From Tubulanus polymorphus (taxonomy: Eukaryota; Nemertea; Palaeonemertea; Tubulaniformes; Tubulanidae), in NCBI RefSeq assembly GCF_964204645.1, contig NC_134031.1, forward strand, positions 1,836,001 through 1,900,000: a DNA stretch of 64,000 nucleotides. Direction: 5' to 3'. Every line of letters starts with the position of its first letter. Position 1 is the stretch's first letter. This document shows, piece after piece, positions 1 through 64,000 of the stretch. The position numbers were made by a program, and so were the translations under genes. Under the pieces are notes generated by a model, which was given only the letters and a program-made list of their open reading frames with translations, was not told where the DNA came from and searched no databases.

Positions 1-3000
1 TCGATCCGTCGCCGCTGAGAGGTTTAAGTACGACCGATGAATTTGAATCTTTGACGCGAAAACTCGAAAAAGATTTGAATGAACGGGATGCGCAATCAGC
101 GATTGAGGGTAAACTTTTAAATTCAGAATTTCTTCTCTTGTTCAGTTTCGTCGAAAAGTTCGTTCTTTTTAGAAACTTTTCTGCTTTTTCGATTCGGAAT
201 TTCTCTGCATTAAGAATATTTCATTCTCTTGCCCACCAGACCCCTTGTCTATGACCTTGCCTTGAAGAAGTCCTTGTGCATTTCGTGCGTTTGAATATTT
301 CAATTTTTGAATATTTCAGTGGATTTGAATTCTGCAGCGACTGAAGTTGAAAATACAAATTCTTCATCGCCTGAGGAATTGGAAGTAGCGCAGGATGCTT
401 GCCTCGATTACGCCTCCGGTAGCCCAACAGAGGGTGCCACTGCTGACAAACAGTCAGCATTTCCGACACGAAATCGTCGCCGTTCTGACCCGGTACCACC
501 GCAGGTATCGCCGGCCATCGCCTGGGCAACGAAAGACGAAGGTTACATTTTACGAGCCGTCGAGAAATTACGTGACTCGGCGAACTCGCTGTCTCAGAAT
601 ATCTTCGGCGGAGATAGTGAGACGAACCGGGACGAGGATGCTGCGCGTGACGACGCATCCGGGAGTTTTAAAGGCAATAAATTAGGATTGGACGATATGA
701 TGGGTTGGTCATCAGCGCCGCTGGACACCGGTTCTTCATCCGCGCAGAGTTTACAAACTGAGAATGAACCGATTGATTCAAATAGTCTCGAGCAAACTTT
801 ATCATTATCCAATAGTCAAGATCACCCCAACACGGGTAAGTTCTGAAGTTGTTCACCAGGGGGCATTGATGTGAAGGGACCCTGTCAAGCATACAAGGTG
901 TCCCTGGACCCCAAGTTTCCTAGTGCGTTATTGCGCTAACACCTTCTCTTAATGTGTGTATAATGAATTAATGACCCCTAATTTCTCGTTAAAGATGAAA
1001 GTTATAATACACTGTTGAAAGATTACGCGACGCCATCAATTACGATACCAGCTCCAACAATTAGCAGCGTTATCGAAAACCTGACGGCAAACTCGCCAAC
1101 CGGGTCTGCAAAATCAATTCCCAAAAATAAAGTAAGATCTTCTGATTTCGTTTTGAGAATGTTGTATAATCCGATCCTCGAATGACAGAGATTCGAACCT
1201 GACGGCATCGAGAGACCATGTTACCCGCTCATTCGGGCTAATCAGACAGAGATTCGAACCTGATGCCATCGGGTTTGAATTCCTGCCAGGTTGGATGTAT
1301 AATCCAGGATCCAGTTTCACAGTTGTGGGTTGAAATCTGACTCGTTGAAAATGAACTGATTCTAACTCATTGAGTTAATATTTAACTCAGATATATAAGT
1401 AGCTATTTTAGCAGTCTTATGGGTAGACCCATGCGCCACTGGACCCAAAGACCCAAAATTAGATGGAATAATTGATATAATATGATATTACATATGATAT
1501 TAAACTTTGTTATGTTCCTGATGGATGGAATCTGGTAGGCCTACTACTAGAGTTAGTGCTAGTTCTCCACCTACAGATGGTTAAATTATTCAAGTCATTT
1601 TCAAATATTTTTCAAATTTTAACTAGAGAACTGTGGCACTAGAATAATCAAAATGTGTTGAATTACTTAATCCAGATTACTGAGTGCAAATGAGATGACA
1701 TTATAAACATGTAACATTTTGTATTTTAAGTATGTACACATATAGATTTTATCCAACACTCCTTATGCTGATCACAAAAACTTGGGAATTTTGAAGTTAT
1801 GTAACAGTTGGAACAATGCACCCATGTGTACATACTTTCTGGGCAGCATCTAATCAAAAGATCAGATAACCAAAACCGTATAGACCCGAGAGATCACAAA
1901 TTCAGATACGATTGAATGATTTTATTGTAGCCGAATGCACAAATCAATGAAAATCCGGCCGATTTTGAGGTGATCCCATTTTCGGCCTCAATCACATCTC
2001 ACAATGCTGAACCAGTAAGTTTAAACCAGTAAATTTGATAATCGCCCAGCTGAATATTCTGTTTTAATTTGCTATTGATCTGCGGTAAAATACCGGTAGT
2101 TGACCTATCTATAGGTAGACTTCGGTCAGTTTCTTACGCTTGACTCCTATTAGAATGTATGTTCTATTTTTCTGACCACTTCTCCATAAGCCATGTTCAC
2201 ATTTCATTATTAGAATGAACCAAGTGTCCGTTCATGGATATATATGTTAACTAGATCTATTTTGTAATGTAGTTTATACGTCCATGGTCCGTTCAAGGTA
2301 TTGGCTAAATTATAACGGAGTATAGCGATAGTGTGAATGTGGCTAGAGTATCTAGGAATTCTAGTATTCGGACTAACTACTATTGACCATTATTTTGTTG
2401 AATGTGGACATTTACAGTAATCAATGAGTGTTTAATTTACTGTTTTTGAACAGGACAGAGTCTTCGTCTCTGAAGTATGATTTTGCTTTTCGATTCACTG
2501 CTAGTTTTATTTTACATCGATCAATTTTTTTCGAATATTAGCTTGCTTGAATTGAGAAATAGCGCTTGCTACAATAATTAGATATCTGTGCATATCCACG
2601 CATGATATTGTTTATTCAATCACGTAGGCTAATTCATACACGTGTCTCAACCTTTTTCTGTAAATTTTTAGAGAGATTGACTCTTATCGAAGTCTTATCA
2701 AATCACAGGGGCCTGACGCAGAGTTTCTTACCCCAGTATCCTTAGTATCATGTTTACCCCTGTCAGACCCCTGTGATCAAAACTTTGGACCTCAGCTAGG
2801 TCAAGTAATCGTGAACTTTGAATGCGTGCTTGGCTCGGACATCACAAACTAGTAAACAGTACACTATCGTATAGCATAAGCTTCTACCACTGCCTTGTAT
2901 AGTGATAGTAGATTCATATTCATTTATCGAAATATTTCTCTTTATTTCCTTCAAGTATTTAGTTGTTTTTCGTGGTGTGTTTATTGTAGAGTATTCAAGC

Positions 3001-5438
3001 CTTCATGTCAGTATTAGGAGAGATTTGTAATGAGAAAGGTTTGGACGTACAGAATTACCAGTGTAGAGGATGCTCTAAACCAATAGGAATGAGTGAGTAT
3101 GGTAGACAAATCAACCAAAATCAGCTTAAATCTTTTTCTATACCCCCGACCTGCTGATTGCTACTACAATGGACTCCGTTTACTGCTGAGTCAGTTACCT
3201 CTGATGATCATGTACCCTGGACAATATATTAGAAATTTTGCTACTCCAATCCACGGTGGTAACGATCCATCCCTGCTCCGACTGGCCCAGTATTTGAGCA
3301 ACTGAGAACGACTTTTACAAATACCGTATTTAATTTATTGTTGGTGTATTATTTTTCAGTTTATGGTTCGTATAGGGTTTGTCGTTACGATGGTTTTTAC
3401 TACTGCACTGAATGTCACAAAAATGACGAATATTACATACCTTCGAGGATAGCGCATAACTGGGATTTCAGGAAATTCAAAGGTGAAAAATTCTCCACAA
3501 AACACTCCAAGTTGCTTAACAGTTGCTTAACGTTAACCATCAGGGGCTACAGTATGACAACTATCCACTGGTTAACTCTAACCAACTCTTTAGCATTTTG
3601 CCCCTGATAGATACCTGTGTTACAATGAAATTGTGCTTACAATGAAATCTGAATTGTCCCTTATGTCGTCTGTCCATTGTATGCTTCAATCTACTTTTGA
3701 GCAGCTTTTGACCTCTTTAATGTTTTAACTGGGTCCTGATGGATAATATCGCGGAAATCATTTTGCGAAGTTTCCGTAATTTGGCGCGTCACGTCGTTTT
3801 CCAGTTTCGAAAGACAGTAAATGTTTCTTACTTCAAATACAAGAAGAACCGATGTTGAATATTGAAGAAATTAATCCGAAACTTTACAGTCACGTCGAAG
3901 AAATGAACGAACTGAAGGTAATCATCAATCAGCGAGTTCCGAATCGACACGGCTTAACGGTCTGAAAACATCGAAAAACGGATTGAAATTTTGGAATTTT
4001 TTTTCAGGCATTACGCGAACAACTGATGTCATTGAAAGCGTATTTATTCACGTGTCAACAATCAGTAGCGGACGAACTGAGGAAAAAAATTTGGCCGAAA
4101 GAATATCTGTATGATAACGCGCACTTGTATTCACTGTGTGTAAGTCTTACTTTCAACTCTACTGTATAATTAATTATCCTTTTTGCGCGTCAAATATGCC
4201 TTTAATTGTTTAGAAATTGATTATGTATTCTCTTGCATAGATGAATGAAAATTAAATTGGTTTACAGTCTAAATTGGTTAAGTCCTTATAGCTGGAATCG
4301 TCATTTATTTGACGACTTATCCAAATAATGACCTAGGCTTCGTAGATTGAGCTAGAAATACAAATTGAGACTGAAAATTAGTGATGACTTATATAATAAT
4401 GAATGGAGTTTGACTGTCATGTCATATTTGTGTCAAATTCACCAAATTTTCACAATTGCTTTGATCTTCATTCGAAATAGGATTTAATACAAGTTCATTC
4501 GGGACAGTTGGCGATTTTACTGAAAAAGATCATCCGTTTCGCCAGTAAACACGTCTACGAATGTCGTCTGTGCAGCCAGAAAGGATTCTATTGCGAAATC
4601 TGTGATATACCGAAAGTGATTTATCCGTTCGAGTTCGATACAACTACAAAGGTCAGAATTAGCGCAAAATACTCGTCTCAAAGTCAGAAACCTTGGTCTC
4701 TAGTTCATTTTCAATTAAATTACTATTCTCTATCTAAAATTACTCCCCATCAGGGCCCAGTTTCACGAAAAGGTTTAACTAAAATGTTTGGTGTAATTGT
4801 TATTGGTTACTTCATGTTTCTAATGAGGACAACAATTCAAACTTAACTATTTAAAGCTTAAACCTTTTCGTGAAACTGGGCCCAGTGGTGAAAGCAACCA
4901 CACCTAATCAAGGTGGCCACTCACCTAGAAAACTCAGGAAATTACGAAAATCTAGAAAAAAAATCAGGGAACGAAAAGCAACAAATTTTACTAAAAACCT
5001 AGAAAACTCAGGGAATTTGGATAATGTTATTGACAATGTATTTCTTTATCAATACTTGATTCAATGAAGAATGATAAAATTGTAACATTTTAAACTTAGA
5101 AATTTTTCCGATTCACTCAGGGAATTTTGTGTTATCACGTGGAAAAATAGGGAAAACCCACGGGATATGTGAATGAGCTGAAAGTGGCGCCACCCTACTA
5201 ATGGAAAAGTTAGGAATTCTGGTCGACCGTAAATCAGATTTTTGTTTTTCCGCAGTGTACGAGATGTAAATCAGTATTTCACCGCGATTGTAAAGATGAT
5301 TTGAAACCGTGTCCGAAATGTGAACGATGGCGAACGCGACAGAACAGCCTGATTGGAAATACCGTCGTTACGACGCCCGAAATTTCAGACTTTGCTTTTC
5401 GTCCGAATTTCAACGAATCCGAGAACGGTTCAACGTGA
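1..5438 (+). CDS. Rubicon-homology (RH) zinc-domain protein, 3' part (Rubicon/PLEKHM/DEF8 superfamily)
   Basis: Ten exons join in frame: 3-108, 320-835, 995-1131, 1931-2014, 2990-3092, 3360-3482, 3805-3917, 4008-4139, 4481-4651 and 5256-5438. All introns are GT-AG, giving 555 codons and a TGA; the gene starts off the left edge. The N-terminal 280 residues are acidic and Ser-rich without a domain I recognise. From about residue 290 comes an RH domain with Cys/His pairs in order: CRGC, YYCTECH, an IPSRIAHNWDF segment, CRLC, CEIC, CTRC, FHRDC and CPKC. The segment around YPFEFDTTTKC resembles PLEKHM1, and FHRDC..CPKC resembles DEF8. Known family biology is that RH domains bind Rab7 on late endosomes and autophagosomes. 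Which paralog this is depends on the missing N-terminus (RUN or PH domain). Family confidence is high, paralog confidence low. Confidence 0.85.
1160..1262 (-). mobile_element. tRNA-derived SINE-like trace
   Basis: In the intron after exon 3 of the RH-domain gene, the minus strand carries GGTTCGAATCTCTGTC twice, at about 1186-1201 and 1244-1260. These match a pol III B box (GGTTCRANNCC-like). An AGCCCGAATGAGCGGGT segment between them looks like a D-arm/A box. No complete cloverleaf can be folded, so this is read as a SINE relic and not a tRNA gene. Confidence 0.4.
1303..1385 (+). repeat. Partial copy of the CCAGTTCCACAGTT foldback family
   Basis: The stretch begins ATCCAGTTTCACAGTTGTG and continues with GTTGAAAATGAACTGATT and GAGTTAA words. 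The same order is seen in the complete foldback copy at 39012-39123. No right arm is recognisable here. Confidence 0.5.
2702..2776. repeat. Short foldback
   Basis: ATCACAGGGG(C)CTGAC on the left is matched by GTCAG(A)CCCCTGTGAT on the right, with about 43 bp between. It lies in the intron before the first RH-domain exon. Confidence 0.5.
3556..3582 (-). repeat. Dispersed repeat, reverse copy
   Basis: On the minus strand this reads GTTAGAGTTAACCAGTGGAT followed by AGTTGTC. The same word occurs twice on the plus strand near 38.97 and 39.13 kb, flanking another foldback. It lies in an intron of the RH-domain gene. Confidence 0.55.
4753..4883. mobile_element. 131-bp MITE-like foldback element
   Basis: Perfect 25-bp terminal inverted repeats at 4753-4777 and 4859-4883 begin GGGCCCAGTTTCACGAAAAG. 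The centre is about 80 bp of AT-rich sequence with no coding potential. No clear target-site duplication is seen at the ends. It sits in the last intron of the RH-domain gene. Confidence 0.8.
4911..5196. mobile_element. GGTGGCCAC-bounded interspersed repeat, copy 1
   Basis: The left end is AGGTGGCCACTCACC and the right end AAGTGGCGCCACCCT, so the termini are imperfect inverted repeats. The interior has repeated CTCAGGGAA and AAAACTCAGG words plus a TTTATCAATACTTGATTCAA motif. It is homologous to copies at 32736-32965 and 55884-56110. It is non-coding; a 65-codon ORF across it is not credible. Confidence 0.75.
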
Positions 5439-6201
5439 AATTTCTGTGAGAATATTCAAGGAAAACAAAGATAGTCCAGACAGCTGATTGATTATAAGGG
5501 TTACGTGATATTAAGTTAACTTATTGATTAATGGAAATCTCCAATTTTCTTTTGCGTTCAGAGGGGGAAAAGGGTCTGGGGTAGGAGGTTTTAGTGCGGT
5601 ACAAACCCCTAACCTCAGAGCTGCTATCTGCTTTAGTTTTAGAGGCATTTCTCTAAAGGTTACGAGATTAATGGGAAGTTAAAACTATTTTCAAAAAACA
5701 AGCGTAATAGATATTTTTATGTGTAAAATATGTCATAATTAATCTTTTAATATATGAAGTGGCCAGTTGTCATCAACGAACTAAGCTTATTTTTAGTTGG
5801 TGATTGTACACAGTTCAGTAAGTCTCTTAATGTAACTGATGTACTGTAAGAATGTTGTTATACTCGACTAATAAAAATTCTGAGAATTTTTAGATGAAAT
5901 AAAGGGTACATTTAGTTTACACAACTGTTCTTTTTCTGATTATTCGGTATTCTGATTCTCAAGACTTTGTTCGTTAGTCAGTTTTATTGGTGTATTAGAA
6001 ATCAATGGCCCGAAAATTAATGTCCAGAAGAACCACTTGTGGCAAGTGATGATAGACTGGTTATTTTGACTGGGGACTAGTCTAAATAGGAACGCGGTTT
6101 TCATGGAATATTGAGGGCTCGAACTTGATGCCAAATCAACCACCTGCGGCGCGTGAGGATTTCAATAACAGCTACATCTTCGACGCAACAATCCGGAGAA
6201 A
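5439..6201 (+). other. RH-gene 3' UTR and intergenic spacer to SZRD1
   Basis: The 3' UTR runs to the poly(A) signal near 5870. About 300 bp then separate it from the SZRD1 start codon. No ORF with family similarity and no repeat family is seen here. Confidence 0.6.
5870..5875 (+). terminator. Poly(A) signal AATAAA of the RH-domain gene
   Basis: A canonical hexamer lies 432 bp after the stop. It is followed by a T-rich stretch and a second AATAAA-like AAATAAAG about 25 bp on. The context AATAAAAATTCTGAG is identical to that at the RAB14 3' end. Confidence 0.65.
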
Positions 6202-6210
6202 ATGGCGGAC
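6199..6210 (+). promoter_or_regulatory. YY1-type AAAATGGCGGAC site overlapping the SZRD1 start codon
   Basis: The sequence matches the AANATGGCGGC YY1 consensus, and its ATG is the predicted start. YY1 sites at the 5' end of the first coding exon are common in animal housekeeping genes. Function here is inferred. Confidence 0.4.
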
Positions 6211-7793
6211 ATGGCGAATTCCGATGAATCTTTTCAGCAGAATTCAGCTGATATTTGCTGCACAAACGGTGTTGATCTGGATAGTTGGGAGGATATCGTT
6301 GATTCAGGGGTGCGTAGGAATACATGAACGACATTTTTGAACTTGAAATACAGTCATTTGATCGTCCTTCCTCTCAAAGAACCAAACATTTCTGGATCTT
6401 TCTTCCGAGACAAAAATCTTCAAAATTATCAATCCAATTATAAAAATTGACCAAAAAGGTGAAACTAAATAGATTGATATAGAGTCCAGTAAGAGCTAAT
6501 AAGCAAATAGATTCAATCAATGGATTTCAATGTAATTTGGGCTACCAAAACTTTTCGCCAACATTCTGTCCTTTACTCCTCCTCGTGACGTGAGTGGAGC
6601 GAGGCTATATATAATGTATCTCATTCAGGAACTCGATAAAAGAATTGAACAATTGAAAGTAAGCAATGAACGCAATTGTAACGATGGTGAAGAAGATGAA
6701 AGTTTTCCACGGTATGTTTGTGTGTTTTATGTGGAACGGAAATTTAGTAAAATACTTATGGGGGTCGGGAATGAGTGGGCAGTCTGTGAACCCAGGCATA
6801 GTAAGCGTAGCAAAAGATATAATCTGGGTGGTAAACTTCATCAGCGTCAAAAATTGTTCATTTCTCCCTATTTACACAATGCTTTAGATGTTGTATGTAG
6901 ATGTTTGTGATGTTACAGCGAACCCGTGATGAAAGGAGCGGCGCCAATTTTACTACAAGAAGAAAATAATCGAACTCCATATCAACCGCAGATAAAGTTA
7001 TTACGTCGAAAATCGGGAGACAACGGACGCAATCAGCAAAATAATGAGTACGTATCGACGACCTTTTTATCGCCCGAAGAATGATTGAATCAAGGCTCGT
7101 GATGAACTGTAGGAAATTGCTGGTTTATATCGATATTGAGTTTGTTAATGAATTCGAGACATTGAAATGAGTCGGGATTTTGAGTTTGATTTCTTAAATG
7201 TTGTTGTTCGTATTTCAGGGCCAAAACGAAACCCGTGAAATCATTAGCCGAACGTCAAGAGGAATACGCAAAAGTGAGGGAAAGAATATTTGGTTCAGAC
7301 AACAGCAGCAGCAGCAGCGGCAGCGGTGGTACTAGCAGCAGTTCCAATACTACAAATACTGATACACCATCGACCAATAAGTAAGCGTATTTAAACCATC
7401 TCAAATGACCCGACTTTAACTTAGTTGATTTCATTTGTATTGTTATATTGCATCCAGGTGAATTTGAATCCGGTTCCACAAATTTGTTGGTTTGATATGA
7501 CTCTGAACCCGGTTCCAACTGTGGATTTAATTTGACTGGACCCAGTTCCACAGTTGTGTGGGTTTATTGTGACTCTAAACCCGGTTCAAAAGTTCGACTC
7601 TTGACCCAGTTCCACGGGCTAACTCTTTATGTCCCAATTCAACAGATGATCGTGTAAAATGTATAAATGTTTATGATTTCGTATTTATTCTAGGCCGCAG
7701 AAATCTGTAGTTGTAAGTGTAAATACGGCCAAGAAAGCTACAGTCAGCGCCAGTACTGGACGTGTACAAATACAAGGAGGAAAGAAGAGATAG
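6202..7793 (+). CDS. SZRD1: SUZ RNA-binding domain-containing protein 1
   Basis: Five exons (6202-6309, 6629-6711, 6919-7047, 7219-7380, 7694-7793) join in frame to 193 codons plus TAG. The start is the first ATG, in context AAAATGG. The N-terminus contains SWEDIVDSGELDKRIEQLK, matching the SWEEAADSGEIDRRLEKKL-type opening of vertebrate SZRD1. The SUZ domain (about residues 75-132) shows YQPQIKLLRRKSG and PVKSLAERQEEYAKVRERIF. The family domain binds RNA and is shared with ataxin-2/poly(A)-related proteins. After it comes a Ser/Gly/Thr linker (about 134-160) longer than in vertebrates. The basic C-terminus ends GGKKR, where vertebrate SZRD1 ends in a QRR-type basic tail. The protein is about 40 residues longer than human SZRD1, mainly because of the linker and acidic stretch. 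Confidence 0.9.
7455..7615 (+). repeat. Degenerate tandem repeat of the CAGTTCCACAGTTGTG family
   Basis: About four diverged units of roughly 40 bp, built on CCAGTTCCACAGTTGTGTGG followed by TTTAATTTGACTCTG. They lie in the last intron of SZRD1. Related arrays occur at 13262-13470, 17385-17540 and 53825-53885. Confidence 0.65.
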
Positions 7794-8028
7794 TAAAACT
7801 AACTCATCACTCACTCGTGTGTGCGATTCGTTGATTTAACTGAACAGACAGGAAGAGAATGTATGACTGAACTATGAAAGCTACAGGCTGTGATGGTTTC
7901 TATGCTGTGTTAAGTCATTACTATTTTTATGAACCCCTGTTTGTAGAGACAAGCGGATAGTGTCGAGCCGTGTCCCGTCGGAGTGAACACAACAGGCACA
8001 CCTTATTGGTGCTATATCGCGTACACCA

Positions 8029-8215
8029 TGTATGGAAGCATCGGGCACACCGTGTATCAGATGACACCGATTTTGGTACTTGTATCAAAGTATCGGGCAC
8101 ACCGTTTGTGTACCGGATGCACTGTGTTCTCTGCGTATCATCAATGTGTGTGGCACACTGTGTATCAGATTGGCCATTGTTGGTAGATGTTTCGGGCGCA
8201 CCATCAGGTGCTTGC
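8029..8215 (+). repeat. Degenerate repeats with core TATCGGGCACACCGTGTAT
   Basis: The words ATCGGGCACACCGTGTATCAG, ATCGGGCACACCGTTTGTGT, GTGGCACACTGTGTATCAGA and TTTCGGGCGCACCATCAGG follow one another at irregular 40-70 bp spacing. They create a 140-codon ORF (7970-8392) that I do not accept as a gene. Confidence 0.5.
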
Positions 8216-9607
8216 GCGTCAAGTACGAGAGAATATTTCGATTACACCGCGACAGTGTGCGCCACGTGTGCTTTGATGAAGATGATGTATGAAGTCAGGA
8301 GTGGCACGGGTCGGTTGCATCGTCATGATTTACCTACAAGAGACGTGACAGTGCGCCCGGATCCACCGCTTTGTTTTAATCGTCTGTGCTAAGAGTATTG
8401 TAGGCTGAAGAATACGTATGACTTGAAATGAGAGATATTGTGGAGGGGTAGAGCTTTGTATTCAAGGGTGAAATGAGATTAGATACTTGATATGTGTTAA
8501 TGTGTACTACTGTTATATGAGCAGCAATGATTATTTCGTATTGAATATTTTAATTAACGCGACTGATGGTTCACGTTTCATATCGCATTCAGGAATAGTC
8601 TTGATTAGATTATCAGGTATCAATAATCATGATGATATGAAACTGTATCCCCGAGCCATGTACTCCGAGTAATTAGAAAAAAGGCCTAAAGTAATGTTAA
8701 TATATGAGATAGACACAGCCTTGATTAATTCCAATTCCAAGTATTAGAAACAGTCACCAATGTTAATATCTTTGGCAATCTTACTTAAATGTACATAAAC
8801 AGAGTTTAATACGAGTTGATCAGATTAATGTGTCCATCACCATGATGGATGATTTTATCTGGGCTCAAAAAGGTTTTACACTTTAATCGAATTTCTTCGT
8901 TAATTCAGTTAAATCGATTTTGGAGTTAGTCCGGTACCGGTCGGGTTGTATATAAGTGCGCCACGAAGCATTTTGAGGCTTTGAACTAGCTGTGGTGGCA
9001 CCTCGAGAGGCCACAGTATTCAGTGGCCGTGTTCGACACCCGACAAGATTTTGAACACGAGAATCAGAACTTTGAACGGATCATCGAACCTTTGATTGAT
9101 CAGTTACATAATTGATTAATGAGATAGCGATCTGTTGAGACCGACTGTTGACCCGTATCAGAAATCAGTACTGTCTCTCTCTCCTGTCTCTCTCTCCCAA
9201 CTCTTAACGTATTGAATTGATTTATTGTCAAATATGAATATGTATATGTATATATGTATGTCTGCTGATTTCATATCAATATTAGCTGTTTAGATAGCCG
9301 TCTGTTTGTTCCTCTGTGCACCTGCTCTCAGTCAGCGACAACTCCGATCTAACCACAACCTACGACGACCGTGTTTTTACGTGTTCGGTCTTTTAGTAGT
9401 AATTTCCTGTGTGCGGTTGATCTGGAAAATCTTGTTCGTTTTAACGAACTGGTGACAAAATAGAAAATCCCTCACCAAGAAAAAAATGGATTCCAAAATA
9501 TTTCCTTGATCTATTCAACTTTGCGATTCAGGAATTCGATATTCTCGCTCTTCGTTCTTATTGTGGGATTTTATACCATTAATGTTACGACATGGACTCA
9601 TTAGTGT

Positions 9608-9662
9608 TTTAAACGAACTGATTTTCTGGTCCTTTGAAGATTTCGTTGAATATCTGTGGACC
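9608..9662 (+). repeat. TAACGAAC dispersed repeat, copy 1
   Basis: AAACGAACTGATTTTCTGGT followed by CCTTTGAAGATTTCGTTG. It matches a plus-strand copy at 55425-55475 and a reverse copy at 38010-38065. A relative of its tail, CCGTTGTAACAAGGTTTTCC, follows at about 9781. Confidence 0.5.
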
Positions 9663-10440
9663 ATTTAGTTTGGTTCGGCTGTAATTGCAATACTTTGACG
9701 AAAATGGCGAAATCACCAGAGAACGACTCCCCGACTGGTATCGGGTTTTAGCTGTTTTTCTGTTAGATACATTGTGAAGTCCGTTGTAACAAGGTTTTCC
9801 TGGGTTGAAATTGAATCCGTGTCAATTTAACAATAATTTTGTAAATAAATTCGAGAATGATATTGTTTCACTTGGTAACCTTACCCCCCTCCCCCCTAAC
9901 CCCCTCCCTCCCCACCTCCGTGAACAATACACTGAAAACTGTACATCTGAAGGTTTCTTTTATAATGATATTCGGGATTGAAATTGAATATATATATATA
10001 TATTTTTATGTGAAAGGATTTTACCGGATTGGAAGTCAAATGTCTCTCTCTCCTCTCGCCGTGGTTTATTTAAAATGTATTGAGATTTTATACGATTGTA
10101 GTTCGATGAAGTAAACGATCTACTTTGATGATTATATTTTGTGTGCGACTAAATAATAATTAAAAAAGAAAAACATTTTTGTCAAAACAACGATTTTTTG
10201 TGTATTTTCTTTTCGGTTTTGTATAGATCCAACAGTTTTCAAGTGGAAGGTTTGACTGCGAATTGGCCCCCGAGTCCACCGCATCAATGTCCGGCACCTT
10301 AAGACCAACTTTTAACTTATCACCACTTTGTACCACTGAAACTCCTCCGAACTCAATCAGAATTTGAAATTACTGTGAAATCTGGATCATGAATACAAAT
10401 GAGATGACGATGAGTATAGTTCCAGTTTGACGGACGACGC

Positions 10441-10597
10441 GCGCGTCGCGTCCTGGGTTGCACGGGACCACGCGTACGGGTAACCAGTAACAGCATCACT
10501 GAATTGACGTCAGGGATTGCGACGGATACTTCACAGTTACAACAACATTACCGCCGATACAACTAATAAAAGCGAGAAGTATTGGAAGAATCATCAG
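10441..10597 (+). promoter_or_regulatory. Predicted promoter and 5' UTR exon of the secreted-peptide gene, with consensus CRE
   Basis: A perfect palindromic TGACGTCA (CREB/ATF site) lies at 10505-10512. A GC-richer stretch precedes it. About 85 bp downstream AATCATCAG is followed by GTAAGA at 10598, a strong splice donor. I infer a non-coding first exon spliced to the acceptor at 15405. CREs near the start are typical of peptide-hormone genes, but promoter activity is not proven. Confidence 0.35.
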
Positions 10598-12385
10598 GTA
10601 AGAGACCGAACGGTATTTCTTTGGAACGTGAGAATTTTATTTTTTACTATATATTACACGGGAAATTCTCAGCCTTTTTTATGCAGAAAATAATATATTT
10701 ATTCATTTCCACTAAATATTACAATATATCATTATACATTATAAAAATGAAGTTGAATTAAATATTTCAAAATTAAGCAAAAAAAAAAAATTGAAAATAA
10801 TTTTTGTATGAATAAATATATCCTGTAATATCCTGGGAAAAATATTTCCGAATTTCATAAATTCCCATCGCCGAATTTCATAAATTCCCATCGCGAGTGA
10901 ATTTGTTCATGTTAAAGAGATATTCATAAGATGTTCAATAGTTTCTAAGTAATTCTGTTCAGTATTTTTTGCGCGGCGAAGTGTTTCCCCAGAGGACCGT
11001 TTTAAAATCCTAGTCAATAATTTATAAGATGTACACTTTTCTTTGAAGAACTCTCTTTTTCTCTTTTCCTATATTCCCAAAACACTCTTCGTAGTCATAA
11101 ATGATTAAAGCAATAATTGATACATCGTTTGGACTCAAATCTCATAGGGAAAAAGTGCGCTCTCCTCGCTGTTTCATTGTAAGGTTTTCTCGTACAGACT
11201 ATGGTCTAACAACTCACTATCGCGAACAATAACGTGGCCACTTGTCGTACACGTCAAACTGGTTTGTACCAGAACAATCCAAAACCGACCTATTTGGTCA
11301 TTCTAAAGATTGCGCATCAGTGGTCTGTGGAAAGTTAGTTTGCCGTTTCGACCTGAGGTTAATCTCACAGACTACAGACACATAACGTGATATAAACATG
11401 TTTCAGAAATGACACGACCACAGTTTTGCGTTCGCCTTTTTTTTAAGCTAAAATACTATGTAAGCGTGATAACGAACAGCTGATACGATCACCAATGTCT
11501 GGCAAAAAAGGCAAAAACCTCTTAGAGGACATTTCCGAAATTTCCACATCGACCAAATCCGATTTAACCAACGTTAGAGTTGTTGTTAGAGCTGATGGGT
11601 GGAGATCGGGGGAATTACTTGTTGCGCGTCGAAGAAGTCGGTCGGGATTACGGCCCCTGGGGGTTCTCTCGTCTGTGAGCGACATTAATCTTATCATAAA
11701 TTGACTTTGTCTCATATAAAATTTAAAACCCGAATTTTGCCTCTCGATTTTTCACGTTAGTTCTATAATAAACAAGTGTAATCAGCCGTGATAATTATTC
11801 TTACTCGTTGCACGCGATCAGTCCAGGTATCCACCTATCTCTCGCAGGCGTTCGTGTTTTCTCTAACATCTGATCCTAATTCACTTTCCGCACGATATTC
11901 AACGCCTACCTGAATATAATTTTGTCCAGGGTCGACTTGTCGTGACGATCTCGAGAACGGCGCCTCCACCGTTAGATTATAGTGTTCTGTCACACGAATA
12001 AGAAACATTAAAAATAAAAATAAAAGTCGAATAAAAAAAAAACATTATCAAAAACACTGAACATCGTAAATATCTATAATGACGACGATGAGAGCCCCTT
12101 GAGAAGATGCTTTCACCGCCATTCAACAAATCAATTCCTATTTTTTCAATTTCAATCTTTTATTTGGAATCTGTGTAGAGTGTGGGCACTTGGGAAATTG
12201 TAATCTTTGGAATGTGGGGTTTTCATAATATCAAATCCGACACTCAAGAAGAAACAGTGAAACCTCGCCGGACGCCTTTGTTTTCTTTCTAAGAGTTGGA
12301 TTTTACAACACGGACTCTGAGTGTTTCATCTATGACCCCACAATAGACTTTCATATGATCGAATTTATGATCGAAATAAAACCAC

Positions 12386-12419
12386 GACGTTTCGACTGTT
12401 GTCCAACAGCCATCATCGG
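12386..12419 (-). repeat. Hammerhead-core-like retroelement signature, copy 1
   Basis: The minus strand reads CCGATGA, a GGCTGTT-GGAC-AACAGTC hairpin, then CGAAACGTC. A hammerhead core needs CUGANGA, stem II and GAAA, so only the second base of the first motif deviates. Stems I and III cannot be assigned with confidence. Confidence 0.5.
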
Positions 12420-13261
12420 GTGCAATCACTAGAAACATTTTCTCTTTTGGTTATTATATTTGGAGAAGACGTTATTTACATACAAATGTTGAAGATTTTT
12501 TAGAACAATCTGGGTTCGATCGTTATTCTCTAATTGGTGGCTTTTGATAATATCATATTGAATGTGTATCAAAGGATTTGTGTACCATGTTTTTTTTTTC
12601 AAATGTTATGAAAACATTCGCTTAAAGTTTCGGCCACTTTAATAATACATGTACTTTTTAATTTTTTTCCTTGCAAATGCATTACGCTCCAATTGTCATA
12701 TGAAAATGACCTGATTTCATCGGAAGTAAAGTAAATTAGAGATAAGTAATATGATATTCTCATCAACACCGCGAGTTCAAAACCAGACGCGCGTAGGAAC
12801 TTCACAGAAAATGGCATTAATCACGAACAAAATCCTTGAAACGAAAATCCCCCGTTGTTTATCGAAGCAAACGAAATAACTGTCGCCCTGATTCGAATTT
12901 TGCCTCTTTTCGTTCGAACGAACGGACATTTTCTATTCAAAGGGCGACCGCGTCTGCCGATCCGGGATCTCGACCGACGATTCTTTTAAACTTCCCTCAT
13001 CAGCAGTCCATACACATGTCTAATTTACACAGACTATTATTATCTGAATAAACATAAACGACGGTTGCAGATCCCTGGAGTTCTGCGCTGCATCTATTAT
13101 AACTAGTTTTGTCGGCGTCCTCTCTCACGCTTCACTCTGTTCGGTGACGTTTTACGGGGGCGGAGAAGAAAAATTTGAATATATATATACATCATCACAT
13201 ATCCTTTGATTTGCATATCGCAAAGTCATTTTTATGATAGCCCTCGACCAGAATTCACACA

Positions 13262-13470
13262 GCGATGAATCCAATTTCACAGGGTTTCATTTGATTCTGA
13301 AACCAGTTCTACAGTTATGTGGGTTAATTTGACTTTGGATCCAGACTCAGTTCCACGGTTGTGTGGATCCTATTTGACTCTGAACCCAGTTTCACAGTTG
13401 TGTCGATTTAATTCGACTCTGGATAGAGTTCCACGTGGGTTTAATTTCACTGTGGAACCTGAGCCATAGT
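13262..13470 (+). repeat. Degenerate tandem array, CAGTTCCACAGTTGTG family
   Basis: Units begin at about 13304, 13348, 13387 and 13426, a 39-44 bp period. Each carries CAGTTCCAC, a TTGTG word and TTTGACTCTG. Confidence 0.7.
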
Positions 13471-14565
13471 TGCGTGTTTAAATCGTCACGAAGATTGGGT
13501 TCATATCTTCGTGGCACCTGGACAATTCTTGTATCACGAGTCAACTAATTCTCCTTAAAGGTGTGCTGAAAATTCATAAACAGCTGTTGAGACCATTGTT
13601 ACAAGTAAAATCACGTTTATGAAGTGTTCTTCATGTTGACAACTCCCAACAAGGTGACACTTTGTGGGGAGTGTTCGGATGTTCTTATATTACAGGCTCT
13701 GTGGGAGCTCATTTTGAGCATATCCATGTTTCTCAATCGCAAATACATACTTTTAAGATATAGACATGCGGATGGGACAACTTATTTTCTTAATTTCAGA
13801 AATTGAGTTCTGTTGTCATCCATTTCGGAGATTTGTTTCTTTATTGAAATTTGTCAATGATTATTATTCATTATTATTCAATTATTCAAATGATTACACC
13901 TAGATTGAAGTAGATTACAACTGGTGTAATCAATGTAGTGTATAGTTCTTCCATGTAGCCTATATACATGAATTGCTACCAAATGCGACCAACCACCTTT
14001 TTCGATTCTATGATGCAGCATTCTGACAGCTTTAACGTATGGAACCAAAATACCGTCGCGCATCGTCTAAAAGGCTAAAATAAATCCAAAAATGGATTTT
14101 TCATTAACACAGGACTTGACGATCCATTAATTCATCGAACTTTAGTTAATGTTAATATGTGTTTCTAAATAAAGTGATAAGCTCGCTCGCAGGTATGAGC
14201 TCAGGATTTTATCGGAGGGACTTTAATGAAACGTTCCATTAATTCATTGATAGAATGACATATGCGCGCATATTTGCAACCACATTTACCCCATACAAAG
14301 TATTCTAACCGTGGAAACAAGGCCACGAACCCCTTTCACGGCTGACCGGGTGCGTTACGTCGTCGAGGAGAAATCTATGATTGCCCGTTTCATTCGTATT
14401 TTGCTTTGGAATAAGACTATTAATATGAAATATGCTCTTTTATTGACAAAGAAAACTATCATAAGTAATTTAAACCCATCTATTTAATGGATTAACATCG
14501 AAATTTATTTATCAAGAATTAAAATCAGAAGACACGACGATTCAGACTCTCGCCCTGCTTAACTC

Positions 14566-14612
14566 CGCGTCTGAGTGCGGTAGTCGCGCATACCAAGTTC
14601 AAATCCCAGGTT
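14566..14612 (+). mobile_element. tRNA-like SINE trace
   Basis: GTCTGAGTGCGGTAGTCGCG resembles an A box with D-arm. It is followed by AAGTTCAAATCCC, a near B box, at about tRNA spacing. There is no full acceptor stem, so it is a relic of a tRNA-derived SINE. Confidence 0.4.
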
Positions 14613-15438
14613 TAAAGATGGTTGCGTTAAGGGAATGTTTTGATATATTCATTATTGTATATCTGCTGCTCAACAAAACTTTCGATCACGAACCATATCT
14701 ATATATGCATGGACCTCTCCGCTCGACAATAAAATACATCTTAATCATAACTATTTCACTCATATCTCGTATAATGTGACGCACTGATCGCAAATCGATA
14801 GATTGATATCTCTGTGAAATTCAATTATGTACACGATATTTCCTCGGTATCTGCTATTCTTAGAAACAACGAGGAGGAAGGCGGAAACGCAGACAGTCAA
14901 AATAGTGACAGTTTCGACCAAGATGAAACCAATTAGTCTTTCAGGCAAGCGACTGCGTGTTTTGTGGGGCCACAAATTCACCGAGTTCAACTGAAACTCT
15001 AAACATGTACCTAAACCATTTAACATTCTTAAGTGTATGAATCTCAAAGCTCTTAAAAATCTGTTCTATCCTTTCATTCGCGAAATTCTCAGCGTTTGTT
15101 GTTAATATAGCCAAAATCATAATAAAGGTCCAGAGAATATTTCTTTTTAAAGGGCTTATATATGTATTTCAGAATAAAAATATCATACCACAATTTGAAA
15201 GAGGTTTGTTTGCTTATTGGTTTTAATAGTGTATCGTATATAAACTTCCTCGAAATATTTTTCGAGAAATTGTTTAGAAGAAAGTTGAATGTTTAATCGT
15301 TGCCGCCCAGGTGTAATGATGCGTCACGAGGGTAGAATTTAGACCGCCGTGTTAGAAGTACCTATCTATACACTCTATCTACCAACTTCGTTCGTTTATT
15401 TTCAGGTGACGAAAACATCGAGAACTTTCATTCTAATC

Positions 15439-17939
15439 ATGCACAAAAACAAGCAAGAAGTGTTTATTATGGTGGTTGCCTTTTGTACACTATTGTTTCA
15501 TAGTTCCCTTGCAGACGATCAGGTAATATCCGCGTCCTCTCCCAGACGTACCCTTCATTTTATTCACGATCTAAATAATTCATCCGATTTATCCATCCCA
15601 TCAAAACATATGAAGCGTCACTGTCGAAGCACTTACTGTATTGAACTAGAAAATTATGAAATGTGCCATAAAAACATAGAATTAAGATTGATAATTCACA
15701 GGCTACATCCATTACTGAAATAACAGGGATCCAGTTCCACAGTTTTGCAGAACCTTTATGGTTATGCTTAAGACCATAAAAATGAAATAATATTTTACTC
15801 GAATTTCGAAGTGGGCATTAGACATATTGTTTGATGCGGTGAAAGAACTCCAGCACCCGAGGAGGGCCATTCAAATGTCCACCATTAAGGCCAGGCTTAG
15901 ACTTTTAAACGATATAATTCTTACTTTTATTTTGAACTGGGCCCAGCCAGGACATTTTTGACCGCGGTGACAACAAATCCCAACAAATCCCAGCACCCAG
16001 TTAAAGGGTCTGCCCTACTTGAAGACTAAGGCCTCGTCCTTGGGGTCCAGATGAACTCTATAACAACTGATCACATGAAATAGATATTCTATTTATGGAA
16101 CTGACTCGCGAGGAGAGAGAGAGAGGCAGAGATGGGCACTCAGGAAATGACTACGTGATGGAAACTTCTCGTATTCCACGTTTATAGGATTTAGTGATTT
16201 GTCGAGTGACGTCACCAGGATAAAATTCATCCGAATTAATCAAAGCTACAACAATCAACTGATATTATCAATATAAACCATCTGAAGACAACGTATTCGC
16301 GTCAGAACCAACGGACAACAAACTCTTACTCGTGGAAATGACGCAAGCTCCCCCGCCCCCATATTCACTCTAAAACTTGCTCCACAGTAGACTTCGAAAA
16401 TTCACGAGTTTAGATATCGTCATCAGAGGTCGATCCAGGGCGTATCCGCGCATGGGCTTCCGGACATCTCCTAGGATTCCCTTAAGAATTTCATCCCAAA
16501 ATATTCTGGACTGAATATTCGATAAAGAAAATGGATGTGATGGGATTTTTTAAAAGAACGGATTCAAAAAGGGTGTCCGCTGTCTGTTTTACCGTTCTAG
16601 CAGTTCTAGAAAATCATTGCGTTGAGCAACGAAATCGCGGTGAACCTTGAAAAAAACTCAAATTCTTAAAGTGTGTACATGCGCTGTTTCTTTCCGTGGA
16701 CCCTGGATCCACCTGGCGGGTAAATATACATAAAAACCACACGTCACTGAATAAGAACGGGTTTTCTGCTTTCTGTTTTTGATGAAACAAAGTACCGTGA
16801 GTTGAGATTTTGATTAAGCCTCGCTAAACAATCAATGGTTTAGGTTCAAATAATGCATTTTGATGAAGTCCGATACGAGCAGATGATGGAACGATTGATA
16901 TCACAGGGCCATCACGTGCTATGCGTAGTATGGCGTGGTAGAAATATGGATATGTGTTCGCTGGATGACTCCGTTCGGAAATCCTTTTCCTATTCAATAA
17001 AAACACATTTATCAAACAACGCATAATTTCGGCTTCATTATCCGCGATCAGCTCGATACAGAAGAGATGAGACCCGATCACTCCCCGGCCTCCACTCCAC
17101 GATATACAATCGCGCGCTGAGATCCGAGTATAAATCTTTTGACCCGCGGGCTAGGCTATTTAATCACCATCTTATACGTCGATTAGTGACAAGTCCGCGC
17201 CGGAGATGGCTACAATTTTAGCCGGCTTGTTTAGATTACTTGCGCGTCTAATCCACTTACGCAGAATGATAATCGAATCACTATAGTGTTCGCCGTTCTG
17301 ACAAACACTGAAGCCAATCTATACGTATAATGTGTACACATTGACAAACAAACAAACAAACTGCGTGACTCATCAATGTGACGACAATTTGACTTTGAAT
17401 TCAATAACAGTTTACTTAAAAACCCAGTTCCCCAGTCGTGAGGGTTTTATTTGACCCAAAAAAATCCAATTCCACGCTATGGGTTTGATTTGACTTCGGA
17501 TCCAATTCCACATGGTTTTAATCTGTCTATGATTACAGTTCAACACGTGGTAGGATGTGGGAGTTAAAATTCCATTGTACATTGCGTTGAGATGTTCATT
17601 AGTTTATTATCTCAATAATATCGCCGCCACGCTAGAGATATTTACCAACTCAATCGGTTCCTCTTTCAGTTCCTATGCTGTATGCGAGGTTGGAAAAGCA
17701 TCAAGGGAATAAAAGTTTGTGACGCACCTTGCTGTCCCGGATACGTTCAAAAAGTGTCGCACTCACCGCAGTTGTCACCACTAGTTTACTGCGATAAGAT
17801 GAAGGTATCCGCAGCCGTCGATACTAACAGGGTATTCATTTCTTTATTGGAAATCCTTCAAAAAAATTTTCTATCAAATTTTGTTTTCCAGAAAATCAAG
17901 AACACCAAGTGGAATGAAATCCTCAGAGGTAGAAATTAG
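15439..17939 (+). CDS. Predicted small secreted cysteine-rich peptide precursor
   Basis: Exon A (15406-15522) follows a TTATTTTCAG acceptor. Its ATG at 15439 encodes 28 residues with a hydrophobic run (VFIMVVAFCTLLF) and likely signal-peptide cleavage near SLA|DDQ. A GTAATA donor follows in phase 0. Exon B starts at 17670 after CTCTTTCAG, also phase 0, and encodes FLCCMRGWKSIKGIKVCDAP and then CCPGY, with one more Cys in VYCDK: six cysteines spaced CC-C-CC-C. Exon B either continues to TAG at 17937 or loses a 60-bp in-frame intron (17832-17891, GT-AG), giving about 117 or 97 residues. An alternative donor is at 17805. No named family is recognised. The CC..GW and CCPGY words recall EMI/EGF-type extracellular modules or peptide hormones. 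The gene model is moderately supported and the function unknown. Confidence 0.5.
15523..17669 (+). other. Intron of the secreted-peptide gene
   Basis: Reading on from the signal exon past 15522 gives a 124-codon ORF to 15723, which would be an alternative unspliced product. The intron also holds a CCAGTTCCACAG word near 15729, a short CTGATGA...AAACTCG motif on the minus strand (16404-16426) and a degenerate tandem array at 17385-17540. No other gene is evident. Confidence 0.4.
17385..17540 (+). repeat. Degenerate tandem array, CAGTTCCACAGTTGTG family
   Basis: About four poorly preserved units with CCCAGTTCCCCAGTCGTGAG, CCAATTCCACGCTATGGG and TTTGACTTCGGATCCAATTC words. The period is about 40-50 bp. 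Confidence 0.5.
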
Positions 17940-18090
17940 CCTCTCTTCGATTACTGCACAAACGCCGGAGACTGAACTTTGTAATTTTCTTGCGTGAGAA
18001 AAACGGATTGAAATAACTCTAAATTGAACCAAAATTCAACTTTGGAATTTATACTAAATCCTATACATGTACGTCAAAGCAGTCTTGAGA

Positions 18091-18096
18091 AATAAA
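18091..18096 (+). terminator. Poly(A) signal AATAAA, secreted-peptide gene
   Basis: A canonical hexamer lies about 150 bp after the TAG at 17937-17939, followed by T-rich sequence. Confidence 0.45.
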
Positions 18097-18436
18097 ATTT
18101 CATTTACGATTGATAATTTTGTTTTTTTGCAAATTTGAATTTTCCCGCGCATTTTTTGTTACGAGGTTATCGGGTTTTGCCAAGCTGACGCGTTTCCATG
18201 AACGCAGCATTGACGATGTATGGATGTTTGTATGTTGTATGTGTCTAGTGCATCTTCTGTTTTTGTCCGATATTCACGCACCGACCCGATAATTAAGGTA
18301 AGGGTAAAATCAACATATTGTCGTAATGTTAGTTCAAGATGTGAAGACAACTCTAGTCCATCGGTAAACTTGGTATTCAAACCTTATTGACAATTGTTGG
18401 TCTGTGGGGTAGGCTATACACACGTATAGTCTAGTA

Positions 18437-18467
18437 CCTAGCCGTCGTTCTTCAAACAACGGCTAGG
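18437..18467. repeat. Hairpin upstream of the TPR gene
   Basis: CCTAGCCGTCGTT pairs with AACAACGGCTAGG around a short loop, with one mismatch. It lies about 300 bp upstream of the TATA box. It could be a regulatory palindrome or a small foldback relic. Confidence 0.4.
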
Positions 18468-18740
18468 GAAGATTGGTTGTAGGGAACTGGTAACAACGAC
18501 TGACACGTATTACGGCGGGCGGTAGTTAACTGTGTCTGATAAGCTGTGTGACTATTGTGATTGTAGAGGGCAACTTGGCGTGGATGTGCCCAGTAGTCTG
18601 CCTCGTGGCCCCATCGCGCTGATCGAAAGGCCGACCCATTAAGTAGTCGGGTTGATATCGTGTCGCGTAATATCTAAGAAGATATATTTTGTATTTATAT
18701 GCGACTTATTCACTGCTTAAAATTGTCAGTATTGTGTATC

Positions 18741-18748
18741 TATATATA
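18741..18748 (+). promoter_or_regulatory. TATA box (TATATATAA) of the TPR/TIR-like gene
   Basis: A strong TATA element about 320 bp upstream of the start codon predicts transcription from near 18770-18775. Between it and the ATG lies a pyrimidine-rich acceptor (TCTTTTTTATAG, ending 19039), consistent with an intron in the 5' UTR. An upstream ATG in strong context (GCGATGG, 18890) opens a short uORF if not spliced out. No clear ISRE (GAAANNGAAA) was found. Confidence 0.5.
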
Positions 18749-19060
18749 AACCCGAACATCTACTTGCGCCCCATTGTACAAAGCATCCATCTCGAAATTC
18801 ACCAGATCCTTAGAGTGACCGGTTCTCGGCGCTCCGTATATTGCGTGTACTAAGAGCTCCGTGAACCACCAATCCAGTCAGCGGTCGCGATGGCGTTAAG
18901 GTTCTCAGTGAATCATAATATAGTGAATCTGGCTGTACAATATGATAACCTGGTATATGCATTTTGATAAAAATACATTGATTTCAAGTTTATGGCTGAC
19001 AGATTAAGTTCACATATCTTCGTCATATCTTTTTTATAGATTTGATAGAACGGCACTAAT

Positions 19061-21670
19061 ATGGCAGCGTTAAAAAAACTACAGACGCCAATTGAGGAAA
19101 GATTAACCGCCGAAATTCAAAAGCTTCCGACGCATTATAAAGAATTTAAAGATAACGAATTCAGCTCTGATTATTTTAAATCGAGAATTGAGACCTTGGT
19201 CGACGAGCCCGAATTCGAAAATTTGGAAAACGGAACAAAAGATGACGAATTTAAACTTGTTTTTCGACGTTTTGAAAACCGCAAGAAGACGCTTCTAGCG
19301 CTGTTTTATTCCGTTATCGACGAGGAAGAGAAAGCGATGGAAATACTGGAAGAAATTATATCCAGTGACGCTAATGCTAGTATTGTAGCTATGGTAAACT
19401 TAGCGTGGTTGAAGATCGAAACTGGAGACCCGTCAGAACAAACAGAAGCCGAAGATTTGATAAACAAAGCTAAAGAAATATACACGAACAAAGATGCTAT
19501 TTTATTCAAACTGATTGCTGATGCCGAAATTTGCCATTTCCACGAGCGAGTTGGACCTGACCATTACCTAAAGGCTATTGAAGGTTTCAGAGATATCGTA
19601 AAAACGGCTGAAACGATATGTCCTGCTGCAGCACCGTACGATATCATTTGGCGATACGAACTGGCCGATTTGATCAACAGAACGTTTAACAAAAATGTAC
19701 TTTCAGGTCCAATGAAACAGTTGAAACAATCTAACGTTGGTCCGGAGGACTACTTACAAGAAGCGGCCGCATTTTTGAAGCCGGTTGTCGAATCCTCGAG
19801 TGAATTTGGGTTCATGAGAGCGCGAGGTTGGGTGATGTACGTTTACCTATTCAACCAATACCGCTACATCAAACCGATAGAGGATCGCACTATGCAACTG
19901 GAAGATATCACCCCAAACGGTGAGAATCTTTGCCAATGTTTAAAAATGGTGGTAGAATTTGGGATAAATGATTATTATTCAATGGAGAGACTCGGCAGGT
20001 TTTATCGCACTGTTGAAATTGATTTGGATGAGGCTGAAAAATATTTGAAGGAAGCAGCAGAACTGAGGCCCACTCCCTACTGTTACAACCAGATAGCTTT
20101 GGCCATTCGAGATAAACTGAATAAAGAGGAAGCCGTTCCTGAGTTGGAAGTAACTGACCGTAAAAATGGTGAGCCGGTCGACGAACAAAAATTATGCGAG
20201 AAAATGCGAGATTTGATGACAGACTCTCCAACTACGCGTGTCCCGGAAACACTAGACGTAACCCGTCAACCACAACCTGAGACATCTGGTGAAGTTTTAT
20301 CGCCGACAACTCCGGGTATAAAACCATCGCTGAAACGCACCAGTTCTACGGTAAAGCACAGTGTCCGTGCAAAATACTTTCAAATATTGCGCTATTCTTC
20401 GTGGCAGGTCGAACGCGTACGAGAAATAGTGGAAAACTTTCGAAAAGCTACCAAAATGACGCAAGGTACATCGCCGTATTTCCAGTGCGAATATTTCCGA
20501 TGGCAGATATCACTGGCTCTGACCGAGGGAACTACTTTAATGTCACAAAAGAAGTTATTTCGCGAATTGAAGAAGATGACAAATCAAAGCAAAGATATGA
20601 TGCCAAGAAATGCCGCTTACATTTACGAGACACTTGGGCAGTTTATGAAGTTTAAGGATAATAAGGAAGAAGCAAAGTTTTGGTATCGCGAAGCCATATC
20701 AACGCGAATGTCGTACAGAGAATCGCCCGGTCTATCTTTCGTCGATCTACGTCAGCTGATCAACAACGACACCGAACAGTCGAAAAAGAACAAAAACCTC
20801 GCTGATCTTTTCGAAATCGTCGGCGATTATCCTGGTGCTATTGGCTTCTTACAAGAAGAATTACTGAGAGACGATTTGGAACCTACAGACGAAACGGCGC
20901 TGTTGCTTTCGATGGCTAAGAATTACGCGAACATGGGTGCGTTTTCAGAAGCAGAATTGTTATTCCATATCTATATGCAACGTTTTCGAGACGAGAAAAC
21001 CATCCCAGCAGACGTCAGATCTTTGTATCTCGATATTAGATTTGGAGTAATGAAGCATATTGCGCAATTGTGTCGTCAGGATACTGAACCTACCGAGAAT
21101 GACACTGAAGAATTACCAGAGCCAAGCTATTTCTATCGACAAATACTGCAGGACGTACTCTTACGAGCGCCATCTGCCAGACGTCGTGCGTACGATTTTT
21201 ACATCGTCGTACCCGAAGAACTGGCAGACGAGAATTCCGAATTAGAAAAGCGTGCCTATGAGCTGTACGAGACGATAGTTTCGTTCGGCATTCCAAGCAA
21301 TCGATGTTGTTTCCCGCGAAAAACGTTGACGATACCCGGTTCACAACATGCGAAACAAGACGCGTATGTTTATATCATTCCGATGGCTTTCGTAAAAATA
21401 GAAGTCGCATGGCGTCTGGCCATCGATATGATTAAAACTCATATACAAGAGAACGATGACTACCGTTCGATTCTACTCGTTCGTTACGAAGACGAATGTC
21501 CGCTAGATGTCGCTCCTGTCGATCGTCCCGACGAGGTAGCCGACATATATACGTTTTTGAAATCGTGTCCAGTCGTTTTCGAATGGCACAAACACGACCA
21601 ACAGGAACTGAATGAAAACTTCATACGCGCCATAATCGATACAAAGTACTGGACCAAACCTGACAAATAA
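19061..21670 (+). CDS. IFIT-like TPR protein with C-terminal TIR-like domain, single coding exon
   Basis: An uninterrupted 869-codon ORF starts ATGGCAGCG, 22 bp after a splice acceptor. The protein is helical and rich in TPR-like hairpins: about residues 70-130 (EEEKAMEILEEII..), 308-345 (DEAEKYLKEAAELRP), 515-550 (ETLGQFMKFKDNKEEAKFWY), 576-605 (LFEIVGDYPGAIGFLQEE) and 613-650 (NYANMGAFSEAELLFHIYMQ). A Pro/Ser/Thr linker with LKRTSSTVK lies near 392-435. This spread of irregular TPRs over most of the chain resembles IFIT/TPR effector proteins. From residue 710, YDFYIVVPEE, an ELEKRAYELYETIVSFGI helix, CCFPRKTLTIPGS and AYVYIIPMAF follow the strand-helix order of TIR domains to about 850. The catalytic Glu of NADase TIRs is not obvious. 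Coding certainty is very high; the TPR call is good and the TIR call is inference. Confidence 0.85.
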   Translation: MAALKKLQTPIEERLTAEIQKLPTHYKEFKDNEFSSDYFKSRIETLVDEPEFENLENGTKDDEFKLVFRRFENRKKTLLALFYSVIDEEEKAMEILEEIISSDANASIVAMVNLAWLKIETGDPSEQTEAEDLINKAKEIYTNKDAILFKLIADAEICHFHERVGPDHYLKAIEGFRDIVKTAETICPAAAPYDIIWRYELADLINRTFNKNVLSGPMKQLKQSNVGPEDYLQEAAAFLKPVVESSSEFGFMRARGWVMYVYLFNQYRYIKPIEDRTMQLEDITPNGENLCQCLKMVVEFGINDYYSMERLGRFYRTVEIDLDEAEKYLKEAAELRPTPYCYNQIALAIRDKLNKEEAVPELEVTDRKNGEPVDEQKLCEKMRDLMTDSPTTRVPETLDVTRQPQPETSGEVLSPTTPGIKPSLKRTSSTVKHSVRAKYFQILRYSSWQVERVREIVENFRKATKMTQGTSPYFQCEYFRWQISLALTEGTTLMSQKKLFRELKKMTNQSKDMMPRNAAYIYETLGQFMKFKDNKEEAKFWYREAISTRMSYRESPGLSFVDLRQLINNDTEQSKKNKNLADLFEIVGDYPGAIGFLQEELLRDDLEPTDETALLLSMAKNYANMGAFSEAELLFHIYMQRFRDEKTIPADVRSLYLDIRFGVMKHIAQLCRQDTEPTENDTEELPEPSYFYRQILQDVLLRAPSARRRAYDFYIVVPEELADENSELEKRAYELYETIVSFGIPSNRCCFPRKTLTIPGSQHAKQDAYVYIIPMAFVKIEVAWRLAIDMIKTHIQENDDYRSILLVRYEDECPLDVAPVDRPDEVADIYTFLKSCPVVFEWHKHDQQELNENFIRAIIDTKYWTKPDK

Positions 21671-21730
21671 TGACATATATATTTATTCGCATTGACTTTT
21701 TATGAAATTTCGAAATATTGTTGTATCGAA

Positions 21731-21736
21731 AATAAA
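21731..21736 (+). terminator. Poly(A) signal AATAAA of the TPR/TIR-like gene
   Basis: A canonical hexamer 61 bp after the TAA, in GAAAATAAAATGC, followed by a T-rich downstream element. Confidence 0.7.
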
Positions 21737-23026
21737 ATGCAATTTTTTCATTCTTTATGTATTTGATATAATAGTATATTACATAATGGATTCAAAAAGA
21801 ACGCGACCATTTAATGGTGTTATAATAGATTTATTCCAACAACGATGTATGCATATATATTAATAAATAAGATTATCATTTTCATCGTTTATTTAGTATA
21901 TGTCTAAATGGCTGAATTCTGGGGGTGTAAAATTAACTCGTTATTTGACGGGTAAAGTTACACAGAAGACCTGTGTGTCGACGAAAATCACAAAACATCG
22001 CAGAGCAAAGAGAAAAACATTCTATACACCGTTCCCACGGTCTCGAAAAAAAAAACGAAAGAATTTTGTTTCAGAAAGACTTTCAATTTTCGTTATATTT
22101 TTTCTTTGACAATAATATTCAATCAGAGATGGTTCCAATGCCTATAATAGTCAAGGGGATCCGGGCTTAGTATACAAATATATTGTACAGGTAATTGGTG
22201 ACATTTTACATTTTGAACGTGCATTTATTTGGTAAATTTCCCTGTGTCCATGTACCTGTTCCACCCATAAATAAGACTTCAGGTCTACGACACCATTTCA
22301 CCCATTACATGTACATTTCAAAGGCAAAGTCACATGTATTTATCTTAGATCTGAACTGGTTTAAATTCAACGAGACTTAAATTTTGCATAAAGTCTTATG
22401 TATCAAAGGTCGGGCGGATACCGAACAACAAATAACACCTCGACCCAACACACTAAAAGGGCTTGATGAGCGCTGCGCATGAAAATCATACATGCAATTA
22501 TTTTATCGTGTGCTGCGATGTATACTGTATTCTGACTGAGAGACTCGATTGAGAAAAGCGATTTGTGAGAATAAAGATGTGGTATTCACTAGGAAAACAA
22601 GCTTCTGTACGGGCTCTTACAGTAATGTAAACACTGCGTATCTGCGCCATATTTGGCAGATGGTTCTGCCCCTGACAAACAACAGTGATCGCTCTCTCCT
22701 CTCTCCACTCTCACTCACTTTTCTCTCTCGCTGAGTTTATTTTAAGATACAGCCTTGTATGTGAAATACTGCGGACGCTGGGTTCCTCCTGAGTTAGGTA
22801 AACTCAACGTGCGATGATTAATCAGAACATTGATTCTTGAGAATTTGACTCCGTAAGTTTCGGTGCGTACAGAACTTTCTGTTAATTACAGTCGCATCGG
22901 AATTCAAAAGCACAACCCGAAAACTACTCGGATACTTTTCAGTCGATTTTGGGTCGGTTTCTCTAACAATCGGGCGATTGTTTTAAAAAATTCTAACCGG
23001 CTCATTTTCGCATGGGAATACTATAG
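21737..23026 (+). other. Intergenic region upstream of the BTB zinc-finger gene
   Basis: Short AT-rich ORFs only. A CT-rich tract (22688-22735) is the likely promoter side of the BTB gene. A CTGTTAATTACAG acceptor-like site near 22890 may mark a 5' UTR exon start. I see no other gene. Confidence 0.4.
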
Positions 23027-23101
23027 ATGAAGCACGGTAGTTATCAACGACTTACTGCGACGAGGAATGTACGGTTTGAGGAAGGGATTACGCGGGGGTA
23101 G
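23027..23101 (+). promoter_or_regulatory. uORF overlapping the BTB zinc-finger start codon
   Basis: An ATG at 23027 in weak context opens 24 codons that end at TAG 23099-23101, past the main ATG at 23067 and in another frame. If both are in the mRNA, it would tend to lower initiation at the main start. Confidence 0.35.
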
Positions 23102-26100
23102 GCGCGCCGGGGCCGGTCGAAAACGTTTGCCCGAGGAACTGAAAAAACAACGTCGCGCCATGCGAAAACAGGTTTGCATCTCGTGGCAGTTGTACGACGA
23201 ATGGGAGAAGAAAAAAGAAATCATCGGAATCAATAAAGATAAGGAGTTTTTACACTACATTCTGCGACAAGCCAGGTAAAAAACTGTTTTCATAATATGT
23301 TTTATTACACACGAAATTTTCTTAAACTTCTGCGGGGACAATTTCACGGTCATTGTGCGTCGTGGCCACCAGGGAAAATTGTCGTGGGAACTCTGTTGGT
23401 CCTTATCTATAAACGGTCATATGCTTATCTAAATTGAAGAAGAATAAATCGAAATTTTGTAGAGAAATGTTTATCAGAAAAATGGTGGCCCTTTTCATAG
23501 TAATTCTACAAATGCACACATGCCTTAGAATGTTCTTAGAATTTTTTTTTATACGAGGAAAATATGAATTGCTCATAACTATCTCAGTATTTAGTGCGCA
23601 TAACTCTCAGTAAGGTATATAAGTATAAGGTATGGTATACGCAGATAGCGAGCTGGCGGGAGGAAAAATTTTGTTCATAACTTTTCCAAAAATAGATCGG
23701 ATATTTCTTTGTCCTGTTGCAGCAGCAGCAGCAGCAGTGCGCGCACGTGCTGATGCGCGTTGCCAGATGTTCTCCTGGCAACAGTTACTGCGCACTGTTG
23801 CTCTGTTATCAATTATTGGCCTCGTTCCCGCCAGACGAGCACCTTTTAAGGAAGTGATCACTTAGAACGCTTGCTGCGCTGAGCGATTTGTCAATGAGAT
23901 CTTCCTACTTTTCGGACAGAAACTTGTAACAAGTTCCCACAAGACCTAAATTTCACTATATGTATATATTGAAAAAGGTTTTGCTTTTTTCGATGACTAC
24001 AATCGCGTCTATTTCATAAATTACGCTGGAATTCACAGCATCGTCCAAAAAAATAGTGGCAAAAATAAAGACAACTTCGAATGTATATAATATACCACAA
24101 TTATTGAAAATCTCCTAAAACTGGACTCGATCCTCCCTTCAATTCATGTATATACCTTTTTAATGAATAGATAGATAGTGACTAACTCATTATTCGACCT
24201 TTGGACGTTTGAATAATAATCATCAGACTCTGATCTGATGAAACTCGTGGCGCGTGGGATGTATATATTCAGTATCGCATAACACAGTTCCTTATGGAGC
24301 AGCGCCGTGTAAAACTAAGAATAAGTTTTACGGCTGCTGCTGCTGTTGCTGCTGCTGGAGCTGATGATGATGTTGATGATGATGATGATGCTACGGTTGT
24401 GTGTAATACCTTGCCCGGTATCTCTCCACATTCAGGCAATCAAACGGCGTATCGGGTTTCACCGAGCCGCCAACAGTTCTGCGCACTGCCAGAGCTCCAT
24501 AATCGACCATAACATAACATACCTGTAAAACTGAATCATAGAATAGTTAGCTTTCTTCTATCTCTCAACTCAAGCGCATAAAACTGATTCTGATTATTCT
24601 AAATTTAGATATTCAAAGAATTCGTACTCTAAGATCGCATCATCGTTCACTGTGGTGAAGACGTCTATATATCTTTATTTATCTTAGATCTGAGCCGGTT
24701 TCAATTCAACAAGGCTTAAATTGGCATACAGCCTAGTCTTAGCTTAAGTCTAGTACTCATAATATTAGAATCGGTGTCTTAGAATAAGAAGAAATGCCGT
24801 CTCTTATTCTTTAAGTCTTACAAACTACGTCGCTGTCAAATTTGATACTGAAACATTTTCTTTTCAATCAATTTTTCCAGGCCTCCAGATGAAGACCACA
24901 AAGAAAGCCCGTTCGCTAATTCGAAATCCTTGTCGGAATTTTTCAACGGACTACGTCACGACAACATGCTGTGTGACGTCATTCTGCGCGTGCAGAATCG
25001 CGAAGGTCGTCTGATGTTTTTCCACGCGCACAAACTAGTACTGCTCAATTCGAGTAAATATTTCAAATCGCTGACGAAAGACGAACTGCAGAAAAAATGC
25101 GAGTTTTTTCTCGAGGACGTCAGCCCGGACGGTATACGCCTGCTTCTCGATTACATGTACGGACTGCGCCTGGACCACAACGAGCACCTCGCGCACGTTG
25201 AAGACGTCATAAACGCGGCGGAAGTTCTACAAGTCGAGCAATATCTGAAACATTATAAGGCGTTGAAAAAACTATGGAAAGTTTCGAACGTCGATCGCGC
25301 GATTCTACCACGGGTCGGTAGTAATGATTTCAATTTCCGCGCATTGGATAACGGGCATCATCACGTGATCGGCGCTGCCACCGCCGGTCTGCCTCAAGTA
25401 AAAGTCGAACCGATTACCAAAGATGACGACGTAATTTGCATAGACGAATTAACACGTCAATCAAAACTCGAATCGAGTCAGCCGAACACGCCCATTAACG
25501 CGATACACTCGAATCACCCACCGAGGTTATCGTTGAATACGAACATGGCCGTGTTTCCCAGTCCGCAGCCGGTAATGGCGGGTGAGTTACCAGCCGGGAC
25601 TCTGGGAATGCCGCTGACACCTATCACCCCTAGTGTAGACGGTATCCCGCAACAGGTCAGACCGGTCAATATGCAACAAGTTATATTCATGGTTAACGGT
25701 CAGCCAGTACCGGCCATGATGTTACCGACGAGTCCGAATATAACCCCGACTACTCCGCAATCGGCCCCGGCAATAATGGGACTGACTCCACCGCTGTTCC
25801 CGATACAGGACATTAATCGACAATCAACATCCCCGAGAATGGAACCGAATTTACGACCGAAATTACAACCGAGTCCGCTGTCGAAAACCGAACCGAACTC
25901 CACCGGTCTGCTGGATTTGTCCAAGTCGCCGGAAGACTTCAATTCGCAAACCAGACCGAAACCCGATCACCGTTGCGTCAGATGCAACCAGTCTTTCGCG
26001 TTCATGACTCAGCTGCGAAAACACATGATCGACGTTCATAAAATCGACTGCTTCAAAATGAGAAAGCGTAAAAAGATGCATTACTATTACAGATACGGGA

Positions 26101-27746
26101 AAGCGACTGTTAGACAATACGCGTGCGCGTTGTGCGATATGAAAATGTTTTCCGAGATGGATTTACAGTTACATATCGAGCGTATACACTTGTATTGTCC
26201 ACTGGGTCAATCTAATACCGAGCTGCCCTACTACAGCCAACAACTGTTGTCGTGTTCATACTGTCACAAAGACATAGCGTCGAAAAAACGACTGATTAAA
26301 CATATCAAAAAGGCTCATCTTTCCAGAAAGAAACGCTTTAAATGCGGGAAATGTTCGCGTACGTTCGCGCTGGCGAAAAGTCTTCGTCTTCACCAATCCT
26401 ACAAGCACAGAACCGTGGCGACTGCGGTGCGGACGGCGGTGAAACAGGACGTTCACGGTAGCGCGATACTGTCCGGTCCCAGGTCCGAGATGCAGACGAA
26501 ATGCGGGCTGCAAAGTCGTGGGAATTCACCGCTGAGCGGTCGAACCGGCTCGGTGAGAATATCTTCGTCGGAAAAATCTAAATGGATCTGTCATCTGTGT
26601 TCGTTCGTTTACAATCAACGGTCGTTACTGATAAAACATCTTCAAATTATACACAGCATTTCGAATCCGAACATTTCGACGACTGCGTCGCCAGTAGCAG
26701 AGACTAGTGAACTACTGAAAATATCCGAATCCTCAACGCCTGCTGTCAACGCAAAAAACAACAACGATAATCTTTTCAAACCGGTCGAAATGAATGAATC
26801 TCCGGCACCAAATCAGACCGTAATTACAACATCGCTACAATTCTCTCCGCCTAGTTTAACTCCCAGTTTCTCGATGGCTCCGTCGATGCCCGTGTTTCCG
26901 ACTAACCCGATGAGCGTGCCGATCTCGCCAGAACCGCCGCATATAGACGTGAATTCACCGGCCATCAATCCGCCGCCGCCGCTGTTCCCTCCGTTCTCAT
27001 TACTTCGCCCGCAGTCTCATTCGGCGCCGTCGACCCCTCAGGCAGGCGCGTTCTATAACCAGCGATTACAGGCAGCGCCTCCTGTAAACAGCCGCGGCTC
27101 GTCGCAGACCAGATCGGCCAGATCGGGCGGTCGATTCCATAAAAACGAAGAAATCCAAGGAAATCGACCCCTGAATTATTCATTACCGAAAGTGAACCGA
27201 GACGGCGGTAGAGAAGCTGCCGGGAGTATGATCGACATATCCAAATTCAAACGCGGCGATATACAAACCCCGCAGTTCAGTCAAATGACTTTCAAACTCG
27301 TGAAACAAAAAAACAAATCGAACGAGGTGAAAGCTGATGATTTGTCGAGCCCGGCGGCCGGCACCGCCGCCACTGATGGCGAATACGAATTGAAACTTTG
27401 GCCGCGGAAAGAATCGGCTCCGAACGTCGGTTCGGCGTGCATGTATCGGTGCACGCAATGTCACATGCCGTTTAGTAGAATTCAGTGTTTTACGAAACAC
27501 ATGAATAAAGAACACGGTTTATCGTTCGCGATGGCCCAAGTGAACGTCGATCAGATCATGGCGAAAAGTGCCGAGAAATCGGCGCGGGCTCGGTTCAGGG
27601 CGGCGCAGAAAAAACAACAATTCACTACTAACCAACAAATCAACCAACAAGCCGGTCAAAAACTGCAGCAGCAACAGCAGCAGCATCGCGAACACCCTTT
27701 CAAACAACAAGCATATTCATTCAAACAATATATCCCACCATCTTGA
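23067..27746 (+). CDS. BTB/POZ domain six-C2H2 zinc-finger transcription factor
   Basis: Exon 1 (23067-23275) and exon 2 (24881-27746) join in frame (AG|G codon), giving 1024 residues. The start ATG has an in-frame TGA 39 bp upstream. Residues 1-70 are basic (GGRRAGAGRKR) with a compact KQVCISWQLYDEW..FLHYI helix pair. A BTB domain follows at about 88-200 (DNMLCDVILRV, FHAHKLVLLNSSKYF). C2H2 fingers begin near residues 434, 481, 526, 555, 637 and 924. The linkers carry VKVEP (SUMO site) beside DDVICID (SIM-like), LLDLSKS near 413 (CtBP-type PxDLS) and long Pro/Ser stretches. The C-terminus is Gln-rich. The expected role is a nuclear DNA-binding repressor that dimerises through BTB. It has no clear one-to-one ZBTB name. 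Structure is certain; targets are unknown. Confidence 0.9.
23276..24880 (+). other. Single intron of the BTB zinc-finger gene
   Basis: The intron has GTAAAA donor and TTTTTCCAG acceptor. It holds a (CAG)6 run (23720-23737), a CTG/GATGAT-rich tract (24332-24392) and a CTGATGA...AAACGTC motif on the minus strand (24204-24226). ORFs across the triplet runs are low-complexity artefacts. Confidence 0.7.
24204..24226 (-). repeat. CTGATGA...AAACGTC motif, intronic copy
   Basis: The minus strand reads CTGATGA, nine AT-rich bases, then CAAACGTC. It is a shorter version of the signature seen at 12386-12419 and 57336-57369 and lacks a stable stem. Confidence 0.4.
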
Positions 27747-28213
27747 AACATCGTTGAAAATTTCGGAGAAAATTTAGCCCAAAACTGATATCGAAAATAT
27801 GATCGTTTTTTAGATGATATCGAGATCATTTTAGTTTTCATTTTGATGGGTTTCTTGTTTTTATGGTCCAGCCAATTTTTGCGAGAAAAGTTTAACTCAT
27901 ATTTTTGGCTTATAGTTGCCATTGCTTCAGGTTTTCAATAGGGACGACAATGATCGGTTGGAGCCTATCGTGAAACAGGGAGGCAAAAATCATGCATTCT
28001 CGATGGATTTTGGTTTAATATTCTATTAGAGGAATGTCAGCATTATTTGTTTGTTTTACTTCAATGTGAACTGATAAATGATATAATGATATGCAGTTAT
28101 AGTGTAGTTAATTAGTTGCAGGGAATAATCATTTTATTTGATTGAAACTCTGTTTGCACAAACATGTAGTAGAATTATCTGTAGTTTTTTTTAGCACATT
28201 GTATTCATACTCA

Positions 28214-28219
28214 AATAAA
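28214..28219 (+). terminator. Poly(A) signal AATAAA of the BTB zinc-finger gene
   Basis: A canonical hexamer 468 bp after the TGA, in CTCAAATAAAGC, followed by a GT-rich stretch. Confidence 0.65.
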
Positions 28220-29905
28220 GCTGGGTTTTGTATGATAAAATTTATTGAGTTCATTCATTGAGTGACGGAGTTTGGAGCAGTGTCTCGGAGTCGAGAAGGA
28301 TTTTCAAGGTTTTCCGAGTTAAGTGACGTGAAAGTCGAGGAATTGGACGGGTTTCGAAGGTGTAGTGGTTAGGTGGACGGGTTCCGACGCTGTAGGTTGA
28401 GGATTTTGATGTCCATTTGTAGTTTTTGAGATGTGAGGAAAATACGCGAGGGAGTCAGAAGAATGTCATTATGTCCGAACTGGCCATGTGCGAATAAGGC
28501 GAGCTTCACTCTGTAAATATAAGTTTCGTGTTTCGTGCTGTAGAATCGTAGGAACATTCTTTTAGAGGAATGAATAATGCCTTACGTTTTCTACGAATCT
28601 CGGTATGTTACATACACGCGCTCGTAGGTTCTAATCAGGTGCAGACAGAGCAGCTTGACGACTGCAGACTGCAGAAAGTTAGATGTCATGTTTTTTTTGA
28701 ATGGAATAGCAGCTGCCTTTACCAGTCTGGGGATCGATACTGAAAGTTATGTTTTGAAAAAAATCTTTTCTATTCCAGTATATCCAATACTAATGTACAT
28801 TTTCATACGTGAGCTCAACCCGTGGTCACTGAACGATTGATGTTTCTCTATCAATATAAAGATTTCATCAACCAAAGATAGCAACGGTATTGCTAGCAGT
28901 TGAGGCTAAAAATTGATACCTTGTTTCTCATTACCTGCAGGGTTTAAAAGTTGACAGCAGCCTATCTACTATCAAGCTAACCAGGCCACCACGGACCCGG
29001 CAGATAGAAATGAACTGTCGAATAAAAAATTCTATTGTAAAAGTGACCCGGCCGATTATGAGAAATAATTGTTTCTCGTTATTTTTAGGCTAAGGGTGTG
29101 TAACATTTTAGTGATTTTGCAAATTCGCCAGAAATATTAAATTTGGATAATCTTAAATAAACGTGGATCAAAATTCGTGAAATACATAATTGATTATTAG
29201 TTTTTAGCCCTTGGCGTTCACTTTTCCTCCGTGTTCGTTTTACTCAAAATCCAGTTATTTTTGAAGTTTTGAAGACGCTTCAAGGGATTATCTTGATATT
29301 GCAGCCCAAAAACTGACCCGGTCAGATTCAAGATGGCCGATTTACGGCCATTGCTTTTCGCCGAAATCCGCATTTTTATACATTTTTCGAGGGAAATTTT
29401 GAAGACGCAACGATCAATTATTTTGATATTCTATATGTATGGTATAGGCCTGTATCCCCCAAGGCCCGAACAATCGGGTCGATCGGATACAAGATGGCCG
29501 TCCAGTAAACTTTTTGTGCTTAAAAGATAATTTTTGCCAGGATTTGTAACTTATCAGACGTGTTTTCCGACCCGTTTTCCCGACCTGTTTTTCCGCGGCC
29601 AACTTAGTCTCAACAGTCCTCATTCACGTGAAAAATGTCTCTTTAAGAATATTTCAACATTTCTTAACTTACATAAAATATGTATAATGTTTTTCCACGG
29701 GTACAATCGTGCAGAACTTCAACGCTGACAATCAGAAAAAATAATTCCTATGAAATATCGAGTCACTTTTGCTGTACCTTTTTTTGTATTCTATCGATCT
29801 CATTACCGTGTGGATGTTCAGCATATTTTCTAAGTATCGTTTGATTCAATTTCCATCTTCTATGTATCGCATCTACAATACTGTGTGCAACTTCACGGAA
29901 AGTAG
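28220..29905. other. Intergenic, mostly diverged repeat
   Basis: Two loosely similar units lie at about 29265-29345 and 29395-29505. Each has TTTTGAAGACGC, a TATTTTGATATT-like word, a CGGTC or CGGGTCGATC word and AAGATGGCCG. No gene is supported between the BTB gene's poly(A) signal and the orphan exon at 29906. Confidence 0.4.
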
Positions 29906-30049
29906 CCCTCACCGAAGACAGTTTTGACACTTGTAATAATATCACTGATGCTACGAAGGCAGTATTGGGTGAGTGCCAGACAAAAACGACCGAGTGCGAG
30001 ACATGGAATTGCATCAACGAACTTTTCTTCCATAACAAAGAGGGTTTCG
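29906..30049 (+). CDS. Possible orphan exon of an unrecognised Cys-containing protein
   Basis: An open segment encodes LTEDSFDTCNNITDATKAVL followed by GECQTKTTECETWNCINELF. It has four cysteines and an N-glycosylation sequon (NNIT) and ends at a GTGAGT donor in phase 1. The acceptor would be GAAAGTAG, with a poor polypyrimidine tract. No partner exon is found nearby. It could be a real extracellular-protein exon or chance; support is weak. Confidence 0.22.
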
Positions 30050-30989
30050 GTGAGTTTCATTTTAGAAAAAAATATAAAAATCCAAGAAATGTATATTCAG
30101 CTTGTATATCGAAAACTCGAAACGTTTGGTAAAAATAAATCTTAGAGTTGTTTATTTTCTATTCTAGGCTATTCTGGGGATACCATTGATGCTGTCTCAT
30201 GTAGCATGTTATCGATTCACAAAACAGGATATTTTGCAAATCATCATGATTGTTAGATATTTGTAAACACAAGAGAAAAATAAAACATATCTGATATTCA
30301 TAGATATGTTACAAAATTATTTCGAGCGTTATTTGTAGGAAATCTTTATTCGATTGTGTTTCTCGCACTGGTCGGTGCAGATGGTTCTTACGAAACGGAT
30401 TTTTAAAATACCGTGACTAACTCAACAGGGATTAGCTGAACAATCGATCGAACATAGAATCAATATTATCGACTGGCTTGAAGTGACGTGATTCATTTGC
30501 ATATCAGCTGTTTCAGGCTGTGATAGCAGACGATCGAATCTGGAGACGAGTCGTATATTTCGTTAGTGAGAGAAAGCTCGAATCGATATTTTCAGATTTT
30601 ACTTTTGTAGAATACTTGATTTGGGTTTTTATATATTTCCAAAACGGTTCTGTCCCTCTCCCTCTAATGTATAAAGTTCAACTTGGCTTGAAAGGACATC
30701 GGGTGCCATTCTTGGTATTACTCTGGTTTACAAATGACCAGGAGGACGATTTTTAGTTCCGTTTTATACAGGTAGAAATATAGAAATGTGAAAAGTATCT
30801 GTCAAAATAGTTTGATTTCCTTTGATGCCATATACCGTGGAGATGCACAAGCAGAGTTAAAGTTTGAGGAATTTTAATTCAATCAGTCCAGATCGTAATC
30901 AGAAGCGTTATTTTATTTTACTTTGGCGTGAAACAGTTGCCTAAAATCCTCGGTACAAACATTATGTCGTGAAAAAAGTGTAAGAAAGT

Positions 30990-31116
30990 GCTACAAGGAT
31001 GTGAAAGTTACCTTGTAAAAGCCCTATAAAAGCTTACCTACCCGTAGGCCTACTACGGGTTGGTAAAACCCCAGGCATAAAGCTTACCGCCAAGGTAACT
31101 TTCACATCCTTGTAGC
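30990..31116. mobile_element. 127-bp MITE-like foldback with perfect 25-bp TIRs
   Basis: GCTACAAGGATGTGAAAGTT at 30990 onward is exactly complementary to the right arm 31092-31116. An inner ACCCGTAGGCCTACTACGGGT palindrome extends the hairpin. No clear target-site duplication is seen. It sits about 0.4 kb upstream of the RAB14 5' exon. Confidence 0.8.
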
Positions 31117-31179
31117 GAGCGGGTTAGTACTGACCACAGGGGCTCGTATCATAAGTTTGGGGGTGAACTGTACGTCTGT

Positions 31180-31271
31180 AGCTTAAATCATCCAGTATCC
31201 CTGGTACTATATATATATAAAAAGAACTTTTCTTATATATATAATACCAGGGATACTGGATGATCTAAGCT
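31180..31271. mobile_element. 92-bp near-perfect hairpin element
   Basis: About 40-bp arms contain AGCTTAAATCATCCAGTATC and the reverse GATACTGGATGATCTAAGCT, with (TA)n sequence next to a small AAAAAGAACTTTTC loop. It is distinct from the neighbouring foldback and lies just upstream of RAB14. Confidence 0.75.
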
Positions 31272-31429
31272 GGTACTGCACTGACTAGTGAAGTGAAAAT
31301 TCCAGAGTTTTCAACACAATCCGTAATGGTGATGGTCGACGCGCGCGCTGCTTAATGCTATGGATGGAAATGTAACCGATCTACTGATCGCCGATCGGAT
31401 CGCCGGGTTCGACCAACTCGGCCCGCAGT

Positions 31430-31576
31430 GACCCGCAAAACTCCGAGATCAACCGTCAAGTGCTGCTACAAAAGCGACTACCGGCAATATATCGAACTAC
31501 AGCTCCCCGTGTATTTGTTAATAACGCCCCGCGACGCCATCTTTGACAATTCATCCCGATTTCTAGTGAAAATTTG
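31430..31576 (+). promoter_or_regulatory. RAB14: Predicted RAB14 promoter and 5' UTR exon with YY1 site
   Basis: A GC-richer stretch contains GCCATCTTT (YY1 core on the minus strand) at 31536-31544. It ends in AAAATTTG|GTAAG at 31576/31577, a good donor. The matching acceptor is CTGTTTTCAG at 32460, 26 bp before the RAB14 ATG. The exon is inferred from splice signals. Confidence 0.45.
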
Positions 31577-32309
31577 GTAAGAATTCACCGATTATTGGCC
31601 TCTACGGCAGGAATATCAGCAATCGAACCCGATATTCGATCAGGGATGATCAACACGCGTTGATCGATGTATAATTTATCGGGTTTAAGGGTTTAAAACC
31701 ACCTGATATTCGCTGAAATACGGCCGGATTTAGGATTTTTAGGATTCTCGATGAACGCGGAAGTGAATTTTTCTCTGCGGTAAAAAATGATCTATCATTA
31801 ATTTCTAGACGATTCTGAAGCGAAATCGATATATTTTATCATATTTCAATGATAGATGGATTTTGATGAAGCAGATTATTAATTTTGTCATCTTAGATAT
31901 CATATGGTGCACAGTTACTGTTAGGGCAAGCTTGTTTGAAGAATTTGTTGAGTATCATCAACCTTCCTTCTTGGCTTCCTCTCTCTCTCCATCAGGACTT
32001 GCCCTTCTCTCTTTCCATAACTCTGGAGTTGAAGGTCCCGATCGAGTTAACCATCACAGAATTTCTCAAATATAACATGGTTTTGAAACAAATATTATGT
32101 GTTATCTTACCCTCCCAGAAGTCTGAATATCAAAACCAAACCTGATGATGTCATTATGCAGGCCTGTTATATTCCTCCCCTTCTTATATACGAGTTTAGT
32201 TTGAGTTAGGTTAGATCTCATTTATTTTGGCCTTCCTTACCCTCCTAAAAGTTATAGGTTGAAACTTGTCAACTTGATAGGAAAGGCTAACACTGCCCGC
32301 TATGGGTAG

Positions 32310-35745
<3,436 letters not shown>

Positions 35746-35930
35746 GATCGTCGGCGGCGAATCGCGCGTCGATATTTTACGCATATTTAATAACGAGTCT
35801 GTGTGGTCACTAACAACTACTACCACCAGGTGGCAGCAGGAGCGGTGAAGCGAAATGTCACCCGCGACAAAAAAAAACATTTCATTAAAAAATCTTTATC
35901 TTTCATTCGTATTCATATGTGATTTGGTCT

Positions 35931-35961
35931 GGCAACAATAAAAATTCTGAGTATTGTTGCC
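35931..35961 (+). terminator. RAB14: RAB14 poly(A) signal inside a 10-bp hairpin
   Basis: AATAAA at 35937-35942 overlaps the left arm GGCAACAATA, which pairs perfectly with TATTGTTGCC. The inner AATAAAAATTCTGAG is the same 15-mer as at the RH-gene 3' end (5870). It lies 190 bp after the TAG. Confidence 0.5.
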
Positions 35962-36316
35962 TGGATTGGTCCGGACCAGCGGGATTAGTATCCGAATCGG
36001 GGCTGATAGTACCGGTCCCTGATCTGGGGTCATATCGGTTGTACTACAAGGGCTAGAAAATCTATTTATTAAAACTGATGATTCGATATTAATATCCAGT
36101 ATGAAATAATAATATTAGGAAGATAATCTAGGTTTGTATGAACCAAAGGACTGTTAAATCCGTTTTAGGTTCCACTGTCCTAGTGGATTGGGTACAAACC
36201 CCGGTTCGGAGATATTGTCCAAGACCCCGATATAGGGCCACATTGCCCCTGTGTGGTGCGTCTGATGTCCCATATTCAGGGCTGTTGTACTTGTCTCGAA
36301 TTTCGGGTCACTCCCA

Positions 36317-36415
36317 TGGGGCACTAGACCTTGATTAGGGGCTATACCTGTGGGGCATTAAACCCTGATTAGGGGCTACAGCTGTGGGACGCTAGACCTA
36401 GGTTTGGGGTGTGGG
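36317..36415 (+). repeat. 34-bp tandem repeat, about 2.8 copies
   Basis: Units start at 36317, 36351 and 36385 with TGGGGCACTAGACC, TGGGGCATTAAACC and TGGGACGCTAGACC. Each is followed by a TTGATTAGGGGCTA-like word. Confidence 0.6.
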
Positions 36416-38009
36416 ATCGACGTCAAATTTTTTTCCCGACGCTCTTTCATTTTATCTCAAAATTTTGTGATTGGGAAAGGGAGGGTAGGGGATGGTCTCG
36501 TGGGCGCACGTGTGTGTGTATGTGTGACCGAGGACTTACTAGTCGAGAAAGATATGCGGCAACAATGAAAATGGACATTGTCACTTTGTTGTCACGGCGA
36601 TTGATTGATCGATATGATATATTTATATATTGTAAACTGTTGTTTCTAATTTCTTGAAGAGTGCTAATAATAATAATATAAATAATAATGATAGTAGTGA
36701 ATACAGAAACAGAAGTCTTTTTTGTCGTGTAACCATGATCTGATCTGGTTACGTGGTTGGAATCGGCTAAAGCTAAAATCATTTTGAAGTTATCTTAACA
36801 CTTAAAGAGAGTCTGATTGAATGTCAGTCGTCGAACTGTGTCCCGGGAACGACGTTTAACCGTGTTCATTTCTGATTCTGACGAAGATTCTCTTGTAAAT
36901 ATATATCGAATAGGAATATTTGCACATTATTGGGTGTAAGGTGATAATCTGACCGGGATCACGGGTTGACTGCTTCACGCGTTACGCTGAAGTTTTGTGG
37001 TCTCCTTTCGCTTGTGATAAGTTCATTTTCAAGCCGTAGGTCGCGTTTGAACTATCACTTATTAGTCTGTTCTAATTTGGCCTGTACGTGTGGTCTGGAC
37101 TAATTTAGAACGGAGCAATTGAGAACAGGCTTTTCACTAGTGTGAACGCATGGTCCATTCTCAATTGGAACGGACTGAATTTAGAACGTTTAAGATAATG
37201 TTGCGTGAACCTGGCTATAATCCGACTCCAAACTCGGAACTCGGTTCTTTGACTGAAATTGTGTCTTGTTCTGCTTTACAAAATAGAAACTCTTGTGGTT
37301 CCAAAGTTTTTGAGTTTGGTAGCTTGGCTGCATGATTACGCAAGGGGGAAATATGCAGAAAAGCTCATTCAGAAATGACTGAGAATTTTCAGATGGAAGA
37401 TATTCCTTTATCTGGGCTTGGTAGGGTTTGATTTATTTGCCCAGCAAGTTTTCACAGTTCTCTATCAACGGTAGAGGAAATCTCTTCAAACACATATTTG
37501 CACCGAGGGAAAGATTTTAACGAATACTTCGCGTACTTTTCGCACTAGAATAGGGTAACGCCTCCTATTGTGAAATGAAGTAACTAAATCAACTAGGTAC
37601 GCGTCGCGTAGGTTGATTTTTCGCTTTGTTATTTTTGCTCAAATTATTTAAACGACCGTGAAGTGGATTGAAAAATCGATATCAGTCGGTGATAAAAAGA
37701 TTATGGAAAATTAGATTTTTCATGAACCGTTAATTGTTTTTCTGTCTTCGTTGAAACCGTTAAAATTACTTTCAATGTGCTAAAATCTGATAACGAATAT
37801 ATAGGACTGATGTGATGTCGAGGGGTGTTTCGTAATTATGTCGTTTACCCCCCTGCGGGTTAAAATGCTGAAAAACCACTTTCTATAGAAATTGACTCCG
37901 ATTTACGCTTTGTTTGCGATCGTCATAACGCAAAAATTGTGTTTAATGCTTCGTGCTAACTGTTTAAACCAAGCGTTTTTATGTACTGGTTATGATATAC
38001 ATCCGGTGG

Positions 38010-38065
38010 AATCTCGTTACAACGAACTTCAGGAGACCAGAAAATCCGTTCGTCGTTATCCAGTA
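38010..38065 (-). repeat. TAACGAAC dispersed repeat, reverse copy
   Basis: The minus strand reads GAACGGATTTTCTGGTCTCC then TGAAGTTCGTTGTAACGAGA and TTCCACC. This is the best-preserved member of the family also seen near 9.6 and 55.4 kb. Confidence 0.55.
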
Positions 38066-38970
38066 TGAACTTAGTAAAGTTTGGATCGAAATTCTAGGTT
38101 ATATCGCGGGTTGTTTTAACGAGGTTCCTCTATTTTGATAAACAAGTCTCATCAATTAGGAAATCGAAACTAGTTTTAGCATGTTTTATTTATCAGCTGC
38201 GACTAGTTTCAACCTAGTGATGGTGGTTCATCTATTGTAATATCTGTTTTGTTGTCGATTCCGCCGATGTTTTTGACCTCTCACTGTTAGAACCTTTTTC
38301 TGCCTTGATTCGTGTTCGTTCACCCGTTACTCGGTTTCTTCAACCAAAACGAAATCATTTCAACAAAACGGACGAATAGAAATGTTTGCTGCATGATTAT
38401 AACGATGTAAATAGTAATGCGGTATGTTGGTTTGTTTGGGAAATGATTGAATCCTCCTCTAGATTTAGGTATAGATTATTTAAATGCATTCCATCGAAGA
38501 ATGAGGTGTCGTTTTATGCAGATTACGGAGATTTTTTTATTTCATCGTCCCGAATTTGCTCAGTTGAAAAGAATCATGAATCGAAAAAAAATATCGAATG
38601 AAATTTCACAGGGTTTTAAATTGATAAACGATTTAGCTTCGCACTCAGGTTCGCTGTTAGAGGGTTCGTTTCGAAGACAGTTCAACTTAAAACCTGCGGT
38701 CGACGAATAGTTCTAAAGTTGAAACTGGGGCCAGTTATAGATCAGTTTTAACTTCAACTCGAAGGCTTCACTGGTAATGTTATTACAGCCAAACTGGTTA
38801 AGTCGTCATTGGCTAAGACATCTCTATTTTTGAGTCCCAATTCGTATTTCTAATTCAATTTACTAAGTGTAAGTCGTCATTTTGAAAGAGTCTTCAATAT
38901 AATGATCGTCACAACTATAATGACTTGACTGTATTTAGTACCCAGGGGCTGCAGTTGCTCAAAAGTAAGT

Positions 38971-39174
38971 TAGAGTTAACCAGTGGATAGTTGACATAGT
39001 GATAATCAGACAGGATCCAGTTCCACAGTTCTGAGTTAAGATTTGACCCTGAGTTAACTCATTGAAAATGAACTAATTTGAACTCGGAGTTAACTCTGAC
39101 TCACAACTGTGGAACTGGGTCCTGAACTCCAAGGTTAGAGTTAACCAGTGGATAGTTGACATAGTGGTAATTAA
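38971..39174 (+). mobile_element. Foldback element flanked by 40-bp direct repeats
   Basis: An inner foldback at 39012-39123 has arms AGGATCCAGTTCCACAGTT and AACTGTGGAACTGGGTCCT. On both sides lies a near-identical block, GTTAGAGTTAACCAGTGGAT then AGTTGACATAGTG, at about 38971 and 39132. This is either a tandem host duplication with an insertion or a composite element. Confidence 0.65.
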
Positions 39175-40892
39175 CTGTTCATTGTTACTGTGGTATATAT
39201 CCGCCGGTTATCTTTAACCAACTTCTTAACAATTTTTCGATCAACCCACGTTGAAGCTGATCTCTAGTACTAGCCACGGAAATAGATTTTATTGACTCGG
39301 ATTATCTATGATCAAGTCTTCGTATATAGCGAGATAATCCAGATTAAACTCAGTATAATCCGTAATCCATAATTTGAGCGTGAAATGTTTGTTTGGTTTT
39401 TTGGCCGGGCTTATTGAATTACGTGCATCGTAGAAGATGAAACGAATGATGCAATTAGTAAAATACTTTGATGATGATGATGATGATGAGTAATATATGA
39501 CTGATTGAGTGTCTATAGTTGTACATTTCATCTGCCGTGTAACAAAAATCATTAGCGATGACGATATTTATATTTCTGTATAATAAATGTGTACAATTTG
39601 TGTATTATAGCAAATATCAGATTTATTTTTGTTGTGGTTTCAAGTCTTTGTTTTCTTCAGGTCAGTTTTATAGATTGGGTATCCAAGTTACCCTAAGGGG
39701 TAAATCATCGACCTGGTTGAGAACTACCATAACTTGAATACAGTATGAAATGGATTAGAAATTGATGTTTCAATTCAACATCTGTACTGGTGAGTAACAC
39801 TTATACCAGGTATGAAGGTACTACTAAAATTGACTCCAAACTAGGTTGAAATAGATATTGGTTTATCGACCACCAGGGTATCATTGTGTAGTTTGGTAGG
39901 TTATAAACCCAAAGGTTTTTTCTGTGGAATATGTATAGCTGATCATGAAACTAAACACAGTCCAGTAACTGACTAGACCCAACATTAGCGGCTGTCTGTG
40001 GTAATACATGTACATTGTATTCAGTCACGAGGAATGAAGACTTATATTATAAGAGCTTTTGTTGTGTTGTTTGTGTAACTGGTCACTTAATCATATATAA
40101 CAGTACCTATATGAATTAGCATGACCACTGTATATAATGCATGTAGTATGGCTAAAGCTCCGTTTGGTCATTTTCCAGTTGAAAGATTTTGTATGGATTT
40201 CATATGTTCAGTCTTTTAACCCAGACAGTGAGTTGACTTAGACCATGGGGCACGTGTTGGTCTAAACATCACTTAGGGTGGGAATCCAGGTTGTAGTAGA
40301 TAGCCCAAACACTGAAGTACAAGGGTATAGATGATCAGTCTTATTGGCAAAAACAATGAAATCGCAACTTGGGTGAATTTTCATTCATTTATTCAACTGG
40401 ATTGCAATAGCAATAATTCTATTGTAAGCTTTTAATACAATTCATAACTGGTGACGGCAATCGTTTATATATAGAAACTAACTTCCATTCTTTCTCCAAA
40501 ATACTCGGGTGACATCATAATCAATTAACAACCCAATCTTAATTAACCAACCTTAATTACTTAGTTCGTAAAGCAAACAGATGTGAAGACATATATCATG
40601 TATATACATGTAAGGGTTTGTGTCACAAGTTTAAAAAAGACAACCTGGTTTTTTTTTCCCTTTCGAAAAAGTGGAGTCGGCACAGCACACTCACTCGGCA
40701 AACACTGCATTTCAATAATACAATCATTACGCGCAATAATAGTGAATTACAGTAGACTCTAGGTCTAATAATACTTCCTTAACAATATCAGATAAGTCAA
40801 TAATAGCCCTAGGAGACTTCTGCGGTGAAGCTAAAATTCATTTTACAATTGATTTTTTGAAGTAGCTTTTACATAATTCTTAAAATCAGCGG

Positions 40893-40979
40893 CCAGTTCC
40901 ATTTGTCGACTCTAAAACATTGAAAATGAACTAATCTGTAAAAATGAACTAAACTGTAAAATGTAAGAAGTGGAACTGG
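40893..40979. mobile_element. CCAGTTCCA foldback relative
   Basis: CCAGTTCCA and TGGAACTGG mark the ends, with duplicated TGAAAATGAACTAATCTGTA-type words inside that match the 39012 element. It is about 87 bp and degenerate. Confidence 0.5.
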
Positions 40980-41207
40980 GTTATGTAATAGATGGCGTTT
41001 TTATTTTGTAGGTAAATGCCGAAAAAAATTATCACAGCTTTCGCTCTTAATGAATATCGTTAATGTATTTGATCAGAATCTAGATATAGACTCGGTTTGA
41101 TCGAACTATGAAAGAGCAGTTCCTTACACGAAACTCCTGCATTCATCGAAAATGTAAGGAACGCAATTTCAAGTGAAAATTCACTGAAATTACAATCTAC
41201 TGATAAA

Positions 41208-41600
41208 CTACTGCTTCGGCTGGTTTTTCTCAGAAAACAGAACACCTGTATATTTCCTTCTTATTAGCCAAAATCACTGATGTGGTTTGTATATCGGGGC
41301 TTGCTTGTATAATACAGGATTCTTAAGTAGACAAATTGCCAAAGGGTGATTATAATATTCAGAACAAATTTACTGGCTTTCGATACTTGTTTCAAGTGAA
41401 CAGATACTACTGCTTCCGCTGGTTTTTCTCAGACCAGAACATCTGTATATTTCCTTGTTACTAGCCTATCACTGATGTGGGGCCGTATATCGGGGCTTGC
41501 CTGTACGATACAGGATTCTTAAGAAGACAAATTTCCAAAGGGTGACTATAATATTCAGAACAAATTTACTGGCTTTCGATACTTGTTTCAAGTAAACAGA
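41208..41600 (+). repeat. Tandem duplication, 199-bp offset, two copies
   Basis: The block from CTACTGCTTCGGCTGG to TTCGATACTTGTTTCAAGTG is followed at a 199-bp offset by CTACTGCTTCCGCTGG to TTCGATACTTGTTTCAAGTA. The copies share TATCGGGGCTTGC, ATACAGGATTCTTAAG and ATTCAGAACAAATTTACTGG with few differences, so the duplication is recent. Confidence 0.8.
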
Positions 41601-42140
41601 TTAGCTGAGATGTGTTAGTTTCGGACAATATAGAAATACTCGTCGCCTAAAAACAACACAAACAAATTATGAGTAAAATAAACACTTTTCAAAATCAGCA
41701 GCAGCACCTTTATGTGTGGAAAGTGTGGGTTTCATGGCGGACGGAATTTCTGGATCACAGATCATTAAATAACAATAATAATTATTATATAATAGTAATA
41801 ATAATAATAATACATGTACAACCTTCATTTTCAATCAGCTCCAATTCAAAACTGGATCCCGGATTTTTTAAAACTATTTACATATGGAAAAAATATCTAT
41901 ATGTGAAATATTTATATCAGAAAAATCGTTAATACAATCGATATATACAAAACAACGGACAAACTAAATACAGATATAAACCTATTTATTTCAATGACAC
42001 GATGGTTAGAGTCGACTTTGAAAAACGAAAAAAAAAAATCATCTGGAATTAAAACATTAAAGCAAAACAATAAACTTGTGTCAATCGCGAGAAAATTGCC
42101 GTGCAAAATCGATACTGTCGGTTTATCGTTATATCAGCAG

Positions 42141-42146
42141 TTTATT
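42141..42146 (-). terminator. Candidate poly(A) signal of the tektin-like gene
   Basis: The plus strand TTTATT here is AATAAA on the minus strand, about 260 bp after the stop. Another candidate lies near 41983. The choice is uncertain. Confidence 0.35.
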
Positions 42147-42404
42147 TTTCGAACGGAACGTAAAAAAATTCTTCAGAAAAACGAAGACTTTAAACTACGG
42201 AAAAAGAAGCAATTTTTTTCGCGAGAGGCGAAAAATGTATGTACAAAAATACGATTTCAAAAAATTAATCGAAATCGCAAGATTTTTAGATTTTTTTCAA
42301 AAGTTTTCAATTACTTTGCGTGAATGAAATATTCAGCGAGTTTTCAAACAAAAAAAAAAAGAAACCAAAATGAAAGTAGATATTTTAAAGTAGAATCGTG
42401 TTTT

Positions 42405-45400
42405 CTAAACGGTGGCGCCCATACTCCATCGATGTCCGGATTTATTACGACGTAGACGCACGACGCTGGAATCGATATCCTGAGCGATTCGTTTATCTCG
42501 TAGATTATCTTTCAGTCGTAGATGAGCGAGTTTCAATAGACCGATGTTCTGACTGGTCGCAGTCAATGATTCCAACAGTCCATTACCACCCTATAATAGA
42601 CAAAAATACGCTCGATCTATCGGAATCTCAATGTTTCAGGTAACAGCGTGGCCATTCTCGTACTGATTCTTACCTGAATCACCTGCTGAGCCTCTGGTAA
42701 CTGATTTCCGGGATGACGTTGAAATACTCTAATAATCGGTCGATTTAAACGCTCTCTATTGACGAGATCGGAACTAGAAACCGGACCCTGAAATATCAAT
42801 CAGTATCGGTTACAATCAATGATTCCCGGCCCCCGGGTTCGAATCAGAGGTGATTTAACTTACCAGTGAAATATTACGAGCTTTCTCCGTAGTGTCGAAC
42901 CAGCGTTGAGCTCGGTGAATAGCATGGCGGTTCTCTCCAGCGCTTACTGATAAATGTTGCTGAGAAAATAAAAAAGAATGAAATATTTAAATGCTAAATA
43001 AAATTCCCTGATATTTCGCTGATATTCAGCGGTTTAGGTGATGTTTGTTCAACACTTACTCGAAGGGTTTCTGTTTCGGCTATTTTCTGGATCAGACCGT
43101 CGTTCACAGATTTGTGCGCCGCTTTCTGCAGACGTTCGGTTTTCTCGATCGCTTCGTTGAGATCGATTCTCAACATCTGAGATCTCTGACGGGCGTCGCG
43201 CGCTTCGTGCAGCGCCTGATCGGCCTCGGGACTGTACGAACCGAGCGGATCGACGGTCATATCGCGAGCAGTCTTCGATCCGCTCGCAGACATCCCCGAC
43301 CCGTTACGATCGGCCCTCGCGCTCAGCGATCCACTCGTACTTTTAAACAACGTATTACGCGTATTACGGTTGGCGTTTGCGGATTGTGATTTCATCGCGT
43401 GACAGATGAGATCGAGAACTCGAGATCGTTCTTGTAAACATGTCGCTAGTCGTTTACGAGCGTTATCCAATACCTGTAAATAAAATCAAACTTTCAAAAA
43501 AAATTTCAAAAAAACTTTTAACTTTCAAAAAATCAAACTTTCAGCTTCATTCAACAAATGAACTACCGGTAATAACTTATTTCAAATTCAACTGTCAATT
43601 TGGGGCTTGATCCCTTGTTAAAACTTGGACACATTAATTCTAGGTTACAAGCGTAGAATGTGTATTGAAAGTCATTTTAGGGAAATAGGACATTTGAAAA
43701 GAAAGTTTTCGGTTTCTCGGTCTATTCAACATTATGTTCAGCCTAAAGGCTGTGGGCTGTATAGAAAACAGCCGAAGGTATTTAGTCCTAAAAAAGGGCA
43801 CTTTCAAGAAGGGAAATAGATTTTTATTTCATTCTATCAAATGTTCATTACCAACTTCAGTGATTAGTAAGAATGATATGATTTCATGATGTAATGAAAG
43901 TAGAAGCTGAAGTGAAACCGGACCCCTGCACGCCCACCCGCCCGTCGTGGAACCGGACACCTGCACGCCCACCCGCCCGTCGTTGAACCGGACACCTGCA
44001 CGCCCACCCACCCGTCGTGGAACCGGACACCCGCACGCCCGCCCGTCGTTGAACCAGACACCTGCACGCCCGCCCACCCGTCGTTGAACCGGACACCCGC
44101 ATGCCCGTCGTGGAACCGGACATCTGCACGCCCACCCGCCCGTCGTGGAACCGGACACCTGCACGCCCACCCGCCCGTCATTGAACCGGACACCCGCACG
44201 CCCGCCCGTCATTGAACCAGACACCTGCACGCCCGCCTGCCCGTCGTCGTCCCGAACAGTAAAATGATTAATGTTTATACCTGTAATTGTTGTTGTACGA
44301 GGCGTAACTGTGCTTCCAATACACGCTTTAAATTCAGTAAATGTTGCCGTTCAGCGCTTAACAAATCATCAGCTCCGTCGGTATCCTGAAAAACAACAGA
44401 CCGACTTCATTTAAAATTCGCACACTTTTTCATTCAGAGATTCACCTCACGATTTGACTCCGGAACCAACTTCTTATGAATACTTCTTGGACTATACCTC
44501 ACTAGGCTATAACTCATATCATCATATCATATTCATTTCCCGAATAATTTACATCAATACATAATGAATTACTCAATTGCAGACCACAATCATTAACAGG
44601 AAAAAATTAAGAGTCCAGCGATGCTTCAACTCAATTCCATTTTCAAAACTGATTATTATGTATCCTGATCTTATCTGAGGATACAAAACTGAAAGTTAAG
44701 AGAGCACTTTTCACTGCACATATAATCCATATAGCAATTAGCGTTTGACTAATGAATATAATTAAACGATAATTGATTTTAAACTGTCAGTTGAATTAAC
44801 GAATGAATGAATAATAGATTACATGACAGCGACTGCAGCTACTGGTTTCATTTGATACTCGTGCAGTAGAGCAGTTTAGATTTCATACCGACGACATTCA
44901 TTGATCGAGCCAGGAATTCAAACCGACTGTGTGAAGTACAGTAAATACCGCCACAAACTGGCACCGGTAAAAATCAACAACAAAAAGAATATCCGAGTTA
45001 AAGATCGGAAAATAAGTAAGGAAGTAAAATAGTGATTGTAAATTGATCCATAATTGAGACGGTAAAATTTGTCAGAGTTAAACAAAAGTCATAGGAACTC
45101 GATCAGAATTATCCTTAATTTCTATAGTTGCACACATCGAAGCGGCAGTAAATAATAAATATGACTTTTGTTGATTGTCGGCAGCGATGTGTCAATAATT
45201 CAACGATCTACGACGCAATGTCCCAAGAGTTGATTAAAGCATAACCAGTTTCTATCAGCGGTTGAAATATCGTTCATATTTAATAATAGCCACAGAACTC
45301 GAATGTAAACAGATATTTCGCGAGCGTTTATAGGTAACTCGTCGGTCCTCGGCTGCTAATAGCAACCGAGGACAAATGGACCACTCGACAACCTCGTTTC

Positions 45401-48189
45401 CCAGCAACTACATCCTTTTGACAACTCGTGCTAAAAATATTATCGGCAATTCTGATTGAAAAGTTTACATTTAGTCGACACGTATTCGCGAAGTGCTTGA
45501 ATATATGTCTGAGAACTGAGATTTGAATTCAAACAGAAAATTGTTATCAGTGTTTCAAGAGTCCAGCTCAATTGATACTACCACTTTTTGAAATCGAATC
45601 AAATTCTAAACAGCGCAAACACATTAGCTCAAAGACTAACTGTGTTAACACGGGATTCTCGGCTAACGAAGTACCGGTATTTGTGTGGTACTGAATATGT
45701 CAAAATAAAGCGCTTCCAGAGCGAGTTCTTGATACAGCCCTGCCTCGAGTAATCTAACCGTATGAACACCGCTGCCAAGTAAGTTCCTCTCTGTCCTGTT
45801 AGTAACCCCTCTGTTTGGAAGTGATGAAATGAATCCAGTTTATGCAGCTCGATTGATTCTGGTTGCACACTTTCTGCTACTTATCGATTTAATAAGTGAT
45901 AATTAATTGTATTACAGTTGACTTCACGGGCAACAGAAGGTTTACAGCGAGTTCAAGCAGGATTAATTTACGACGGTGGTTTCATGTCGTTGTTCGAGGC
46001 AGGAAATGAATCGATATCGGTGAAAGTCTCATAATTCCTACTTACAGCGCGCGCTGTTACTGCTGCTTCAGGTTAGGCCTACCTAACACGGATCTATTGC
46101 CTTACTCTATTAAACCCATGCCAGGAACCAGTTCCACAACTAGTACCGCATTCAATTCTAGGGTCTGATTTAGGGAGGGGTACATATCACATGATAACAA
46201 GGGCACCGCGAAAGAAAGCTCATCAGAAAACATAAGCCTAACTCTTTTGAATGACAGAGAATAAGCGCATGGAATCTAAACTTTTATAGGCATCGGTTTG
46301 ATATTGTGCCATAAGAAATAGGGCAACTGGACATGGATCAACTGGACATGGATCAACTGGACATGGATCAACTCGACATGGATCAACTCGACATGGATCA
46401 ACTGGATCAAATATATATCCTTTTTGACAGGGGGCACAAAATATTCTCAAACTACAAATGCAAAATTTAAAAAAATGCCAGGGTTTCTTAAAAAGGCAAA
46501 ATCACCCAAACAGGTTGTTAATTCAATTCAGCAATGCATCGAAAAGGTTAAAAAAACTTGCACGGTGTCTCAGACAATAATAGTTCTTTGACAGAACTCA
46601 CAGTTAACAGTATTATTCCCAGTCTATACGATTAACACAAAGCGAATGACATTTAAATACAGACTTTATCAACTAAACCGTGGCCTACACACTGAACTGA
46701 ACCGTTATTAAACCTACTCAATTCACTGAACTCCTACGGCTTTAATACAGTAGCACTGTTTTCACAGTAGGCCTAACTGTGTTATTAGTCCTCCAGAAAG
46801 CTATCAATCAAAATCGCAATTTTACGATTGTAACTCCAATCTATCAATCAATTAATTCATTCCGTCAATGCATTCATTTTGTAATTAAAAATCTAACCCA
46901 CCGGGCAAAAATTCATAATTAAATAAAAATTGATTTTTACTAAATTCATCAATGATTAACTATAGGCCTTGTTTCTAGCCTCAAAACTCTTGCAAAAGGT
47001 TGATATTTTCTTTTCAATTGTAGATTCAATTCTTACAAGGTATAAACTCAGTTAAAATTTGGAACGATTTGATATGATTCCCGCTAGCCCAGTGCAGCCT
47101 ATCTTATTAGCAAACTTTATTTGATTATTCTACGTTTGGAATTGAGATTTGATATGAACTGAATCAATAGGCCCTATACTGGAAACTTGAAGAAGAATTG
47201 TAAACATGTTCAGCTCTGTAGATAAACCTCATAGGCCTCTAGGCCCAATCGATCATATTCTAATAAGGTGCCTTAGCTTTGAGATTATCAAACCATAAAT
47301 CAAAGCCTATTCTACAAAAATATTCCATAGTTCTAGTCTTTATTGGGTATTCGGCGATCTGAGGCTATGTTGTTATAAACACAAGACCTGCATGTGTGTC
47401 AAACAGTGTGACACATTGAGGCCCCCTGTGCCTTATAATTGTCCTCAAAGGCCAATAGGCCAATATAGTGACAAGACAAACTTCTTCGTTTCCGGACTTT
47501 CGTCTGCACAAATATTAAGCTATAATCTCAAAAATAATTTCTCCAACAGTCATTCAAAATCATTCATATAGGCCTACTTCAGTAAATTTTGAAATGCAAG
47601 AAAAATAATCATAACTTAACATTAAATAAAAATAATTCTAAAAGAAAAAGATTAGGCCTATAGGCCTATTATATAATTTCTTGGAATATAAACTTTAAAA
47701 AAGAAAGTTTTTAACTTAAATAAAAATGATTTTCTATTATCTAATCTTTGAAAACTAGCTTAAAATGTCAACTTGATTAATCTTCGATCAGAAGTCTCCA
47801 CGTACCTTTTCTCTACTTGGCCTGGTGGTTCGTATTTCGCTACTTTCACGGTTCAGTTGTAAATCTTTACGCTTGTGTTCGAGCGCTTTCTCCAGCGATT
47901 CTCTACCGCGCGTCAGCGATTTTATCTCCTCGTTTGTTTCCAGTAAACTTTCTCGCAGTCTCCCGACGACGGCCCGCGCCTCTCGGAAATATCGATGAGC
48001 TTCCACATTGCTCAACTCGATCAAAGTTTCTCGCAGATGCGGTAGCGGGTCTTGAACGCGTCCTATATCGCAGTTTTTATCGCTTCGTCCGACGACGGTT
48101 TGAGAAAGTTTTATGTCTTTTATCGTGGAATTTTTCCAGTTCTGAGGCCCGATAGTTGCGGTCCCGAGCGGGACAGTTTTCATTGCCAT
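42405..48189 (-). CDS. Tektin-like coiled-coil protein (CCDC105/TEKTL1-like)
   Basis: Six minus-strand exons (48189-47806, 44385-44281, 43473-43060, 42959-42864, 42787-42674, 42590-42405) are all phase 0 and join to 432 codons plus TAG. The start ATG opens [14 protein letters not shown]. The chain is mostly coiled coil with tektin-like order: [40 protein letters not shown], then [28 protein letters not shown], a [19 protein letters not shown] helix, and a [20 protein letters not shown] segment. An RxxRP word followed by [10 protein letters not shown] is where tektins and tektin-like proteins have their RP-containing hinge. The family forms filaments inside ciliary doublet microtubules, so expression in sperm or ciliated cells is expected. 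The exon model is firm; the specific name is a judgement from memory of the family. Confidence 0.8.
43917..44246 (-). repeat. 35-bp GC-rich minisatellite, about nine units
   Basis: Unit in plus orientation: GTCGTGGAACCGGACACCTG then CACGCCCACCCGCCC. Some units are shorter by internal deletion. It lies in the intron between exons 2 and 3 of the tektin-like gene. Open minus-strand frames of 83-133 codons are repeat artefacts. Confidence 0.9.
44386..47805 (-). other. First intron of the tektin-like gene
   Basis: A 3.4-kb AT-rich intron with a 15-bp minisatellite near 46.3 kb and several TAGGCCTA palindromes (46.07-47.67 kb). No other exon is seen. Confidence 0.7.
46325..46409 (+). repeat. 15-bp minisatellite, about 5.5 copies
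   Basis: Unit AACTGGACATGGATC, with a C/G switch (AACTCGACATGGATC) in later copies. The minus strand is open, with a five-residue [10 protein letters not shown] repeat, but there is no gene context. Confidence 0.85.
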
Positions 48190-48903
48190 TTTCGATTATA
48201 TTTCCATCAGCTGTCGCGCTCGGATATCGCCGGATTGTGACAGATCGAGTTAGCGTTGTTACTGTTTCCCCAGCGACGCCCTCCGACGATCGCTTCCGGG
48301 TCAAAATCCTCGCTCGCTGATTGGCTGATCGCAGTCAAAATGGTGGTCATCAACCAGGAAATCGAGAAAAGTCATCGAATTCTACACGATTTCTAGACTT
48401 TTAATTGTGAAGTCCGAATAATACAGGGCATCGATTTACCAGAAAGCTATCACCAAATCATATAGTTTATCTGAAATGGCTTTTTATAGACTGTCATAGT
48501 CAATAAACCGCTAAAACAACCGGTTTAACAGACGATTCACATCATCCGTATTTAACGCGAGCCCATCAGGAGCTAGCGCCGTCTACTATTGAATTCATTA
48601 TTCTACTCAATTTTTTTGAAAGTGACTTCTGCAGTTGCGAATTCAGATTTTCCGAGCAAGATAAATAATATCAATTGTCTCATGAGTCCAAGTTTCAATT
48701 TATTACTTGAGCCATTTTGCTTCAATAAAGCAATAATTTGATTGAATTTGAGGCGTTGAGAGAGACCGCCACTGACGAAATGACGTCATCAGTGGAAACT
48801 TCCTGGTCTCGGGGAATCCGGATGTGTTTGACGTTAGCTCCCGAATATATTTTTGACAGGCCGCGGTGACGACGGATTGATAATAAAAAAATTCGGCGAC
48901 GCG
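48190..48903. promoter_or_regulatory. Divergent promoter region, tektin-like (-) and phostensin-like (+) genes
   Basis: About 710 bp separate the two start codons, which point away from each other. An inverted CCAAT box (ATTGG) lies at 48320-48324 in a GC-richer patch (48.19-48.35 kb) next to the tektin-like start. On the other side TATATTTTTGACAG, ending at 48859, could be a splice acceptor or a TATA-like element for the plus-strand gene. Shared regulation is possible but not shown. Confidence 0.45.
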
Positions 48904-51900
48904 ATGGCGACTCTGCCGCCGTGGAAGCTGGCTCTAATCGAGAAAAAACGTCGCCATGAAGAAGACGAACGGCGTCGACATTTAGACGAAATGCGTCGCC
49001 TGGCAGAAATGCCCGCCTGGAAACGCGATCTTTTACTGAAGAAAAAAGCCGTTCAACAAATACACGCGAATAGTAACAACATAGTCTACGACGGGTCGAC
49101 GAATAAATACATCGATAATAACTCGATCGGGACTCGAAACACGTTACAACACGTTCAACAACAAGCAGCGTCGGAAAATAGTCAACGTTCGACGCCCGAT
49201 TCCGGGTTCGACGAAAACGACGCGACGCCGGAAACACCGTCGCCGGTGAAAGTATCGTCGGCGCTTCGATACCACCACCGCGAGAAAGACTACGCGAACG
49301 CGAATATCACCGGGACGACCGCCAATCATAATCACGTAACGACGAACGGCGTCGTTGCCGCCGCGGATAACAATTCGAACGATTCTTCGGAGGAAGAGTT
49401 ACCGTATCAACCTGGATTCGTGCATAAGTTACTCGATAAATTCGCGCATTTGACGGTGAAAAAGAAAAAGTCGGCGTCCGGCGACGGGACGGAATCGCTT
49501 TATCGGAAACGCTCGGCGAGTGTCGAGGATATTTTAGAAACGGATAATAATTCGTTGCAGAGTAAAAAACATAGCGTCAGCGTTGAGGAATTGAGTCCAA
49601 AACGGGTTGTAGATCCACGATTGAGTCCGAAACGCGTTGTAGATCCAGGATTGAGTCCGAAGCGTGTCGTCGATCCGGTATCAAGTCCGAAGCGTGTTGC
49701 CGATCCGGTATTGAGTCCGAAGCGTGTTGTGGATCGCGAGCGGGCCGCTAGCGTTATAGACTACGGGGATATAAACGTTCCTCGCGCGGCGACTCGCGAG
49801 CGTGCCACTAGTATGGTCGTCGATTCCTCGCGCAGAGAGAATCTACTCATTAAAGAATCGAGCGCCGCGAATCATAAGCGATGCGATTATAACGCGAATC
49901 CCGAGTCCAACTTGCAGTCCGCGACTGACGAACCGGATTGTAACAACACGGTGAGGATTATTTCAGGGAATCGTGATAATTTCACGTCCGAGGAATTACC
50001 GGTCAGGAATCTCGTTTCGTCGGTTCGTAATATTTTCGAGAGCGGCGCGATGAAAGGGTCGCCGGAGATTCTGCGCAAGAAGAAATCGCGCGCGCCCGCG
50101 GTTCCCGTGGTAACCTCGCCCGCGGTTCCCGTGGTAACCTCGCCCGCGGTTCCGTCAGTCCCCCCGCAGACCGCACGCATACAACACAACTCAGATCTAA
50201 CGACAAATTTGTCCTCAAAACGGACAGGGCCACCTGGTGGTCACAAAGCGAACAAAACACCGTCTGCTACTACTGTAGCAGACGCTACGAAAAAAGTCGT
50301 CGAAGTCAACAATCGAAACCACGGCGACGATAATAAAACGATCGTCAACGGAGAATTGGCGAAGATCCGCGAGGCAGGTCAGTCATGGGTGTTCGGAGGT
50401 GGGAAGTCGCAGAGTCCGAGTGGTCCGTTACAAAGTCCGGTGGGTGGTCCAGTGCAGAGTCCTTTAACTAACTGTTCGAAAATATCAACGTCGCAAAAAC
50501 ATGATGAAACTAGTAATAATAATATTAATAATAATAATATTCGTTCGGCGGCGAAATCTCAGAAAGATTCTCGACAACAAAATGCGAAAGAATCGCCGTC
50601 GACCTCTTCGACCAAAATGGTTGCCGTGAAACCGGTCGACAATGACTCAAACCGGTCATCGACCACTACGTTTAAACTGGTGACCGGTTCCGACGACGCG
50701 ACCGGTGCGAAATCTCAGGTAAAACCGGCACAGGGGGCGCCACCACAACGACCGACGCTGAACTCGCAACAACCGCGTAAACGCCACGCACCACCCGTAC
50801 CGTCGATATTTACGCAGCCGCAGATTCATAAACGCCACGGCGCGGCGTCGTCGGCGCCAAAAATGACGATCGGGAACGTGACGACCTCGTCGGCGAGTAG
50901 CGACGAGATTCCCGTTACTAATATAGACGACGTTCCGATTACAAATATCGATGACGTGATGGTATTCGAATTAAATGAGGGCAGCGCGCCGACGCCACGC
51001 CCGCCCCCGCCGCAGTTCATCGATACCAAACTCGATTTATCGGGTATCGTTAACGACGCCGTGTTGCCGTCGTCGCGCGACAGGACGAAATACGATCAGA
51101 CGACGACGCCACCTAGGATCAAACCGTGTAATATCGAGTTCATCGGCGCCAACGTTAAACTGGAAAAATCATCTTTACAGAAAACGAAGAAACAAAAGGT
51201 GAGAATTTATTTGTTATTTTCGAGATTTTAGCTTGAAATTCGAGGATTTATTGATGTTAAACTCGGTCTACAACCAGGTCTACAACCAGGCCTACAACCA
51301 GGTCTACAACCAGGCCAAACCAGTTGCTAGGTCAAAACACCAGTTGTTACGCATACGTTAAGCTGATAACCACTGGACTAGTTTTATTGGTCTACTGGTT
51401 TGCATGCTTTCCAGCTACGTACGAGACCAGGGTTTGATTGTCAGTGAATGCGTGTACCTGTCACAGTCTCTGACCATCTTCGTTTTATAGCATTCTGCGC
51501 TCTTCTGTAAGAGGAATTATCGCATACTTTCTCTTTCGATTCCTGTGTTTGGAAGTTTCTGCCCCAAATTTTTTCATCTCTGCGACGTTGGAAATCTTTA
51601 CCGAGAAGATTATCTCATCTATGTGACCTGACTGACCCAGACCTCTGCGTTTTAAGGATATTACACATGTAGGGCCTATGTCTAATCCAGTTTTGTCATT
51701 AGATGTGTTGTACTTTAATAGAGTTATGCGTAATTGGGTGAGGTCCAATAAACTTGAATGAATTTCACGACAATCTGTTGACTGGGTTTTAATATATAGT
51801 AGAAGTTAATTGTTTATAGTCGATATGTCTCTCTCTCTCCTGGCATCTGTCTGAGTCATGTTATTATATATAATACTGTACTGAGTTGTGCTGTTGGAAC

Positions 51901-53673
51901 CAGCTTGTCGATACAACCTGTTCGTCCTAAACATCGCTTCAATTATTGCTCCTGGTGTCGACAGGAATGTTATACTGGCTTTTATTTCCTTAAGCAGTTT
52001 TACATCTTTAAACTGTTCAAGCTTTCTGTTACCTTTTGGAAGGGATCCGAAATTTCTACCTTTAGAAATTCACTGAAATACATACGCTTTTACTGGCAGC
52101 TTGAGCGTGTAGATATATGAGGGAGAGGGGTCCAAAAATGTGAGTTTATTTAATTGTTCTTTGATAACGCCCCGTGGACGCATCAGCCTACTTTTTCTTC
52201 GGATTGAATATCAATTCAATACATATCAGTTGAATGTATATATCTGAATAGGAAATTTCCCTCGATGTTAATGAACTTCCTCGTACTTGAAGATAAAAAA
52301 AACCAAGAATTTTTGGCACAATTTCAGATGATTTGCATGAGAATATTTCTATTGCGCTCACAGTCGCAGTACTGCTGATATAAAGACGCGGTTCTCTTTA
52401 CTACTGTAGATATATACGAATACTGAGTACGGCGAAGAACAAGTCGTTTTCGATCGGACATTTTTTTTACGTCGACCACCTGTGGATTCGTGACTGATTG
52501 TATTATTGTATATGAACCACCTGGTGCTTGATTTTCACATCGCAATATGAAGCATACACGAGTAGCTGCGTTGTTTTTCTCTATTGTCTTATTAAAGCTT
52601 GCGCAAAAAATTAGCAGCAGATTATGTTTGTATATTCACACTTATGATTCAAGCTTTTATCAGGTTTCTGTTCGAGGTGTGGATTTGAGCGCGACCCCCG
52701 ACCGTGGGTTGACTCAGGAATGGGTGGGATTGAAAAAAGATGATCTTTAAATGATTGAAAACTGTGCAAATGTTGCACATTGGATTTAACTACGCAGTCA
52801 CGAAACAAAAGTTCGATTTCGTGATCTATAATTATAAACTACGGAACTCGATAATGAGTCAAATATAAGAATTGAGAATTCGATTCCTCTCAAACTGTAG
52901 TTTGGCAATATTGACTTTGTTTTACATGGTCCATGGGTGGGTCTGGTTTGATTTGATACTTTCTTCTCTTTCTTACAATCTGCCTCTACTGTCTTTCTAG
53001 CTGTCTGAATTGGAGTGGACCTCTCACTCTTTCTCTCCCTCACTCATTCGATAAGCCTCTCTTGAATTGATTATCACGAGGTGAAATTCAGTAAATTTAC
53101 TGCAAATAACACTAGACCGAACTCGACACTAACCTTTCCATCTTCAAACAGAATTTGCTCGAGTAAATAAGAAATTTGATCATCGTGAATCGATGATGAA
53201 TACTCGATGTATTGTCGTGTTGTCCGTACACTGAACCAACGGTCGTCCATCCGTCTGTCTGTCCCGATAAGTGTTACAAACCGCATGTAGTATTTAAACA
53301 GATATTTAGCATGTCCTTGATTTAATCAGTTCCAATTTAGAATCGAGCTTTCATGCTAGCTAAAAGTCTGTTCTAAATCTATGTTGATCCGTTCCATTTT
53401 AGAACCGACCGATTCCAGGTCCATTCTACTGGTTATTTCTCTATGTGCGAATAGAAACATTGCTTTAATTACCTCTTAATGAAATCATAGTAAATTTCAC
53501 GAAAAAGGTTGAATTTGTGTATTATGAAGGATCGTTGAAATCACGGTATTCTGATTGTTAGATTGATAGTAGGATTTGATCAGATGTGATCACGTCATTG
53601 TGTCGTGTATTTACACACATGTAGAGCTGATATATATTAATGAGTAATTAGCCCCCTGAACAAGCAGCCACAG

Positions 53674-53704
<31 letters not shown>

Positions 53705-56700
53705 GTTTGATTTGATGAATTTTCATCAGTCTCAGAGATAGAGAGAGAGAAAGAGCTATTACATGTAGATCTACGATTTATAATTCATCACACACTACAC
53801 ACAACCAAAAACTAGGGTGTGGGTTAAATTTGCCTCTGGACCCAGTTCCACAGTTGTGTGAGTTTAGTATTGACTCTGGACCCGGTGTACTGATGTGTAT
53901 ATGGTAATAATGACTGTGGTATATTCGTATATGTCTTATATTGTCAATTATTTCTTGTAGACAGAGTCTATTGGAATGTATACTGTGTTTATATTATCAG
54001 TGTATTCATTAACAAAACCAATAACCACAATTCAATATCTACGACTCAGTTCTCTCTCTGTTAGTCTTCACCACTCTGCGTATGAAATGATCTTTCTATG
54101 TGATAAATAGATTGTATCTGGTGGTGAATCTTCGAGTTGTTGCCAGGGGCTTGTCTGAAGCAGATGGTCTCGGGAGATAAGTGACTGTATAATTGAGCTG
54201 AAGAATCTAACACTCAATCGAAAGAAAAATTGTTCGAGGATTTTGATGTTACAACTCACAAAAAAACAAAATTTGAAAATGGCTCGTTCTTGAGTTCTGA
54301 CTGGGTCGTTCTTGAGTTCTGACCGGGTCGTTCTCGAGTTCTGACTGGGTCGTTCTTGAGTTCTGACCGGGTCGTTCTTGAGTTCTGACTGGGTCGTTGT
54401 TGAGTTCTGACCGGGTCGTTGTTGAGTTCTGACCGGGTCGTTGTTGAGTTCTGACCGGGTCGTTGTTGAGTTCTGACCGGGTCGTTGTTGAGTTCTGACC
54501 GGGTCGTTGTTGAGTTCTGACCGGGTCGTTGTTGAGTTCTGACCGGGTCGTTGTTGAGTTCTGACCGGGTCGTTGTTGAGTTCTGACCGGGTCGTTGTTG
54601 AGTTCTGACCGGGTCGTTGTTGAGTTCTGACCGGGTCGTTGTTGAGTTCTGACCGGGTCGTTGTTGAGTTCTGACCGGGTCGTTGTTGAGTTCTGACCGG
54701 GTCGTTGTTGAGTTCTGACCGGGTCGTTGTTGAGTTCTGACCGGGTCGTTGTTGAGTTCTGACTGGGTCGTTGTTGAGTTCTGACTAGGTCGTTGTTGAG
54801 TTCTGACTGTGTCTTTTTTGAGTTCTGACCGGGTCGTTGTTGAGTTCTGACCGGGTCGTTGTTGAGTTCTGACCGGGTCGTTGTTAAGTTCTGACCGGGT
54901 CGTTGTTGAGTTCTGACCGGGTCGTTGTTGAGTTCTGACCGGGTCGTTGTTGAGTTCTGACTGGGTCGTTGTTGAGTTCTGACTGGGTCAGTCTTGAGTT
55001 CTGACTGGGTCATTCTTGAGTTCTGACTGGGTCGTTCTTGAGTTCTGACCGGGTCGTTCTTGGATTTCAAGTCGTTCAGGTTTTGTGCAAGCTCTGTTTT
55101 TTGCGGATAAATTCAACAGATACATAAACATTATTTCTGCTGATTAAACATCTGTAGATAACTTGCGTCAATCAGAAAAGATAATCAATCAAAGGCACCG
55201 GTATTTGTTGATGTCTTTACTGTCGTGTGATTAATTAGTCTTACCGAGTAATTAATGATAATCTCAGTAGGCTTCGGTAATTAGCAGCCCGATAATTTTT
55301 GTTCGAACTGAGAGATGATGGAGTTTTGATTTTGAACCCGCTGTATTTCAACACCTGGAAATTCTTCCCAAAAAAGAAAATTTTGATAATTTTGTACTGG
55401 ATATTTAAAACAGTGAACTACCGCTTATAACGAACAGATTTTCTGGTGCCTTGAAGATCGTTGTAACAAGATTCCGCTGAATATAAAACTCAAGGGAAAA
55501 TTTGTTGAAAATTTGTCGGATATTTGTTGAAATATTTTTCCAACCCTCTTTGAAGTCCGATCCTCAAATTTTTTACAATTCAAAAAGACCTGCCCTTCAG
55601 CATTTGAGTATTTGAAATGTTAGGGTGTATATGGCCTAATTATGCGATATTTTTGGATCGAAAACCTAGATATTTTATGAATTTGCAGCTGGTTTTCGCG
55701 TGATCCGTTGTAACATCTTGTCAAACGTATCCGGTTTCATATTTGAAATCGTATCTATTTCGATTGTGATGATTTATTTCCGCGCTGGGCCGATCCATGC
55801 ATCCAAGGGGTGGTTTTGGAACGGACTAACTATCATAGTGTAAACGTGGATGACAAACAGATTTTCATTGAGGGACAAAACAGTGTGGCCACTGACCCTG
55901 GACAACTAGGAATTTGAACAATTTTGCAAAAAGTTTTCCTCAAAAATTGAGGCTCTTTATCAATACGTGATTCAATTAAAAAAAATGAATAAATTTTAAC
56001 ATTTTGAGCTTAGAAATTTATCTGATTCATTCCGAGAATATTCTGTTATAACTTGGAAAAATCAGGGACAATACATGGATTTATGAATTGGCGGAAAGTT
56101 GTCGCCCTGAAAGAGTTAAAACTGCGCAGGAGATTTCTATCAGCAAGAAAAACGCGACATATTTTCTTTATGCGGTGGAGCTATTTAATTCACGCGCGCG
56201 GGGAAGTGTTAGATGGTTCGTTAACTCAGCGCAGGAATTCCTGTTACCTCAGGTGCACTTCATTCTACGAATAAAAATATCGATCATATCAGATGATGAT
56301 ATACCTACCTACAGTACGTGTTGTGTGAGACAAGTCACAGTGTGAGACTCGCACAACACCTCCTAGATAAACTAAAGCATCATTCTTCTTAATCCTTTCT
56401 TTGTTTCTTTTTCATCATTTGCCTCAAATGAGACTAAAACATCATCAGGGGCCTGTTGTACAGCGATGGCTCAGACTCAGTAAGTTGAGGGGAAACAGAA
56501 CCTCAACCCTACTAACAATGCCCCGAGTGACACTCAGTAGGTTGAGTGATGGAATTGAATTGATTTTATAGATTGGAATTTAGGGGTAAGCCAGTATTTA
56601 CTGATATTTATCGAGCGTAACAGGAATTCATGTTCATTTATTACGCGCATGAATTAATTCAGTTCATCACCGTGTTGAACATCTGGACTGACAATAGTTG

Positions 56701-58480
56701 AATGAACAGCCCGCGACCGACGCCAGTAAAATACTGTACTCCAACCGATATTCAACAAATGTCTGCTTTTAATCAAAAATTCATCACTGCTGATTATGAT
56801 TTACATTTCAAATTTACATTGCCTCCGGCGGGCAGACTACGCTTTATTTAATGCAACTAAAAACAAGGTGGATTTAAACTCGAAATTATCGTCTGATTTG
56901 ATGCTGTTTTTTTTTTCATAATTCATCTTTAGCGCCGATATTGTGTGGATTGAAGTTCAAAGAAGTTTTTGATTGATCCACGAATGAAATGTGTTGCATT
57001 ACGAAACACTGTCATCTTGAATACTCTTCGTATTCTAAAAACCAAGCTTGGTGTTCCACAGGGTTCTATTGTTAGACCATTACCTGACGAGATATCAAAT
57101 TATTTCAATCATATTTTCATGTTTCAAAGTATCTCTGGAAGGAGGTTATTGAAACCGATCATTTTTTGTTGATACTTTACAAAAGAGTGAAATTTATTGT
57201 CTGTAAATCGTTGAAACTATTTCCAGTCTTGATGAATATCATTGAGAGTAACCCACAATATCAATTTAAACAACTGCTCTTGCTTTTTCGTACGTTTCGG
57301 GCCGATTCCCTCAACCCATCTTATAATTATAAACCCTGAAGATGGGTGGAAAGATTCCACCAAAACGTGAGAAAAAATCAATAAAAGTTATTTCACTTGA
57401 TATTGCGGGTTTCTCTTGAAAGATTTATTGATTCATTGATTGTAAATTTTCTCATTTTCTCTGTAATATTTTCTAGGGTTCGATATCGTTTGATTCCGAT
57501 CACGTGATGTACGAATATCCATCTGAACAATCGCTGCTAGATTTCTTCGCCTCTCAGGAACAACGCGACGACGACGACGGAGGTGGCGCCACCGACAACA
57601 CAGATAACAATTTCTATAGCAACAACAACAACAATGTAGACAGCATGACCGATAGCGGAGATGACGATAGCGAAGATGTGAATAAAAACGCTTCCAACTC
57701 GGATATCAATTTGCTCAATAACCCCGCCCTCGGTAAGTTCGATAACCATTTCATCGTTTCCGCACTTTTTAAATTCCCTTTACCCTCAATTACGGTCTGC
57801 AACTTGCCTTTAAGATAGTTATGACTTCGATTCCCGTTGCGCTGGTTAAGCAGATTCATTATGACTAGTTTATATCGATTTAAAAGTTCACTGACATGAA
57901 GGAAGTAGGAATGAATTCAAAATATTGTTCATGGTGGCCACTTATCCATGGAAAACCCGGAAAAATCTGACTCATTACTGCGAAACTGGGTCCAGATTTT
58001 ATTGGTTTTACAGACCTGGATATGACTACTATTTAAAAGAGTTGCTCCCAAAAACATATAAAAAGTTACTCTCAAAATCTGGATAATTTCTAGTTCAGTT
58101 TCAATTAAGCTACAAATTCTGATGTCAAACGACTCTAATTTTCTTGTGACCTATTACGATAAGTGATATCGGGTATTCTGGTCCGGTCTGGTCCAGTCGG
58201 GTCCGGTCTGGACCAGTCTGGTCCAGTCGGGTCTCGTCGACTACTGAAAATGACAGGTATTTTTACGTTCTTCTCCAATGACTACGATCAATTTTCAGCG
58301 AATAGATTTAAGAAAGACGGACCGAATAAATTTAAAATTCACCTCGTGTCGTACCTGGCTCAATTGTGTATAGATTTAATGGTTGAGGTACCGGAATCGA
58401 CGTATGAATCGTCAAATGATTCTTCTGTTTATAACGATTCACAACCGACAGGTACCGCCCCCTATCTCTCCCTCGACTGA
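48904..58480 (+). CDS. Phostensin/taperin-like PP1-regulatory protein
   Basis: Exon 1 (48904-51198, 765 codons), exon 2 (57477-57732) and exon 3 (58257 on) join in frame. The start MATLPPWKLALIEKKRR and RLAEMPAWKRDLLLKKK match the paired WK..LL motifs at the phostensin N-terminus. Residues 230-277 are five LSPKRVVDP-type decapeptides. Long disordered Pro/Ser/Asn stretches and three AVPVVTSP octapeptides follow. Across the exon 1/2 junction lies KQK|GSISFDSD, then VMYEYPSEQSLLDFF, like the KISF-type PP1-docking motif and YPSE box of this family. The role is to target PP1 to actin. Exon 3 either ends at TGA 58478-58480 or uses a donor at 58452 and runs on; I cannot resolve the 3' end. An in-frame TTG at 48853 precedes the ATG, so a longer N-terminus is possible. 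Confidence 0.8.
49592..49738 (+). repeat. 30-bp coding repeat (five decapeptides)
   Basis: TTGAGTCCGAAGCGTGTTGT-type units encode LSPKRVVDPx. The codons differ at synonymous sites, and the frame is kept. SPKR is a proline-directed kinase consensus, so an array of phosphosites is plausible. Confidence 0.85.
51265..51316 (+). repeat. 12-bp tandem repeat
   Basis: GGTCTACAACCA / GGCCTACAACCA alternate for just over four copies, shortly after the exon 1 donor of the phostensin-like gene. Confidence 0.85.
53671..53698 (+). repeat. (CAG)9 microsatellite
   Basis: A pure CAG run flanked by CAGCCA interruptions. It is intronic. Confidence 0.9.
53825..53885 (+). repeat. Two-unit CAGTTCCACAGTTGTG array
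   Basis: CTCTGGACCCAGTTCCACAG is followed by TTGTGTGAGTTTAGTATTGA and a second CTCTGGACCCGGT. It belongs to the same family as the arrays near 7.5, 13.3 and 17.4 kb. Confidence 0.6.
54284..55065. repeat. 22-bp minisatellite, about 35 copies
   Basis: The core unit is GACCGGGTCGTTGTTGAGTT plus CT. The central copies are almost identical, while edge copies carry TTCTTGAGTTCTGACTGGG variants. Because 22 is not a multiple of 3, each frame meets a 66-bp superperiod. The minus strand has no stop in any frame, which creates a 273-codon ORF (54249-55070) that is not a gene. Confidence 0.95.
55425..55475 (+). repeat. TAACGAAC dispersed repeat, copy 3
   Basis: TATAACGAACAGATTTTCTG is followed by GTGCCTTGAAGATCGTTGTA and ACAAGATTCCGC, matching the copies near 9.6 and 38.0 kb. 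Confidence 0.55.
55884..56110. mobile_element. GGTGGCCAC-bounded repeat, copy 3
   Basis: It begins GTGTGGCCACTGACCCTGGA and contains TTTATCAATACGTGATTCAA, TTTTAACATTTTGAGCTTAG and ATTCTGTTATAACTTGGAAA, ending AAAGTTGTCGCCCTGA. The order is the same as in copy 1. Confidence 0.7.
56960..57180 (+). pseudogene. Degraded non-LTR retrotransposon reverse-transcriptase fragment
   Basis: The frame encodes MKCVALRNTV...TKLGVPQGSIVRPLP and then ISNYFNHIFMFQS. This follows the LINE RT order RKQxVxLN..GVPQGSxLGPLLF..IND and the strand that should carry FADD. The FADD aspartates are lost. It is a short, inactive relic in the last large intron of the phostensin-like gene. Confidence 0.65.
57336..57369 (+). 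repeat. Hammerhead-core-like retroelement signature, copy 2
   Basis: CTGAAGA is followed by a perfect GGTGGAA-AGA-TTCCACC stem and AAAACGTG. CUGANGA is intact, but GAAA has become AAAA. It lies 160 bp downstream of the RT remnant and is followed by an A-rich AATAAAAG, as at a retroelement 3' end. Confidence 0.55.
58179..58230 (+). repeat. 10-bp GGTCCAGTCG/GGTCCGGTCT repeat
   Basis: About five decamers end just 27 bp before the predicted exon 3 acceptor of the phostensin-like gene, within its presumed polypyrimidine and branch-point region. Confidence 0.75.
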
Positions 58481-59289
58481 GAGAGAGAGATGCCTCAGTG
58501 AATTCAGAAGCCTGCCGCGCACCTTTACGATATAAACAGGATTTACGATAATTCTAGGTTTGAACAAAATCAAAAGGTTTAAGTGGGGCCTGAATGGCAA
58601 TGAGGACCCTGTTCTGCACCAGCTATCTTGCCATATAGTATCCCACTAGATGGCGTGCTGCACCAGCTTTTCCGCCAGACGCTTGTATATATCGATAGAG
58701 TAACCTGATCGAAATAAACATTAAACATTAAACAAATCATGTCTAGGTATTCGTAGAATTTGAGAAATTACGGATACATTTTAATTGAATCTTTGTTGAA
58801 ATCTGGCATTGTTGTCTGAAAGTTCACTAGCAACATCTGGTGGATCCTCGCTTGCCACAGTCAAGCGTCGAGTCCACATTAAGGAGGTGGCCATCTTTGA
58901 TCTTTATGTGATCTCATAAAATAGGTTTTCGGACTACTTTTAGTAGAGGCAGTCTATAAACCTCACTGATCCCGGAACAGATCTAAAGGTGTCATACGTC
59001 ACGCGATAACCATGAAAATCATTCTATCGGAAAGGTGTGCGGACCCTTGAATTAATGATACAGCCACGGCTGAAAGTCTCATCGGTGATAACTAATGTTT
59101 AAAAGTATCGTAAAGGTGTTCAGCAGGTCTGGCTTGATAACCTCAACGCCCACTGGTTTACCCCACTACAGCCTACAGCGCCCACCCGTCCACTATCTCT
59201 ACCTGCACTAAATAATATTCAATATTTCAATATTAACGAGTGTTTCTCATTATATCATGTTATAAGCACGCGTTCATTAATAAATCAGT

Positions 59290-59345
59290 AGATTATTAAT
59301 TGGCCAATTAATTAATTATTAATTGGTCAATTAATTTATTATCAG
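59290..59345. repeat. AT palindromes
   Basis: TTAATTGGCCAATTAA (59297-59312) is a perfect 16-bp palindrome. It is followed by ATTAATTATTAATTGGTCAA TTAATT, a second imperfect one. Confidence 0.6.
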
Positions 59346-60867
59346 GTGCCGAACTGAAGCGGTTTATCGATATATTAGGTTTACACTCAGAAATTGAGAA
59401 TGCTTAAACCATTGACTCGAGAATGTTTCCACGTACTTAGATAAGTGTTAATTATTTATTAACAAGTCGTAGGTTGATCGTTTAACTAATTAACTAGATT
59501 AATTAGCGGATTAATTAGCTTAATCCGATTAATGAATGAACTGTGTAAAGGAAGAAGGGAGTTGATTTCTGCCAGTATGGTCTCGTGCCTGTCTCTATAC
59601 GACGGCTCGGTTATAGACACCGAGAGAGACTTTATTCACAAATTATTCATGAGTTTGTGTTGATTGGATTTGTATTATATAAGTTAGCCACGTTTCATAG
59701 TTCAAGACTGACGTCGAATCTGTATAACTTGTGTTCAGATGTTTGTCCCGATGAACCATACGGGCCAGTTTCATAGACCCACGTGTTTTTAGAGATTTAC
59801 ATGATGACATGACAGACCCTCCAAGTTTGTGAATTCCCCTAATCCCATTGCCCAATAAAGAAATCAATTTTTGTTTGAAATTCAATTTTTTCCTGTAATG
59901 CTCGGTTAGTTTTATTTTGTTTAGCTCTGACCTTGGAGTTTCGGGTAGTCATTTGGTCAAATGATTATTCCCAGCTCTGACCTAGGGGGGTCAACTATAT
60001 TGTCTTCGGATTTAAGATAGCAATTCCGGCTACTTCTATCGTCGGCTATTTATTATGCTATTCCTGAATAGGGAATTCTGGTCAAAACAAATGTGTCAGA
60101 AGAGACTTCTGGAATTGGTAGAGAGCGAATTTAAGATTCTCATGGTGTATTGCGAGTCAACCTTGCTGTAGAGGTTGACTGATAGGTGAATCAGCCAACC
60201 GTGGAATTTCCTGCAAATTATACGTTATTCATCGGCCTAAATCACTTTGGTAATGTGGATATGATTCTAATTTATATACACTAAGAGTTCCACATATAGG
60301 CCTAGTATCTTTTAAAAACGTGGTTAAGTTGAAATTCAACTCCCCTATAGTTTGAATCATATAAAGGGCCGGGTCTCAACCGATGTCTCAGACTTATGGT
60401 ATGTTTGTTATACGCTTGGGTTTTATGTATGAAAATACCTGATATGCATCGAGACTTCGCAAACAACAGACTTTTACTGTAAAAACTCGTTGTTTAATGA
60501 TTTATGAATTGTGATCAGTTGAGAAATCTGATTTTGTCTGGGGGAGTCAAACTATCAATGCTGAATTAAGTATCACCTGTAGATTTGATATTTACAGCTA
60601 GGAATAGGCTTGAAATATTACTTTTGTCGAGTTGTTGAAAAAAATAACAAGGTCACGAATCATAGCGACAGCTTTTCAACAGTCATTTACACACATGTCA
60701 TGCCATAGCCGCCCTATCGCGTGAAGGTCTTATTTTTAGATCATTCAGTTCAAATCAAACTGGTAGATTCGTTGTCTTGATGTTCAGGTTCTGATAGGTT
60801 TCCTATAAAATCAAAATTACGTAGATTGTCATTGGATTTAACTAGTCACATTTCTTGACGCAGCATA

Positions 60868-61170
60868 GAGGGTATAACCCCGCTCCTGGAGGAAGCCTGA
60901 TTCTGGGTACAACCCCTATACCTGCTACTGGAGGAAGCCTGATTCTGGGTATAACCCCGCTCTTGGAGGAATCCTGATTCTGGGTATAACCCCTATACCT
61001 GCTACTGGAGGAAGCCTGATTCTGGGTATAACCCCGCTCCTGGAGGAATCCTGATTCTGGGTATAATCCCTATACCTGCTACTGGAGGTAGCCTGATTCT
61101 GGGTATAACCCGGCTCCTGGAGGAATCCTGATTCTGGGTATAACCCCTATTCCTGCTATCTGAGGAAGTG
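60868..61170 (+). repeat. 77-bp tandem repeat, about 3.8 copies
   Basis: CCCCGCTCCTGGAGG-type words start at 60878, 60955, 61032 and 61109, exactly 77 bp apart. Each unit is itself two related halves sharing GGAGGAAGCCTGATTCTGGG then TATAACCC. Confidence 0.9.
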
Positions 61171-61436
61171 TTGACGCGGTGTAGAATTTTACAGGAAGCC
61201 TCACTCAACCCGTCGATGTTGTTATATTTTTTTCACATATAACAGAAGGTCACGAGAGGTTTGTATACACCGATTACAGCGGAATGAGCTGATAATATGT
61301 TGCCGATGGCGATGGTTCAACAATCACTGCGACCGATAGCGGCTGGCGGTGGTCGTCGTGGTTTCTTTATGTTATCTCGGTAGATCAATGGCGCGTGGTC
61401 AGATTCATTTCCGTTTGCCGTTCAGTGATCAGTTCT

Positions 61437-61496
61437 ACAGTGTATTCTACAGTGTATTCTACAGTGTATTCTACAGTGTATTCTACAATGTATTCC
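61437..61496 (+). repeat. 12-bp tandem repeat, five copies
   Basis: ACAGTGTATTCT repeats, with the last copy ACAATGTATTCC. It gives an FYSV repeat in a short ORF without gene context. Confidence 0.9.
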
Positions 61497-61953
61497 GAGT
61501 GGATGAACACAGGAACTCGGTGCCACATTCTCATCATACTTACAAACCTCACCTCCGTATACTACACTCTGGTCACTCACCTGGAATACATCTAGAAAAA
61601 AATAAGTGATTTTGACAAATTTTGTAAAAAAAACTGGTTTTATTGACTGGTATCACTTTTAACCAGGGGGCTAACTCAATTGATAATGAATTGAGTTAAA
61701 GGTTTAAAGGTAATACCAGTCTATAAACCGGCACCTGGAAACAATCAGCAATTTCGATGTATTATTCGCCTTGTGTTTCTTTATCAATTTGTGATTCTTG
61801 GAAAATTTCACATTTTAAACATAGACATTTCTCCATTGATCTGTCGCTGATTCCCTCAATTTCATGTATTGTACGTGCTAGGCTTCTCTCGAGAACGGAT
61901 TTTATCGGTTTTAGTTCAATTTCATTCAAATCACTTCGAACTTTGTAGATACG

Positions 61954-62084
61954 TTCAAAACACATGTACATCGAGTCAGTCTGGAATTATCATATTCAAA
62001 ACACATGTACATCGAGTCAGTCTGGAATTATCATATTCAAAACACATGTACATCGAGTCAGTCTGGAATTATTATATTCAAAAC
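61954..62084 (+). repeat. 41-bp tandem repeat, three copies plus partial
   Basis: TTCAAAACACATGTACATCG then AGTCAGTCTGGAATTATCAT start at 61954, 61995 and 62036, with a truncated copy at 62077. The copies are nearly identical, so the array is recent. Confidence 0.92.
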
Positions 62085-62844
62085 AACGTTCCGTTAAATT
62101 TCATCAGTGGATCCGATAAAAACCACAAACACTTCACGACCCCGAACCCCGGGTCGGTCCCGGTAAAAGCTCGTTCAATCAGACTGTTTTTGTTTGCTGA
62201 ACAAACATGAAAATTGATTCTCTTCAGGAGAAAGAGGGAGTTGTAACATATGTAACTAGAGAACTCTGATTGAACTCTGGGTCTGTCGTTGTAAGCGCTT
62301 ACAGTATTTCACAGTTTTAGTAATAGTACAAATTGAGGCTGTCACAATCGTTAATTGAGACATTTTAATCTCGCTCTGAAAGTGCAGCGAGGCCTGAAGG
62401 TAGTGAATAGTGAAAAAGTGGCATTAACCTCAGCTTCACGTATATTGTGAGGGGGAGCTGGGAGAGGGGGAGGTTGCCGGAAGGTTTAACTTGACGCAGG
62501 GTTTACTAGTGTTAAGTATCGTGGTCTCGAGGAGAGATGCTACCACTAGATCGTTATTTGTATTCACTTTCCGTCATCGTATTTGCGGTTGTTCACTATA
62601 GAGTCGACTTCAGAACTCAAGAGTCATAAAAACCGGTAACAGCAGGAACTCGCTGTCACAACGGTTTCACAACTATTGCATCACAACTGACACAGGTTTC
62701 TTATTGGACATTTGAAACTGTTCCCTCAATTAACCAGAACTGGTGTATCTTGAATCTGCTAGCTAATAGCCACAAAAATTATTTGACGTGGGCCAAATTT
62801 GTATCTGTATCTAATCTTTATCTAATGAGGTCTGGATCGGCTAT

Positions 62845-63022
62845 TCACACTGGTACCCGGTCCATGGCAGCCCGGGGTGACCATTCACACGGGTACCCGG
62901 TCCATGCAAGCCCGAGTGACCATTTACACTGGTGCCCGGTCCATGGCAGCCCGGGGTAACCATTCACACGGGTACCCGGTCCATGCCAGCCCGGGGTGAC
63001 CATTCACACGGGTACCCGGTCC
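62845..63022 (+). repeat. 40-bp GC-rich tandem repeat, about 4.5 copies
   Basis: Units read CACACGGGTACCCGGTCCAT then GGCAGCCCGGGGTGACCATT with few changes, at 39-40 bp spacing. Confidence 0.9.
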
Positions 63023-64000
63023 GTGGTCAAATTATTTCATTTGAATGCTGACAGTTTCTGGAAGTGACTGACCTCACTTGCCTCAGCATTGTTTTGATAG
63101 TGTTTTAGTAACGAGTAAGGCACTAATTACGCATGCGCCAATTTCGATTCTAATCTCGTTTGACCAAATCGTCTCGGCTATTGATGATTTTCACTGATGG
63201 ACATGTTGTTATTCAAAGCACAGAGTGGAAACCGTGAACAGATTATAGCCAGTAATGAACTGGTTTTTTTAAACGTTTAGTTCATTCATTCTCTCAGTTG
63301 ATCTATCTATCTCTGTGTTACTCTCTGTGGTTGTGAGTTTATCTTAATCCATTCTCACCAAATCACAATCAATCACCGCACAATAAACTACAGCATTGAC
63401 ATCATCGTCGGCAGACGCATTCTAAATCAGGTTTCACTTCATTGAAAGTTGGAACGTATCTTATTTCTTAGGGCTTCTCTTTTATCGGATAGATCTTATT
63501 CAGTCATGAAGAACATGTGATGCATCATGTGATAACTGAATGCAATTGTAAAGTTTTGAGGGAAATATTTTGATTGATCCCCATTTTGTGCCATTTTACA
63601 CAAGCTGTGTTGAAGTTTCAGAAATGTTATTCTAATCTGTTCAGATTGTTATCAGTAACTCTGGTACTGAAAACTTCTTCTTTTTATGCCATTTTTTTGG
63701 AGCTTAGAATTTTTTGCGTAAGCTGCTTTTAAAATTTCAGGAATCGTAATCTAATCTGTCCAAATTGTGATCGGTAACTGCTTTCTGTCATTGTATCTTG
63801 ACTTGAAAACAATCCGGGAAAATCTGGATAAATAAATGTGGAAAAAAGTGTAACAAAGCCACAATTTGAGTTGTGAGGTATTAGTTCACTCACTGTTTCA
63901 ACCGGGCTTGGCGTTTTATAGCTAATTAAGAGTTAATTCATTGATGTCTGCCGTGTATGTGGCCACTAGTTGAACTCCCTGAGAGTAGTTAGCAGCGTTT

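Follow-up and report, generated by a model that had tools for sequence, protein, structure and literature searches.

The 64-kb stretch of DNA analyzed here (the window) contains a gene for an 869-residue protein that joins an IFIT-like TPR array to a C-terminal domain, which we consider most likely to be a diverged TIR domain. That the open reading frame is a real gene, as the original prediction had assumed, is apparent from several of its properties. It runs on the forward strand from an ATG at 19061 to a TAA ending at 21670 (19061..21670, +) and has no intron. An open frame of this size has a chance expectation of ~1e-18 genome-wide at the local base composition, the GC content is periodic by codon position (51/34/44%), and four full-length paralogs are present in the same genome. 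An acceptor-like site, TTTTTTATAG, ends at 19039 upstream of the ATG, and an AATAAA polyadenylation signal can be read downstream of the TAA (21731..21736, +).

The protein is composed of four parts, all encoded on the plus strand: an IFIT-like N-terminal TPR block (residues 15-355; 19103..20125), a Thr/Ser/Pro-rich linker (residues about 370-433; 20168..20359) that is mostly coil in a low-confidence model, a second helical TPR block (residues 434-688; 20360..21124), and the TIR-like domain (residues 708-863; 21182..21649). The TPR-type hairpins and the linker described from the sequence were thus recovered, with Pfam matches to TPR_12 at residues 90-142 (1.3e-6) and TPR_8 at residues 520-547 (5e-5) that are weak, generic, and below the curated cut-offs. 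The predicted order of strands and helices in the tail was likewise reproduced from residue 711 onward by a low-confidence single-sequence model, with strands at 711-718, 754-757, 767-775, and 805-807 and helices at 727-740, 780-794, 827-834, and 847-859. The full-length single-sequence model (pLDDT 39.6) gave generic TPR matches only, with IFIT5 and IFIT1 at ranks 46-48 (Z 9.1), and its structure matches were excluded from the evidence. NCBIfam contained nothing specific for this protein. None of the non-immune TPR proteins proved to be a clear ortholog, the matches to TTC21 and NPHP3 being weak and short.

Elsewhere in the window, a neighboring open reading frame (24852-27746, +; 938-964 amino acids) encodes a BTB domain together with multiple C2H2 zinc fingers, as is usual for one type of transcription factor, and a low-complexity frame of 797 amino acids (48838-51231, +) has a weak match to the PP1-binding Phostensin_N family at residues 52-78. 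At 54068-55112 (-) lies a minisatellite in which every reading frame spells the repeat SELNNDPVRTQQRPGQNSTTT, so the open frames there are not genes. Rfam gave no match within the 64-kb window.

The paralogs were collected stepwise from the 268-Mb genome (77 contigs): the window protein identified two relatives, and these relatives, used as queries, identified more. The resulting family comprises five full-length members including the window gene, the others lying at C67:7724-10386, C11:3940935-3943471, C8:12192852-12195434, and, in two exons, C4:6881931-6884504; they are referred to below by contig. In all five, an N-terminal TPR block is followed by another helical block and then by an alpha/beta tail, and the recurrence of this layout in four full-length paralogs is more than chance. 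C67, C11, and C8 are 70-74% identical to one another and have one phase-1 intron in common. In pairwise comparisons with the window gene, the N-terminal block of the paralogs was overwhelmingly similar (z 15-38), and the second block of C67, C11, and C8 was clearly homologous (z 9-12; 0/500 shuffles); the window tail had no significant pairwise similarity to the paralog tails (z below 2). Among C67, C11, and C8, dN/dS was 0.30-0.36 for the TPR region and 0.28-0.52 for the tail; both regions are therefore under purifying selection. Two fragments with in-frame stops and 55% identity to the C67-type tail (L026 and L027, C11:6.23-6.25 Mb) lie near LINE reverse transcriptase frames and are likely pseudogene relics. 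A LINE element with a reverse transcriptase (L025:757-3399, -) is also found directly downstream of the C4 paralog.

The claim that the TPR array is IFIT-like was borne out for the N-terminal block. When a profile of this block from the five genes was compared with the entire PDB, the best match was human IFIT5 (E 1e-9), in two colinear pieces covering IFIT5 residues 40-169 and 251-297, and IFIT1 (0.018) and IFIT3 (0.05) were among the next-best natural TPR proteins; IFIT1 and IFIT2 chains of full length were absent from the results. A comparison using hhalign with a template of human IFIT1 and IFIT5 gave a probability of 81% and a score of 48.0, against 35.5 for a consensus TPR and a maximum of 22.0 over 100 column shuffles. 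Printed PDB alignments served to check the template sequences, every letter of IFIT5 being confirmed. The matched region corresponds to IFIT5 residues of about 10-297. Within it, the N-terminal PNHF/PTHY motif of the family aligns with the CHFTW motif of IFIT, and GPDHYLKAIEGF of the family aligns with GGKYYQKAKAAF of IFIT. Because IFIT5 is the best PDB match and the hhalign score exceeds those of both controls, a sequence-level likeness of the N-terminal block to IFIT beyond that of generic TPRs, and its homology to IFIT, are well supported. The second TPR block gave no significant match to IFIT, in which the third-subdomain region (IFIT5 about 320-470) would be its counterpart.

Several residues of the IFIT RNA pocket have counterparts in the family. 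R163 (19547..19549, +), invariant in all five genes, aligns with the triphosphate-contacting K150 of IFIT5 and K151 of IFIT1 in two MAFFT alignments and a HMMER alignment. By alignment, R198 (19652..19654, +) corresponds to R186 of IFIT5 and R187 of IFIT1 and is replaced by Lys in C4 and by Gln in the other three paralogs, and Y169 (19565..19567, +) corresponds to Y156 of IFIT5 in the window gene only, the paralogs having Ile or Leu. Mutation at K150/K151 (PMC13197388) or at R186/R187 (PMC13197388, PMC12543323) disrupts RNA binding by IFIT proteins. The alignment indicates that two further IFIT5 pocket residues, Y250 and R253, are not conserved in the family. Judged from these residues, RNA binding by the N-terminal block of the window protein is plausible. 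Peptides are the most frequent ligands of TPR arrays, and the same architecture might instead sense a protein or peptide and act as a TIR adaptor that tunes TLR/MyD88 signaling. The loss of the R186 equivalent in three paralogs, the lack of conservation of several IFIT pocket residues, and the many TLR-type genes in the genome are consistent with such a role, but the similarity is specific to IFIT rather than generic to TPRs and R163 is invariant in 5/5 genes; we consider a peptide ligand somewhat unlikely and favor RNA. No ISRE-like site (GAAANNGAAAS) was found near the gene, and the count of such sites in the window was not above chance.

The TIR assignment of the tail stood at the level of the family and failed at that of the single sequence. 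The window tail alone had no Pfam TIR or TIR_2 match, and its direct sequence comparison with TIR gave -0.3 bits, with 89/300 shuffles as good; a decoy at 8.3 in this comparison probably overlaps the tail of the C4 gene itself. As the window tail is not recognizable as a TIR domain from its own sequence, the evidence comes from its relatives. Weak Pfam matches were present in two of the four paralogs, to TIR_2 in C11 (0.006) and C67 (0.011, the top match of that tail) and to TIR in C11 (0.024). All of these were below the cut-off, and for this reason the domain is labeled TIR-like and not a TIR member. A profile of the five tails, aligned from trimmed ends since automatic alignment of the full-length proteins misplaced the tails relative to one another, was compared with the genome's own TIR domains, and with two different templates 0/200 column shuffles reached its score. 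The alignment covered the whole TIR (positions 1-145) in register, placing YDFYIVV with YDAFVSY, matching the box-2 strand, and placing MAFV with KHFL, and addition of the window sequence to the profile raised the score. Searches of the PDB by sequence found nothing for the window tail or the C67-type tails, and the five-tail profile gave chance matches only, such as bL21m.

Structure prediction pointed in the same direction in part. An AlphaFold model built from the five tails was of low confidence (pLDDT 54, pTM 0.49). A structural aligner placed two TLR15 TIR entries first (117 aligned residues, rmsd 4.6), tied with Cap2-CdnD02, at a Z of 5.5, a value that chance resemblance can also produce; four plant TIR entries followed lower in the list. 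In Foldseek the leading place went to Rai1, and the RPS4/RRS1 TIR came sixth, with the best target-normalized TM score among the listed matches (0.48). The structural list for the model contained no SEFIR or STING-like fold, although this does not exclude them. The tail might accordingly be read as a different alpha/beta fold, in which case an IFIT-like TPR protein would carry an unrelated module, and the missing sequence match of the window tail, the low model confidence, and the leading position of Rai1 in Foldseek all agree with this. Against it stand the TIR_2 matches of the paralogs, the profile comparison that no shuffle equaled, the TLR15 TIR as the best structural alignment, and the order of strands and helices, which together make an unrelated fold quite unlikely. 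The identity of the tail as TIR is moderately supported, by the profile of the family, by the paralogs, and weakly by structure, and we regard a TIR fold as probable.

The original prediction had also noted that the catalytic Glu of NADase TIRs was not evident. This holds for the window gene, in which helix alpha-C lacks it and FVKIEVAWRLAIDM stands at the place of RECA or STEM in the paralogs, but does not extend to the family, as the paralogs carry a Glu at about this position (RECA in C67, C11, and C8; STEM in C4). The tail could then be an enzymatic, NAD-cleaving TIR-related domain, a SARM1-like or bacterial-type effector under TPR control, and such a domain would be expected to carry a Glu in the helix of the NADase catalytic residue, as the paralogs do. 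However, the window gene lacks this Glu, and ordinary TLR TIRs have one at the same place, so the paralog Glu proves nothing about NADase activity; we find an enzymatic tail very unlikely.

The reading that we prefer, in which we place about even confidence, is that the window protein is a cytosolic immune receptor-adaptor, an RNA sensor that would signal by TIR assembly. Its N-terminal TPR superhelix, homologous to IFIT, probably retains part of the basic pocket and therefore probably binds foreign 5'-end RNA, with a 5'-triphosphate or an incompletely methylated cap as candidate ligands. Binding would rearrange or oligomerize the TPR array and so bring the C-terminal TIR-like domains together, and the assembled domains would recruit other TIR proteins. 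A scaffold role is proposed for the window copy because the catalytic Glu of NADase TIRs is absent from it; paralogs retaining the Glu might differ in this respect. With about 20 long open reading frames of the LRR-TIR type and four places that encode IRF domains, the genome has receivers for a TIR signal. Searches of the genome, made without a positive control, found neither the STING family nor arthropod cuticle families, and mitochondrial COX1 was absent from the assembly. Given a genome smaller than known vertebrate genomes, the LRR-TIR frames and IRF domains, and the negative cuticle search, we take the host to be an invertebrate other than an arthropod. On contig C10 (about 1.28-3.45 Mb), around a dozen single-exon TIR frames of 764-785 amino acids form a cluster; they are probably LRR-TIR receptors, and the cluster is an apparent lineage-specific TLR expansion.

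More broadly, we tentatively propose an invertebrate receptor family that carries a TIR domain fused to an RNA-binding TPR superhelix truly homologous to IFIT and that couples the recognition of non-self 5'-end RNA directly to TIR signaling, with IFIT-type sensing being older than jawed vertebrates and interferon. IFIT proteins bind and block foreign RNA and have no signaling domain; if the proposal is true, their RNA-binding fold existed before interferon and was at one time, or is elsewhere, wired directly to TIR signaling. It would also provide a testable ligand (5'-ppp or cap0 RNA) and named residues (R163 and R198) for the uncharacterized invertebrate "TIR-TPR" proteins. IFIT has been reported only from jawed vertebrates, arising with interferon, in a survey that used BLAST (PMC3688568), and the N-terminal block of the window family is so diverged that it would escape BLAST as used there. 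Many novel TIR combinations are known in amphioxus (PMC2575513), which makes a further TIR fusion unsurprising in itself.

The original prediction was largely right, but its view of the fusion as unusual needs correction: five such genes occur in this genome, and "TIR-TPR" proteins already figure as a class in oyster (PMC4346834, legend of figure 1) and in Aplysia (PMC9334734, abbreviation list). Within the literature searched, we found TIR-TPR terms for such animal proteins nowhere beyond these two papers. TIR and TPR in one invertebrate protein, as here, were thus already known, but from domain censuses; the main texts of these are silent on domain order, on function, and on any relation to IFIT. 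The vertebrate interferon-induced RNA-binding TPR proteins IFIT1 and IFIT5 resemble the window protein in the order of the N-terminal TPRs, in a motif of the CHF type near the N terminus, in the GG segment that holds the basic residue contacting the triphosphate, and, for the window gene, at the R186 position; one of two alignments adds an NQ/HQ motif at H287-Q288 of IFIT5. They differ in length (about 480 residues versus about 870 here), whereas the window protein has a long linker, a C-terminal TIR-like domain, and a second TPR block without demonstrable IFIT likeness. TIR domains of TLRs, such as that of chicken TLR15 (7ylf), share the order of strands and helices with the tail, in which IPG lies at the BB-loop place and FVKIE at box 2; unlike TLRs, the window protein is not membrane-bound and lacks LRRs, and its tail sequence is too diverged for Pfam. 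SARM1 and the bacterial TIR-TPR-type NADases also combine a helical repeat with a TIR domain, although the SARM1 repeat is ARM rather than TPR and the window gene lacks their catalytic Glu.
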